Below are positions 1 to 44,718 of a DNA stretch of 44,718 nt, in pieces. Each line of letters begins with the position of its first letter. Positions within the stretch are counted from its first letter, which is position 1. The position numbers and the translations under genes are program-made. The stretch is from Bacteroidota bacterium (lineage in GTDB: Bacteria > Bacteroidota > Bacteroidia > Chitinophagales > Chitinophagaceae). The notes below the pieces were generated by a model. That model was not told the origin of the DNA and made no database searches. It was given only the letters and a program-made list of their open reading frames with translations. The stretch lies in contig JAFDYG010000526.1 of assembly GCA_018267545.1 (NCBI GenBank), positions 1 to 44,718 of the forward strand, in the 5' to 3' direction.

Positions 1-1599
1 CCCAACGAACAATTCGACACCGAAAAGAAAGAATCCCTAAAATCACTGCTGCTAGCCATCTGGAAGAAAAACGACGAACCCCAAAAACGCTCCGAATACG
101 TCGCCCTCTCAAAAGCACTTCAGCTCTACTTCGACCACCTGAAACAAAACCCAAACATTACCCCCTGCTTCAACACCTTCTATGAATTCCTCCAAACCGA
201 CTTCACCCTAATCAGCACCATCTCCAAAGACGACTTCGACCTCAGCAACTTCCTCTTCGTCCTCACCCCCTATTATAAAGGAGGCGAATTCGAATACCTC
301 CTCAACGCCGCCCAAAACCCCGACCTCCTGAACGAAAGATTCATCGTCTTCGAGCTCGACGCGATAAAATCCCACCCCATCCTCTACCCCGTCACCAGCT
401 TAATCATCATGGAAATCGCCATCTCGAAAATGAGAAAGCTAAAAAACGTCTTCAAAGCCATCATCATCGAAGAAGCCTGGAAACCCATCACCGAAGAAGG
501 CATGAGCGACTTCATGCGCTGGCTCGAAAAAACCGCCCGGAAATTCTTTACAAAAATCATCGTCAGCACCCAGGAAATCGAAGACCTCATCGCCTCCCCC
601 GTCCTCTGCAAAACCATCGTCAACAACTCCGACACCATCATCCTTCTCGACCAATCCAAACTCGCCAATCGCTTCGCCGAACTCCAGCAGCTCCTCAGCA
701 TCACCGATGCCCAAAAGACCGAAATCCTCAGCCTCAACCAGGGCCGTGAACCCAACCGACGCTATAAAGACGTCTGGATCCGCGTCGGCCCTTCCCATTC
801 CCGGGTATACCGCATCGAAGTCTCCGACGAAGAATACTGCGTCTACACCTCCGAACAAAAGGAAAAAATAAAAATAAAACAATACGCCTCCCGCTTCGGC
901 TCCCTGAAAGCCGGCATCCAGGCCCTCGTCCAGGAAGCCAGAGAAAAAGGCGGCAAACTATTCCTCGCCATAACCGTCCTCCTCACCGCCACCATAACCC
1001 AAGCCCAAATCCCGATTATAGGAACCGGCGTCGACAAAATCACAAAAGCCCTCGACCTCCAGGTCCAGCGCCAGCAAACCCAAACCATCCTGCTCCAGCA
1101 AGCCCAAAAAATCATCGAAAACACCATGAGCCAGCTCTATCTCCAGGATATCCGCAGCTGGGTCCTCCAACAAAAAGACCTGTACCAAAACTACTTCCAG
1201 GAACTGACCCAAATAAAAACCGTCATATCCAGCTTCCACCGCATCTCCGAACTCATAAACCAACAACAGCAAATCACCGCAAGAATAAAACAAACCCTTT
1301 CCCTCCTAAAATCCACCCCTCTATTATCCCCAACCGAGCTCGACCACATCACCACCGTCTACACCGGCCTGCTCAAAGAATGCGAAACTCACCTGGACAA
1401 CCTCCTCCTCGCCACCACCCCATCGAAAACCACCATGACCGACCCATCCCGCCTAACCCTCATCAACCGCATCGCCGACGATACCAACCAAACCCTCACC
1501 AACCTAAACCGCTTTACCGCCGAAAACGCCCTGCTCCTATACCAGCGTGCCGCAGACGACAATGACATCCAAACGATAAAAAAACTCTACGCATTATGA
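1..1599 (+). CDS. traG: TraG conjugation ATPase C-terminus fused to a TraI-like domain (5' partial)
   Basis: The reading frame is open from base 1, so the gene starts outside the window. The first ~315 residues match the end of the TraG/VirB4 family, the ATPase that energises assembly of the conjugation machine: an acidic Walker-B-like stretch (AIIIEEAWKPI), then VSTQEIEDLIASP and ILLDQ, which are typical of Bacteroides TraG. Around base 951 the TraG sequence ends and a hydrophobic segment with a signal-peptide look follows without a stop (KLFLAITVLLTATITQAQ), then ~200 residues resembling secreted TraI, ending in QRAADDNDIQTIKKLYAL. No ATG, GTG or TTG lies at the junction in any useful position, so a separate TraI start is not evident. 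In a fusion the hydrophobic segment would act as a membrane anchor, with the ATPase inside and the TraI part in the periplasm. The stop overlaps the next start (ATGA). The TraG part is secure; the fusion is read directly but could reflect a sequence error. Confidence 0.85.
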   Translation, partial: PNEQFDTEKKESLKSLLLAIWKKNDEPQKRSEYVALSKALQLYFDHLKQNPNITPCFNTFYEFLQTDFTLISTISKDDFDLSNFLFVLTPYYKGGEFEYLLNAAQNPDLLNERFIVFELDAIKSHPILYPVTSLIIMEIAISKMRKLKNVFKAIIIEEAWKPITEEGMSDFMRWLEKTARKFFTKIIVSTQEIEDLIASPVLCKTIVNNSDTIILLDQSKLANRFAELQQLLSITDAQKTEILSLNQGREPNRRYKDVWIRVGPSHSRVYRIEVSDEEYCVYTSEQKEKIKIKQYASRFGSLKAGIQALVQEAREKGGKLFLAITVLLTATITQAQIPIIGTGVDKITKALDLQVQRQQTQTILLQQAQKIIENTMSQLYLQDIRSWVLQQKDLYQNYFQELTQIKTVISSFHRISELINQQQQITARIKQTLSLLKSTPLLSPTELDHITTVYTGLLKECETHLDNLLLATTPSKTTMTDPSRLTLINRIADDTNQTLTNLNRFTAENALLLYQRAADDNDIQTIKKLYAL

Positions 1600-2105
1600 A
1601 ACTCCTCATCATCTTGTTTCTAATAAGCCTAAACACCCAGGCCCAAACCTTCGACGAAATCTTCCGCCAAAAAGCCACCCAGCTCCGCTACCTCCAGCAG
1701 CAGATCGCAGCCCTGCAGCTCCACGCCCAAACCATAGAAAAAGCCAATCAAATCGTAAATCTCCTCACCAGCGACATATCCGACATAAACACCCGGGACC
1801 TCACCCAGCACGCCAGCCACTTCGAAAACCTAAAAATCACCAACCCCGTCCTAACCCCACTAATAGCCAACATATCGACCCAATACCAAAAAATCAAAAT
1901 CCTCGCCACTACCACCGCAGGAAAACCCACCGACCCCTTCATGCAAACCCTACTTCAAAACGCATCCCAAAAAATACAAATCCTACTCCTATTAAATACC
2001 CTCCAGCTAACAGACGAACAACGCATAACCCTCCTCCAAAACCTAAAGAGCCAAATCGACGGCAATCTCCGCGACGCCATAACCATCAAAAACACAAAAC
2101 CATAA
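1596..2105 (+). CDS. Small secreted TraI-like conjugation protein
   Basis: The product is 169 residues with a clear signal peptide (MKLLIILFLISLNTQAQ). The mature part is helical and rich in Gln and Leu, with coiled-coil character (RQKATQLRYLQQQIAALQLHAQ). Its start overlaps the traG-traI stop by 4 bases, so it is probably translationally coupled. Layout and composition resemble TraI proteins of Bacteroides conjugative transposons, but it lacks the usual C-terminal QRA...KKLY-type motif, so it may be a shortened paralogue of its two neighbours. A periplasmic accessory role in the type IV secretion machine is inferred from position alone. Confidence 0.7.
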   Translation: MKLLIILFLISLNTQAQTFDEIFRQKATQLRYLQQQIAALQLHAQTIEKANQIVNLLTSDISDINTRDLTQHASHFENLKITNPVLTPLIANISTQYQKIKILATTTAGKPTDPFMQTLLQNASQKIQILLLLNTLQLTDEQRITLLQNLKSQIDGNLRDAITIKNTKP

Positions 2106-2123
2106 AAACAAAAACACCCAGCT

Positions 2124-2747
2124 ATGAAATATCTTCTCCTCCCCCTCCTCCTAACCGCCCTCCACGCAAAATCCCAGTCCTTCGAAGTCCAGGAACTCCT
2201 CCTTGACATCCAAAAACTATCCCAGGAAAAACAAATCCTAAACGACCTCTACACCTCCTACCAAACCCTCGAAAAAGGCTACTCCTCCATCCGTGACATA
2301 GCCAAAGGAACCTTCGACCTTCACAAAGCCTTCCTCGATGGCCTGCTCACCGTAAGCCCTGCCATAAAACAATACCCCAAAATCACCACCATCATCACCC
2401 TCCAAACAAACCTACTATCCTCCTACCACACCGCCTGGAACCGCTTCCGCTCCGACCCCCACCTCACCCTCGACGAAATCGCCGTCCTCAGCAACCTCTA
2501 CACCGCCACGATCACCCGTAGCAGCATGCTAATAGAAGACCTCACCACAATCCTCACCGACAACCAGCTCCGCGCCAGCGACGGCGAACGCATAAACCTG
2601 ATCGACAACATCGAAACCAGCATGAACCAGCAATGGCTCCGCATCCGCCAGCTCGACAACCAAACCGCCTGGCTCTCCCTCCAACGAGCCTCAGCTCAAA
2701 AAGAAACCGACCAAATAAAACAACTCTACAACATATGGAAGAAGTAA
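2124..2747 (+). CDS. traI: Conjugative transposon protein TraI
   Basis: A 207-residue protein with an N-terminal signal peptide (MKYLLLPLLLTALHAKSQS). Several segments match what is remembered of Bacteroidota TraI: a GYSSIRDIAKGTFDLHKAFLDG core, an ASDGERINLIDNI segment and a C-terminus with LSLQRASAQKE and KQLYNIW. TraI is an exported, largely helical protein of the tra operon; its biochemical role is not well defined. The gene follows the 169-residue paralogue after 18 bases and overlaps the start of traJ by 13 bases, consistent with one transcript. Confidence 0.8.
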   Translation: MKYLLLPLLLTALHAKSQSFEVQELLLDIQKLSQEKQILNDLYTSYQTLEKGYSSIRDIAKGTFDLHKAFLDGLLTVSPAIKQYPKITTIITLQTNLLSSYHTAWNRFRSDPHLTLDEIAVLSNLYTATITRSSMLIEDLTTILTDNQLRASDGERINLIDNIETSMNQQWLRIRQLDNQTAWLSLQRASAQKETDQIKQLYNIWKK

Positions 2748-3688
2748 AAGGACTCCACGCCATCCTCCAGCAGCTCTACAACAGCATGCTCACCCAAAGC
2801 GGACAGCTCATCGGCGTCGGCCAGGGCCTCGCCGGCTTCGGCGCCCTGTTCTACATCGGCATACGCGTCGGCCGCAGTATCGCAAAAGCCCAGCCCGTCG
2901 ACGTATTCCCCCTCCTGTCCCCATTCGCAAAAGGCCTCGCCATCATTTTATACCCCTCCCTGATCGCCCTCTTCAACGGACTGCTCTCCCCCATAAACGA
3001 CGGCACGGCAGCCATGCAAACCAACGCAACCGCCTCCATCGAAACCCTGCTCAAACAAAAGGAAGAAGCCCTCAAAGGCACCATCCAATACCAGATGTAC
3101 ATCGGCCCCACCGGCAATGGCGACGAATCGCTCTGGGAACGATACTCCGGAGACGCCACCGGCTCCGGCGTCTTCTCCGGCATCTCCAACGCCTTCCAGT
3201 TCTCCATCGCAAAAGCCTATTACAATTTTAAAAACGCCATCAAAGGCTGGCTCGCCGAAATCCTCGAGCTCCTCTACCAGGCCGCCTCCCTCTGCGTCGA
3301 CTCCGTCCGAACCTTCAACCTCATCGTCCTCGCCATCCTCGGCCCCATCGTCCTCGGTCTCTCCGTCTTCGACGGCTTCCACCACACCCTTCACCACTGG
3401 CTCACCCGCTACATCACCGTCTACATATGGTCCGCCGTCGCCAACATCTTCGGCGCCATCATCGCCACTATCCAAACCCAAATGATAAAACTCGACCTCA
3501 ACCAAATCCAATCCGCCGGTGCCGCCTACTTCAGCCCCACCGACGCGGGATACTTAATATTCCTCCTCATCGGCATCATCGGCTACTTCTCCGTCCCCTC
3601 CGTATCCAGCCACATCATCCACGTCGGCGGCGGCGACGCCTTCGCAGCCCGCGTCGGCTCGACCTTCAAACGCTTCATCCCATTCTAA
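2735..3688 (+). CDS. traJ: Conjugative transposon protein TraJ
   Basis: A 317-residue polytopic membrane protein. The start MEEVKGLHAILQQL was chosen because earlier in-frame codons lie deep inside traI and give a non-membrane, basic N-terminus. Hydrophobic segments occur around residues 25-45, 65-90, and repeatedly from ~180 to 305, for example FNLIVLAILGPIVLGLSVF and AGYLIFLLIGIIGYFSVPS. The pattern, the LSPINDGTAAM segment and the place between TraI and TraK match TraJ of Bacteroides conjugative transposons, the functional counterpart of VirB6 in the inner-membrane complex. It overlaps traI by 13 bases and is followed by traK after 12 bases. Confidence 0.88.
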   Translation: MEEVKGLHAILQQLYNSMLTQSGQLIGVGQGLAGFGALFYIGIRVGRSIAKAQPVDVFPLLSPFAKGLAIILYPSLIALFNGLLSPINDGTAAMQTNATASIETLLKQKEEALKGTIQYQMYIGPTGNGDESLWERYSGDATGSGVFSGISNAFQFSIAKAYYNFKNAIKGWLAEILELLYQAASLCVDSVRTFNLIVLAILGPIVLGLSVFDGFHHTLHHWLTRYITVYIWSAVANIFGAIIATIQTQMIKLDLNQIQSAGAAYFSPTDAGYLIFLLIGIIGYFSVPSVSSHIIHVGGGDAFAARVGSTFKRFIPF

Positions 3689-3700
3689 AAACAATCTACC

Positions 3701-4306
3701 ATGTTCAAAATCTTAAAAAACATCGACTTCAGCTTCCGTCAGCTCCGCCGGCTAACGATCTACGCACTCACCGCCTCCCTCATCATCAGCATCCTCTCCA
3801 TCTACTACGCCAACAACGCCCACAACCGCGTCTACATACTGATCGGCGGCGCTGTCATGGAAGCCGCCGTCGCAGAAAAGAAAGACTACCTCCCCGTCAT
3901 CGCCAAAGCCCACATCAAAAACTTCCACCAACTCTTCTGGACCCTCGAGCCCGACGACAAATACATCCAGTCCAACATCAGCCAGGCCCTCTACCTCGCG
4001 GACGAATCCGCCAAACGCCTCTCCCTGGACTATCGTGAAGCCGGCTACTACAGCTCCCTCATCTCCGGCAACGTCAGCCAGTCCATATCCATCGACAGCA
4101 TCGCCCTCGACATGGACACCTACCCCTTTCACTTTCAGTGCTGGGCAACCGAAAAAATCGTCCGCCCCACCTCCATAACAACCCGTGCCCTCCTCACCAA
4201 CGGCGACCTCCGCACCACCGGCCGCTCGCCCAACAACGAGCTCGGCTTCCTCATCGAAAAGCTCCTCGTACTCGACAACCACGACATCAAAACAAAAAAC
4301 CGATAA
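3701..4306 (+). CDS. traK: Conjugative transposon protein TraK
   Basis: A 201-residue protein with a short cytoplasmic N-terminus (MFKILKNIDFSFRQLRR), one membrane segment near residues 20-40, and a periplasmic domain. The motifs FHQLFWTLEPDDKYI and ALYLADESAKRL are characteristic of TraK of Bacteroidota conjugative transposons, which has a VirB8-like layout and belongs to the inner-membrane part of the secretion channel. It sits 12 bases after traJ and 2 bases before the next gene. Confidence 0.9.
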   Translation: MFKILKNIDFSFRQLRRLTIYALTASLIISILSIYYANNAHNRVYILIGGAVMEAAVAEKKDYLPVIAKAHIKNFHQLFWTLEPDDKYIQSNISQALYLADESAKRLSLDYREAGYYSSLISGNVSQSISIDSIALDMDTYPFHFQCWATEKIVRPTSITTRALLTNGDLRTTGRSPNNELGFLIEKLLVLDNHDIKTKNR

Positions 4307-4308
4307 AA

Positions 4309-4641
4309 ATGAAAAAAGAAATGATCATCGTCCTCCTCTACGTCCTCTCCTTCCTCGCCACCGGCACCTGCGTGGCCCTCACCGCCATCCGCACCGCCCA
4401 AAAGACCTCCGTCATCAAGCTCCCCCCAATCATCCACCAACCTCCACTCCCAGCCCCAGCTATCTCTCCCACCACCACCGGCCTCGACGCCATCCGCCAG
4501 TTCCTGCACTGGATGGACAGCCTGCAATCCACTCCCTCCGGCCGCAGCATCTACGACAGCATCCGCCGCACCCGCCCCGGCCTTCTCGACAGCGCCCGCC
4601 AGGCAGAAAAATATTACACCCTCCTAAAAAACTTTAAATAA
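4309..4641 (+). CDS. TraL-like small membrane protein of the tra operon
   Basis: A 110-residue protein starting MKKEMIIVLLYVLSFL, with one N-terminal membrane segment or signal anchor, a proline-rich linker (LPPIIHQPPLPAPAI) and a short helical tail. The start was chosen 2 bases after the traK stop; the longer upstream reading has no membrane segment and runs inside traK. Position between traK and traM and the size match TraL of Bacteroides transposons, but the sequence itself is too short and variable to name with certainty. The stop overlaps the traM start by one base. Confidence 0.65.
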   Translation: MKKEMIIVLLYVLSFLATGTCVALTAIRTAQKTSVIKLPPIIHQPPLPAPAISPTTTGLDAIRQFLHWMDSLQSTPSGRSIYDSIRRTRPGLLDSARQAEKYYTLLKNFK

Positions 4642-5723
4642 TGAAAAAGAAACTCATCCTCGCAGCGTCTCTTTTGATCCTCCTCCTGATAATTTTGGTT
4701 GTCCACGGCCCCAAAAAAGCCGACGACACCACTTCTCACGCCAACCTGAAAATCCCGCCCCCCCACGTCCGGGACGAAACAGGCTTCGACAAAATGGCCT
4801 TCTACAAAAAAGCCGACGACGACTCCATCCGCCTGCAAGACCAAAGAAAAAAAGACAGTACCCTCCTTATATCCTCCCCCGAGTCCCCCCACCTCCTCGA
4901 ATCCCATATCGACGAGAAGCTGACCCGCCTCCACAACCTCATCGAAACGCCATCCCCCGTCCCAACCCCTAATCCCCCCCGCACCACTCCATCACTCCCC
5001 GCCTCCGACGTCGACCGCCTCGAACACCTGCTAAAAAATCTCAAAACCGAATCCTCTTCCCCCAGCCCTGAAATTGAAACCCTCACCAGGCTCCTCGCCT
5101 CCCAACACCCTACCCCCAAACCCGACACCCAGCCCATCAACCCCATGGCCCTACCCGTCACCATCCCCACATCCGACGAATATCTCTCCACCACCTCCGC
5201 AAAAATCCACTTCTACGACCTCGACAACAACGGCCAGCCACCCCCCATCACCATCCCCCTCATCGAAGCCCAAATCCCCCAAACCCAAACCCTCGTCGAC
5301 GGCGGCCTCCTCACAATCGAACTAAAAACCGATCTCCTCATCCGCACCCAGCGCATCCCCGCCGGCACCACCCTCTACGGCACCGCCCATCTAAACACAA
5401 ATAGAATGCACATCCAAATCACCTCTATCCAATACCAACACCAAATCTTCCCCGTCGCCCTCGAAGTAATAGGCCTCGACGGCCTCCCCGGTCTCGACGC
5501 CTCCGCCGCCCTGCGACAACAATTCACCCGCGACCTCGCCACCCAAAACCTCACCAACCTCGGTCCCAGCTACTTCGACCCATCCCTTACCGGCCAGGCC
5601 GCCACCTCCGGTATCCAGATCGCCCGCTCCCTCGCCGGCAGAAAAACCCGCCAGTTCCAGCTACCCGTAAAAGCCGGTTACCAAATCCTCCTCCACGACT
5701 TAACCCAATCGACCAAACAATAA
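4641..5723 (+). CDS. traM: Conjugative transposon protein TraM
   Basis: A 360-residue protein with an N-terminal membrane segment (residues 4-22), a long low-complexity Pro/Ser/Thr linker (about 100-170) and a conserved C-terminal domain. Diagnostic segments are IRTQRIPAGTTLYGTAHLN, NRMHIQITSIQY and ALEVIGLDGLPGL, typical of TraM, a VirB10-like protein that spans the envelope and forms part of the channel core. It overlaps the upstream gene by one base and is 10 bases from traN. Confidence 0.92.
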   Translation: MKKKLILAASLLILLLIILVVHGPKKADDTTSHANLKIPPPHVRDETGFDKMAFYKKADDDSIRLQDQRKKDSTLLISSPESPHLLESHIDEKLTRLHNLIETPSPVPTPNPPRTTPSLPASDVDRLEHLLKNLKTESSSPSPEIETLTRLLASQHPTPKPDTQPINPMALPVTIPTSDEYLSTTSAKIHFYDLDNNGQPPPITIPLIEAQIPQTQTLVDGGLLTIELKTDLLIRTQRIPAGTTLYGTAHLNTNRMHIQITSIQYQHQIFPVALEVIGLDGLPGLDASAALRQQFTRDLATQNLTNLGPSYFDPSLTGQAATSGIQIARSLAGRKTRQFQLPVKAGYQILLHDLTQSTKQ

Positions 5724-5733
5724 AAATCAAATC

Positions 5734-6504
5734 ATGAAAAAAATCATCACCTGGATAACGCGAGCCCTCATCCTCTCCCTATCCAACTACCACGCCCAAG
5801 CCCAAACCATCACCATCGACACCATCCGCCCCTTCCCCCTCGGCCTCTCCGAAAACATCACGACCAATATCAAATTCGCCTCCCCCATCTCCAAAGTCGA
5901 CTTCGGCTCCCCCGACGTCGGCGGCCGCAAAACCGGCCAATCCGAAAACATCCTCCTCCTCAAAGCCGCCCGCCCCAACTTCCCCCAAACCAACATCAGC
6001 GTCTACCTCACCAACGGCGCCTTCTACTCCTTCCTCGTTCACTACACCCCCATCCCTACCAACTTCAACTACTCCTTCAAAGATTTCCCCGCCGCCAACC
6101 CCATCCACCAAATCACCCTCCCCACCACCCACATCACCGCCTCCAACGAAGAAATCCAGCTAACCCTCACCAATCTCTACATCAAAGACGACCTCCTCTG
6201 GCTTCACCTCCGCGCCACCAACAAATCCTCCATCTCCTTCAAACCCGGCATCCTCCACTCTACCATCCGTTCCCTCCACCCCTTCCGCCGAACCGCCGAC
6301 GAGTCCATCGACATCCTCCCCATACACTCCCCCCAAAACATCGACCTGCCCGCCGACAGCACCATCACCCTTACCCTCGCCTTCAAACCCCTCGCCCCCG
6401 ACCGCCAAAAACGCCTCGTCCTCGAATGGGGCGAACACGACGGCCGCCGCATCCTTCTCTCCATCAAAGCCAAACACCTCCTCCATGCCCGCCGCCTCGA
6501 CTGA
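5734..6504 (+). CDS. traN: Conjugative transposon protein TraN (DUF4138)
   Basis: A 256-residue exported protein with signal peptide ending near HAQAQ. It has the DUF4138/TraN pattern: an early beta-rich domain with a Lys/Asp core (ISKVDFGSPDVGG), VYLTNGAFYSFLVHY, then a second beta domain with LWLHLRATNKSSISF. TraN resembles VirB9 and would work with TraM at the outer-membrane side of the conjugation channel. The last 20 bases overlap the next gene. In Bacteroides elements traO, traP and traQ follow; they are absent here. Confidence 0.9.
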   Translation: MKKIITWITRALILSLSNYHAQAQTITIDTIRPFPLGLSENITTNIKFASPISKVDFGSPDVGGRKTGQSENILLLKAARPNFPQTNISVYLTNGAFYSFLVHYTPIPTNFNYSFKDFPAANPIHQITLPTTHITASNEEIQLTLTNLYIKDDLLWLHLRATNKSSISFKPGILHSTIRSLHPFRRTADESIDILPIHSPQNIDLPADSTITLTLAFKPLAPDRQKRLVLEWGEHDGRRILLSIKAKHLLHARRLD

Positions 6505-6799
6505 CCCCCTAAACGCCATCCAACCCTTCCTCGAAAAAATAAAAAACGAGCCCTCCATCGGCCCTGTACATATCAGCCTCTACCTCGCACTGCTGACCAC
6601 CGTACAGGGCCATTCCCAGGGCCGCCCCCAAGCCCCAAGCCGCGCCTTCATCCGCGCTCACCGCCAAACCATCATGGAAAAATCAAAAATCTCAGGAAGA
6701 AACACCTACTACCGCGCCATGCACACCCTCCACACCCTCGGCTTCATCGAATACCTCCCCCAATGCGGCCCCGGCGCCAGTAAAATCCGGCTGCTTTAA
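6485..6799 (+). CDS. Small winged-helix DNA-binding protein at the end of the tra operon
   Basis: A 104-residue protein starting inside traN. The segment SIGPVHISLYLALLTTVQ followed by IMEKSKISGRNTYYRAMHTL and LGFIEYLPQCGPG reads as a helix-turn-helix with a wing, similar to small regulators seen in Bacteroidota conjugative elements. It has no signal peptide, so it is cytoplasmic. The overlap with traN means it is transcribed with the tra genes; autoregulation or control of transfer is a guess. No clear terminator follows before the convergent immunity genes. Confidence 0.7.
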   Translation: MPAASTDPLNAIQPFLEKIKNEPSIGPVHISLYLALLTTVQGHSQGRPQAPSRAFIRAHRQTIMEKSKISGRNTYYRAMHTLHTLGFIEYLPQCGPGASKIRLL

Positions 6800-6878
6800 T
6801 GTCAATTAGTTCTATCAATCTCTCACTTCCATTGCTCCAATGACCACCCCCTGCTCTAATCTTTCAATTAAAAAAGTA

Positions 6879-7157
6879 TCATTCCATCATAAATTCAGGC
6901 TTGAGAAAACCCTTGCAATCATGGTGCCCTGCATATTTAACTATTTTCTTCTTGAAAGCTGCCATCGACGGAAAATAGACCATAAATCTCTCCTTAGACT
7001 CAGCTAATCTTATTAATTCGTCAGGTTGACTTGCATACAACCCTTGTAGCACCCGAACAATCTCGCCCATTGACTCATCTCTGTATTCATAATGCAAGTA
7101 TGCTTTCCCTATTGATGTATCAATTTCAAATATGTCTCCTATTTGTACTTTAGCCAT
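6879..7157 (-). CDS. Probable immunity protein (Imm26-like)
   Basis: A 92-residue soluble protein with a good ribosome site (AAGGAGTG) about 15 bases before ATG. The beginning VQIGDIFEIDTSIGKAYLHY and later SKERFMVYFPSMAAFKKK belong to a recurrent bacterial family often found beside polymorphic toxins; it resembles Imm26-type proteins, though I am not certain of the family number. It is last in the minus-strand series of immunity genes, 31 bases after the Imm8-type gene, with no toxin of its own in sight. Most likely an orphan immunity gene kept after toxin loss. Confidence 0.55.
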   Translation of the reverse strand: MAKVQIGDIFEIDTSIGKAYLHYEYRDESMGEIVRVLQGLYASQPDELIRLAESKERFMVYFPSMAAFKKKIVKYAGHHDCKGFLKPEFMME

Positions 7158-7188
7158 TATTTGCCTGAATCACTCCTTATTTCACCGT

Positions 7189-7515
7189 CTATTTCTTATA
7201 ATCCCTATAATTCTCAAATTCCCATTGACCTATTTTTGACAATTTATTTACAATCTCTTCCCAATTATTTCCCTCACAATTATCAAAAAGCTTTCTTATC
7301 CGCGCCAGGATTTTGTCCATATCGAACTTAAATACAATAAGCTTATTACGTCCAAGAATCATGTCGTTTTCACTGTATTTTTGCAAAAGCCATTTTGGTG
7401 TGCAGACCTGAATGTCAAAAGATTCTTCGGCCTGAGTACCTCTTGGTCCTACCCCCACACTTATTAAGAAGGCAAAAACTTCATCGTCCTCTGGCCAGTA
7501 TACATCAAAGTCCAA
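7189..7515 (-). CDS. Imm8-family immunity protein, 5' end damaged or uncertain
   Basis: The 108-residue reading contains the Imm8 signature: FAFLISVGVGPRGTQAEESF followed by DIQVCTPKWLLQKY. Imm8 proteins protect against co-encoded polymorphic toxins. The only start in frame is TTG, immediately preceded by in-frame TAA and TAG codons, and family members usually have 10-20 more residues before the LDFDVYWPED segment. The N-terminus is therefore probably lost or frameshifted. A copy of the IS1-end-like repeat lies about 60 bases upstream. No matching toxin domain is visible upstream, so this is an orphan. Confidence 0.75.
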   Translation of the reverse strand: MDFDVYWPEDDEVFAFLISVGVGPRGTQAEESFDIQVCTPKWLLQKYSENDMILGRNKLIVFKFDMDKILARIRKLFDNCEGNNWEEIVNKLSKIGQWEFENYRDYKK

Positions 7516-7574
7516 TTATAATATCTAACCGGCAGTTATCCTGCCATCAATATAAGTAAAAGGAGGGACTTGGA

Positions 7575-7633
7575 ATCTTTCCCTACTATTCTTCAATCTT
7601 TTGTAGAAAAATCAGATAATTGAACACATTACC
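7575..7633 (-). repeat. IS1-end-like repeat, copy C
   Basis: Read on the minus strand it starts GGTAATGTGTTCAATTATCT and continues ~35 bases similar to copies A and B (shared AAGAATAGTA core). The first ~25 bases look like the terminal repeat of IS1-family elements. It lies just before the Imm8-type gene. Confidence 0.6.
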
Positions 7634-7635
7634 TT

Positions 7636-7735
7636 TTATGGCGGTATATTGCACCCCTGGCATCCTGCCAAATGCAAGACCACCTGATTAATAGTAGCAA
7701 CCTTTGCGTTTACATATTTCCCATCTTCTACGACC
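7636..7735 (-). pseudogene. Short coding tail of unknown origin, possible toxin or immunity remnant
   Basis: Between the damaged IS1 element and repeat copy C, one minus-strand frame reads VVEDGKYVNAKVATINQVV and ends GCNIPP before a TAA. It has no start codon and is short. By analogy with the two clearer tails at 8950 and 9681 it may be the end of a lost cassette gene; this is inference from position and codon pattern only. Confidence 0.3.
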
Positions 7736-7748
7736 TAACGTACTCACT

Positions 7749-8426
7749 CTATCCCCAAAAGTAAAGTTTCAGACAACTCTCCAGCATGCTCAAACTTTTA
7801 CTGAAACAGAACGTCCGGCAGCTTAGCCGCTTTAAATGCGTCCGTAAGGTCAGGTTCTTTCTCTCGCTCCGGTTGATCAGATAGCTTCAGGCTTGATATA
7901 GCTCTACAGGAATCAGCCATTGGTAAATTGTCAACTTATCGGTACGGATAACGCGAGGTTTGAGTACCAAAAGTCTGCCAACCAATTGTTTCAATGTGGC
8001 TTTTGTCCGCTTGCCCACTTCAAAATCAATTACTTCCCTGGTCTTTCGGTTTAACGCATAAGCGACCCAATAATCATTGTCCTTCCGGCCAATATAAGTC
8101 CACATCTCATCTACTTCAAAAGCCAACCCTCCCCTGCAATTCCGGCTGGCTTTTAAGCGAGATGCCGCTTTAATGATAGTCCTGATTACCGTGCTAACCC
8201 CAATCTCCAAAATACGAACAATTCCTCGTATGCCCGTTCCTTCGACCACCAGTTTGGTTACCATGCTCCTCGTCCCTTCCATACATGCTTTATACCGATA
8301 ACTTTCTTGACGGTGCTTTCTACAATGCGGACAGAAAAGCTTTTGTAGCCCATTTTTCTGACGTCCAGCCTTTTGGCACTTTCCTTTACAAACTATACCG
8401 CTAATCAAAGCCAGATAATTGAGCAC
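7749..8426 (-). pseudogene. IS1-family transposase with in-frame stop (copy 1)
   Basis: A fused InsA/InsB-type transposase. The N-terminal zinc-ribbon region (KGKCQKAGRQ, FCPHCRKHRQ) is followed by a helix-turn-helix (GIRGIVRILEIGVSTVIRTI) and the DDE nuclease domain: VDEMWTYIG (first Asp), RTDKLTIY (second Asp), and after the stop ERKNLTLRTHLKR (Glu). A TGA at 7887-7889 interrupts the frame; reading through it continues the same frame to a natural end at 7749, giving the usual ~225 residues. The likely start is GTG at 8426. Copy 2 reads INRIERKN where this copy reads INRSERKN, so the stop is a point lesion and not the normal end. Probably inactive. Confidence 0.85.
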
Positions 8427-8455
8427 ACAAGGTGTAAAAAACCCTCGTTATTACC
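8405..8455 (-). repeat. Putative left end of IS1 copy 1
   Basis: On the minus strand GGTAATAACGAGGG leads within ~30 bases to CTCAATTATCTGG, which runs into the transposase start. The second part matches repeat copies A-D, tying those solitary repeats to this IS1 type. Confidence 0.5.
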
Positions 8456-8515
8456 ACTTTTTGTGGCCAATATCCCTTCCTATCTCCTATTATAAATAAA
8501 AAGAAGGGTCTGAAA

Positions 8516-8576
8516 CTCCCGCCTTTGTTATTCTTTAGCCCTCTACGACAAAAACCAGATAATTGAATACATTACC
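8516..8576 (-). repeat. IS1-end-like repeat, copy A
   Basis: Minus-strand reading begins GGTAATGTATTCAATTATCT and continues in a coding-like phase as SGFCRRGLKNNKGGSF. Copy B has the same phase and nearly the same residues (GFGHRGLKNSKGGAF). After GGSF the two diverge. It immediately follows the immunity gene at 8581 and precedes IS1 copy 1. Confidence 0.6.
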
Positions 8577-8580
8577 TACC

Positions 8581-8946
8581 TTACCGAATGTCTTCAATAA
8601 TGAACCTAAAATCATTACATTTAAATTTAATAAACCCGACTGGAATAAATTTAAATTCAAATTCTATCAACCAAATACTCTCTTTATATTCATATTTGAA
8701 AGAAGCTATTTCAAGCGCACCCATTGTCCTTTCCCTAAACTTAAAATCGACTACAAGATCAGTCACAAATTCAAAATGTAAGGAGGACTTAACATTATTG
8801 AAATCAATATTTTCCTTAAAATCTTCTTGACCGCACCAATCTATGCCTAACATCAAATCCTCAAGCCGATTAGTCCAATTAATCATTGTAATTAAACTTT
8901 CGTTAAGAATGACGTCTGCTATTTCCTGAGCTGAAAATATTCGCAT
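8581..8946 (-). CDS. Probable immunity protein, unnamed family
   Basis: A 121-residue soluble protein (MRIFSAQEIADVILNESLI...) rich in beta and aromatic residues, including LMLGIDWCGQ, RERTMGALEIASFKYEY and FKFIPVGFIKFKC. Size, composition and its place directly after the end of a toxin-like reading frame (stop at 8950-8952, start at 8946) are those of an immunity gene in a polymorphic toxin pair. I do not recognise a named Imm family. Repeat copy A starts a few bases after its stop. It has no other neighbour to suggest a different role. Confidence 0.6.
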   Translation of the reverse strand: MRIFSAQEIADVILNESLITMINWTNRLEDLMLGIDWCGQEDFKENIDFNNVKSSLHFEFVTDLVVDFKFRERTMGALEIASFKYEYKESIWLIEFEFKFIPVGFIKFKCNDFRFIIEDIR

Positions 8947-8949
8947 TTA

Positions 8950-9087
8950 TTATTTAATTTTTTTTGCTTTACCGGATTCAATATTCTTAACTTCTTCGTA
9001 AGTGGATCTATGGGCGTTATTATTATCTGCACCCGTATATACAAAAGCCCCTCCTTTACTATTCTTTAGCCCTCTATGACCAAAACC
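8950..9087 (-). pseudogene. C-terminal tail of a lost polymorphic toxin
   Basis: One minus-strand frame, open from the end of repeat copy B, reads GFGHRGLKNSKGGAFVYTG, then ADNNNAHRSTYEEVKNIE, and ends in SGKAKKIK before two consecutive TAA codons. The immunity gene ATG follows at once. The charged, surface-like end and the stop-to-start spacing of 3 bases match RHS-type toxin/immunity junctions. There is no start codon and no RHS core, so it is a remnant or silent cassette. Confidence 0.55.
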
Positions 9088-9116
9088 AAATAATTAAATA
9101 CATTATCTATATTACC
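9048..9116 (-). repeat. IS1-end-like repeat, copy B
   Basis: Minus-strand reading has GGTAATATAGATAATG then TATTTAATTATTTGG, followed by a stretch almost identical to copy A through AGAGGGCTAAAGAATA. It lies between the immunity gene at 9143 and the toxin tail at 8950, and its inner part is the start of that tail. Confidence 0.6.
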
Positions 9117-9142
9117 ATACCTGCCCCATCTTCACAAGAACA

Positions 9143-9688
9143 TTACTCATTCCTAAGATCATATTCTCTTGGCAGTTTATCGTTAGTAACAAGTCGCCAA
9201 TTAGAATTCAATTTCGTTTCGGCACCCCTACCAACATAACAAACACCGATTTTCCTAAACTGAACCTTAATTAAATGGGCAATTTCTTTGTAGAGAGCGA
9301 TAGAAATATCATTCTCAGAAACTGTACCGACCGACCCTGCAACAAAAATCTCATCTTGAAAAATTCCGCTGGGTCGAAGATATATACTTTTAGAGTTAGC
9401 CAATTGATCAACAGCAAACCTACTCCCTCCCTTTCTTTGTTGAACTTCCCGAATCACAACATCAACATTCCGAGGTAGAATCAAATATGAATCATTAAAA
9501 CTCCAATCACCACTCTTTGCTTTTCCCAAATTTCCGTTTTCCAACAAAGACTTATATTTATCGACCGGGCGCGCATCAAACAATCCTGTTTGAAAATAAC
9601 AAACATCATTCACTGCTTCAAAACTTTCAACAATTGGAGCAAAATCGTTTCTGTCTGCAAAAAAGATTATTTGTTTTGTCTTACTCAT
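9143..9688 (-). CDS. Probable immunity protein, unnamed family
   Basis: A 181-residue soluble protein starting MSKTKQIIFFADRNDFAPIV. The gene starts inside the last codons of a toxin-like tail: the tail stop occupies 9681-9683 and the ATG 9686-9688, an 8-base overlap typical of toxin/immunity pairs that need coupled translation. Conserved-looking segments are GDWSFNDSYLILPRN, YLRPSGIFQDEIFVAG and KIGVCYVGRGAETK. I do not recognise a named family. An immunity role is inferred from the overlap and from the surrounding series. Confidence 0.6.
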   Translation of the reverse strand: MSKTKQIIFFADRNDFAPIVESFEAVNDVCYFQTGLFDARPVDKYKSLLENGNLGKAKSGDWSFNDSYLILPRNVDVVIREVQQRKGGSRFAVDQLANSKSIYLRPSGIFQDEIFVAGSVGTVSENDISIALYKEIAHLIKVQFRKIGVCYVGRGAETKLNSNWRLVTNDKLPREYDLRNE

Positions 9689-9779
9689 TATTCTTTGTTT
9701 TAGGAATCAACAACAAATGTTCTCCCTTTGATTTAAGCTGCTCCCTTATTCTCGCTGCATTTTTCAATTCCCTATCTGT
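9681..9779 (-). pseudogene. C-terminal tail of a lost polymorphic toxin, cut by IS1 copy 2
   Basis: Directly after the truncated end of IS1 copy 2 a minus-strand frame reads TDRELKNAARIREQLKSKG then EHLLLIPKTKNNE and stops. It overlaps the immunity start by 8 bases. The basic helical end resembles nuclease-type toxin C-termini. It has no start of its own; everything upstream was removed or replaced by the IS1 sequence. Confidence 0.6.
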
Positions 9780-10335
9780 ACAAATTCTTTCGTTCGATTC
9801 TATTGATGCCGTAAACATCACTCCGGTGAAACGCTTTAGGTATCAGTCGGGAGTAAAGAGTAAACTTGTCCGTCCGAATCTTCACAGGTTTTAGCAGCAG
9901 TAGCCGATCGATCAGCCCTTTCAACATAGTCTTTGTCCGTTTGCCGACAACAAAGTCTACCACTTCGCGGGTCTTTCGGTTTAGCGCATAAGCGACCCAA
10001 TAATCATTGTCGTTTCGACCAATATAGGTCCATAACTCGTCTACTTCCAAAACCGCATCAGCACGTATTGAGCAAGGACGCTCCACATTATCAGCCAACA
10101 GTCGTATCCGGCTTAATACGGTTCCTTTTGCTATCCCGAGCACACGCGCAATTCCGCTAATCCCGACACTTTCACACAACAGTGATCGAATCATCCCGTC
10201 CACTTTTTCTTCATATGCATTATTCTTGTAGGTAGACTGTCGATATTTACCGCACCTCACGCAGCAAAGCTTCTGAGCCCCATTCCATTGACGCCCTGCT
10301 TTTTGGCAAACACCTCTGCATTTATGACACAACAT
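9772..10335 (-). pseudogene. IS1-family transposase, 3' truncated (copy 2)
   Basis: Second IS1-type transposase, clearly diverged from copy 1. Zinc-ribbon cysteines (MLCHKCRGVC, CVRCGKYRQ), helix-turn-helix (GISGIARVLGIAKGTVLSRI), then DDE domain: VDELWTYIGRNDNDYWVAY (Asp), IRTDKFTLY (Asp) and INRIERKN (Glu). The normal C-terminal ~35 residues after ERKNL are missing; the sequence passes into the toxin tail at ~9779. Its upstream end carries the variant GTCAAAGTATCTGG instead of CAATTATCTGG, so the two IS1 copies are different types. Probably inactive for lack of a right end. Confidence 0.85.
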
Positions 10336-10430
10336 TTAACCAGATACTTTGACCCACAAGACGACAAATACCCCCTTTTAACCCCGACAAAAAAGACTAT
10401 TTTCATTCCCTGAACCGTTCCTTTGCAGAA

Positions 10431-10454
10431 ACAGCAGGCTCGCAAGCCTGCTGT
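10431..10454. repeat. Perfect 10-bp palindrome with 4-base loop
   Basis: ACAGCAGGCT, loop CGCA, AGCCTGCTGT. It lies between repeat F and IS1 copy 2. No T-run follows on either strand, so it is not an obvious terminator; it could be a REP-like or recombination-associated hairpin. Confidence 0.6.
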
Positions 10455-10477
10455 CATCCTTTATTTGAAAGTTCTTT

Positions 10478-10512
10478 TCGAAAACCAGATACTTTGAACC
10501 ACTACCATTACC
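10478..10512 (-). repeat. IS1-end-like repeat, copy F (second type)
   Basis: Minus-strand reading GGTAATGGTAGTGG followed by TTCAAAGTATCTGGTTTTCG. It carries the TTCAAAGTATCTGG variant found at the front of IS1 copy 2 (10335-10358), so it is a solitary end of that IS type. Confidence 0.55.
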
Positions 10513-10552
10513 ATCACTCCCACTCTTGCCATTCGGAGTCTTTATCCTTCCT

Positions 10553-10910
10553 TCATATCCCCTTGCCAACGTCAAGATTCAATGCCGCTAAAAGCGTTTC
10601 ATCAATACCAATAATAGCTCCTAAAGAGACTACCCGGGCATCATCCCTTCGCTCAGCGGCTTCTGAATCTGTAAAGATCTCCCATTCAACTTCTTCCCAC
10701 CGATTCAGCTCAGTTATGACCTGGCCTTGTAAGGCTTCTATATTCGCAATAGCCCGTTGAGTTCTTAAGAGCATTGTAATCCCACTTTCGGACAAGCTAT
10801 TGCCAAACCCGCTCATTTGCCACATTCCATTCCTGGGACATATCTGGTATATCAAGCGTGAAATGAATAGCATCCGGCACAACCTGATATACACCTACAT
10901 AATAAATCCA
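10553..10910 (-). pseudogene. Frame-broken cassette gene remnant
   Basis: Two successive protein-like stretches lie in different frames. The first begins just inside repeat D in the phase GFAWIYYVGVYQVVPDAIHF and continues TLDIPDMSQEWNVANERVW before a TAG. The second, in another frame, contains RTQRAIANIEALQGQV, ITELNRWEEVEWEIFT and SLGAIIGIDETLLAALNL and stops at 10553. They read as one or two real genes joined by a frameshift or deletion, most likely toxin or immunity remnants given the setting. I do not recognise a family. Confidence 0.45.
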
Positions 10911-10939
10911 CGCGAAACCAGATAATTGAATAAATTACC
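10911..10939 (-). repeat. IS1-end-like repeat, copy D
   Basis: Minus-strand reading GGTAATTTATTCAATTATCT then GGTTTCGCG, first-type end. It abuts copy E with no spacer and runs in phase into the remnant at 10553-10910. Confidence 0.6.
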
Positions 10940-10965
10940 AAAACCTAATACTTTGAACTATTACC
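10940..10965 (-). repeat. IS1-end-like repeat, copy E (second type)
   Basis: Minus-strand reading GGTAATAGTTCAAAGTATTA then GGTTTT, second-type end. It directly abuts copy D, so one IS1 type appears to have inserted at the end of the other. It lies 15 bases beyond the stop of the immunity gene at 10981. Confidence 0.5.
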
Positions 10966-10980
10966 TACTCGAACCTCTAT

Positions 10981-11451
10981 CTACTTCTTATCAAAAGAAA
11001 TCCCATTCCTGATATGCAATCCTAACGCTTGTGTACTAACTAAGACAGGTTCCATTCTAGCAAATTGCTGGTATCCAATAGAAGTGAAGGAAATCTCCCC
11101 GCTCGTCGTTTCTATCGTCCACTTATACTCAAGTGAGACATTAATCAAATCGCCATTTGCCGGCTTTCCCAGACCTTCGCGATTAACACTAAGAATTATA
11201 AGATCAATAGTATCACTGCCGATTTCAATACTGTGAACATTACCAAAGACAAGAGTGGAAGGCACAATACTAAATTTATACCCTGCATTTTTTGAATTCG
11301 GCTTTATCCATTCGATAATATAGTCAATATCGAACGCCAATTCAAATTTTTCGCTATCAAATGCAATTGCATATATCTTGCAATCATGCCATGACATCGC
11401 ATTGAAATCACTATCATTCCAGATATTTTTAAATTCGCGTTTATTCTCCAT
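10981..11451 (-). CDS. Probable cognate immunity protein of the RHS toxin
   Basis: A 156-residue soluble protein starting MENKREFKNIWNDSDFNAMS. The pattern MSWHDCKIYAIAFD, DIDYIIEWIKPNSKNAGYKF and STLVFGNVHS matches a family I associate with genes just downstream of RHS proteins in Bacteroidota, though I cannot give an Imm number. It starts 30 bases after the RHS stop with no terminator between, so it is co-transcribed. The role, neutralising the RHS C-terminal toxin in the cytoplasm, is inferred from position and family habit. Confidence 0.7.
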   Translation of the reverse strand: MENKREFKNIWNDSDFNAMSWHDCKIYAIAFDSEKFELAFDIDYIIEWIKPNSKNAGYKFSIVPSTLVFGNVHSIEIGSDTIDLIILSVNREGLGKPANGDLINVSLEYKWTIETTSGEISFTSIGYQQFARMEPVLVSTQALGLHIRNGISFDKK

Positions 11452-11481
11452 TCAACTAATTTAATTTATTATTTAATTGTT

Positions 11482-14400
11482 TTAGCCGCCTGAACCTGAC
11501 CCCGGTGGTGGTGGAGACGGGGGTTGTGGTGGTTGTGGTTGTTGCGGTGGTTGCGGTGGTTGCGGCGTAGGCCTATTAAAATCCTTTGGCAACTCTCCTT
11601 TTTTTGGAGGACGTCCCGGCATGCGCTTACCTCTACCTGATGGATTATATGGGTCTGGTTTGTAATCATGTACATGCGGGTCCTTCTCATTAGTTGGAAC
11701 ATTTGTTCCTTGATGTCCATCATTATATTCTTTTTGCACGTTACCATCCGGACCATATTTTTTAGTTGTTGTTCCAGAAGGGTTGGTCGTCGTAGTATTC
11801 GGTTCTCCCTTGTCCGGTATTCTGTTTTTTCTCCTGGCGCCGGAACTTGAATTTCCATCATTACTATTTGAATTTGATCTTTCCGATGGAATATTAGGTT
11901 GAGGAGTAGTCGGCGTTGGATTTATAGGTTCTCCGCCTGCAGGAACTAATCTAGGCACTGGGTTTAACGGAATTGTCGACATTGGAATTGTAGCTAGTTG
12001 CCCCAATTTTACTGATGAATAATAAAGATCTAAATCATCCTGTGTGTAATTTTCTGTACCTACGGGGGCAACTGGCCAAAGACCCATGGTAGTTGCATTC
12101 AATGCTCCGTTAATAACGCCACCGGCACTTATAGCTACCTTTCGCAATAGTTCACAACAACCACTTGCTTCTTCACCTTCATCTCCATTAGGATCATTAT
12201 AGCGGTTCGGAGCATTATTCATTGAACTATAAGGAGAAACATCTTCATATCCCTGATCAATTTTAGGATCTGTCTGCCACCATCGACCTAGCTGTGGATC
12301 GAGATCTCTAAATTGAGTTCCATATATTTCCAAGCCTGTTCCATCGGAAAACTCCTTATTCTGTAGCTCGGAGCCTTTATTGAAACGGAACTTGTTCTCT
12401 TTATTTTGGACTTCAAGTGCTTTATCACTAATTCCCGCCATCGTCAATCCAAACGGGTAATAATGGTTCTCCTCCAACAACGGTCCCCTCGTACGCGTCA
12501 CCTGCAAATTATCAAAGAACACATCGACATTCGGTGTCTCATTACTTGTGTAAATATACAAATATCCGCTCTCGGTAACGGGCAAGTTAGTCAAAATATG
12601 CTTTTTCAACTCCTGGTCCGCCCCAACCTGCTCAAATCCACTGCTAGCCGCCACATAATTAAACTGATTGTCAAACAGCACCCAATTTAGGAAAGCGTGA
12701 GGCTTACCTTGTACGATTGCACTGCCCGTATCCTGTAAGAACTGAGTGAAATTAGAGCTCAGGGGTACCTGATTAGCCTGCAATATGGCCGGACTAGGGT
12801 GCCCTCCTCCCGGTAGTGCTCCAATTCCACTAATCAACCCAGTAACCAGGTCGGACAATGGATTGGCCGGTGTCCCAGGAGAAGCCCCATTCGATCTATA
12901 CCAACTGCTCGCCCGGACACTAAACTGATCGCCTGCCATGACCTTCAGCACTATCCCGGGTCCTACCTTAGGGCCCGCCGAGCCGCCATTCAAACGGGCC
13001 ACATACACATTCGGATTGGTCGTCGTATCCATCGGATAATCCGAAGGAAGAGCCGTACGAGTATTTTCCAGACCAGTATAATAAATCTCCTCCGTGGTAC
13101 TACTGGCCGTCTCCATTGTCGCCGCCGGATAAAGGTCGGACTTTTGCTCGTCCGTCAGTACCATCCGCGTATTGCCCAGGTGATCCTTAAGAAAGTAGTC
13201 ATATTTGAATGACACTAGCTGCTGTCCTCCCACCGTATCTGATTTAACCCGGACCCTGCCTTCCTCATGACCAAAGAACTGCAAAGTATCAGCTGGAGCA
13301 TTGCCGGAAGCTAACGACTGCTTGCCCTGGTATTGGAAGCCTGCAATATAAATAGTGACAGTCTGTAAATTCCCCGCACTGTCCATCGTCGTCTTCTTCA
13401 GCTTATTCCCAGCAGCATCATAGATATAAATAATTGCACCCTTCGTACCGCTTGCAGATCGAACATTCACCTGCCACGGAAGATTCAGATGATTATAGAT
13501 AACGCCATCCGCCGTCTGACTGCCAATATCCTTGTTCAAGTCACGCGTCATATTGCCATTAGCATCGTAGAAATAATCCACAGCCGAAGCAGTCTTACCC
13601 AAATTATAAGGGCTAATCGAAGAAGTGCGGAAATCGCCCATCGTAGTCGTGGGATCATTCCGTCCATCGATGACATTTTTTAACTTATTACTATTAGTAC
13701 AATAAGTGTAAGCCAGCGAGTCGATGGGATGACTGCCTCCTAGCCGCCAGCCGCTTTGCAGCATGGCTTTAATATTACCATTCTCGTCATAGGCAGTACT
13801 AGCATCATTCCCGTTCCCCATAATGTTAGAAAAATCCAGCCCAGCCGTCTTGTCCCAATTGCCGCCTGTGAGCTGATTAAAGTCGGAGAACATGAGTCGA
13901 TTCACCGGGTCATAGCCAAACCCATAGGCCCGCTGCTGCCCGTCGCCCCTACTCCGCCACTTATTTCCTGAAATATTCCCGTTGAGCTGACCAGACACAA
14001 ATCCCCAATCATAGCTCAAATCCATGCCAAACCAACGACCATTCGCCCCATGTCTGTTTTCATTGTTGGCATAGTCTTGATTAATCCCCTTCAGCCACCC
14101 CCGGATATTGTAAGCATAATCCTGCGTCTCCAGAAAACTGCCATCTCCGACCTGCCCCAGCTGCTTCTTCTTTAGCTGCCCCATCTGGTCATAATCACCC
14201 CGCACTATCAGCCGCCTGGTGCTATCCGCATCATTGATCGTCTTGTAAACCTCCATCAGTCGGTTGGAATTATCGTAACTCGAAGTAGTCTTGATATGTA
14301 CCCCAGTGATACCAGACGCCTGCGGATTACTATGTGCCTGGAAGCTCGCGATCACCTGACCGGTAAAATTATACAAGCTGCTCACCGTATCCTGCCCTCC

Positions 14401-16188
14401 CTTATAATTGTCACTCTGCGTCTGAATCACATGCCCCCGATCGTCATAGTACGAAGTGGTGCTCAGCCAGCTGCCTTTTGTCAGATCCGAGGGATCCTCC
14501 AAAACACGGACTTTCGCGGTAGTCACCATCCCCGTCGTCTGGACCGTCTGCTGCGTAGCCCCATCCGAAACAGACTCTGGATGAAGGTTAGAACCAGCAT
14601 CCAAAGGAGCAGAAAAAGATGTATTAACGGAAGCATACTGCCTGCCCTGTACCCCGGCATAATCATCATAAAAAGTCATGGTCAGCGCGACCAGACTACT
14701 GCCGGAAGGAATCGGATTGTCCAGCACCTGAACCGTATCGCTAAACACAGCCCCGGTAGTCCCCCCCGGGACTATCTCCCCCGTAAAATCCACCACATCC
14801 GGTGAATCGAAGCCATCGTCCAGCGTAATCCCAACCGTCGCCTTCTTATCTCCATTCTGGAGCCCAACAAGACTCAATTCTGACGGAATCGCAGCCGGCG
14901 AATTCCCGGAAACCGGCAGGCTACTGCCTGTACCAGACCCCGTATTACCATCTACAGACGTCTGCAGTTGATCCCGATTGCCTGTATAGACAATCATGCC
15001 CGTGACATTCGGCCGGTTGAGCCCGTCATAAAGGGAGGTCATCCATTGCCCTTTTAAACGCTCATTTGCATCCTGGGTAAAGACAAGCCGGTCACGCTTA
15101 TCGTAGACCATATACGCCCAGCCTGCGCCGGGAACCTTCTTGGCAATCATCCGCTGACGGCCGTCATATTCATACCGAAAACAGAGCTCATTGATAGTAG
15201 TTGTATCAGCCGAAAGATTCCAGTTATTGCCATATACAATATTGGTCGCTTTAGGAGACAGCACAAACCTCAGCTGGTTTAGCTTGTCGTAAACATAATA
15301 AGTGGAAAGCCAGCCAATATAGCCACTAAAATCACTAGCCACAGATGCTCCGACCTGTACCTTCTTTAAAATAACCAGTCCATCCTTGTCCTTGTATTCC
15401 ACCACGGCATGCCCCTGCTCGTCCTTGGTAACGCCCTTATACAGCTGACCAGCACCATAATACCCGCCAGCCACAGGAACATTGGTGGTGATGTCATTCC
15501 CTGAATAAGTAAGCCCATCGGTAGCAATCGTCCAAATCACTACACTATCCACCGCGCTACTCACCAGGTATTGTATCGAAATCCCATTCCCGCTTCCGGC
15601 CCAGCTATTCCCTGCAGCAAATGTAGAATCCGTTCTATTCAAAGGCGACGATTCATAATGCACCTGGCTATAATAAACCTGTTCCCCTGTATAAGCAGGC
15701 TGCTCAGCGGGATATATATTCTGGTAGAAGCCCTTTTGATCGCCAAAAGGATCCATCTTAAGCGCCCCATCGGATGAATTGGCCGTAGACGAAACATAAG
15801 GCAGATATTTATAAACCTCCCGCCCAAAAGCGTCATAAATAACGGGAGAGACAACATCCACAGGCGAGCTCCCCGGCGTCATCTGACGCTGCACCGTCTG
15901 CAGCGGCCGGCCAAGCCCATCAAAATAGCTCGTCGTCTGCTTGACATCTATATAACCGGCTCCATCAAATACCACCGAATCGGTGATCCTGCCCATAGCA
16001 ACCCGCTCCCGAACGTAGTTGATCACAGGAACCTGACCACCCGATCCGTAGCCGGCCGGCGTAGTAGCAACAGTACGACTTGGAGCCGGTACCTGCGTCA
16101 CCGTAGACGGCTTATTCGAAGGCTGGGCATAACCAATCAAAACCGTCGCCTGTAACAATAAAAATCCAAACAAAGACTTATACCGCAT
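11482..16188 (-). CDS. Secreted RHS-repeat protein with C-terminal toxin domain
   Basis: 1568 residues. Signal peptide (residues 1-21, ending GYAQ), a DUF6443-type N-terminal region (about 55-200; RITDSVVFDGAGYIDVKQ, TSYFDGLGRPLQTVQRQM), many YD/RHS repeats through the middle, and an RHS core around 1240-1335 (YYPFGLTMAGI, QFRDLDPQLGRWWQTDPK, NRYNDPNG). After the core a variable region holds the presumed toxin: a segment near 1450-1530 with KKYGPDGNVQKEYNDGHQG, then NEKDPHVHDYKPDPYNPSGR. The GHxG/HVHD histidines recall type-24-like polymorphic toxins, but this is a weak match. The protein ends with ~30 residues of PPQPPQ-type low complexity and GSGSGG, unusual after a toxin domain. RHS proteins form a shell around the toxin and release it into rivals. 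The gene is fourth of five in a compact operon, 12 bases after the stalk gene and 30 before the immunity gene. Confidence 0.9.
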   Translation of the reverse strand: MRYKSLFGFLLLQATVLIGYAQPSNKPSTVTQVPAPSRTVATTPAGYGSGGQVPVINYVRERVAMGRITDSVVFDGAGYIDVKQTTSYFDGLGRPLQTVQRQMTPGSSPVDVVSPVIYDAFGREVYKYLPYVSSTANSSDGALKMDPFGDQKGFYQNIYPAEQPAYTGEQVYYSQVHYESSPLNRTDSTFAAGNSWAGSGNGISIQYLVSSAVDSVVIWTIATDGLTYSGNDITTNVPVAGGYYGAGQLYKGVTKDEQGHAVVEYKDKDGLVILKKVQVGASVASDFSGYIGWLSTYYVYDKLNQLRFVLSPKATNIVYGNNWNLSADTTTINELCFRYEYDGRQRMIAKKVPGAGWAYMVYDKRDRLVFTQDANERLKGQWMTSLYDGLNRPNVTGMIVYTGNRDQLQTSVDGNTGSGTGSSLPVSGNSPAAIPSELSLVGLQNGDKKATVGITLDDGFDSPDVVDFTGEIVPGGTTGAVFSDTVQVLDNPIPSGSSLVALTMTFYDDYAGVQGRQYASVNTSFSAPLDAGSNLHPESVSDGATQQTVQTTGMVTTAKVRVLEDPSDLTKGSWLSTTSYYDDRGHVIQTQSDNYKGGQDTVSSLYNFTGQVIASFQAHSNPQASGITGVHIKTTSSYDNSNRLMEVYKTINDADSTRRLIVRGDYDQMGQLKKKQLGQVGDGSFLETQDYAYNIRGWLKGINQDYANNENRHGANGRWFGMDLSYDWGFVSGQLNGNISGNKWRSRGDGQQRAYGFGYDPVNRLMFSDFNQLTGGNWDKTAGLDFSNIMGNGNDASTAYDENGNIKAMLQSGWRLGGSHPIDSLAYTYCTNSNKLKNVIDGRNDPTTTMGDFRTSSISPYNLGKTASAVDYFYDANGNMTRDLNKDIGSQTADGVIYNHLNLPWQVNVRSASGTKGAIIYIYDAAGNKLKKTTMDSAGNLQTVTIYIAGFQYQGKQSLASGNAPADTLQFFGHEEGRVRVKSDTVGGQQLVSFKYDYFLKDHLGNTRMVLTDEQKSDLYPAATMETASSTTEEIYYTGLENTRTALPSDYPMDTTTNPNVYVARLNGGSAGPKVGPGIVLKVMAGDQFSVRASSWYRSNGASPGTPANPLSDLVTGLISGIGALPGGGHPSPAILQANQVPLSSNFTQFLQDTGSAIVQGKPHAFLNWVLFDNQFNYVAASSGFEQVGADQELKKHILTNLPVTESGYLYIYTSNETPNVDVFFDNLQVTRTRGPLLEENHYYPFGLTMAGISDKALEVQNKENKFRFNKGSELQNKEFSDGTGLEIYGTQFRDLDPQLGRWWQTDPKIDQGYEDVSPYSSMNNAPNRYNDPNGDEGEEASGCCELLRKVAISAGGVINGALNATTMGLWPVAPVGTENYTQDDLDLYYSSVKLGQLATIPMSTIPLNPVPRLVPAGGEPINPTPTTPQPNIPSERSNSNSNDGNSSSGARRKNRIPDKGEPNTTTTNPSGTTTKKYGPDGNVQKEYNDGHQGTNVPTNEKDPHVHDYKPDPYNPSGRGKRMPGRPPKKGELPKDFNRPTPQPPQPPQQPQPPQPPSPPPPGSGSGG

Positions 16189-16200
16189 GGTCAGTACTAT

Positions 16201-17613
16201 TTATTTTTTCTTGATCAGCCTTTTCAGTTCATCGATCTCCCTCTGCTGTTGCAGCAGACGGTCATTCTGCTCTTTTAGTTTCTTATTCTCCTCGATCAAA
16301 TAAAGCGTCAGCTGTTCCACCTTCTCCAGCAGCGCCTTCTGATGGTCCCCCATGTCGAAACCATTCTGTCCCACCTCGCTCTCCGATACAATACCCGGCA
16401 GATGCTTGTGCTCGGCAATATACCGCTCCAATTCCCGCAAATCAGGCAGCTTATACCCCTTCTTAAAGACATAGTCCGGCCAGGTGCCTGCCGTCTTGAT
16501 TCGGACCTTTGTGAAAATAGCCGTGCCGTTCACTGCCAGCTTATAGCCGTAGGTATCTTTCGTACCAATGCCCACCGAACCATCCTTCAGAATACTCATT
16601 CGTTCCACATTATTCGTCCGGAACGCCAGCCGGTTCGTATCGACCGTGCCGAGGAAATTACTATCCGCATTGGCGCTGATATTACCGCTCATCGACCAGA
16701 ACCCATCCAAAGGTTCGATTCCGACGCTGATGCTTGCCGTGCTCGTAAAGCCTACGTAGTCGGTAGCCTTGGCCGTAATCGTATAATGCCCTGCATCTGG
16801 ATTGACCCAGGTAAAAGTATAAGGAGCTGAAAGAGATTCTCCGATTTTGTTACCATCGGCAAAAAACTCAACCTTGGTTACCACTCCATTCTGTTCAGTA
16901 GCGGTTGCTTTTATAACAACATTACCGCCTTCGGCCAGAATGTCTCCATTTTGAGGAGATGTAATAACCACTACAGGAGGATAGTGCGTCAGTGACTCCG
17001 TAATAATTTGCACGCCGCTGATACCCGCCGCCTGGGCAAAGCCCGCCGTGTTAACATAGACATAGATGTTTCCGTTCGCATCCGGGGCAATAGGGTTGAA
17101 TGTTGCCCCATCGGCTGTATTATTCGTACAATTCACATCGATGTAGCCGGAAACCGTTTGCCCTGCTATTGTGTATCTCGTCGGACTCTGACTAATCGCG
17201 CTAGTCGAACTGCCTGTCATTCGTAAGGTGTAGGTATGACTTTGGTCTAATCCGCTGATCTTTATTTGGGGAATCGCGGCATTGTATCCTGCCAGATTGG
17301 CGTCGTATTGAAACCATTCGTTTGACATGACCCCTGCAGGAAAAAAGGTGCCATTATTGGGCGCTTCGCCGTCAGCCGCGCTTTGATTAAAAAAGGATGC
17401 CCAGTTGGACGTACCGATGGAGCTCAGCGTGATTCCAGTGGTAGGATCTGTGGCTGAACGAGTCCCTGTTGCAGGGTCACCAACCACATTAATCCACCCG
17501 GACACAGGCTGAGCCGCCTTCGAGAAGTTAAAGCTGACAGTGCTCTGAGCCTGCAGCCCCCCCGCCAAAATCATCAACAAAACTACTATTCCCAAAATCT
17601 GTTTCATATTCAT
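16201..17613 (-). CDS. Exported Ig-like/stalk protein with C-terminal coiled coil
   Basis: 470 residues starting MNMKQILGIVVLLMILAGG with a signal peptide ending near LQAQ; an upstream in-frame ATG at 17670 would overlap the previous gene and spoil the signal peptide. Residues ~25-215 form a beta-rich domain. An Ig-like domain follows at ~215-305 (VVITSPQNGDILAEGGNVVI, KVEFFADGNKIGESLSAPYT). The C-terminal third is the common Bacteroidota surface module seen in tail-fibre-like proteins (ILKDGSVGIGTKDTYGYKLA, WPDYVFKKGYKLPDLRELER, HKHLPGIVSESEV), ending in a long coiled coil (EENKKLKEQNDRLLQQQ). It sits between two YD-repeat genes in the same operon, so a scaffold or display function for them is likely but unproven. 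Confidence 0.8.
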   Translation of the reverse strand: MNMKQILGIVVLLMILAGGLQAQSTVSFNFSKAAQPVSGWINVVGDPATGTRSATDPTTGITLSSIGTSNWASFFNQSAADGEAPNNGTFFPAGVMSNEWFQYDANLAGYNAAIPQIKISGLDQSHTYTLRMTGSSTSAISQSPTRYTIAGQTVSGYIDVNCTNNTADGATFNPIAPDANGNIYVYVNTAGFAQAAGISGVQIITESLTHYPPVVVITSPQNGDILAEGGNVVIKATATEQNGVVTKVEFFADGNKIGESLSAPYTFTWVNPDAGHYTITAKATDYVGFTSTASISVGIEPLDGFWSMSGNISANADSNFLGTVDTNRLAFRTNNVERMSILKDGSVGIGTKDTYGYKLAVNGTAIFTKVRIKTAGTWPDYVFKKGYKLPDLRELERYIAEHKHLPGIVSESEVGQNGFDMGDHQKALLEKVEQLTLYLIEENKKLKEQNDRLLQQQREIDELKRLIKKK

Positions 17614-17636
17614 GATATTTATAGCCAAAAATTTAT

Positions 17637-20600
17637 TTATTGCAATACGTCGTCGATAGTGATCCGCCATCCCTTAGAGCGTAGAAATTCTACAGCTGCA
17701 TTACTCCCTGATGTCCGGTTAGTACCTCCAGGATATAAAACAATACTACCGTTTGTTATATACTGCCCAGCCCCGGCGGCAATCTGGTTAATAACATTAT
17801 TGATCGTCGTTGGAGGTATAGCGTTCATATGATAGCCGGAGGAAGGAGTATTGGAATGCTCGTCGTTACCCGAAATCAACATAAAGGTCCTGAGATGACT
17901 CAGCGAAGACAGATCTTCCCTATCCCAGTGCTCATCCGATATCGACACCTCCTGCAACTGGGTAAAATAAGTATTCCAGTCACTCTTGAGACGGCTCAGC
18001 TTAAAGGTCGTATCCCGGCAGCCCGAGCCAAAATATGCTGCCTGCGTTGTGTTTATCGCAAGAAGTCCCCGGTTATTGCTCATAAAGTCCTGCGCATACC
18101 CGACGTTCAGGCAAGGAGTAACCAGATCCCCGGTTCTTAATGCAAACGATTTTATCGTGCTGATGCTATTCCAATTACTGATGCCCGCCACGCTAAGCGC
18201 CGTAGCATTCTGCTCGCAGGTGCCGCCGATACTTCCTGCGCTCTGAGGAATATTTCCCCGGAAATTTCGCAGCTTTGTCATGCTCTCCGCCGGGCTCCGG
18301 GCATTATCAAAGTAGATCGCCTCGCTCTGATCATTGTGATAAAAAGTGAGCGTCTTAACGCTCGTATCCGGATAGGAGTGGATAAACCACCAAATCTGAT
18401 CGAACGGGTCAAAAAATCCATCCCTGATCGTATTCGGAGGCAGCACAGCAGGCGTATCAACCGCCGTCCTGGGTAACTGCATACCCGTGCCATCTCCAAA
18501 ATCAACGTATACCCCGTTATCGAACCTCACACCGTCAAATTTGTTCCAGGCCAGGTCATATTGATAATACCGGCACCCATAGACACCGGACGGCAGCACC
18601 TTTCCGCTATTAAGAGTAATATTAAAATGGAGATTATCTGCTCCCGTCGCCAATGCTCCCAAAGCAACATCCGCCGTATCGCTATTCCAGAGGCTGACAT
18701 ACCCGCTTGCATCAGTCGCATTGCCCAACAGCTTACCATGCACATTAAATACTCCCACTGGATATCCCGGCGTATTATTACCGGCGAAAGTTTGCATCGC
18801 TATCCCGTAACAATTGGGACCACAACTCCCCTGAAGCGCATACTGATACTCATACGTCTTGAGAATATTATTATCCTGGTCCCGAATCCGCTTAAGACGC
18901 GCCAGCCCGTCATATTCATAATAAGTAGTCCGGCTCGCAGGGTCCGTCTGGCTGATCATACCCGCCAGCGGCTCATAGGTATAAGTGGTCATCTGTGCAT
19001 AAACCGGGTAAAGACGAAGCTCGTCGATAACACCGCTCCCGCTAAGAGAAACCGTCGTCGTCCCCGTTACCTTGTGAACGAACAAAGTCCAGCTATTGCC
19101 CCCCAGCAAAACCGTCTTACCCTTCTGAGGATAGCCGGACATCGTCCCGGAAATACTAAAAGGGCCGCTGTTTTGTGTCCAATAGGAAACAAAGTAAACA
19201 ATTGAAGACGTCAACCCTGACTTTGACACATCGCTATTCAGCGAATAAGAACGCTTCCCTGTCGCACCTCCTCCGACAAAAATATTTCCCGTAACAACCC
19301 AGTTCCCCGTCTCCGAAGTTTCAAACGATGTATATGCCACATTTGCGCTATCCGCATTGGTCACCTTAGCAATCGGATAATTCCCCAGGTATCCCCATAA
19401 ATACGTAGAATTCAAATCATCAACCTTTTGCTGCTGTACCAAATTTCCAAAAACATCATACTTCTTGTCCAGCACCTTAGGGACATACAAATTGCTCCTC
19501 GACAATACCCCATCCGAAACACTCAAAGGACTAAAGGACAGAGATGGCTTTGCCAGCTCAGTCGACCATACCGTATCCGGCAGGAAATTGTCGCTCCTGT
19601 ATGAAGTAAGAACCGAATTTTCCGTCCCAATCAAAGTACCATTCGACGATTTCCGTTGAATATAGCGTTCCAGCACCGGCGTAACCATATTGGCATTTTG
19701 AAGCGCGACAATCCCCGTAGAATAAGCATCCGTCCCCGTTAACCCCACGTAATCCAACGGATAGCTCCTGTGATCGATAATGGTATCTCCGTTACTTTGA
19801 GTAGTCGAGACCGATATCGGCTGAAAGTGCACATCACTATAGGCATAAAACGTCGATTTTGTAAGCCCCGCTGAAAGATTGTTTTGGTCATATTCCGTTG
19901 ACGAATCGTAGGCAAGCGGCACCCAGCCAGCTTCCGTACCGAACTGCGCCACAGAATAATCGTTCACAGTAGTACCGCCAATACCACTTGCTTCATAGAA
20001 AGTGTTACGGCCAATCTGAAGACTTTGATAGATATCCGTAGTTATATATATAAAATTGCTGACCTGTTCTTGAATCAGCTCGTAGCCTCCAGTACTATTA
20101 TTCTTCCTATAGCTTTGCCGACGCAACGTTTGCCCGCGCTTCCAATCCCGGGATGTCGCCGGAGCGTATGGAAAAGCGAGACCGATTACATCATTAAAAT
20201 GATCAGGCGCCTGGAATTCAAATACATTTTTCCCATTCTCTCCATTATCGCCCAAAAACTCGGTTACATACTTATAGCCAACATAAGAGCTTTGTGTGGA
20301 CACCATTGGATAATTGGAAGAGGAGCTAAATGTCAGAAAGGAACAAGCTGACACCCCACTCCCACCTGGGCCACTTTCCCATATCAGTATTTCGCCATTA
20401 TACTTAGGCGTGCTAAGTAAAAAACCACTGGAATAATTAACAGAATCCGGAAACAGATATTGATAAACCTTAACATTTGTCGGCTGATTGTCTGTAGCAT
20501 AATCAACCATCCGATGAATCCTCAGTCCTCCAACTGTGATTTTATGGTTTAAGCTGTCAATACCAGCTTGTTCTTCAGGCCATGACACGGAGAATATAAA

Positions 20601-22331
20601 TTGATCCAGAAGTGTTTGATCATCGACGCTTCTTAAATTTACATGAATGGTGTATGTGCCGGCTGGAAGAAAATTATTACTGGAATTGGTATAAATTGGA
20701 CCGACATTCACAGGTCCGGAGATACTTACAATCGGACAGCCTATAGTGGCCCCCGTGGAGCAAGCGCCCCCTCCGTTGAAGATGGACAGCTGGGCGGCGA
20801 CGCCACTGGACGCAGAAACGACAAAAGTAGTATCCAGGGTCCTCCTGCCATTCATGTCATTAACGATTATAGATTTATTTACCTGTGAAATCGTCTGAAT
20901 GTGCTGCGCCAGCCAATTGCTGACTTCATTATTCTCGAACTCGAATTCCGTTCTTCCCCCCGTTGGATAGGTAATGGATTGGAGCATCCCAGCCTGGGTA
21001 TTGGTAACATTTGGAGCCCGATCCGCCCCTTGAAGAATTCTATATGTCGCCCCCTCAGATACATATTGGGTTGGAACAAAATTGGTTGAATTATTTGCGC
21101 CGTTATAATACCCCCAATGGTCCTGACTGTAAGATAGCCGGGAGGGTAGTTTAAGCGGATTATATTTCAAAAGGAATTTCCCAACGTTACCACCCAATCG
21201 GTCAGTAAATTGTACACTATCCAAAAATAATCGGTTATTCTCCGGAGCAGTCGTATCGCACGGGTTGGAGCTCTGCGAAATGTAACTATGATATAATGTA
21301 TAAATTTTATCAAATGAACTGTCTGTATTGCGTATCTCGATTGACGACAAGGCATAATCTGTAGGCAAATCACATCTTTTGTTGGCATCCCGGTTAAAAA
21401 AGATATTTCCATTTTTGAATTGAATCTGTTGAAGTCGCCAGCCGTTGATCGTATTGGACACATACCTGGAATCAGAATTTTTCCCGGGACACAAATTTTC
21501 GTTTAAATATTTGGTCTGGGAGATGGCAGAATTGTTTTTTGTAATAGCAATCTCATATACAAACACAATCGAATCCATCCCTATGGCATCCACAATCTTT
21601 GACAAATACCAGCTTGTCACAGAAGTCGGCGACGGATTAGGGGAAAGTCCGCCATTTGAAATGGGAATCGCTCTATTAGTCTCCTTTTTAGTAAAATAAT
21701 ACCGTATACCTTTAAGGTCCGTTACCTTCCAGCAGTTTGCTTGTCCATCGAATGTACCGAGCTCTATTTTAAGCCTCGACATAGGGATAGGTCTGACCAC
21801 GCCTGTCGAATCAAGTATGAACTTACCGGATTCCCCTCCGAAATTGAAAAAAAACAAGTCCTGTTGTGCGTCGGCAACTCCATTTTCAACGTCCTGGAAA
21901 TATTGAAATTTCTCATTATCATCCATCACCCCTGCCAGATACCTGTTGATTTTATTGTAAGAGGTCAAATATCCCCCGTCCTCCTCATCAGCCACACCTC
22001 TTATCTGACGGCTTATCACGCCGCCTGCATTCAGACTCCAACCCGTTCCAACCCAGGATGCAATCTCTTCCACTTTTATACCACCCGCGTGATAGCTAAG
22101 ATTTACAGGCAATTGAAGCGGCCCCGATTGAATCGTATAGATCGGTATACCAACACTGGGTATACCCGTATAATACCCCACTGGAGTCTCCCCGTATTTA
22201 CCAAGAGAAGCAGCATTAGGTGAAACAGGGATATCGATTCCAATCTTTGGAACAGCGTTAGTAGTCTGGCTTTGTAAACGACATGTCAAACAAAGCACCA
22301 GAACAGAAACCATCAAACCAATCTTGTACAT
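17637..22331 (-). CDS. Secreted YD/RHS-repeat protein with LRR-like C-terminus
   Basis: 1564 residues with signal peptide (residues 1-21). The start of the mature part (PVSPNAASLGKYGETPVGYY, LPVNLSYHAGGIKVEEIASW, GWSLNAGGVISRQIRG) is the typical N-terminus of large Bacteroidota RHS-like proteins. YD repeats occur in the last half (YYEYDGLARLKRIRDQDNN). It has no canonical RHS core with PxxxxDPxG and no toxin. Instead the last ~230 residues contain leucine-rich-like motifs (MTKLRNFRGNIP, FTQLQEVSISDEHW, SSLSHLRTFMLISGND) and end GWRITIDDVLQ, as LRR-like proteins of this phylum often do. It follows the barrel gene by 19 bases. It may supply a second shell or a binding surface for the toxin-bearing RHS protein downstream. 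Confidence 0.85.
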   Translation of the reverse strand: MYKIGLMVSVLVLCLTCRLQSQTTNAVPKIGIDIPVSPNAASLGKYGETPVGYYTGIPSVGIPIYTIQSGPLQLPVNLSYHAGGIKVEEIASWVGTGWSLNAGGVISRQIRGVADEEDGGYLTSYNKINRYLAGVMDDNEKFQYFQDVENGVADAQQDLFFFNFGGESGKFILDSTGVVRPIPMSRLKIELGTFDGQANCWKVTDLKGIRYYFTKKETNRAIPISNGGLSPNPSPTSVTSWYLSKIVDAIGMDSIVFVYEIAITKNNSAISQTKYLNENLCPGKNSDSRYVSNTINGWRLQQIQFKNGNIFFNRDANKRCDLPTDYALSSIEIRNTDSSFDKIYTLYHSYISQSSNPCDTTAPENNRLFLDSVQFTDRLGGNVGKFLLKYNPLKLPSRLSYSQDHWGYYNGANNSTNFVPTQYVSEGATYRILQGADRAPNVTNTQAGMLQSITYPTGGRTEFEFENNEVSNWLAQHIQTISQVNKSIIVNDMNGRRTLDTTFVVSASSGVAAQLSIFNGGGACSTGATIGCPIVSISGPVNVGPIYTNSSNNFLPAGTYTIHVNLRSVDDQTLLDQFIFSVSWPEEQAGIDSLNHKITVGGLRIHRMVDYATDNQPTNVKVYQYLFPDSVNYSSGFLLSTPKYNGEILIWESGPGGSGVSACSFLTFSSSSNYPMVSTQSSYVGYKYVTEFLGDNGENGKNVFEFQAPDHFNDVIGLAFPYAPATSRDWKRGQTLRRQSYRKNNSTGGYELIQEQVSNFIYITTDIYQSLQIGRNTFYEASGIGGTTVNDYSVAQFGTEAGWVPLAYDSSTEYDQNNLSAGLTKSTFYAYSDVHFQPISVSTTQSNGDTIIDHRSYPLDYVGLTGTDAYSTGIVALQNANMVTPVLERYIQRKSSNGTLIGTENSVLTSYRSDNFLPDTVWSTELAKPSLSFSPLSVSDGVLSRSNLYVPKVLDKKYDVFGNLVQQQKVDDLNSTYLWGYLGNYPIAKVTNADSANVAYTSFETSETGNWVVTGNIFVGGGATGKRSYSLNSDVSKSGLTSSIVYFVSYWTQNSGPFSISGTMSGYPQKGKTVLLGGNSWTLFVHKVTGTTTVSLSGSGVIDELRLYPVYAQMTTYTYEPLAGMISQTDPASRTTYYEYDGLARLKRIRDQDNNILKTYEYQYALQGSCGPNCYGIAMQTFAGNNTPGYPVGVFNVHGKLLGNATDASGYVSLWNSDTADVALGALATGADNLHFNITLNSGKVLPSGVYGCRYYQYDLAWNKFDGVRFDNGVYVDFGDGTGMQLPRTAVDTPAVLPPNTIRDGFFDPFDQIWWFIHSYPDTSVKTLTFYHNDQSEAIYFDNARSPAESMTKLRNFRGNIPQSAGSIGGTCEQNATALSVAGISNWNSISTIKSFALRTGDLVTPCLNVGYAQDFMSNNRGLLAINTTQAAYFGSGCRDTTFKLSRLKSDWNTYFTQLQEVSISDEHWDREDLSSLSHLRTFMLISGNDEHSNTPSSGYHMNAIPPTTINNVINQIAAGAGQYITNGSIVLYPGGTNRTSGSNAAVEFLRSKGWRITIDDVLQ

Positions 22332-22350
22332 AGCTATATTGATAATTATC

Positions 22351-23790
22351 TTAAAAGTTATACCCTATCCTAAACACCAGCGCCTGCGTCCTCGGCGCCT
22401 GCGAATAGCTGAAAAAATCCCATAACAGCTGCATCTTCGTCTTCTTCAACACCCTTCCCCTCATCGACACGGTCTTGCTCACCCCTATCAGCCCACTCTT
22501 TGTCCATCGCTCCAGCTGCTGCAATTGCTGAAACGAAGAAAACGGAGTCGCATAATTATATTCAAACCCACCCGTAGCCGAGAAGCTCCCTTTCAGCTTA
22601 ACCTCCAGAAAAGACCTTAACCCCACCCCCTGACTTGAAAAAGCAATATGATTAAACCCGCTCCCCCAGCCCACCTTATAGCTCGCCCCAACCCCAATGA
22701 CATTCCCCCTCCCCAGCTTATACCCCAGCGACAACCCCAAATCCGTCGTCACCGGAAAATAATAGCTCCCACGCGTCGTCTGGAAATTGGCCCCATACTC
22801 GAGCCGTCTGAAAAAAGTCTTTGTCTTCTGCTCATTCGGCCGGAACGAAGGAATATCCGCATCCCCATTCCCCCCTCCCAGCTGCTCCAGCTTCCCCTTA
22901 TAGCTATCCAGCTGAGCCTTCCCCTCTCCCAGCTGCGACTGCAGCGACTCCATCCCCCCGCTCCCCGCCGAAGTAACCTGCTGCTGCACCTGCTGCGAGA
23001 TCTGATCTCTCGTCTGCAAACCTGCCAGCGCCCGAGCAGCACCACCGCCGCCAGGAACCCCAAACAGCCCCGCCAGCTGCGAATGACTCTTCATAAAAGC
23101 CTGAAACGCCGGCAGCTGATTCAGCTGAGCCAGCGCCTTACGCTCCAATTTATCCGGGTCATTAAAAAGATTCTTGTATTCCTGCAGCTGCTGCGAATAG
23201 TAATAAGCATCCTGCTTCATCCCCGTATACGCCTTCCCCAAAATAGCCTCCGCATTGGCGTGCTGAGCAATGTATTGCCCCACCTGCTGCCGCCGCTCCT
23301 GGATATAATTCTTCACCTCCCCCGCATCCGCCATCTTACCCTGCAGCTGCTGCATCGCCCGCCCATCCTTCTTCAAAAAAGCCAGCATCCCCTGTACAGA
23401 ATCCACATAAGCCTGATAAGGCCCGCTCACCCGCAAACGCACATTCCCCGTATCCGTCTTTATCTTCTGCAGCAATGCCGCACACCTCTCCTCCGACCCG
23501 GCAAATAAACGCTGAGCCCCGGCCGAATCGACCTTCGACAAACGCGCCTTCAACCGCGCCTCCCTTTTCGCCATCCTCTCCAGATACTTCTCCGTCTGCC
23601 GCGTCAGCTGCGCATCCAGCCGCGCGGTCCGCTGCTGAACGTGCTCGAACACCCGCGAAGGAAAACTCAAAACCTTGTTCGCACCATTCGCCGCACCGGC
23701 AACCGAACCCGAGTCGATCGACTGCGCCGAACACACCATACCCGCAAGGCATAGCAATGCCACCAGACATAAAGTCAGTTTCTTGTACAT
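22351..23790 (-). CDS. Outer-membrane barrel protein with periplasmic coiled coil, first gene of the RHS operon
   Basis: 479 residues. Signal peptide (to about residue 22), then ~200 residues of charged helix with coiled-coil character (TARLDAQLTRQTEKYLERMA, KREARLKARLSKVDS), a Gly-rich hinge (GVPGGGGAARALAG), and from ~325 a region of alternating beta strands ending in RIGYNF, with the C-terminal Phe typical of outer-membrane barrels. I do not recognise a named family, though similar proteins beside RHS genes in this phylum are familiar. It probably anchors or exports the YD-repeat proteins encoded behind it. Long Arg/Gln-rich frames on the other strand are shadows. Confidence 0.75.
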   Translation of the reverse strand: MYKKLTLCLVALLCLAGMVCSAQSIDSGSVAGAANGANKVLSFPSRVFEHVQQRTARLDAQLTRQTEKYLERMAKREARLKARLSKVDSAGAQRLFAGSEERCAALLQKIKTDTGNVRLRVSGPYQAYVDSVQGMLAFLKKDGRAMQQLQGKMADAGEVKNYIQERRQQVGQYIAQHANAEAILGKAYTGMKQDAYYYSQQLQEYKNLFNDPDKLERKALAQLNQLPAFQAFMKSHSQLAGLFGVPGGGGAARALAGLQTRDQISQQVQQQVTSAGSGGMESLQSQLGEGKAQLDSYKGKLEQLGGGNGDADIPSFRPNEQKTKTFFRRLEYGANFQTTRGSYYFPVTTDLGLSLGYKLGRGNVIGVGASYKVGWGSGFNHIAFSSQGVGLRSFLEVKLKGSFSATGGFEYNYATPFSSFQQLQQLERWTKSGLIGVSKTVSMRGRVLKKTKMQLLWDFFSYSQAPRTQALVFRIGYNF

Positions 23791-24132
23791 ACAAGCAAGT
23801 TTCAGTAACAGTATCCTGTTAAGAGATCAATAGCCGAAGCAAATAATTGGGAAACAAGGATGGGCGTAAGTAAGATACAATCCAATAAAACGGATCGCGT
23901 ACCTGAAAGGTATATCGTCTCATAGAAGCGTTTGGGTTTAGAGTTAGGTGTAATGGTTAAACAGTGCGGGCAGGATTGTCGGACGAAGGTAAAGGAATGT
24001 CCCTCAATTTTCCTAACGGAAACCTAAATGTTTTTTCCACCAACCACTAGGTGTTTTTCTCTCAATCAATTATGAGCGAAAAATTCCCCCCAACCTATAA
24101 ACGAAGTAATCACGGACAGATATCCGCCCTCC
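23791..24132. other. Intergenic region upstream of the RHS operon
   Basis: No convincing gene in any frame. It must contain the promoter of the minus-strand RHS operon, but no clear TAnnTTTG/TTG pair could be picked out. The far end adjoins leader copy 1. Confidence 0.5.
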
Positions 24133-24422
24133 CCCGACACACCCCGTACCCCCTAAAGTTCCCTTTGCGGTATGCCTGCACCCCAGGACAACTGGGGTAA
24201 TTCATTGTCTCACAAAGCTAGGCCCCAGCCGTGCCACTAAGCCAAGGAACTACGCCATAAAACGGCGCAGAACATATCCTCATCACCTCCACCTACTTAA
24301 ACAGCATAACCTTTTTCATCCCCACCACCTACAGCATTTATTGCGTTCCTCCTTGGCCGTGGCCCGTCCTGGGACCTGCATGACGCGAGTCAATGAATTT
24401 ACTCACGACTCAAAAAAAGGTT
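24133..24422 (+). ncRNA. Structured leader RNA candidate, copy 1
   Basis: ~290 bases, repeated at 25450-25739 with high identity and ending exactly at the next ATG. Nested helices can be drawn: CCCAGGAC (24182-24189) with GTCCTGGG (24366-24373); GCCAC (24233-24237) with GTGGC (24359-24363); GCCAAGGAAC (24241-24250) with GTTCC and TTGGC (24346-24357, 3-base bulge); a small hairpin CGCC...GGCG near 24253-24267; and a start-proximal stem GAGT...ACTC in 24387-24405. CTGGGG (24192-24197) could instead pair with CCCCAG just upstream or near 24223, suggesting a switch. Differences between copies keep pairing: CGGC to CGGT (wobble), and GAGT/ACTC to GAGA/TCTC (covariation). Not a tRNA, rRNA or any riboswitch I recognise. 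Confidence 0.6.
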
Positions 24423-25382
24423 ATGAAAAGAAAAAGACAGAAAACAGACACCGAAGCAGAAAAGGCCCTCAGGCGCGAGGACGACCGCCTCTGGAAATCG
24501 ATCCTCGAAGAAGTATTCGAAGATTTCCTAAGATTCTTCTTTCCAAGCGCAGATAAGATCTTCGACTTCAGCAAAGGATTCGAATATCTCGACAAGGAGC
24601 TAACGGAAATCTATCCCGACCCTGAGGAAAAGTTAACAGGAAGAGTAGTGGATAAGCTGGTCAAAGCCTATCACTGGAACGGCAAAGAAGATTGGATCCT
24701 GGTCCACGTAGAGGTACAAAGCCAGAAGCAACCGGAGTTTTCAAAACGGATGTATCAATACCACTCCCTTCTCTCGAATCGTTTCGACCGTCCGATCACA
24801 TCGATTGCCGTCTTTACATTCGAAGACGGAAAGAAAACTTCTCCCATCTATGAATCCAGCTTCGCCGGGACATCGGTTGTCTTCAAGTACAATGCGCTGA
24901 ACATTTTCGACTTTACAGACGACGAGCTAAAAGAAAGCTCCAACGTCTTCGCCCTCGTCGCGCTGGTCGCTAAAAAAGCGCTGCTTCAGGGAAAGGTTGC
25001 CGACAGGGAGCTCCTGGATGAAAAGCTGGCGCTCGCAAGGCTTCTCTACGAAAAAGGGTACTTTACTAAAGATAAGCTCCAGAAAATCGGGGCGTTTCTC
25101 AACAACTATGTAAGGTTTGAAAACCGGAAAATGAATCGTATCTTTACAAAGCGATTCGATACTATAACAAATAAAAAGAACAGTATGGGTATCATGGAAA
25201 CACTGGCCGTCATTGCCAAAGAAAAAGGTATCGAAGAAGGCATTGAAAAAGGCCGCGAAACGCGTGAAATAGAAATCGCAAGGAACCTCATCACCAACGG
25301 AAAGTTTTCCGATGAAGATATAGCTTCCGCCACAGACATCCCCCTCAAAGTCATACGAAGAATGCGCAAAGAAGCAAAATAA
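24423..25382 (+). CDS. Rpn-like PD-(D/E)XK nuclease/transposase-family protein
   Basis: 319 residues. The ATG at 24423 was preferred over an in-frame ATG 30 bases earlier because the duplicated leader ends at the same place before the gene at 25740. The family pattern is clear: LEEVFEDFLRFFFPSADKIF, GFEYLDKELTEIYPDPEEK, then the nuclease core VVDKLVKAYHWNGKEDWILV (Asp) and HVEVQSQKQPEFSKRMYQYH (E-V-Q), with RPITSIAVF after it. The end has EKGIEEGIEKGRETREIEIA and a short helical DNA-binding-like tail (ATDIPLKVIRRMRKEAK). Such proteins (YhgA/Rpn type) cut DNA and can promote recA-independent recombination; many are multicopy. A strong terminator follows at 25401. Lying between the two leader copies is unusual. 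Confidence 0.85.
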   Translation: MKRKRQKTDTEAEKALRREDDRLWKSILEEVFEDFLRFFFPSADKIFDFSKGFEYLDKELTEIYPDPEEKLTGRVVDKLVKAYHWNGKEDWILVHVEVQSQKQPEFSKRMYQYHSLLSNRFDRPITSIAVFTFEDGKKTSPIYESSFAGTSVVFKYNALNIFDFTDDELKESSNVFALVALVAKKALLQGKVADRELLDEKLALARLLYEKGYFTKDKLQKIGAFLNNYVRFENRKMNRIFTKRFDTITNKKNSMGIMETLAVIAKEKGIEEGIEKGRETREIEIARNLITNGKFSDEDIASATDIPLKVIRRMRKEAK

Positions 25383-25400
25383 AGCAAAGTCATCCTCTTC

Positions 25401-25433
25401 AAGGGACCGTCCACAAGACGGTCCCTTTTTTTT
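25401..25433 (+). terminator. Rho-independent terminator of the Rpn-like gene
   Basis: AAGGGACCGTC, loop CACAA, GACGGTCCCTT followed by a run of T. It ends transcription before leader copy 2, so copy 2 must have its own promoter. Confidence 0.9.
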
Positions 25434-25449
25434 CTCATTCGTCCTTCCC

Positions 25450-25739
25450 CCCGACACATCCTCGTACCCGTAATTTGTCTCTTTACGGTATGCCTGCACC
25501 CCAGGACAGCTGGGTTAATTCATTGTCTCACAAAGCTAGGCCCCAGTCGTGCCACTAAGCCAAGGAACTACGCCATAAAACGGTGCAGAACACATCCTCA
25601 TCACCTCCACCTACTTAAACGGCACAACCTTTTTCATCCCCACCACCTACCCCATTTATTGCGTTCCTCCTTGGCCGTGGCCCGTCCTGGGACCTGAAAA
25701 GGCGAGACAATAAATTTCTCACGACTCAAAAAGACAGTT
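25450..25739 (+). ncRNA. Structured leader RNA candidate, copy 2
   Basis: Same element as 24133-24422. The same long-range helices are present (CCCAGGAC 25500-25507 with GTCCTGGG 25684-25691; GCCAC/GTGGC; GCCAAGGAAC/GTTCC-TTGGC). Changes relative to copy 1 fall in loops, produce G-U pairs, or exchange T-A for A-T in the stem before the start codon. It precedes a gene unrelated to the one behind copy 1. Confidence 0.6.
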
Positions 25740-26075
25740 ATGAAAAAGGCAATCAAAAGAGACACCAACACGCTCAAAGAAGCACTCCGCGACCTCAACC
25801 GCTACGACCTCAGAGACTATCTGAAGATCCTCGGGCACGAACCGCTCGGAACCTCCGGCCACGCAACCTACTATCGCTCCCCCTTCGACATCCACGGCAA
25901 GGACTACATGATAGTAAACCACTACAACAACGCGTTCCTGGACCTCCACCGAAATGCAAAAGGGAAGCTCACCGACTTCGCCTGCGCGCTCTTCGACGTC
26001 TCGCCCGAGAAGCTCTGCAAAAACATCGCATTCTACAGACTCCACGAGCTGATGTCCGAAGAAAGTCCGGCTTAA
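25740..26075 (+). CDS. Orphan CHC2-like primase zinc-domain protein lacking the zinc ligands
   Basis: 111 residues, no signal peptide or membrane segment. The run LRDYLKILGHEPLGTSGHA, YYRSPFDIHGKDYMIV, NNAFLDLHRNAKGKLTDFAC, LFDVSPEKL follows the layout of the CHC2 domain at the front of DnaG-type and mobile-element primases (YxSPF...PSF..., WYDFG..GG...DF). The zinc-binding Cys/His set is not conserved and no Toprim or helicase part follows, so it cannot be a working primase alone. It could be a relic, or a small DNA- or RNA-binding protein. It is preceded by leader copy 2 and followed at once by a strong terminator, so it is a single-gene unit. Confidence 0.6.
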   Translation: MKKAIKRDTNTLKEALRDLNRYDLRDYLKILGHEPLGTSGHATYYRSPFDIHGKDYMIVNHYNNAFLDLHRNAKGKLTDFACALFDVSPEKLCKNIAFYRLHELMSEESPA

Positions 26076-26080
26076 AATCA

Positions 26081-26114
26081 AAGAGAGGGTTCGCAACGAA
26101 CCCTCTCTTTTTTT
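26081..26114 (+). terminator. Rho-independent terminator
   Basis: AAGAGAGGGTTCG, loop CAA, CGAACCCTCTCTT followed by T-run. It closes the CHC2-like gene; the minus-strand kinase gene ends ~30 bases further on, so it may serve both. Confidence 0.9.
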
Positions 26115-26144
26115 ATTCCTGCTCTGGTCCACAAAACATCCAGT

Positions 26145-27371
26145 CTAAAGCGGCAATATAATCAAAAGCATCGTCCCCTCCCCAGGCGTAATCACCCCTC
26201 CATGCAGCCTCACAATCTTCCTCGCCTGCGCCATCTCCATATCCAACCCGAGCCCCTCCCCCCTCGGCCCCCTCCGATGCGTAATCTCGAACATCTTCTC
26301 CGACCGATAATACTCAACCGCAGAAGTATTGTCCCTATATTCAATCCTGCAATACTGCTTCTCCGGATGAAGAAACGAATGCCCCCATATCTCCTCAGCG
26401 GCCAATATCTTCGAAGCGACACCAATGCTCAATTCACCGCCTCCATCCCGACGCGCAACGCTCCCCCTGACCAGGATCCGGAACAGCTGCTCCAGCAGAC
26501 GCGTAATACCCGTCACCGCATGCGGCAGATCGATCTCCAAATCAGGATACTCACCCTGAAACTGCTCGACCGGCATCAGCGCATTGCTAAACGCATCCTC
26601 CAACCTCACCTGGCTAAACGAAACATTCGAAAGGTCCAAACTCGTAAAGTCCGTTATATCCCTGATAATAGCCGAAGCATCGCTCGCCAGCCTGTTGATC
26701 TTAAAAGCCGTCTCCCTCACCCTCTCAGGCTGCTGCTGGGCCGCCGAGCTAAGAATAAGATCCGAAAACAACCTGATCTTCCGAAGCGGCTCCTGAAGCG
26801 TATGATTCGACAAATGCCGATACTGAGCCAGCTCATCCCTATAATTCCTGATCTGGATACTCGAAATCTTCTGCTCATTCTTCATCGCCGACAGCTGATG
26901 AAGCGAGCTGATATGAAAGGATAATAGCTCCGCAAAAAGCGTGAAAAGCCCAACCGTCTCCGGATTATTCAGCTTCGCCGGCCTCGGGTCGATCGCGCAC
27001 AGCGTCCCGAAAAACTCGCCGTTCTTCAAAAAAATCGGAATGGAAATATAGCTCTTGAAACCATACTGAAGCGGCGTATGATGCCGGCAAAAATGAGCAT
27101 CCGAATCAACGTCATCGATAATAACAGCCCGACCGCTATCCCTTATCTCGTCACAAATCGTGGACTTGACCTCCAGCTCGCCCCCCGCCTTAAGCCCAAA
27201 ATCAATTTCATCCCTTACACCACACGCAATCCAGCGATCCCGGGTTACCTTGGCGACTGCCGCGAAACCCATACCCGTAGTACGGCAGATAACTTGCAGC
27301 ATTTGGTCGATAATGGGCAGCCCACCGACAAGGCGGACTTCCTGGCGAAGCAGTTCTTCAGTCATAAGCAT
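26145..27371 (-). CDS. GAF-domain sensor histidine kinase
   Basis: About 408 residues from the ATG at 27371; an in-frame TTG at 27395 is an alternative. Residues ~20-165 are a GAF domain (MLQVICRTTGMGFAAVAKVT, YGFKSYISIPIFLKNGEFFG, TLCAIDPRPAKLNNPETV), the type often found in cytoplasmic sensors. A HisKA-like helix follows with the phospho-acceptor in SNHTLQEPLRKI. The ATPase domain is degenerate in its N box (LLEQLFRILVRGSVA) but keeps a glycine-rich segment near the end (GEGLGLDMEMAQARKIVRLH). There is no membrane segment. No response regulator is adjacent. Its signal is unknown. Confidence 0.8.
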   Translation of the reverse strand: MLMTEELLRQEVRLVGGLPIIDQMLQVICRTTGMGFAAVAKVTRDRWIACGVRDEIDFGLKAGGELEVKSTICDEIRDSGRAVIIDDVDSDAHFCRHHTPLQYGFKSYISIPIFLKNGEFFGTLCAIDPRPAKLNNPETVGLFTLFAELLSFHISSLHQLSAMKNEQKISSIQIRNYRDELAQYRHLSNHTLQEPLRKIRLFSDLILSSAAQQQPERVRETAFKINRLASDASAIIRDITDFTSLDLSNVSFSQVRLEDAFSNALMPVEQFQGEYPDLEIDLPHAVTGITRLLEQLFRILVRGSVARRDGGGELSIGVASKILAAEEIWGHSFLHPEKQYCRIEYRDNTSAVEYYRSEKMFEITHRRGPRGEGLGLDMEMAQARKIVRLHGGVITPGEGTMLLIILPL

Positions 27372-27521
27372 AGAAGGGTCAAAACGTCCTCTCAAAAATA
27401 CCCTCTTTTCCGAAAAATTTAAGTAAAAACCGACTCATGAGAACCCTTACAGGATATAATCTTACCCCTGGACAACATCGAAGGAGCCCGCCATCTCACC
27501 GACCCGGCCGTTAACCCTCCA

Positions 27522-28454
27522 CTAAGGCAGCCTATACCGCTGGAAAAAATCCGACATCAAATCCGTCGCATTCAAAGCCGTCGAAGGCGCGTCCGCCTGC
27601 CAGCGCGGCTTCAGCCCCCCAGGCCAGGAATGCCCCCCATCCTGCGTTAGATACAGGTCGATCGCCACATTCCCATCCTTCCCCGTCCACTCCGTCTTCG
27701 AATAATTCCCTCCTTCGCTAACCAGCGGCGGCGTGTCACACGAATCCAGTACCGTCCAAACCTTCATCGTCGAATCCACGGGAGTGAAGTAATGTGAAGC
27801 CATCCCATACCTTCCATTATAAGGCACCTTCGTATCCAGCGCGGAGTGAATATGCAGTATCGGCACCACCCTCGATGGCTGACACGGCGACGACACCATC
27901 AGCGTCCCGCTCACCGAAGTAATCGCCGCAATCTTATCGGACAGATCACAAGCCAGCGTATAAGCCATCATCGCTCCATTCGACATGCCTGCGACATATA
28001 CCCGCTTGGGGTCCACCTTGTAATTAGCCACCAGCTGGTCGATAAGAACTCTGATAAAATGAACATCATTGACCCCGTTATCCTGCGCCACTGGACAGCA
28101 GGTCCCCGTATTCCAGCTTCGCAGGTGCGCGGGACCGTTGCTTTGTATCCCCTCCGGGTAAACGACCACCCACCCGTTCACATTTCCCTTCTCCGTCACT
28201 CCATAGTCATGCTCCGCCTGATCCGCGCTGCCGCCAAACCCATGCAACATGATCACCAGCGGCAGACCCGACGTGTCGTAATAATTAGGAGGAAGGTCCA
28301 GCGTATAGGTCCTCGTCCACCCATCCAGGTTCATGCTTGCTTTAAAACGATAGGACTTGTCTCCCCCGCCCTTCTGGCAATTAGCGAAAAACAGCGGTAA
28401 TACACAAAGGCACAGCCATGCTCCCTGTCTCGAGATTCTTTCTAGCATAATCAT
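27522..28454 (-). CDS. Lipoprotein esterase, PHB depolymerase/LpqC-like
   Basis: 310 residues from MIMLERISRQ; the longer upstream frame is basic and unlike a protein of this family. A lipobox (LFFANC, Cys26) marks an outer-envelope lipoprotein. The alpha/beta-hydrolase features are present: oxyanion segment LVIMLHGFGGSADQ, nucleophile in GMSNG (Ser158), acid in HSALDTKVPYNG (Asp207) and His275 in DGGHSWPG. Proteins of this type hydrolyse short polyesters or act as feruloyl/acetyl xylan esterases. It is a single gene divergent from the LytS-type gene. Confidence 0.85.
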   Translation of the reverse strand: MIMLERISRQGAWLCLCVLPLFFANCQKGGGDKSYRFKASMNLDGWTRTYTLDLPPNYYDTSGLPLVIMLHGFGGSADQAEHDYGVTEKGNVNGWVVVYPEGIQSNGPAHLRSWNTGTCCPVAQDNGVNDVHFIRVLIDQLVANYKVDPKRVYVAGMSNGAMMAYTLACDLSDKIAAITSVSGTLMVSSPCQPSRVVPILHIHSALDTKVPYNGRYGMASHYFTPVDSTMKVWTVLDSCDTPPLVSEGGNYSKTEWTGKDGNVAIDLYLTQDGGHSWPGGLKPRWQADAPSTALNATDLMSDFFQRYRLP

Positions 28455-28665
28455 AAGTTTTATTGAAAGAATAAGACACAAAAAAGACAGCAGAATCGAT
28501 CTCATCCCGACAAAACGGGCGAATCGATGAACGAACCGGCCACACCCCCCTCCTTCAGGCACGCCCCGCCCAACCCAATTTCCCTCCCTGCCCGCTTTAT
28601 CCTGCTTTTTGACCGCCTCACCCTGATTTTCACAAAAACACCAAAAAAACCGGGACTTTTGCACC

Positions 28666-29682
28666 ATGCAGAAGCGGTATAATCTCAAGGCGGGCCTGAT
28701 TTTTTCGGTAACCATCGCCCTGCTGGCGACAGTATTGCCCAGGGCCATCCGTTTTGAAGCCGCCCGGCCCATCACCACCATCATCAGCTTCGCCTACCTG
28801 TCCTTCATGCTCTTCTTCTACTGGACCGCACACCACTTTTTCCTCATAACCTTTACTTCCGGTTCGCTCACTCACCGGTGGATCAAGGCGGCGGCAAGCA
28901 TCCTCTCCAGCGTGCTCATCGTCTCCCTCGCCATCTACCTCCTCAAAATCGCCAGCCGTTTCCCACTCGACCGAAATCCCAATAGCACCATTCCGGATCA
29001 GCAGGCGTTCTTTATCCGCCTCTTCCGGGGAACCATCATCAGCGCCCTCACCTACTTCGCCGTCTTTTACTACCGGATGCTGCTCATGCTCCAGCAGTCC
29101 CGGCTGGAAAACGAATACCTCAAGCAGGAAAATCTCCAGGCCCATATTTCGACACTCCGTCAGCAGATAAGCCCGCACTTCCTGTTCAACTCTCTCAATA
29201 CACTCTCGACCCTCTCGAACGAGGAGCTCGTAAAAAACTATATCCTGAAAATGAGCGACGTCTACCGCTATGTCCTCCATCACCAGGAACAGCAGCAGGT
29301 ACCCGTATGCGAAGAGCTGACCTTCATCCGGTCCTATATTTATATCCTCGAATCCCGTTTCGAAGACGCCCTGCAGATCGACATCGACGTATCTCCCGCA
29401 TACCTGAACAGGAAGATTATTCCATTCGCGCTTCAGCTCCTGGTCGAAAACGCGACCAAACATAATTCCGTATCCTACAAGCATCCCCTAAACATATCCA
29501 TCTACTGCCGGGATGAAAAGCTCGTCGTCGAAAACGACCTGCGGCCCAGGGCAACTATCGAACACTCCTCCGGGACAGGCCTCCACAACCTTGCCCGGCG
29601 CTACCGGCTGACCACCGGTCAGGAAATTACCATCACCCGGAACGACTCGAAATTTAAAGTCGAAATACCCTTCCTGCCATGA
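28666..29682 (+). CDS. LytS-type sensor histidine kinase
   Basis: 338 residues. Four hydrophobic segments fill residues ~10-145, then a short coiled coil (QQSRLENEYLKQENLQAHI) leads to the His_kinase domain with the hallmark QQISPHFLFNSLNTLSTL (phospho-His) and the ATPase domain with LQLLVENATKHN and GTGLHNLARRY. Such kinases pair with LytTR response regulators; the next gene, overlapping by 4 bases, is one. The stimulus cannot be read from the sequence. Confidence 0.9.
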   Translation: MQKRYNLKAGLIFSVTIALLATVLPRAIRFEAARPITTIISFAYLSFMLFFYWTAHHFFLITFTSGSLTHRWIKAAASILSSVLIVSLAIYLLKIASRFPLDRNPNSTIPDQQAFFIRLFRGTIISALTYFAVFYYRMLLMLQQSRLENEYLKQENLQAHISTLRQQISPHFLFNSLNTLSTLSNEELVKNYILKMSDVYRYVLHHQEQQQVPVCEELTFIRSYIYILESRFEDALQIDIDVSPAYLNRKIIPFALQLLVENATKHNSVSYKHPLNISIYCRDEKLVVENDLRPRATIEHSSGTGLHNLARRYRLTTGQEITITRNDSKFKVEIPFLP

Positions 29683-30455
29683 GAGTCCTGATAATAGAAG
29701 ACGAAAGAAAAGCCGCCCGGGAACTGCAATTCCTGATCCTGTCGCTCAGACCCGAATGGACCATTGTAGACATCCTCCCCTCTGCCGGCGACGCTATCAA
29801 ATGGCTCGACGCCAATAAACCACCCGACCTTCTCTTCAGCGATATCCAGCTCGCCGACGCAGATTGCTTCCAGATCTTTAAAAAGGTGAAAGTAACCTGT
29901 CCCGTCATCTTCTGCACCGCATACGACGAATACGCCATCAGGGCATTCGAAACCAACAGCATCGACTACCTGCTGAAACCTGTCGACAGAACCCGGCTGG
30001 AAAAGTCACTCTCAAAGCTCGATACACTCCGGAGCGCCCTCACCACCCCTCAACCCAGTCCGGGCCTCGACATAGCCGCGCTCATCGACAGCCTCAAAGC
30101 ACCCATTCCCAAAACCATCCTCGTCCATCACAAAGAGAAGATCATCCCCATTAGCTATTCAGACATCGCCTTCTTCTATTACTCACAGGGAACGGTCACG
30201 ATCAGGCTCGACAGCGGCCCCTCCTATCATATCACCCAGCCCATCGACGAAATAGAAGCCGCCTCCGACCCGCGGCTCTTCTACCGCGCAAACCGCCAGT
30301 TCCTCATCAACCGCCATTCCATTCGCAGCATCGAAAAATTCTTTGCCCGTAAGCTCGTGGTCAGGCTCAACGTAGAAACTCCCGAAACCCTCGTCGTCAG
30401 CAAAGCCAAGGCCGGCGACTTCCTGAGCTGGCTGGAAAAAGGCACGTCACGCTAA
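29679..30455 (+). CDS. LytTR-family response regulator
   Basis: 258 residues. The receiver domain has acidic residues E7/D8, phospho-acceptor Asp55 (LLFSDIQLADAD), Thr in FCTAYDEYAI and Lys in YLLKPVDR. A linker of ~30 residues leads to a LytTR DNA-binding domain (~150-250) with IPISYSDIAFFYYSQGTVTI, FYRANRQFLINRHSIRSIE and KLVVRLNVETPETLVVSKAK. It overlaps the LytS gene by 4 bases, so the pair is one operon. Targets are unknown. Confidence 0.92.
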   Translation: MRVLIIEDERKAARELQFLILSLRPEWTIVDILPSAGDAIKWLDANKPPDLLFSDIQLADADCFQIFKKVKVTCPVIFCTAYDEYAIRAFETNSIDYLLKPVDRTRLEKSLSKLDTLRSALTTPQPSPGLDIAALIDSLKAPIPKTILVHHKEKIIPISYSDIAFFYYSQGTVTIRLDSGPSYHITQPIDEIEAASDPRLFYRANRQFLINRHSIRSIEKFFARKLVVRLNVETPETLVVSKAKAGDFLSWLEKGTSR

Positions 30456-30594
30456 AAACCCCGCTAGCCAACGCCTCCCACTCCACATCCTCCGCCCGCT
30501 TCGTCTCCCAATTTGTCCGTTTGAACCGCTTCCCCCCCCACTATCCCGCCAAATACTCGTCACATTTGTATTAGAAAACAAAAAATAATAAGTA

Positions 30595-30861
30595 ATGAAA
30601 AAACTAATCTTACCCGCAATGATCGCGCTCCTCAGCCTGTCCGCCAGGACAGCCGAAGCGCAGGTAAAAGTCGACTTCCACGTCGGCGTTCCCCTTAGAC
30701 CCATGGTAGCCGCACGCCCCGCACCCGTCATAGTCGTTCGGCCTCTACCCCGTCCCGTGATAGTCGTAAGACCCCGGCCAGTCGCAATAGTCCGTCCCGC
30801 AGTCGTTGTCCGCCCTGCCCCCATAGCAATCAGACCCGCCCGCCACGTCGTCATTTACTAA
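30595..30861 (+). CDS. Small exported Val/Arg/Pro-repeat protein
   Basis: 88 residues with signal peptide (ending TAEAQ). After a short VKVDFHVGVPLRP start, the mature protein consists of degenerate VVRP/PVIVVRP/IAIRP repeats, strongly basic and free of acidic residues after residue 30. It could bind polyanions or the cell wall, but no family is recognised. It is 19 bases upstream of the next small exported protein, so they may be co-expressed, and it lies behind the LytS/LytTR pair. Confidence 0.65.
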   Translation: MKKLILPAMIALLSLSARTAEAQVKVDFHVGVPLRPMVAARPAPVIVVRPLPRPVIVVRPRPVAIVRPAVVVRPAPIAIRPARHVVIY

Positions 30862-30879
30862 TCCAATAAAACACCTAAA

Positions 30880-31254
30880 ATGAAACACATATTCATCATA
30901 CTAAGCATCCTCATCTCAACCCTCGCCGCGTCCGCACAATCCGACAGCCTCCGCACAGCCGAAGGCCGTGCCACTGCACTGACCGAAAAGATGAAAACCC
31001 GCCTCTCGCTGACCGACGACCAATCTCCCCAGGTACAATCCATCAACCTCAAATACGCTGAAAAAAACGAGGAAATCTTCAAAGGCTCTCAAGGCAAATT
31101 CGCCAAATTCCGCGCCCTCCAGTCCTCCCAAAAAAGCAAGAACAAGGAAATGAAAGCCATCCTCGACAAGGACCAGTACAAGAAATACGAAGAGATGGTC
31201 GAAGAAATGAAAGAAAAGACAAGAGAACAATATAAAAACAGGTCCAACTCCTAA
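30880..31254 (+). CDS. Small exported helical protein, Spy/CpxP-like
   Basis: 124 residues with signal peptide (ending ASAQ). The mature part is helical and very charged: ALTEKMKTRLSLTDDQSPQV, INLKYAEKNEEIFKGSQ and a Lys/Glu-rich tail (KYEEMVEEMKEKTREQ). The LSLTDDQ motif resembles the LTxxQ pattern of Spy/CpxP-type periplasmic chaperones and of DUF4890-like proteins in this phylum. A role in envelope stress is plausible but not shown. Confidence 0.7.
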   Translation: MKHIFIILSILISTLAASAQSDSLRTAEGRATALTEKMKTRLSLTDDQSPQVQSINLKYAEKNEEIFKGSQGKFAKFRALQSSQKSKNKEMKAILDKDQYKKYEEMVEEMKEKTREQYKNRSNS

Positions 31255-31264
31255 ATAGAATACT

Positions 31265-31553
31265 ATGAATAAACCGCACGCTCTTTTCCACAACCGGAGC
31301 ATGCCTTCCTGCTCTATCATTGCCGAAGATCTACCGTTTCCACTCCCTGCTGCTCCGGGTTGAAGACTTGCTGTCACACTATGACAGGGTGAGAAAGGCC
31401 GGCGTATGGATCCTTCATCCGCCGGCCGATCATCCCTATGGGGAACGACAATATACCGCAGTCGACCTGGGCGGCCATCGCTGGACCTTCTCCCAGTCCA
31501 TCGCCGACCTGGCGCCCGAAGACTGGGGCGGGACAAGCTCCCAATCTTTCTAA
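31265..31553 (+). pseudogene. Glyoxalase/VOC-family protein, broken
   Basis: Two pieces of one VOC (PhnB/bleomycin-resistance-like) gene. From ATG 31265 one frame reads MNKPHALFHNRSMPSCSII, the usual start of this family, and then degenerates and stops near 31357. In another frame from about 31320 the C-terminal half is intact: FHSLLLRVEDLLSHYDRV, ILHPPADHPYGERQYTAVD, LGGHRWTFSQSIADLAP. About 50 residues between the halves are missing, so a deletion with frameshift destroyed the gene. Confidence 0.7.
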
Positions 31554-31621
31554 AAATTTTCTGATAGCACCTATCATTTTTATAACCTTCCTCAATCCCA
31601 AAACCTCACATGCATTAAATC

Positions 31622-31629
31622 TATCTTTG
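31622..31629 (+). promoter_or_regulatory. Bacteroidota-type -7 element
   Basis: TATCTTTG fits TAnnTTTG and lies 21 bases before the ATG of the thioredoxin-like gene at 31650. No good -33 TTG box is seen at the right distance, so the call is moderate. Confidence 0.4.
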
Positions 31630-31649
31630 CCTCTTCTAAACCACGTCAC

Positions 31650-32345
31650 ATGACAAACAAGCTAAAGGCTATTTCCTTCGCCATCGTCCTATTCACCTCA
31701 TTATCTACCCAAGCCCAGGAACAACACACCACCTATATCCTCCCCGACAACACCATCCTCCCCGAAAACAAGCTCGACAGCCTCACCCAGGCCTGGGGCG
31801 GCAAGGAACGCGTCCTATTATCCCACAACGCCGACGACGACGCAAAACACATCGTCCACCTCGTCCGCGCCACCGACGAGTTCCTAAAACAAATGGCGGA
31901 CGATCGCGAGCAGCGCATCAAAACAATGAAAGCCATGATCGATCACCCTGCTCCTTCCTGGACCGCATCCGACCTGAACGGAACCGACTGCTCCCTTTCC
32001 TCCCTCAAAGGAAAAGTAGTCGTCATCAACTTCTGGTTTACCTCCTGCGCCCCCTGTATCCAGGAAATGCCCCACCTGAACAACCTCGTCGCCAGCTATA
32101 AAAACAAAGATGTCGTCTTTATCGCCTTCTCCTTTAACGACCCCGCCAATATCCAGAGCTTCCTGAAAAAGCAGCCCTACAACTACCGCCACGTCGCCAG
32201 CTCAAAAGACATCAATTCACTCTACCACATCCAATCCTGGCCCACCAGCTTCGTCATCGACCGAAATGGAATCGTAAAATACGCGGGCCTATACGACCCA
32301 AACATCGAATCTCTCCTCTCCACAGCCATCGACCATGCACTATAA
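31650..32345 (+). CDS. TlpA-like periplasmic thiol-disulfide oxidoreductase
   Basis: 231 residues with signal peptide (ending STQAQ). A charged N-terminal region (25-95) precedes a TlpA/AhpC-type thioredoxin fold: HPAPSWTASDLNG, GKVVVINFWFTSCAPCIQEM with Cys133 and Cys136, WPTSFVIDRNGIVKYAG (cis-Pro). It would reduce or isomerise disulfides in the periplasm. It is convergent with a second TlpA-type gene across a shared terminator. Confidence 0.88.
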   Translation: MTNKLKAISFAIVLFTSLSTQAQEQHTTYILPDNTILPENKLDSLTQAWGGKERVLLSHNADDDAKHIVHLVRATDEFLKQMADDREQRIKTMKAMIDHPAPSWTASDLNGTDCSLSSLKGKVVVINFWFTSCAPCIQEMPHLNNLVASYKNKDVVFIAFSFNDPANIQSFLKKQPYNYRHVASSKDINSLYHIQSWPTSFVIDRNGIVKYAGLYDPNIESLLSTAIDHAL

Positions 32346-32363
32346 AAGCAATCAAAAAAGAAA

Positions 32364-32395
32364 AGAGGGTTCGCCAGGAACCCTCTCTCTCTTAT
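32364..32395. terminator. Bidirectional terminator
   Basis: AGAGGGTTC, loop GCCAG, GAACCCTCT with T-rich flank on the plus side and, on the minus strand, CTCTTTTCTTTTTT after the stem. It separates the two convergent TlpA-type genes. Confidence 0.85.
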
Positions 32396-32411
32396 TCGAA
32401 ACAAACATATC

Positions 32412-33539
32412 TTACTTAAACAATTCCGCCAGTTTCTTATCCAAATCCTCCCCACGAAGCCCCTTCGCCACAATCTTCCCATCCTTCCCCACCAGGTAAT
32501 TCATCGGTATCCCCTGCACGCCATATAAAACCGCCGCATCACTCTTGAAACCCTTCAGATCCGAAACCTGCCCCCAATCCAAATGATCCGCCTTCACCGC
32601 AGCCACCCAGGGCTCCTTCTTCTCATCCAGCGATACCCCCAGCACCGTAAACCCCTTCCCCTTATACGCATTATACGCCTTCACCACGTTCGGGTTCTCC
32701 GCCCGGCAGGGCACACACCAGCTCGCCCAAAAATCGATCAGCACCACCTTCCCCTTCTCATACTCCGATAACGATACCATCTTCCCATCCAGATCAGCCG
32801 CCGAAAACTCCGGCGCCGGCTCCCCGATCTCGGTCCGCTTTACCCTCGCCAGCATCCTCGCCAGTTCCTTCCCCACCGGCGCATCCTTCACCTTCTGATC
32901 CAATCCCTGGTACGTACTATCGAACTCCGTATACCGCGGGTTATAAATATAAACGATCTGCGTCTCCAGCCCCGAAACATAAGAAGCCGGATGCGTCTTT
33001 ATATAATCTTTTATATACGCCCGCCGCGCCACCGAGATCGTATGATATCCCTTGCTCAAACTATCCGCCTTCGCCTGGCTCTCGCTCCCCGCTTCCTCCA
33101 CCTTCTTATCCAGTTCCTTCCACTGATCGTCATAAGGCTTCTGCCCGGCCAGGAAACCCTGGTACTCCCTTTCGGTCTCTCCCCCCACAATAACCGCATC
33201 CGCCAGCGAATCCGCCACCGCCTGGATAGAAATCGAAGTATCCTCCAAAAACAAGTTCGCAGGACTCACATGCGTCCCCCCATCCAGCGTCAACGAAGCA
33301 AAATTCGGATACGCCGTCTTCCCGCTAAACACAAACTTCCCCCCGCTCACCTTCGCCGAATCTACCTGCGCAACACTATCCTTCATATAATGAAGTAGCG
33401 CCCATCCCGAATCGATCCCCTTGATCGTACCATTAACCGTATAACCGCTGTCCGTCTTCCCGCCCTCAGGACTCGAATGACAGGACGCAAAACCGGCAGC
33501 AAAAGCCGCAGAAACCAAAAGCAAAAAGTGTGTTCTCAT
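32412..33539 (-). CDS. Lipoprotein TlpA-like thioredoxin with DUF4369-type N-terminus
   Basis: 375 residues. Lipobox GFASC (Cys20). Residues ~30-130 form a beta domain of the DUF4369 kind (TVNGTIKGIDSGWALLHYMK, SVAQVDSAKVSGGKFVFSG); a helical spacer follows (~135-230), then a thioredoxin domain (PAPEFSAADLDGKMVSLSEY, DFWASWCVPCRAENP with Cys275/Cys278, VQGIPMNYLVGKDGK). This architecture is common in Bacteroidota surface or periplasmic reductases. An 8-bp inverted repeat lies ~35 bases upstream of its start. Confidence 0.9.
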   Translation of the reverse strand: MRTHFLLLVSAAFAAGFASCHSSPEGGKTDSGYTVNGTIKGIDSGWALLHYMKDSVAQVDSAKVSGGKFVFSGKTAYPNFASLTLDGGTHVSPANLFLEDTSISIQAVADSLADAVIVGGETEREYQGFLAGQKPYDDQWKELDKKVEEAGSESQAKADSLSKGYHTISVARRAYIKDYIKTHPASYVSGLETQIVYIYNPRYTEFDSTYQGLDQKVKDAPVGKELARMLARVKRTEIGEPAPEFSAADLDGKMVSLSEYEKGKVVLIDFWASWCVPCRAENPNVVKAYNAYKGKGFTVLGVSLDEKKEPWVAAVKADHLDWGQVSDLKGFKSDAAVLYGVQGIPMNYLVGKDGKIVAKGLRGEDLDKKLAELFK

Positions 33540-33572
33540 TGTATTACCTCATTTAGAGCGGCCCAATATCCG

Positions 33573-33595
33573 GACATTTCCTTTCCCGAAATGTC
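33573..33595. promoter_or_regulatory. Inverted repeat upstream of the thioredoxin lipoprotein gene
   Basis: GACATTTC, 7-base spacer CTTTCCC, GAAATGTC: perfect 8-base arms, 34 bases before the minus-strand start at 33539. Spacing and AT content suit a dimeric repressor or activator site. Confidence 0.45.
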
Positions 33596-33731
33596 AACTG
33601 GCGGACAATTTTTTCTCAGAAAATAAACAAAACACCTATCGGTAAAAAACCGGGGTTAAAGGAAACACTTACTAATTGTTTTAGCAGCGGCTCGCGCCGG
33701 GTGCTGGTCCAAATCTTGAGGTAGTATCTAA

Positions 33732-34124
33732 ATGACGTCGAAATTTCTCATTATAGAAAACAGGATGGCCAACGAAATGCTCATCTCGGAAATTCTTTCT
33801 CAGCTTTTTCCAAAACCTGATTTTGTCTACATACGCAATACCGCTCAGCTGCAGCCCAGAATTGAAAAAACATGCAGCTTCGGTGTCCCCCGATTCGTCC
33901 TTATCGGCCATCATCCGCCCGATCAAAGCGCCATAAATATACTGCCATATATAACCGCCGATTCCCGTTTTTCGGAATCCGCGATCTATATCCTGGGAAA
34001 TCCCATCCCCTATAAAGAAGACATCTGGAAACAGCTGGGAGCCACCCGGTACCTGGCCTGGTCGGAAAAGGCCAGCACGCTCAAATTCCTACTAAGCAAT
34101 GTTTTGCCAAAATCGACGCAATAA
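33732..34124 (+). CDS. Degenerate receiver-like protein
   Basis: 130 residues, cytoplasmic. It begins like a response-regulator receiver (KFLIIENRMANEMLISEILS) and has its alternating helix/strand pattern (PRFVLIGHHPPDQSAINILP, SAIYILGNPIPYKEDIWKQL, GATRYLAWSEKASTLKFLL). The acidic pair is reduced to one Glu and the phospho-acceptor position falls in FVLIGHH, so it cannot be phosphorylated in the normal way. A partner is not apparent nearby. A pair of hairpins follows the stop. Confidence 0.6.
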   Translation: MTSKFLIIENRMANEMLISEILSQLFPKPDFVYIRNTAQLQPRIEKTCSFGVPRFVLIGHHPPDQSAINILPYITADSRFSESAIYILGNPIPYKEDIWKQLGATRYLAWSEKASTLKFLLSNVLPKSTQ

Positions 34125-34127
34125 AAA

Positions 34128-34167
34128 AGCCCTCACAAAGAGGGCTCTTCAAAAACTTTCAGTTTTT
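34128..34167 (+). terminator. Terminator, two stacked hairpins
   Basis: AGCCCTC, loop ACAAA, GAGGGCT, followed by AAAAACT-TTC-AGTTTTT whose 3' arm ends in a T-run. It closes the receiver-like gene. Confidence 0.75.
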
Positions 34168-34328
34168 TTGGCACAGGTTCACGGTCGATTTTTCAGGAAC
34201 ATGGATTGGTTCAGGATACGGATTAACAACGGCCCTTCATCGGATTGGATATAAATAAATATACAACCATAACCGGCGCTTGTCAATAGAAAAACCCCGA
34301 TTGAAGCATAGGAAAACTACGAATAAAT

Positions 34329-34592
34329 ATGGAAAAAACTTCGCTGCCCATCCAGCTCGAACAAGGCGGCCAGCAATACACCGGCTGGGCCACGCCGTCC
34401 GACGATCGTCATCCCGACGGATACCCAAAAAGCTATCACGTCGTCCTGAACGAAGTGTTCTTTGGCGACCTCTCCCACAACCAGGGAAAATGGCTCATCA
34501 GCGAGCCGCGGCCCCACGACCTCGTAGCTGCCGTCGGCGCCGCCATAACCTATATCGAAAAGGGCCGCCTCCAGCACAATCATACAAATTGA
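34329..34592 (+). CDS. Small conserved-looking hypothetical protein
   Basis: 87 residues, cytoplasmic, starting MEKTSLPIQLEQGGQQYTGW. It has a compact beta-beta-helix look (SYHVVLNEVFFGDLSHNQGK, HDLVAAVGAAITYIE) and a His-rich end. I do not recognise a family. Its last 13 bases overlap the convergent DUF2252 gene. The codon pattern matches the surrounding chromosome, which supports a real gene. Confidence 0.6.
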   Translation: MEKTSLPIQLEQGGQQYTGWATPSDDRHPDGYPKSYHVVLNEVFFGDLSHNQGKWLISEPRPHDLVAAVGAAITYIEKGRLQHNHTN

Positions 34593-35812
34593 AACACGCC
34601 GGCGTCAACACTATGCGCCTGCCCCGCCATGTCCTCCCTGAACCGCTGAAAATATTCCTTATTTCGCGTCGCATACCGCCTCGCATACTCGATAACCGAC
34701 TGCTGCCAGTTATCTCTGCGGCCAAAGGACCTCAGCTCATCCGTCGTACACGACCCGTCCTGCCCGCCGCTTCGGATATGCGACGACGCCGTCAGCACCG
34801 CCATCGAATCTATGACGCTATACATATCCCGGTACCGGTCCTTTAAAAGCGTAAACTTGATATTATCCTTTACCGGCTGCATCTCCTGCATGACAAAGGT
34901 CTTTCCTCTAAAAACAGTATGGCTCAGCAGAGCCGGATACCTATTCTGCATCCTCTTCTGCAAAGTAACCACCCTTTCCGCCTCCGAGCCCCAATCCGGC
35001 TGCTTGCACGGAACCAGTGGAACCAAACAGGAAGAAACCGCCTCCTTCATGTCCAGCAGCAGATACTTCGGCCCTGCCTTATTGGCGCTCTTTAACAGAA
35101 ACGCATACCGCTCCAGCCCCAGGCTGCCCGTACCCGCCAGCCGGAAAATCGCATCCTCCACTGTATAATTATAGGGACTGTATTCATCGGTCTTCAGCCA
35201 CTGGCCGATAAACTCCATAAGCTCCTGCTTCTGCTCTCTGCCCAGCTTCAAATGCTTGGGATTCGCCAGCAGCATCTGTACCCGCTTCGAACCAAGCGTA
35301 GTCCGCCGGCGCAAGATCCTTTTCTGTCTTCGTCTCGTAACCTTATCCAGAAAATCCCGCACAATCCCCCTGGCCGTCGCCTGCTCGATATAATCCGCCT
35401 TGCCCCTGCACAACGTCGCAGAGTAGCTCCGGATGAAAAGCTGCGCCATCTTCTCCGCTCTCTTCGACTCGATCTCCAGCGAATCGAAACCGATGTAAAT
35501 ACTCGCGGCCAGCCTCGCCGCCTCCCAAGTAACCGGCCCCAGAACCGCCTCGTCGAAATCGTTCAGGTCGAAATAAACCAGGTCATTGTCCGCCCGAAAG
35601 CTCCCAAAATTCTCCAGGTGTAGATCTCCGCTAATCCACGTACACGGCCCCCCCGGAAATCCTTCCTCTCTCGCGAGCTCCTCATAAAATAAATGACAGC
35701 TCCCGCGGAAGAAGCGGAACGGGTTCTCCTGCATCACGGAATATTTTACACGGGTCATTTGCGGCAGTCTGGAAGAATTGGCTTCAATAATCGAAGAAGT
35801 AGTAGAATGCAT
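34580..35812 (-). CDS. DUF2252-family protein
   Basis: 410 residues from MHSTTSSIIEANSSRLPQMT; a start 42 bases earlier is possible but less family-like. DUF2252 features: RYSVMQENPFRFFRG-type segment (here VKYSVMQENPFRFFRG), WISGDLHLENFGSFR, VYFDLNDFDEAVLGPVTWEA and LDMKEAVSS. The kinase-like HxxN/DxxD arrangement suggests a phosphotransferase fold, but the substrate is unknown. It is the last gene of a minus-strand set with the ferritin-like and alcohol dehydrogenase genes. Confidence 0.85.
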   Translation of the reverse strand: MHSTTSSIIEANSSRLPQMTRVKYSVMQENPFRFFRGSCHLFYEELAREEGFPGGPCTWISGDLHLENFGSFRADNDLVYFDLNDFDEAVLGPVTWEAARLAASIYIGFDSLEIESKRAEKMAQLFIRSYSATLCRGKADYIEQATARGIVRDFLDKVTRRRQKRILRRRTTLGSKRVQMLLANPKHLKLGREQKQELMEFIGQWLKTDEYSPYNYTVEDAIFRLAGTGSLGLERYAFLLKSANKAGPKYLLLDMKEAVSSCLVPLVPCKQPDWGSEAERVVTLQKRMQNRYPALLSHTVFRGKTFVMQEMQPVKDNIKFTLLKDRYRDMYSVIDSMAVLTASSHIRSGGQDGSCTTDELRSFGRRDNWQQSVIEYARRYATRNKEYFQRFREDMAGQAHSVDAGVFQFV

Positions 35813-35860
35813 GCCACACTTATTGCAACTCACGGGCCAGCCCTCCCCATCCAACCCATC

Positions 35861-36358
35861 CTACGTCTCCAACGCTCTGTAATTGATCAACGACTTCGCC
35901 AGCGCATTCAGCTTCGTATCCGCCTGCTGCTCCTCGGCCAGCGTCAGCCGCAGCCTCTTCGCAATCCCATCATATCCCAGCATCTCCGCATAATACGCCG
36001 CCGACCCATACCCCGAAATTTCATAATGCTCCACCTTCTGCGCTCCTGCAATAAGCGTCGCATCCATCGCCTCATCCGTAGCCTCCTTGTGCATCACCAT
36101 CTCGCCCTCCTCGAGAATCCCCTTCATCCCAGGATTGAAATCCCCGTTAGGGTCGACACCCAGCTGCTTGCAGATAGCCTCCAGCGCGACCTTGTGCTGG
36201 TCGGTTTCCGCCAGGTGCATCGCCAGCAAATTTTTCAGCCCTTCGTTACGCGCACGCCCGATCATCAACGGCATCTTTTCCACCAGCATGCTCTCGGCGC
36301 TCCAAAGCACCTGCAGCTCGTGATAAAACAACTCTTCTAAATTCTTTATCGCTATCAT
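35861..36358 (-). CDS. YciE/YciF-type ferritin-like protein (DUF892)
   Basis: 165 residues, four-helix bundle. Metal-ligand-type motifs of the DUF892 family are present: LEELFYHELQVLWSAESMLV, AMHLAETDQHKVALE, AGAQKVEHYEISGYGSAAYY and TLAEEQQADTKL. Such proteins are stress-induced in bacteria and dimerise around a di-metal site. The gene starts 3 bases after the alcohol dehydrogenase stop, so the two are one operon. Confidence 0.9.
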   Translation of the reverse strand: MIAIKNLEELFYHELQVLWSAESMLVEKMPLMIGRARNEGLKNLLAMHLAETDQHKVALEAICKQLGVDPNGDFNPGMKGILEEGEMVMHKEATDEAMDATLIAGAQKVEHYEISGYGSAAYYAEMLGYDGIAKRLRLTLAEEQQADTKLNALAKSLINYRALET

Positions 36359-36361
36359 AAC

Positions 36362-37525
36362 TTATAAATTTGGTTTCATCACTACCTTTACGCAATCGTC
36401 TTTCTTATGCTTGAACATGTCATACGCTTCCGACGCCTGTGATAACGGCAGCTTATGCGTAATGATGTCATCCAGTGTAACCTTCCCCGATCTCACCATC
36501 TCGAAGCACTGGTCGATATATACGTGCGTCTGCGCCTGCCCGAACTGCATGATCAACCCTTTGTCGAAAATCCGGTGAATCGGAAAATTGTCATACGGAC
36601 TCCCATATACCCCCACCACAGCGATCGTCCCGCTCCTCCGCACCGCCTTCACACAAAGCTCGATCACCTTCGACGTCCCTTTCTCGACATTAATAACAGC
36701 CTTCGCCTTCTCCAGGAAGGTCCGGCTCGCCTCCATACCTACGGCATCGATCGCTACATCCGCCCCCCTTCCCTTCGTCATCTCATAAATCTTCTCGATC
36801 AGTTGATCGTCGTCGGCATTCAGCGTCTCTACCTTGTTCACCCTCCGCGCAGTCTCCAGCCGGTACTCCAGCGGGTCCACCGCAATCACCCTGGCCGCCC
36901 CATGCAGCCAGGCAGCCTTTTGCGCCATCAACCCCACCGGACCGCTGCCAAAGATCACGACAAAATCCCCCTCCTTGACCTTCCCCCATTTGACCGCACT
37001 CCAGCCCGTCGGAAATATATCCGTAAGGAACAATACCTGTTCGTCCGTCAGCTCCTCGGGAATAATCTTCGGCCCGGCATTGCCATAAGGCACCCGCACA
37101 TATTCCGCCTGGCCGCCATTATACCCCCCATACAGGTCCGTATAACCGAACATTCCCCCGCCTTTGCTGTTCAATAAATTTCCCTCCGGCCCGTACATTC
37201 CGGGATTCGAATGCTCACAATTGGGATGATAACCCTGCGAACAAAAGAAACAATGGCCGCAGGCAATCGTAAAAGGCACGACGACCCGGTCCCCTTTCTT
37301 CACCCTCGTCACCGTCGGACCCACCTCTTCTACGATACCCATAAACTCATGCCCCAGCACCTCATCCCGCAGCTGCGGAATGAATCCATCGTAGATATGC
37401 AGGTCCGACCCGCATATAGCCGTCGAGGTCACACGCACAATGATATCTTCCGGCTGCTCGATAACGGGATCGGCAACATTGTCTACACTGATATCCCCAA
37501 CTTTGTGAAATACCGCTGCTTTCAT
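36362..37525 (-). CDS. Zinc-dependent alcohol/formaldehyde dehydrogenase
   Basis: 387 residues of the medium-chain dehydrogenase family. Catalytic zinc ligands Cys38 (TAICGSDLHIY) and His59-Glu60 (VLGHEFMG); structural zinc cysteines at 89, 92, 95 and 103 (ACGHCFFCSQGYHPNC); NAD-binding GSGPVGLMA near 193-201. The ~130-residue insertion with GGMFGYTDLYGGYNGGQAEY is typical of glutathione-independent formaldehyde dehydrogenase-like enzymes. It leads an operon with the ferritin-like gene and probably DUF2252, a grouping seen in general stress regulons. Confidence 0.9.
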   Translation of the reverse strand: MKAAVFHKVGDISVDNVADPVIEQPEDIIVRVTSTAICGSDLHIYDGFIPQLRDEVLGHEFMGIVEEVGPTVTRVKKGDRVVVPFTIACGHCFFCSQGYHPNCEHSNPGMYGPEGNLLNSKGGGMFGYTDLYGGYNGGQAEYVRVPYGNAGPKIIPEELTDEQVLFLTDIFPTGWSAVKWGKVKEGDFVVIFGSGPVGLMAQKAAWLHGAARVIAVDPLEYRLETARRVNKVETLNADDDQLIEKIYEMTKGRGADVAIDAVGMEASRTFLEKAKAVINVEKGTSKVIELCVKAVRRSGTIAVVGVYGSPYDNFPIHRIFDKGLIMQFGQAQTHVYIDQCFEMVRSGKVTLDDIITHKLPLSQASEAYDMFKHKKDDCVKVVMKPNL

Positions 37526-37614
37526 AAATAACTCGCTTTAAATATGTGAAGGAAGAGCTGCGGGAAGAAGAATAAACGCAGCAATGACTATATAAGCACG
37601 GAATTATCATGCCA

Positions 37615-38232
37615 TCAATTCCCGCGCTGTACCCCACTCCTTCTCCTGGGCACAATTTTATAAGGTATCAACATGGGAGTAACCTTCCTGTAATTCTCGT
37701 AAGCGCGGCCAAAAATCCTGACCAGCTTACGCTCCTCGAAATAAATACCAACCCTGACATAAATAGTTATGACAACACACGCTATGACATTCGCAACAGA
37801 AGGAAACCAAAGCAGCAGCGACCAGATCAGCAGCAGCGTTCCCCCATACAGCGGATGGCGAACCATCCCATGCAGACCGCGCGTTTCCAGCAGTTGTGCG
37901 CCCGGCCGCCGAAAAAGCACCTCCACTCCGCTCAGCCGCATAAAATACTTGCGAAAGCAAATACCCATCACAACAACGGCCAGAGATACACCCGGCATAG
38001 CCACGGTCCATTGGATAAAAGGGCTGACCACAAACATCCGCCCCCGGATAGAAAACTGCCACCACAGCACCGCGCCAAGCGTCACAGTAGCCAACATCGA
38101 ATAAATTAGCCGGTAATACTTGAACCTCTCGCCCATCCACGAACGAAAAAATTCCTTACACCATTCCGCCGCCAACACACTGTGAAGCAAACAAAACAAT
38201 ACCCATCCCCCAGCCAAAATCCAGTATTCCAT
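37615..38232 (-). CDS. NnrU/isoprenylcysteine methyltransferase-like membrane protein
   Basis: 205 residues from MEYWILAGGWVLFCLLHSVL. Five to six membrane segments. The C-terminal half carries RGLHGMVRHPLYGGTLLLIW and YFEERKLVRIFGRAYENYRK, the signature shared by NnrU-like and ICMT-like methyltransferases (RHPxY, EE...L...FG..Y..Y). Substrate unknown. A start 39 bases earlier is possible but adds a non-membrane peptide. Confidence 0.8.
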   Translation of the reverse strand: MEYWILAGGWVLFCLLHSVLAAEWCKEFFRSWMGERFKYYRLIYSMLATVTLGAVLWWQFSIRGRMFVVSPFIQWTVAMPGVSLAVVVMGICFRKYFMRLSGVEVLFRRPGAQLLETRGLHGMVRHPLYGGTLLLIWSLLLWFPSVANVIACVVITIYVRVGIYFEERKLVRIFGRAYENYRKVTPMLIPYKIVPRRRSGVQRGN

Positions 38233-38345
38233 GGGATCGACAACAGAAATACCATGCCATCCACCGCCCATCCTTCAACGCTCGTCCGCCCGCCCGCCCC
38301 AAAACCAAAGCAGCCGCCATTCACATCACCAACAATCCAGTCAAT

Positions 38346-38789
38346 ATGTCCAATCAGCTAAAAACACTCCGCTCCGCATTCCTTGCCACAACCGCCATGA
38401 CAGCCTTCAGCTACCTCTTCTCCTATCTATCCGGAAACAACACCCGCGAACCCGAGCTCCTGGCGAAAATGACCTACCGCCTCTTCCCCCTCACTTCTCG
38501 CCCCACCTCCCGCATCATCGGCTGGACGGCCCACTACACCGTCGGCCTGCTGTTTGCCGAACTCTATGCCCGGCTGTGGGAACGCTCCCCCTACAAACCC
38601 TCTCCGAAATCCGGTCTCGTCTTCGGCGGTCTCTCCGGACTCGCCGCCATCCTTATCTGGAAATTCACCCTTGACGCTCATCCCCTTCCCCCGGCAGTAA
38701 GCTTTACAACCTTCGCGGTCAATCTCCTCTTCGCTCACCTCATCTTCGGCCTCTTCGCCGCCCTTGGATACAAAGACATCAGCCCTTGA
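38346..38789 (+). CDS. Small polytopic membrane protein of unknown function
   Basis: 147 residues with about four membrane segments (LRSAFLATTAMTAFSYLFSY, IIGWTAHYTVGLLFAELYAR, GLVFGGLSGLAAILIWKF, AVNLLFAHLIFGLFAALGY). The pattern is similar to small DUF-type membrane proteins common in Bacteroidota; no enzymatic motif is visible. It is divergent from the NnrU-like gene with a 113-base gap. Confidence 0.7.
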   Translation: MSNQLKTLRSAFLATTAMTAFSYLFSYLSGNNTREPELLAKMTYRLFPLTSRPTSRIIGWTAHYTVGLLFAELYARLWERSPYKPSPKSGLVFGGLSGLAAILIWKFTLDAHPLPPAVSFTTFAVNLLFAHLIFGLFAALGYKDISP

Positions 38790-38864
38790 CCCACTTCCCA
38801 TGATGCGGCATTACGATTGCATCGGCGCTAAGCAAAATCCCACCCAAGGATGTGCAGCGCACTA

Positions 38865-39947
38865 TCACAGCTTTAACCGATAAATCTTATACGGCGTAGT
38901 TCTTTTATTTACCCCGTTGTTATAATCGGGCTGCTTATGAATCTGGCTGCAGCTCACATACAAATACCCATCGTCCGTTATTTGATAGCTATCCGGCCAG
39001 ATCAGCCGCTTATCCTCCACCACTACGCTCATCCGCATCTGCCGGTCGATCTTCACAATCCGGTATCTCTCCAGATCGCCCAGGTACAGGTTCCCCTTCT
39101 TGTCGAAAACCATACCGTCGGTCGTAGTAAAGTGCCCCAGGTCCTCCACCTTCGCGGCAAGCGAATCGCCCGCCAGCAAGCTGTCCCTCAAATATTCAGT
39201 CCGAATCCTGTACAGCTTGTCATCCGTCAGCGGCTTATAATAAAGATAACGGCCGTCCGGGTCCAGCGCAATCCCATCGCTATTCGCTTTGAAAGGCTTA
39301 CCGTTCTTCATAACCGCATGTCCGTCGATGGTTAGCGTGTAGCCCGGATCCGCCATGACGCTCACCGTACCCTGTAGTACCTGCCTTGCCCTACCGCTTG
39401 ACAGGTCCACCACCACAACCCCTCCTTCGGTCGAATTCGTGAGATAAGCCGTCCCCGTCCGCACATCCACCCGAACATCGTTGATATAGCTCTGCACGTC
39501 AGTCACCCCGGCCAATCTATAAATACGCCTTACCTCATTCCTTCCCATATCCATCAACACCAGCTTCTGCGCATTGTCGACAACCCCCTTCTGCATCGGC
39601 GAAGCAGGGTCCACCACCCACAGCCGGTTACTGTCATCCACATGAACCGCCTGCACACACACCCAATGATCCCCTTTGGAAAAAGAACTATTCATCTCCA
39701 AATCCGGATAAGGCCGCGACTGACTGATGCCCGTTATCTCAACCACGGCGTATTTATAGATATCCGACCACAACGGATAATTCGTAAAACGCCTCCCATC
39801 TCTCGAAACGGCCACCCCCGTCAGCTGATAGACACTATCCGAAAACACCTCCTCCAGCTGCTGCGGCTTCCCCGGGTACCCGGGACCATTCATCTTGAAA
39901 CAGGAAAACGAAGCTGCAAGCAGCAGAAATAGTAAAATACTTTTCAT
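38865..39947 (-). CDS. Yellow/major royal jelly-family lipoprotein
   Basis: 360 residues. Lipobox FSC (Cys16). A six-bladed propeller of the MRJP/yellow kind: YQLTGVAVSRDGRRFTNYPL, DHWVCVQAVHVDDSNRLWVV, SYINDVRVDVRTGTAYLTNS, NSDGIALDPDGRYLYYKPLT and IWPDSYQITDDGYLYVSCSQ. Bacterial members are scattered and of uncertain function; insect relatives include dopachrome-converting enzymes. Single gene, divergent from the DUF4142 gene by 92 bases. Confidence 0.85.
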   Translation of the reverse strand: MKSILLFLLLAASFSCFKMNGPGYPGKPQQLEEVFSDSVYQLTGVAVSRDGRRFTNYPLWSDIYKYAVVEITGISQSRPYPDLEMNSSFSKGDHWVCVQAVHVDDSNRLWVVDPASPMQKGVVDNAQKLVLMDMGRNEVRRIYRLAGVTDVQSYINDVRVDVRTGTAYLTNSTEGGVVVVDLSSGRARQVLQGTVSVMADPGYTLTIDGHAVMKNGKPFKANSDGIALDPDGRYLYYKPLTDDKLYRIRTEYLRDSLLAGDSLAAKVEDLGHFTTTDGMVFDKKGNLYLGDLERYRIVKIDRQMRMSVVVEDKRLIWPDSYQITDDGYLYVSCSQIHKQPDYNNGVNKRTTPYKIYRLKL

Positions 39948-40039
39948 GGCTTTTTATAATCCGCCGCAAAAACTATGCACGCCGCATGTTACGCACGAAC
40001 CTCGGCGTACGGTTATTGCTGCAATTACAAAAAAACTTT

Positions 40040-40573
40040 ATGAAAAAAATCTCGTTATGTATCGCCTGCCTCGCACTCATTCTTGTCGGACAGAACTGCA
40101 AGAAGTCGCACAATGACACACCCAACACATCGTTAAACGACAACGACCGTCAGTTCCTCGTAAACGCCAGCTATTCGAACCTCGCCGAGGTCGACGCAGG
40201 AAACCTCGCTTCTTACATGGGAACCAACGCAGGCGTAAAAATCTTCGGCCAGATGATGTCCGATGACCACGGCGCCGCCGAAAGCGAGCTCAGGACCATT
40301 GCCGACAGCGTCCAGGTTTCTATTCCCTCCACACCCGACAGCGCCCACATATCGATGAAAGCCATGCTGAAAAACCTTACCGGGATGGCATTTGACACGA
40401 CCTATATCTCCGCGCAGATAACGGACCATCAGAACGCTATCGCCCTGTTTCAAATGGAAATAAACTCCGGAAGAAGCCCTCGCATAAAGACCTACGCCAG
40501 CACCTACCTGCCGAAAATCCAAATGCACCTTATGATGGCCGACAGCCTCAAAACCATTTTGAAAACGCCCTAA
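40040..40573 (+). CDS. DUF4142-family lipoprotein
   Basis: 177 residues from MKKISLCIACLALILVGQNC (Cys20 as lipid site); the longer upstream frame lacks a signal peptide. The mature protein is a helical bundle of the DUF4142 family: DRQFLVNASYSNLAEVDAGN, KIFGQMMSDDHGAAESELRT, ITDHQNAIALFQMEINSG and YLPKIQMHLMMADSL, with the recurring Met/His positions of that family (ferritin-like fold). Function unknown; such proteins are often stress-induced. Confidence 0.85.
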   Translation: MKKISLCIACLALILVGQNCKKSHNDTPNTSLNDNDRQFLVNASYSNLAEVDAGNLASYMGTNAGVKIFGQMMSDDHGAAESELRTIADSVQVSIPSTPDSAHISMKAMLKNLTGMAFDTTYISAQITDHQNAIALFQMEINSGRSPRIKTYASTYLPKIQMHLMMADSLKTILKTP

Positions 40574-41037
40574 GCCATAACACATCTCATCCTCCCCATG
40601 CCAGGGTATTTTTTTTCTTGCTATGTACGCAATTGCCCAATAACCATTCCCATGCAGCCCTCGCCAATCCTACATTAGCCGGGCACGACATTTTCAGTAA
40701 CCTTTACAGGGCTCTTAGAAAGATAAACTCAAGCACAAACAGGATGATTACGGGTAGTTAGCGAAGGGTTACAGAAAGCGGACGATACTAATCGATCCGC
40801 TTTCACCTTTTAAGCATAAACATTTAGCCCCAATCTCAAACACTTAAAACAACATGCGCCCGTCCATACGTACATTCGCCTACTTTCTTCTCATCATCGA
40901 AATATTGGCGCCGGCTTTTAAAAAAACAGCCGCATCCTCCTTTTCTCCCCCCTGTCCAAACTCATACCATCACATAACCAGCGTCATGCCCCTCCCTCCC
41001 CCCTCTCTCTACTTTTATGGCAATAAAATATATTGCC
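40574..41037. other. Intergenic region with one palindrome
   Basis: No convincing gene. A frame from 40854 has a hydrophobic start but runs into the dehydrogenase gene with poor codon pattern and was not accepted. The only clear structure is the palindrome at 40774-40804. Confidence 0.5.
40774..40804. promoter_or_regulatory. Long palindrome/hairpin
   Basis: GAAAGCGGA, then CGAT-ACTA-ATCG plus one A, then TCCGCTTTC: 9-base perfect outer arms and a 4-base inner stem. CCTTTT follows, so it may be a terminator; it also lies ~230 bases before the AdhP-like gene and could be an operator. Confidence 0.5.
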
Positions 41038-42129
41038 ATGCTCCCCAAAAAAATGAAAGCCGCCGTCGTCCATAACTTCGGCGAAGCCCTTCAAATAGAA
41101 GAAAGGCCCGTCCCAACACCCGGCCTCCACCAAATCCTCGTAAAAGTCATCGCCAGCGGCGTCTGTCACACCGACCTCCACGCCGTCAGCGGCGACTGGC
41201 CCGTAAAGCCAAAGATGCCCCTCGTACCCGGCCACGAAGCCATCGGCTACGTCGTCGCCGCAGGCCCAGAACCCGGCAACATAAAAGAAGGCGACATCGT
41301 CGGCGTCCCCTGGCTCTACAGCGCCTGCGGCTGCTGCGAATACTGCATCACCGGCTGGGAAACCCTCTGCGAACACCAGCAGAACGGCGGCTACAGCGTC
41401 GACGGCGGCTACGCCGAATACGTCCTCGCCGACGCCCGCTACGTCGGCCGCTTTCCCGCTAACATCGACTTCATGCAAATGGCGCCCATCATCTGCGCCG
41501 GCGTCACCGTATATAAAGGACTCAAAGAAACCGATACCCGCCCCGGACAATGGGTCGCCATCTCCGGTATCGGCGGGCTCGGCCACCTCGCCGTCCAATA
41601 CGCAAAAGCCATGGGCCTCCAGGTCGCAGCCATCGACGTCTCCGACGACAAGCTCGAGCTCGCAAAACAGCTCGGCGCAAACCTCGTCGTCAACGCAAAA
41701 AAACAAGACCCCGGAGCCTACCTGAAGAAAGAAGTCGGCGGCATGCACGGCGTCCTCGTAACCGCCGTCTCGCCCATCGCCTTCAAGCAAGGCCTCTCCG
41801 CCCTGCGCCGCAAAGGCACCCTCGCACTCAACGGCCTGCCCCCCGGCGGCTTCGACCTGCCCATCTTCGACACCGTCCTCAACCGCTATACCATCCGAGG
41901 CTCCATCGTTGGCACCCGCCAGGACCTCCAGGAAGCCATCGACTTCGCCGTCGCCGGTAAGGTAAAAGCGACCATCCACACCGCAAAGCTCGAAGACATC
42001 AACAGCGTCTTCGATACGATGAAAAAGGGCGAAATCGAAGGCCGTATGGTGCTCCAGATCGCCGACCCCGCCTCCATCGGCCCCCGCGTAAAACACGCCC
42101 ACAAGATCACCCAAAGCGCCACCACCTGA
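41038..42129 (+). CDS. adhP: AdhP-like zinc alcohol dehydrogenase
   Basis: 363 residues from [20 protein letters not shown], which aligns with the usual start of AdhP; an ATG 21 bases earlier is possible. Catalytic zinc ligands Cys43 ([15 protein letters not shown]) and His66-Glu67 (VPGHEAIG); structural cysteines at 97, 100, 103 and 111 ([16 protein letters not shown]); NAD site [18 protein letters not shown]. The enzyme interconverts primary alcohols and aldehydes with NAD. Compared with family members the C-terminus has a ~20-residue extension ([17 protein letters not shown]). It stands just before a small unknown gene and a universal stress gene, as often in microaerobic or stress clusters. 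Confidence 0.88.
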
Positions 42130-42193
42130 CGAAAGTCAGTGCGACGCCTGCCCGCAGTCATCACCCGCAAGCCACAATGAAAATACTTTTGTT

Positions 42194-42559
42194 ATGGAAA
42201 CAAATTCATCGACTATGGATGCCGCCAGACAACGGCTCTTCCATGAAGTTCAGCGGCAGTTCAACGAAACCTACCCCTACCTGAACCTGGAAGCAGTGAA
42301 GACAGAACCGGGCGAAAGAATCGTCCCCACAAATGATACTGACAGCCTGCTGGCGAAAACCCTGCTGGCGGACCAAATCCACCTCGACGGCCATATGCGG
42401 GTAGCCGAGCTGGAAAGCGCACTGGAACAGCACTTCGGCCATCCGGTTAAAGTCCTTCGAAAAAGTGGCCACACATGGCTGGAAACGCGCCTGACACGAG
42501 CATGGACTCTTCACCAGCAAAACGAACAGGGACGAAGCATCGCCCATGGCTTCGACTGA
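42194..42559 (+). CDS. Hypothetical protein, 121 residues
   Basis: Soluble, no signal peptide, starting METNSSTMDAARQRLFHEVQ. The run RQFNETYPYLNLEAVKTEPG, LDGHMRVAELESALEQHFGH and VKVLRKSGHTWLETRLTRAW has good codon pattern and secondary structure and resembles small conserved proteins found near universal stress genes in this phylum. A TAnnTTTG match (TACTTTTG, 42184-42191) ends 2 bases before the ATG; if it is the promoter, the start would be the Met at 42215. Function unknown. Confidence 0.6.
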   Translation: METNSSTMDAARQRLFHEVQRQFNETYPYLNLEAVKTEPGERIVPTNDTDSLLAKTLLADQIHLDGHMRVAELESALEQHFGHPVKVLRKSGHTWLETRLTRAWTLHQQNEQGRSIAHGFD

Positions 42560-42585
42560 CACAACCACCCAAAACATTAAAACAT

Positions 42586-43407
42586 ATGAAACAAATACTA
42601 TTCGTCAGCTCCAGCAACCAATTCCCCGAAGGAGCCTTCAACCTCCTAAAGGCGCTCCAGCTGCAGGAACGCACCCACGTCCGCGGCCTCTTCTTCAAAG
42701 CCGTCGACTACGTCGAGCTGGCTACCCTCGGCGCCACCAGCGCCGTCAGCGCCATGGTGGAATACGACTACAAGGAAATCGAAAAGCTGGCCGAACAACA
42801 AACCTACTTCGCCAACCGCTGCGAAAAAAGCTATATCCCCTTCGACATCGTCGATGGCGCACAGGAATTCGACAAGAGCCTGCTCATCAAAGAAAGCCGC
42901 TTCGCTGACCTGATCATCATCAGCGGCGAGCTCTTCTGCGAAACACAGTCGCACCGCCAGCCCAACACCTTCCTCCACGAAGCCCTCCACGCCGCCGAAT
43001 GCCCCGCCATCATTGTCCCCGAAAACTTCGAAAAGCTGGAGCACCTCTTCGTCGCCTATGACGGCTCCCTCGAATCCATGTATGCCATTAAGCAGTTCTG
43101 CTACCTCTTCCCCAACCTGACCGATCTCCCCACCGAGATAGCCTATGCAAAACATGAAGAATCCATAGACATGCCCGACCTCGATCTCCTGAAAAAGTTC
43201 ACACGCCTGAAATTCAACGCCATCAATTTCAATAAGCTGCAATTCAAAGCCTCCGACTATTTCGCTACCTGGATCAGTGAGAAAAAGAACGCCCTCCTGA
43301 TCACCGGCTCCTTTGGAAGGTCCAGCCTGTCTTATCTGGCAAAACCCAGCTTTGCCGATGAAATCATCCATCAGCATACCCTTCCCCTTTTTATCGCCCA
43401 CCCTTAA
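42586..43407 (+). CDS. Universal stress protein family, tandem-domain type
   Basis: 273 residues from MKQILFVSSSNQFPEGAFNL; upstream in-frame codons belong to the previous gene. Two UspA-like halves: the first ends in LIIISGELFCETQ and CPAIIVPENFEKLEHLFVAY, the second begins YDGSLESMYAIKQFCYLFPN and ends LLITGSFGRSSLSYLAKPSF plus TLPLFIAHP. The GxxGRSS element corresponds to the ATP-binding G-2x-G-9x-G(S/T) motif. It probably shares a transcript with the preceding small gene (26-base gap). Confidence 0.85.
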   Translation: MKQILFVSSSNQFPEGAFNLLKALQLQERTHVRGLFFKAVDYVELATLGATSAVSAMVEYDYKEIEKLAEQQTYFANRCEKSYIPFDIVDGAQEFDKSLLIKESRFADLIIISGELFCETQSHRQPNTFLHEALHAAECPAIIVPENFEKLEHLFVAYDGSLESMYAIKQFCYLFPNLTDLPTEIAYAKHEESIDMPDLDLLKKFTRLKFNAINFNKLQFKASDYFATWISEKKNALLITGSFGRSSLSYLAKPSFADEIIHQHTLPLFIAHP

Positions 43408-43443
43408 ACACCATGACATAAGGTGAATTTGTATTAATTTCGG

Positions 43444-43480
43444 CCTGCGCCGCGCCCGACCGGGCGGCGCAGGTTTATTT
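43444..43480 (+). terminator. Strong hairpin abutting the next start codon
   Basis: CCTGCGCC, GC bulge, GCCC, loop GACC, GGGC, GGCGCAGG, then TTTATTT and directly the kinase ATG at 43481. It looks like the terminator of the stress gene but also covers the only AGG that could serve as ribosome site for the kinase, so it may act as an attenuator. Confidence 0.65.
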
Positions 43481-44718
43481 ATGAAATACCGCAAATCCAC
43501 CAGTCCCCTGCTCACCGGCCTGATCATTTTCCTCAGCGTCATGGGCGTCCTCTGGGCCTTCCACAGCCCAGCTGCCGACAAAGACTGGATCCTGCTCTCC
43601 GACATCCTATTCCTCGCCGCCTCCCTCCTCATCCTCTATTTCACCAACTTCACCCGCGGCAGAGCCTCCGAAGAACGCCGCAGCGAGCTCGAAGCAAGCC
43701 TCCGCCTCGTTGTCCGGAATATAAAAGACTACGCCATCTTCCTCGTCGACCCCGAAGGCCGCGTCATGAGCTGGAACCAGGGTGCACAGCAGATCAAAGG
43801 CTACACCGAAGACGAGACCATAGGCAAGCCCATCTCACTGTTCTACACCGATGAGGAAGCCCGCAACGGCGAACCCTTCAACAACCTCCAGCGCGCCGCA
43901 GAAGAAGGCCGCTACGAAAGCATCGGCCTTCGCAAAAGAAAAGACGGCAGCCTCTTCTACGCCGACGTCGTCTTTACTCCTCTCTACGACGATAGAAACA
44001 ACCTCAAAGGTTTTATAAAAATAACCCGCGACATCTCCGACCGGAAGAAAGCCGAGTCCGACATCCTCGGCTCGCTCCAGCGCGAAAAAGAGCTAAACGA
44101 CCTCAAATCCCGCTTCGTCTCCATCGCCTCCCACGAATTCAAAACACCCCTCAGCGTCATCCTTTCTTCGACTAATCTCATCGAGAAATATCCCGAAACC
44201 GGCATGCAGCCACAGCGCCTCAAACATACCCATCGCATCCGCTCCAACGTCAATAACCTCAAACAAATCCTCAACGACTTCCTCTCCCTCGAAAAGCTCG
44301 AGGCCGGCGTCACCAACAACACCCCCATACCCACCGACCTCCTGCCCTTCCTCGAAGAAACCATCCACGACCTCGAAGAAGCCCGCAAAGAAGGCCAGCA
44401 CATCACCATTCAAACCGAAGGCCCCCTCCATCCCATCCCCGTCGACCCCTACCTCCTACGCAACGTCCTGACCAACCTGCTCTCCAACGCCATCAAATAT
44501 TCCCCCGAACAGTCCCCCATCTGCTGCGCCGTCCACTTCCACCACGAAACCGTCTCCATCTCGATAAAAGATTGCGGCATGGGCATCCCCGCCGAAGACC
44601 AGCCCCACCTCTTCGAACGCTTCTTCCGCGCTTCCAACACCACCGGCATCTCCGGCACCGGCCTCGGCCTCAGCATCGTCCGCCGCTACCTCGACCTGAT
44701 GGGCGGCTCCATCGCCCT
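43481..44718 (+). CDS. PAS-domain membrane sensor histidine kinase (3' partial)
   Basis: 412 residues to the window edge, frame still open. Two membrane segments at ~9-27 and ~35-52 with a short loop between; a helix; a PAS domain at ~75-190 (NIKDYAIFLVDPEGRVMSWN, GYTEDETIGKPISLFYTDEE); HisKA with phospho-His in SIASHEFKTPLSVI; and an ATPase domain with RNVLTNLLSNAIKYSP (N box), DCGMGIPAEDQPHLFERFF and GTGLGLSIVRRYLDLMGG. The missing part should be only the last strand or two, unless receiver domains follow. Its start is 7 bases after a strong hairpin. Confidence 0.9.
   Translation, partial: MKYRKSTSPLLTGLIIFLSVMGVLWAFHSPAADKDWILLSDILFLAASLLILYFTNFTRGRASEERRSELEASLRLVVRNIKDYAIFLVDPEGRVMSWNQGAQQIKGYTEDETIGKPISLFYTDEEARNGEPFNNLQRAAEEGRYESIGLRKRKDGSLFYADVVFTPLYDDRNNLKGFIKITRDISDRKKAESDILGSLQREKELNDLKSRFVSIASHEFKTPLSVILSSTNLIEKYPETGMQPQRLKHTHRIRSNVNNLKQILNDFLSLEKLEAGVTNNTPIPTDLLPFLEETIHDLEEARKEGQHITIQTEGPLHPIPVDPYLLRNVLTNLLSNAIKYSPEQSPICCAVHFHHETVSISIKDCGMGIPAEDQPHLFERFFRASNTTGISGTGLGLSIVRRYLDLMGGSIA

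Follow-up and report, generated by a model that had tools for sequence, protein, structure and literature searches.

A conserved hairpin element of Bacteroidota as a candidate single-stranded-DNA promoter of conjugative leading regions

Why should two unrelated genes of a Chitinophagaceae genome be preceded by almost the same 290 bp of DNA? The question is raised by contig JAFDYG010000526.1 of assembly GCA_018267545.1, of which positions 1 to 44,718 are the whole stretch analyzed here (the window). An earlier note, made from the sequence alone, had described two nearly identical copies of about 290 bp, each ending at an ATG and followed by unrelated genes, and this description was confirmed. 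Copy 1 (24133..24422, plus strand) and copy 2 (25450..25739, plus strand) show 91% identity when 24133-24425 is compared with 25450-25742, with an ATG at the end of each (24423 and 25740). Copy 1 lies 5' of an Rpn-like nuclease gene (24423..25382, plus strand; TIGR01784, 44.5 bits, 1.7e-11, below the cut-off of 52.1) and copy 2 lies 5' of a small gene (25740..26075, plus strand) for a 111-aa CHC2-like protein. The nested complementary segments pointed out in the note are present in the window copies, and the exchange of a T-A for an A-T pair in the start-proximal stem is real. The switch that it had proposed, in which a CTGGGG segment pairs with either of two CCCCAG segments, fits copy 1 but was not kept in copy 2, which reads CTGGGT.

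The CHC2-like protein gave no match in a Pfam scan, and was assigned through a profile search, in which it matched (97.7%) the N-terminal portion of CHC2/Toprim-type proteins some 300 aa long. Of seven such ~300-aa relatives scanned, six matched the CHC2 zinc finger PF01807, five of them above the cut-off. No conserved cysteine was found across seven aligned CHC2-like members. One contig-level search returned no homologues of this protein; a separate search of 98 related genomes returned 16 other matches. Ten of these are proteins of about 300 aa; the remaining six, similar in size to the query, belong to five congeneric genomes, and a diverged element lies directly upstream of every one of the six (6/6). 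The start of the Rpn-like gene is uncertain because an in-frame ATG occurs at 24393, inside copy 1, from which the reading frame of this gene is open; copy 2 has ATA at that place. Near the elements, window positions 22351-23790 and positions 14404-15852 of locus L030 encode proteins that look alike by eye, possibly reflecting a shared integration neighbourhood.

The repeat could have been the end of a known insertion element. A DNA-similarity search of the 7.3-Mb, 553-contig genome returned the two window copies as sole matches, and the Rpn-like gene, whose family carries the name "putative transposase", stands behind copy 1 only. With two copies in the genome and such a gene behind one of them only, the repeat bears little resemblance to an insertion-element end.

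The copies share a conserved core, formed by the two strands of an apical stem. Core A (AAGGAACTACGCCATAAA) occupies 24244..24261 in copy 1 and 25562..25579 in copy 2, and core B (TTTATTGCGTTCCTCCTTG) occupies 24337..24355 and 25655..25673, all on the plus strand. The constant part of the relatives reads AAGGAACTACGSCATAAA, followed by a loop of about 24-76 nt and then TTTATTSCGTTCCTCCTTG. A second type of element reads AAAAGACTACGGCATAAA / TTATTCCGTTTCCTTTTG and, by eye, its changes on both sides keep the stem. The apical stem is nearly invariant, with a fixed mismatch and a bulge, and one of its pairs is G-C in 18, C-G in 6 and A-U in 2 of 26 aligned sequences.

The element is not a local oddity, as its apical stem recurs across Bacteroidota. 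Homologues were collected, as the earlier note had proposed, with a covariance model that matched 32 of the 396 genomes of the class, in 22 of 199 genera, and 24 of these 32 genomes lie outside the family of the window. Both core halves are present in 28 of the 29 covariance-model loci besides the window, L101 being the one without, and L042 was discarded as false. Searching with up to one mismatch in the core pattern matched 40 of 394 genomes of the family, noise included; only matches with both core halves were used because a reversed-pattern control of this search also matched. The exact core pattern was found in at least 120 stretches of named genomes. Among the named matches listed, most belong to Flavobacteriaceae, Chryseobacterium, Sphingobacteriaceae, Chitinophagaceae, Cyclobacteriaceae and other Bacteroidota; besides these there is one bin of Chlorobiota, and Proteobacteria, Parvularcula and Dependentiae are represented by one bin each, which may be mis-binned. 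Two element queries gave no match by DNA similarity among the PLSDB plasmids.

The core was absent at six plasmid radC loci, five of which have TAnnTTTG no farther than 330 nt upstream of the gene, in each case on the minus and never on the plus strand. By eye, a hairpin was seen at one of these six, L240, a Bacteroides ovatus plasmid. There the JAB gene, which has an ArdA gene next to it, is preceded by a GC-rich inverted repeat that lacks the core and shows TATTTTTG on the opposite strand; this repeat is possibly a Bacteroides version of the element. In the Pontibacter plasmid pls1 the gene order is JAB-ArdC-MobC-relaxase-TraG, and the core was not found before its JAB gene. At L069, L070, L076 and L078, type I and type II elements are paired about 0.6-0.7 kb apart, before small proteins of no assigned kind, and two of these loci lie in G312, a genome without any match to PF03432.

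Both strands of the element are predicted to fold. As plus-strand RNA, the copies gave z-scores of -4.45 (copy 1) and -4.22 (copy 2) against 200 dinucleotide shuffles, and as minus-strand DNA -3.92 (24190-24425) and -4.15 (25508-25742) against 200 shuffles; each fold beat all of its shuffles. The outer arms are variable in sequence, yet they tend to pair with their own partner: in 16 of 26 elements the cognate arm was better than all 25 foreign arms, and in the other 10 some foreign arm paired equally well or better. Nine of the 35 elements of the family set (two each from L069, L070, L076 and L078, one from L079) were left out of this arm-swap test and of the alignment (A2). In a comparison of G-U with A-C mismatches on the plus strand, G-U was not enriched relative to swapped arms. 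Read as a strand test (G-T against A-C), the comparison first looked favourable for the real arms alone and proved uninformative because the swapped arms gave a similar ratio. The wobble result thus lends no support to a plus-strand RNA, nor does it favour the minus strand.

What distinguishes the strands is a promoter box. When the 5' arm is read on the strand opposite to the gene, both window copies show TTG-N22-TAGCTTTG. In copy 1 the TTG near -33 (24243..24245, minus strand) lies 22 nt upstream of the -7 box TAGCTTTG (24213..24220, minus strand), both read directly from the sequence; the -7 box of copy 2 is at 25531..25538 on the minus strand, mostly within a symmetric internal loop of the predicted fold. 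In Bacteroidota the primary-sigma promoter consists of TAnnTTTG and a TTTG near -33 (PMC7366714), and in Flavobacterium TAnnTTTG is reported to occupy -12 to -5, while TAnnTTGY is described there as a promoter motif ascribed to another sigma factor (PMC9723704).

The box is enriched on the same strand and arm in the relatives, counted after removal of near-identical copies (80% rule). The strict TAnnTTTG was found on the minus strand of the 5' arm in 16 of 31 non-redundant elements recognized by the core only. In 300 shuffles the count averaged 1.2 and never exceeded 5, and each of the three control combinations (5' arm plus strand, 3' arm both strands) gave none of the 31. When G was allowed as the first base, the box was present in 23 of these 31. 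Over all 118 elements the strict box occurs in 58 (controls 2, 1 and 2); with the near variants TAnnTTnG and TAnnTTGY, forms picked after the sequences had been inspected, the count rises to 94 (controls 6, 3 and 7). Of the 60 elements without the strict box, 24 have neither TAnnTTnG nor TAnnTTGY; in some of these the first T is replaced by G. Most type I elements with a strict -7 box (15/21) have a spacer of 21-22 nt between TTG and box. Among 43 elements with a strict box and the core TTG, the spacer falls outside 19-25 nt in 16, in which the role of the core as a -33 element is therefore uncertain.

The box is also placed in a weakly paired stretch of the hairpin. The mean pairing probability of its six inner bases was 0.40, as against 0.71 upstream and 0.68 downstream (n=95; the averages leave out 23 of the 118 elements, in which none of the box forms was present or the sequence was too short). 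Pairing was lower in the box than upstream in 81 of 95, lower than downstream in 78 of 95, and lower than in 6-mers of similar A+T content from the same arm (mean 0.62) in 78 of 95. On linear DNA this promoter is directed away from the gene, but folding of the template strand on itself would turn it toward the gene. With the published spacing and the predicted pairing, the mRNA made from the folded minus strand of copy 1 would start at 24390 (plus strand), 33 nt before the ATG at 24423, and for copy 2 we placed the predicted +1 by hand at 25707 (plus strand), by analogy with copy 1 and likewise 33 nt before its ATG. An automatic estimate of +1 for 42 relatives gave no position in 12, one in the wrong arm in 6 and a usable one in 24. 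In these 24 the first ATG follows at 14-48 nt in 22, at 75 nt in one and at 3 nt in copy 1, the last because of the ATG at 24393, three bases past the predicted +1.

These observations bear on the main rival explanation, a structured 5' leader RNA common to mobile-element genes and acting in cis on translation or termination. Such a leader is suggested by the stable plus-strand fold, by the compensatory core pair and by the position of the element close before the start codon. At several RadC loci (among L073, L071, L029 and L063), TTCCATAAT, located 3' of the hairpin, looks by eye like the complement of a start-codon sequence, ATTATGGAA; the leader of the predicted mRNA could fold over the gene start there, or the repeat could be an operator. 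A promoter that works on folded single-stranded DNA (ssDNA) should show a box on the opposite strand and within a bubble, whereas an mRNA leader offers no evident reason for either; nor do the wobble pairs or Rfam, which gave no credible match to the element, speak for an RNA. The earlier note had proposed an undescribed cis-regulatory or trans-acting RNA for which it knew of no Rfam family. The lack of a known family was borne out, and a structured, cis-placed element with a compensatory change, of which we found no description, remains from that proposal; that RNA is the acting molecule has become less likely, and we regard the leader explanation as improbable.

The genes behind the elements were tabulated, as that note had also suggested. 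An ORF of at least 60 aa lies within reach of 66 of the 76 non-redundant named elements; 15 of these ORFs are RadC-like and 15 encode SSB (BLAST, one query each), and the other 36 are mixed, with some doubtful gene calls among them. Ten downstream proteins picked for a Pfam search corresponded to RadC, ParB_N (two), the ArdC N-domain (two), a C5 methylase, DUF932 (two), a ResIII/DEAD helicase and one protein without a match. RadC follows 14 of the 35 elements of the family set (assigned by likeness to L074, which matches PF04002). RadC, SSB, ArdC, ParB-like, DUF932 and DNA-methylase genes are gene types of conjugative leading regions. The leading region of plasmid F itself contains genes for SSB, ParB, DUF932, DNA methylase and antirestriction, which all share the strand of traM. 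Among 102 elements with flanking sequence, 14 have their nearest downstream ORF of at least 100 aa on the minus strand, and 7 have no such ORF.

If leading-region genes are transcribed from the transferred strand, they should be directed toward oriT. Wherever a locus has several elements, all copies are on one strand (23/23). Our relaxase searches covered the PF03432 family. Among the 26 validated family loci, a relaxase lies within 45 kb in 18, always on the strand of the element (18/18) and downstream of it in 16; at the remaining eight, the window included, no such relaxase was found within that distance on the contig. As the contig of the window has no PF03432 relaxase, the window unit may be a remnant or may have moved off its transfer genes. 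In the named set (35 loci from 22 genomes) a relaxase was found within 60 kb at 15 loci, eight within about 30 kb and seven at 30-60 kb, and none within 60 kb on the contig at 20. It is on the same strand in 14 of the 15 and on the other strand in one, and the 14 are divided into 8 downstream and 6 upstream of the element. Relaxase strand thus agrees well with element strand, relaxase position only partly.

Orientation and placement also weigh on a second rival explanation, a single-strand priming site or complementary-strand origin at which a polymerase would make the primer for second-strand synthesis, gene expression being secondary. It would have the same anatomy; however, it does not fit well with loci that hold several copies, every copy in front of a separate gene and all of them in the same orientation, and it has no need for placement at start codons. 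We consider it very unlikely. Least probable of all is a double-stranded regulatory repeat (an operator, an invertible promoter or the end of a transposable element), which would account for an extended inverted repeat, one arm of which carries a promoter box, and for two near-identical copies, but not for outer arms that differ between elements and still tend to pair with their own partner, for the copy number of two, for sister copies always on one strand, or for the lack of bias toward divergent upstream genes. The upstream neighbours of the 102 elements are on the plus strand in 49, on the minus strand in 41 and absent in 12; since they show no divergence bias, the element is not in general a promoter of divergent genes.

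The element is, in our judgement, probably an ssDNA promoter of the leading region of conjugative elements. Most likely it represents a new family of ssDNA promoters of the sigma-ABfr type that would work like Frpo of plasmid F, a likeness argued from anatomy and context. This reading is favoured by the fold, the conserved core, the -7 box restricted to one strand and arm, its bubble, the gene set and the co-orientation, all of them computed features. Against it we counted the 60 of 118 elements without a strict box, the irregular spacers and the 10 of 26 arms for which some foreign arm is an equal or better partner; the loci without a relaxase (8/26 and 20/35), the six upstream relaxases, the seven at 30-60 kb and the one on the other strand; and the downstream ORFs on the minus strand (14) or absent (7) among 102. 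A further point against it is a control scan with the promoter consensus: the Frpo2 hairpin of F folds, and the scan did not pick out its -10/-35.

In the proposed mechanism, the strand antisense to the gene would enter the recipient and its element would fold into a long hairpin. The complement of the plus-strand 5' arm would then serve as the non-template strand, carrying, from loop to base, the TTG near -33 and TAnnTTTG at -7, and the complement of the 3' arm would be the template, leading straight into the gene. Since the -7 box would lie in a ready-made bubble, host RNA polymerase with the primary sigma factor of Bacteroidota could start there, leaving the hairpin at its base and entering the gene after a short leader. 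Once the second strand was made, the hairpin would be lost and the promoter would face away from the gene, so that expression would be a pulse on entry. If this reading holds, the window element drives, or once drove, the Rpn-like and CHC2-like genes.

Known ssDNA promoters come from plasmids such as F and ColIb-P9. The element shares with these Frpo/ssi sequences a hairpin before leading-region genes, promoter boxes formed when one strand pairs with itself, and near-identical copies in one region. In F, Frpo1 and Frpo2 are given as 92% identical copies within one leading region (PMC9849209). As expected of an Frpo/ssi-like sequence, a long stem-loop lies just upstream of the gene, and the stem carries boxes for the host sigma factor that face the gene once the template strand is folded, the -33 part being less regular. 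The two differ in phylum and sigma factor, with TTG/TAnnTTTG here and TTGACA/TATAAT there, and the strongly conserved apical core of the Bacteroidota element was not found in F. A comparison of the 118 elements with the F leading region revealed no similarity to Frpo: the best eight matches were short (15-43 nt) and scattered, with a best E of 8e-4, and one of these eight, of 25 nt, lies upstream of ssb.

Two other systems were compared. EGeRS, in plasmids of the pLS20 family, is likewise a regulatory sequence common to several establishment genes and placed before them, but its authors argue that EGeRS1 is unlikely to be an ssDNA promoter, being longer and showing no promoter in its predicted fold (PMC8708921). 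RF01754, the radC RNA motif of Proteobacteria, is described as associated with radC (PMC2864571). Its model matched none of ten genomes carrying the element and none of ten element loci at the gathering score, and gave no match in five proteobacterial radC plasmid regions. We take the fuller gene list of RF01754 to be similar to the gene association of the element, and by analogy this and other mobile-element "RNA motifs" may be misread ssDNA promoters. A large survey of leading regions looked for known Frpo sequences and for TTGACA/TATAAT, and its main text does not contain the word Bacteroid (PMC11541004). No description of ssDNA promoters in Bacteroidota was found among the open-access papers searched.

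A wider proposal, toward which we lean with less assurance, is that a phylum-wide family of ssDNA promoters adapted to the Bacteroidota sigma factor would drive an entry programme (RadC, SSB, ArdC, ParB-like, DUF932 and methylase) in many conjugative elements, the apical stem being a docking site for RNA polymerase or another factor. If true, this entry strategy, written in a different promoter language, would extend to a large group of bacteria from soil, water and the sea. The element would then mark leading regions in integrative conjugative elements and plasmids of Bacteroidota, the CHC2-like and Rpn-like proteins would become candidates for early establishment or counter-defence genes, and gene expression that precedes second-strand synthesis would become directly accessible.
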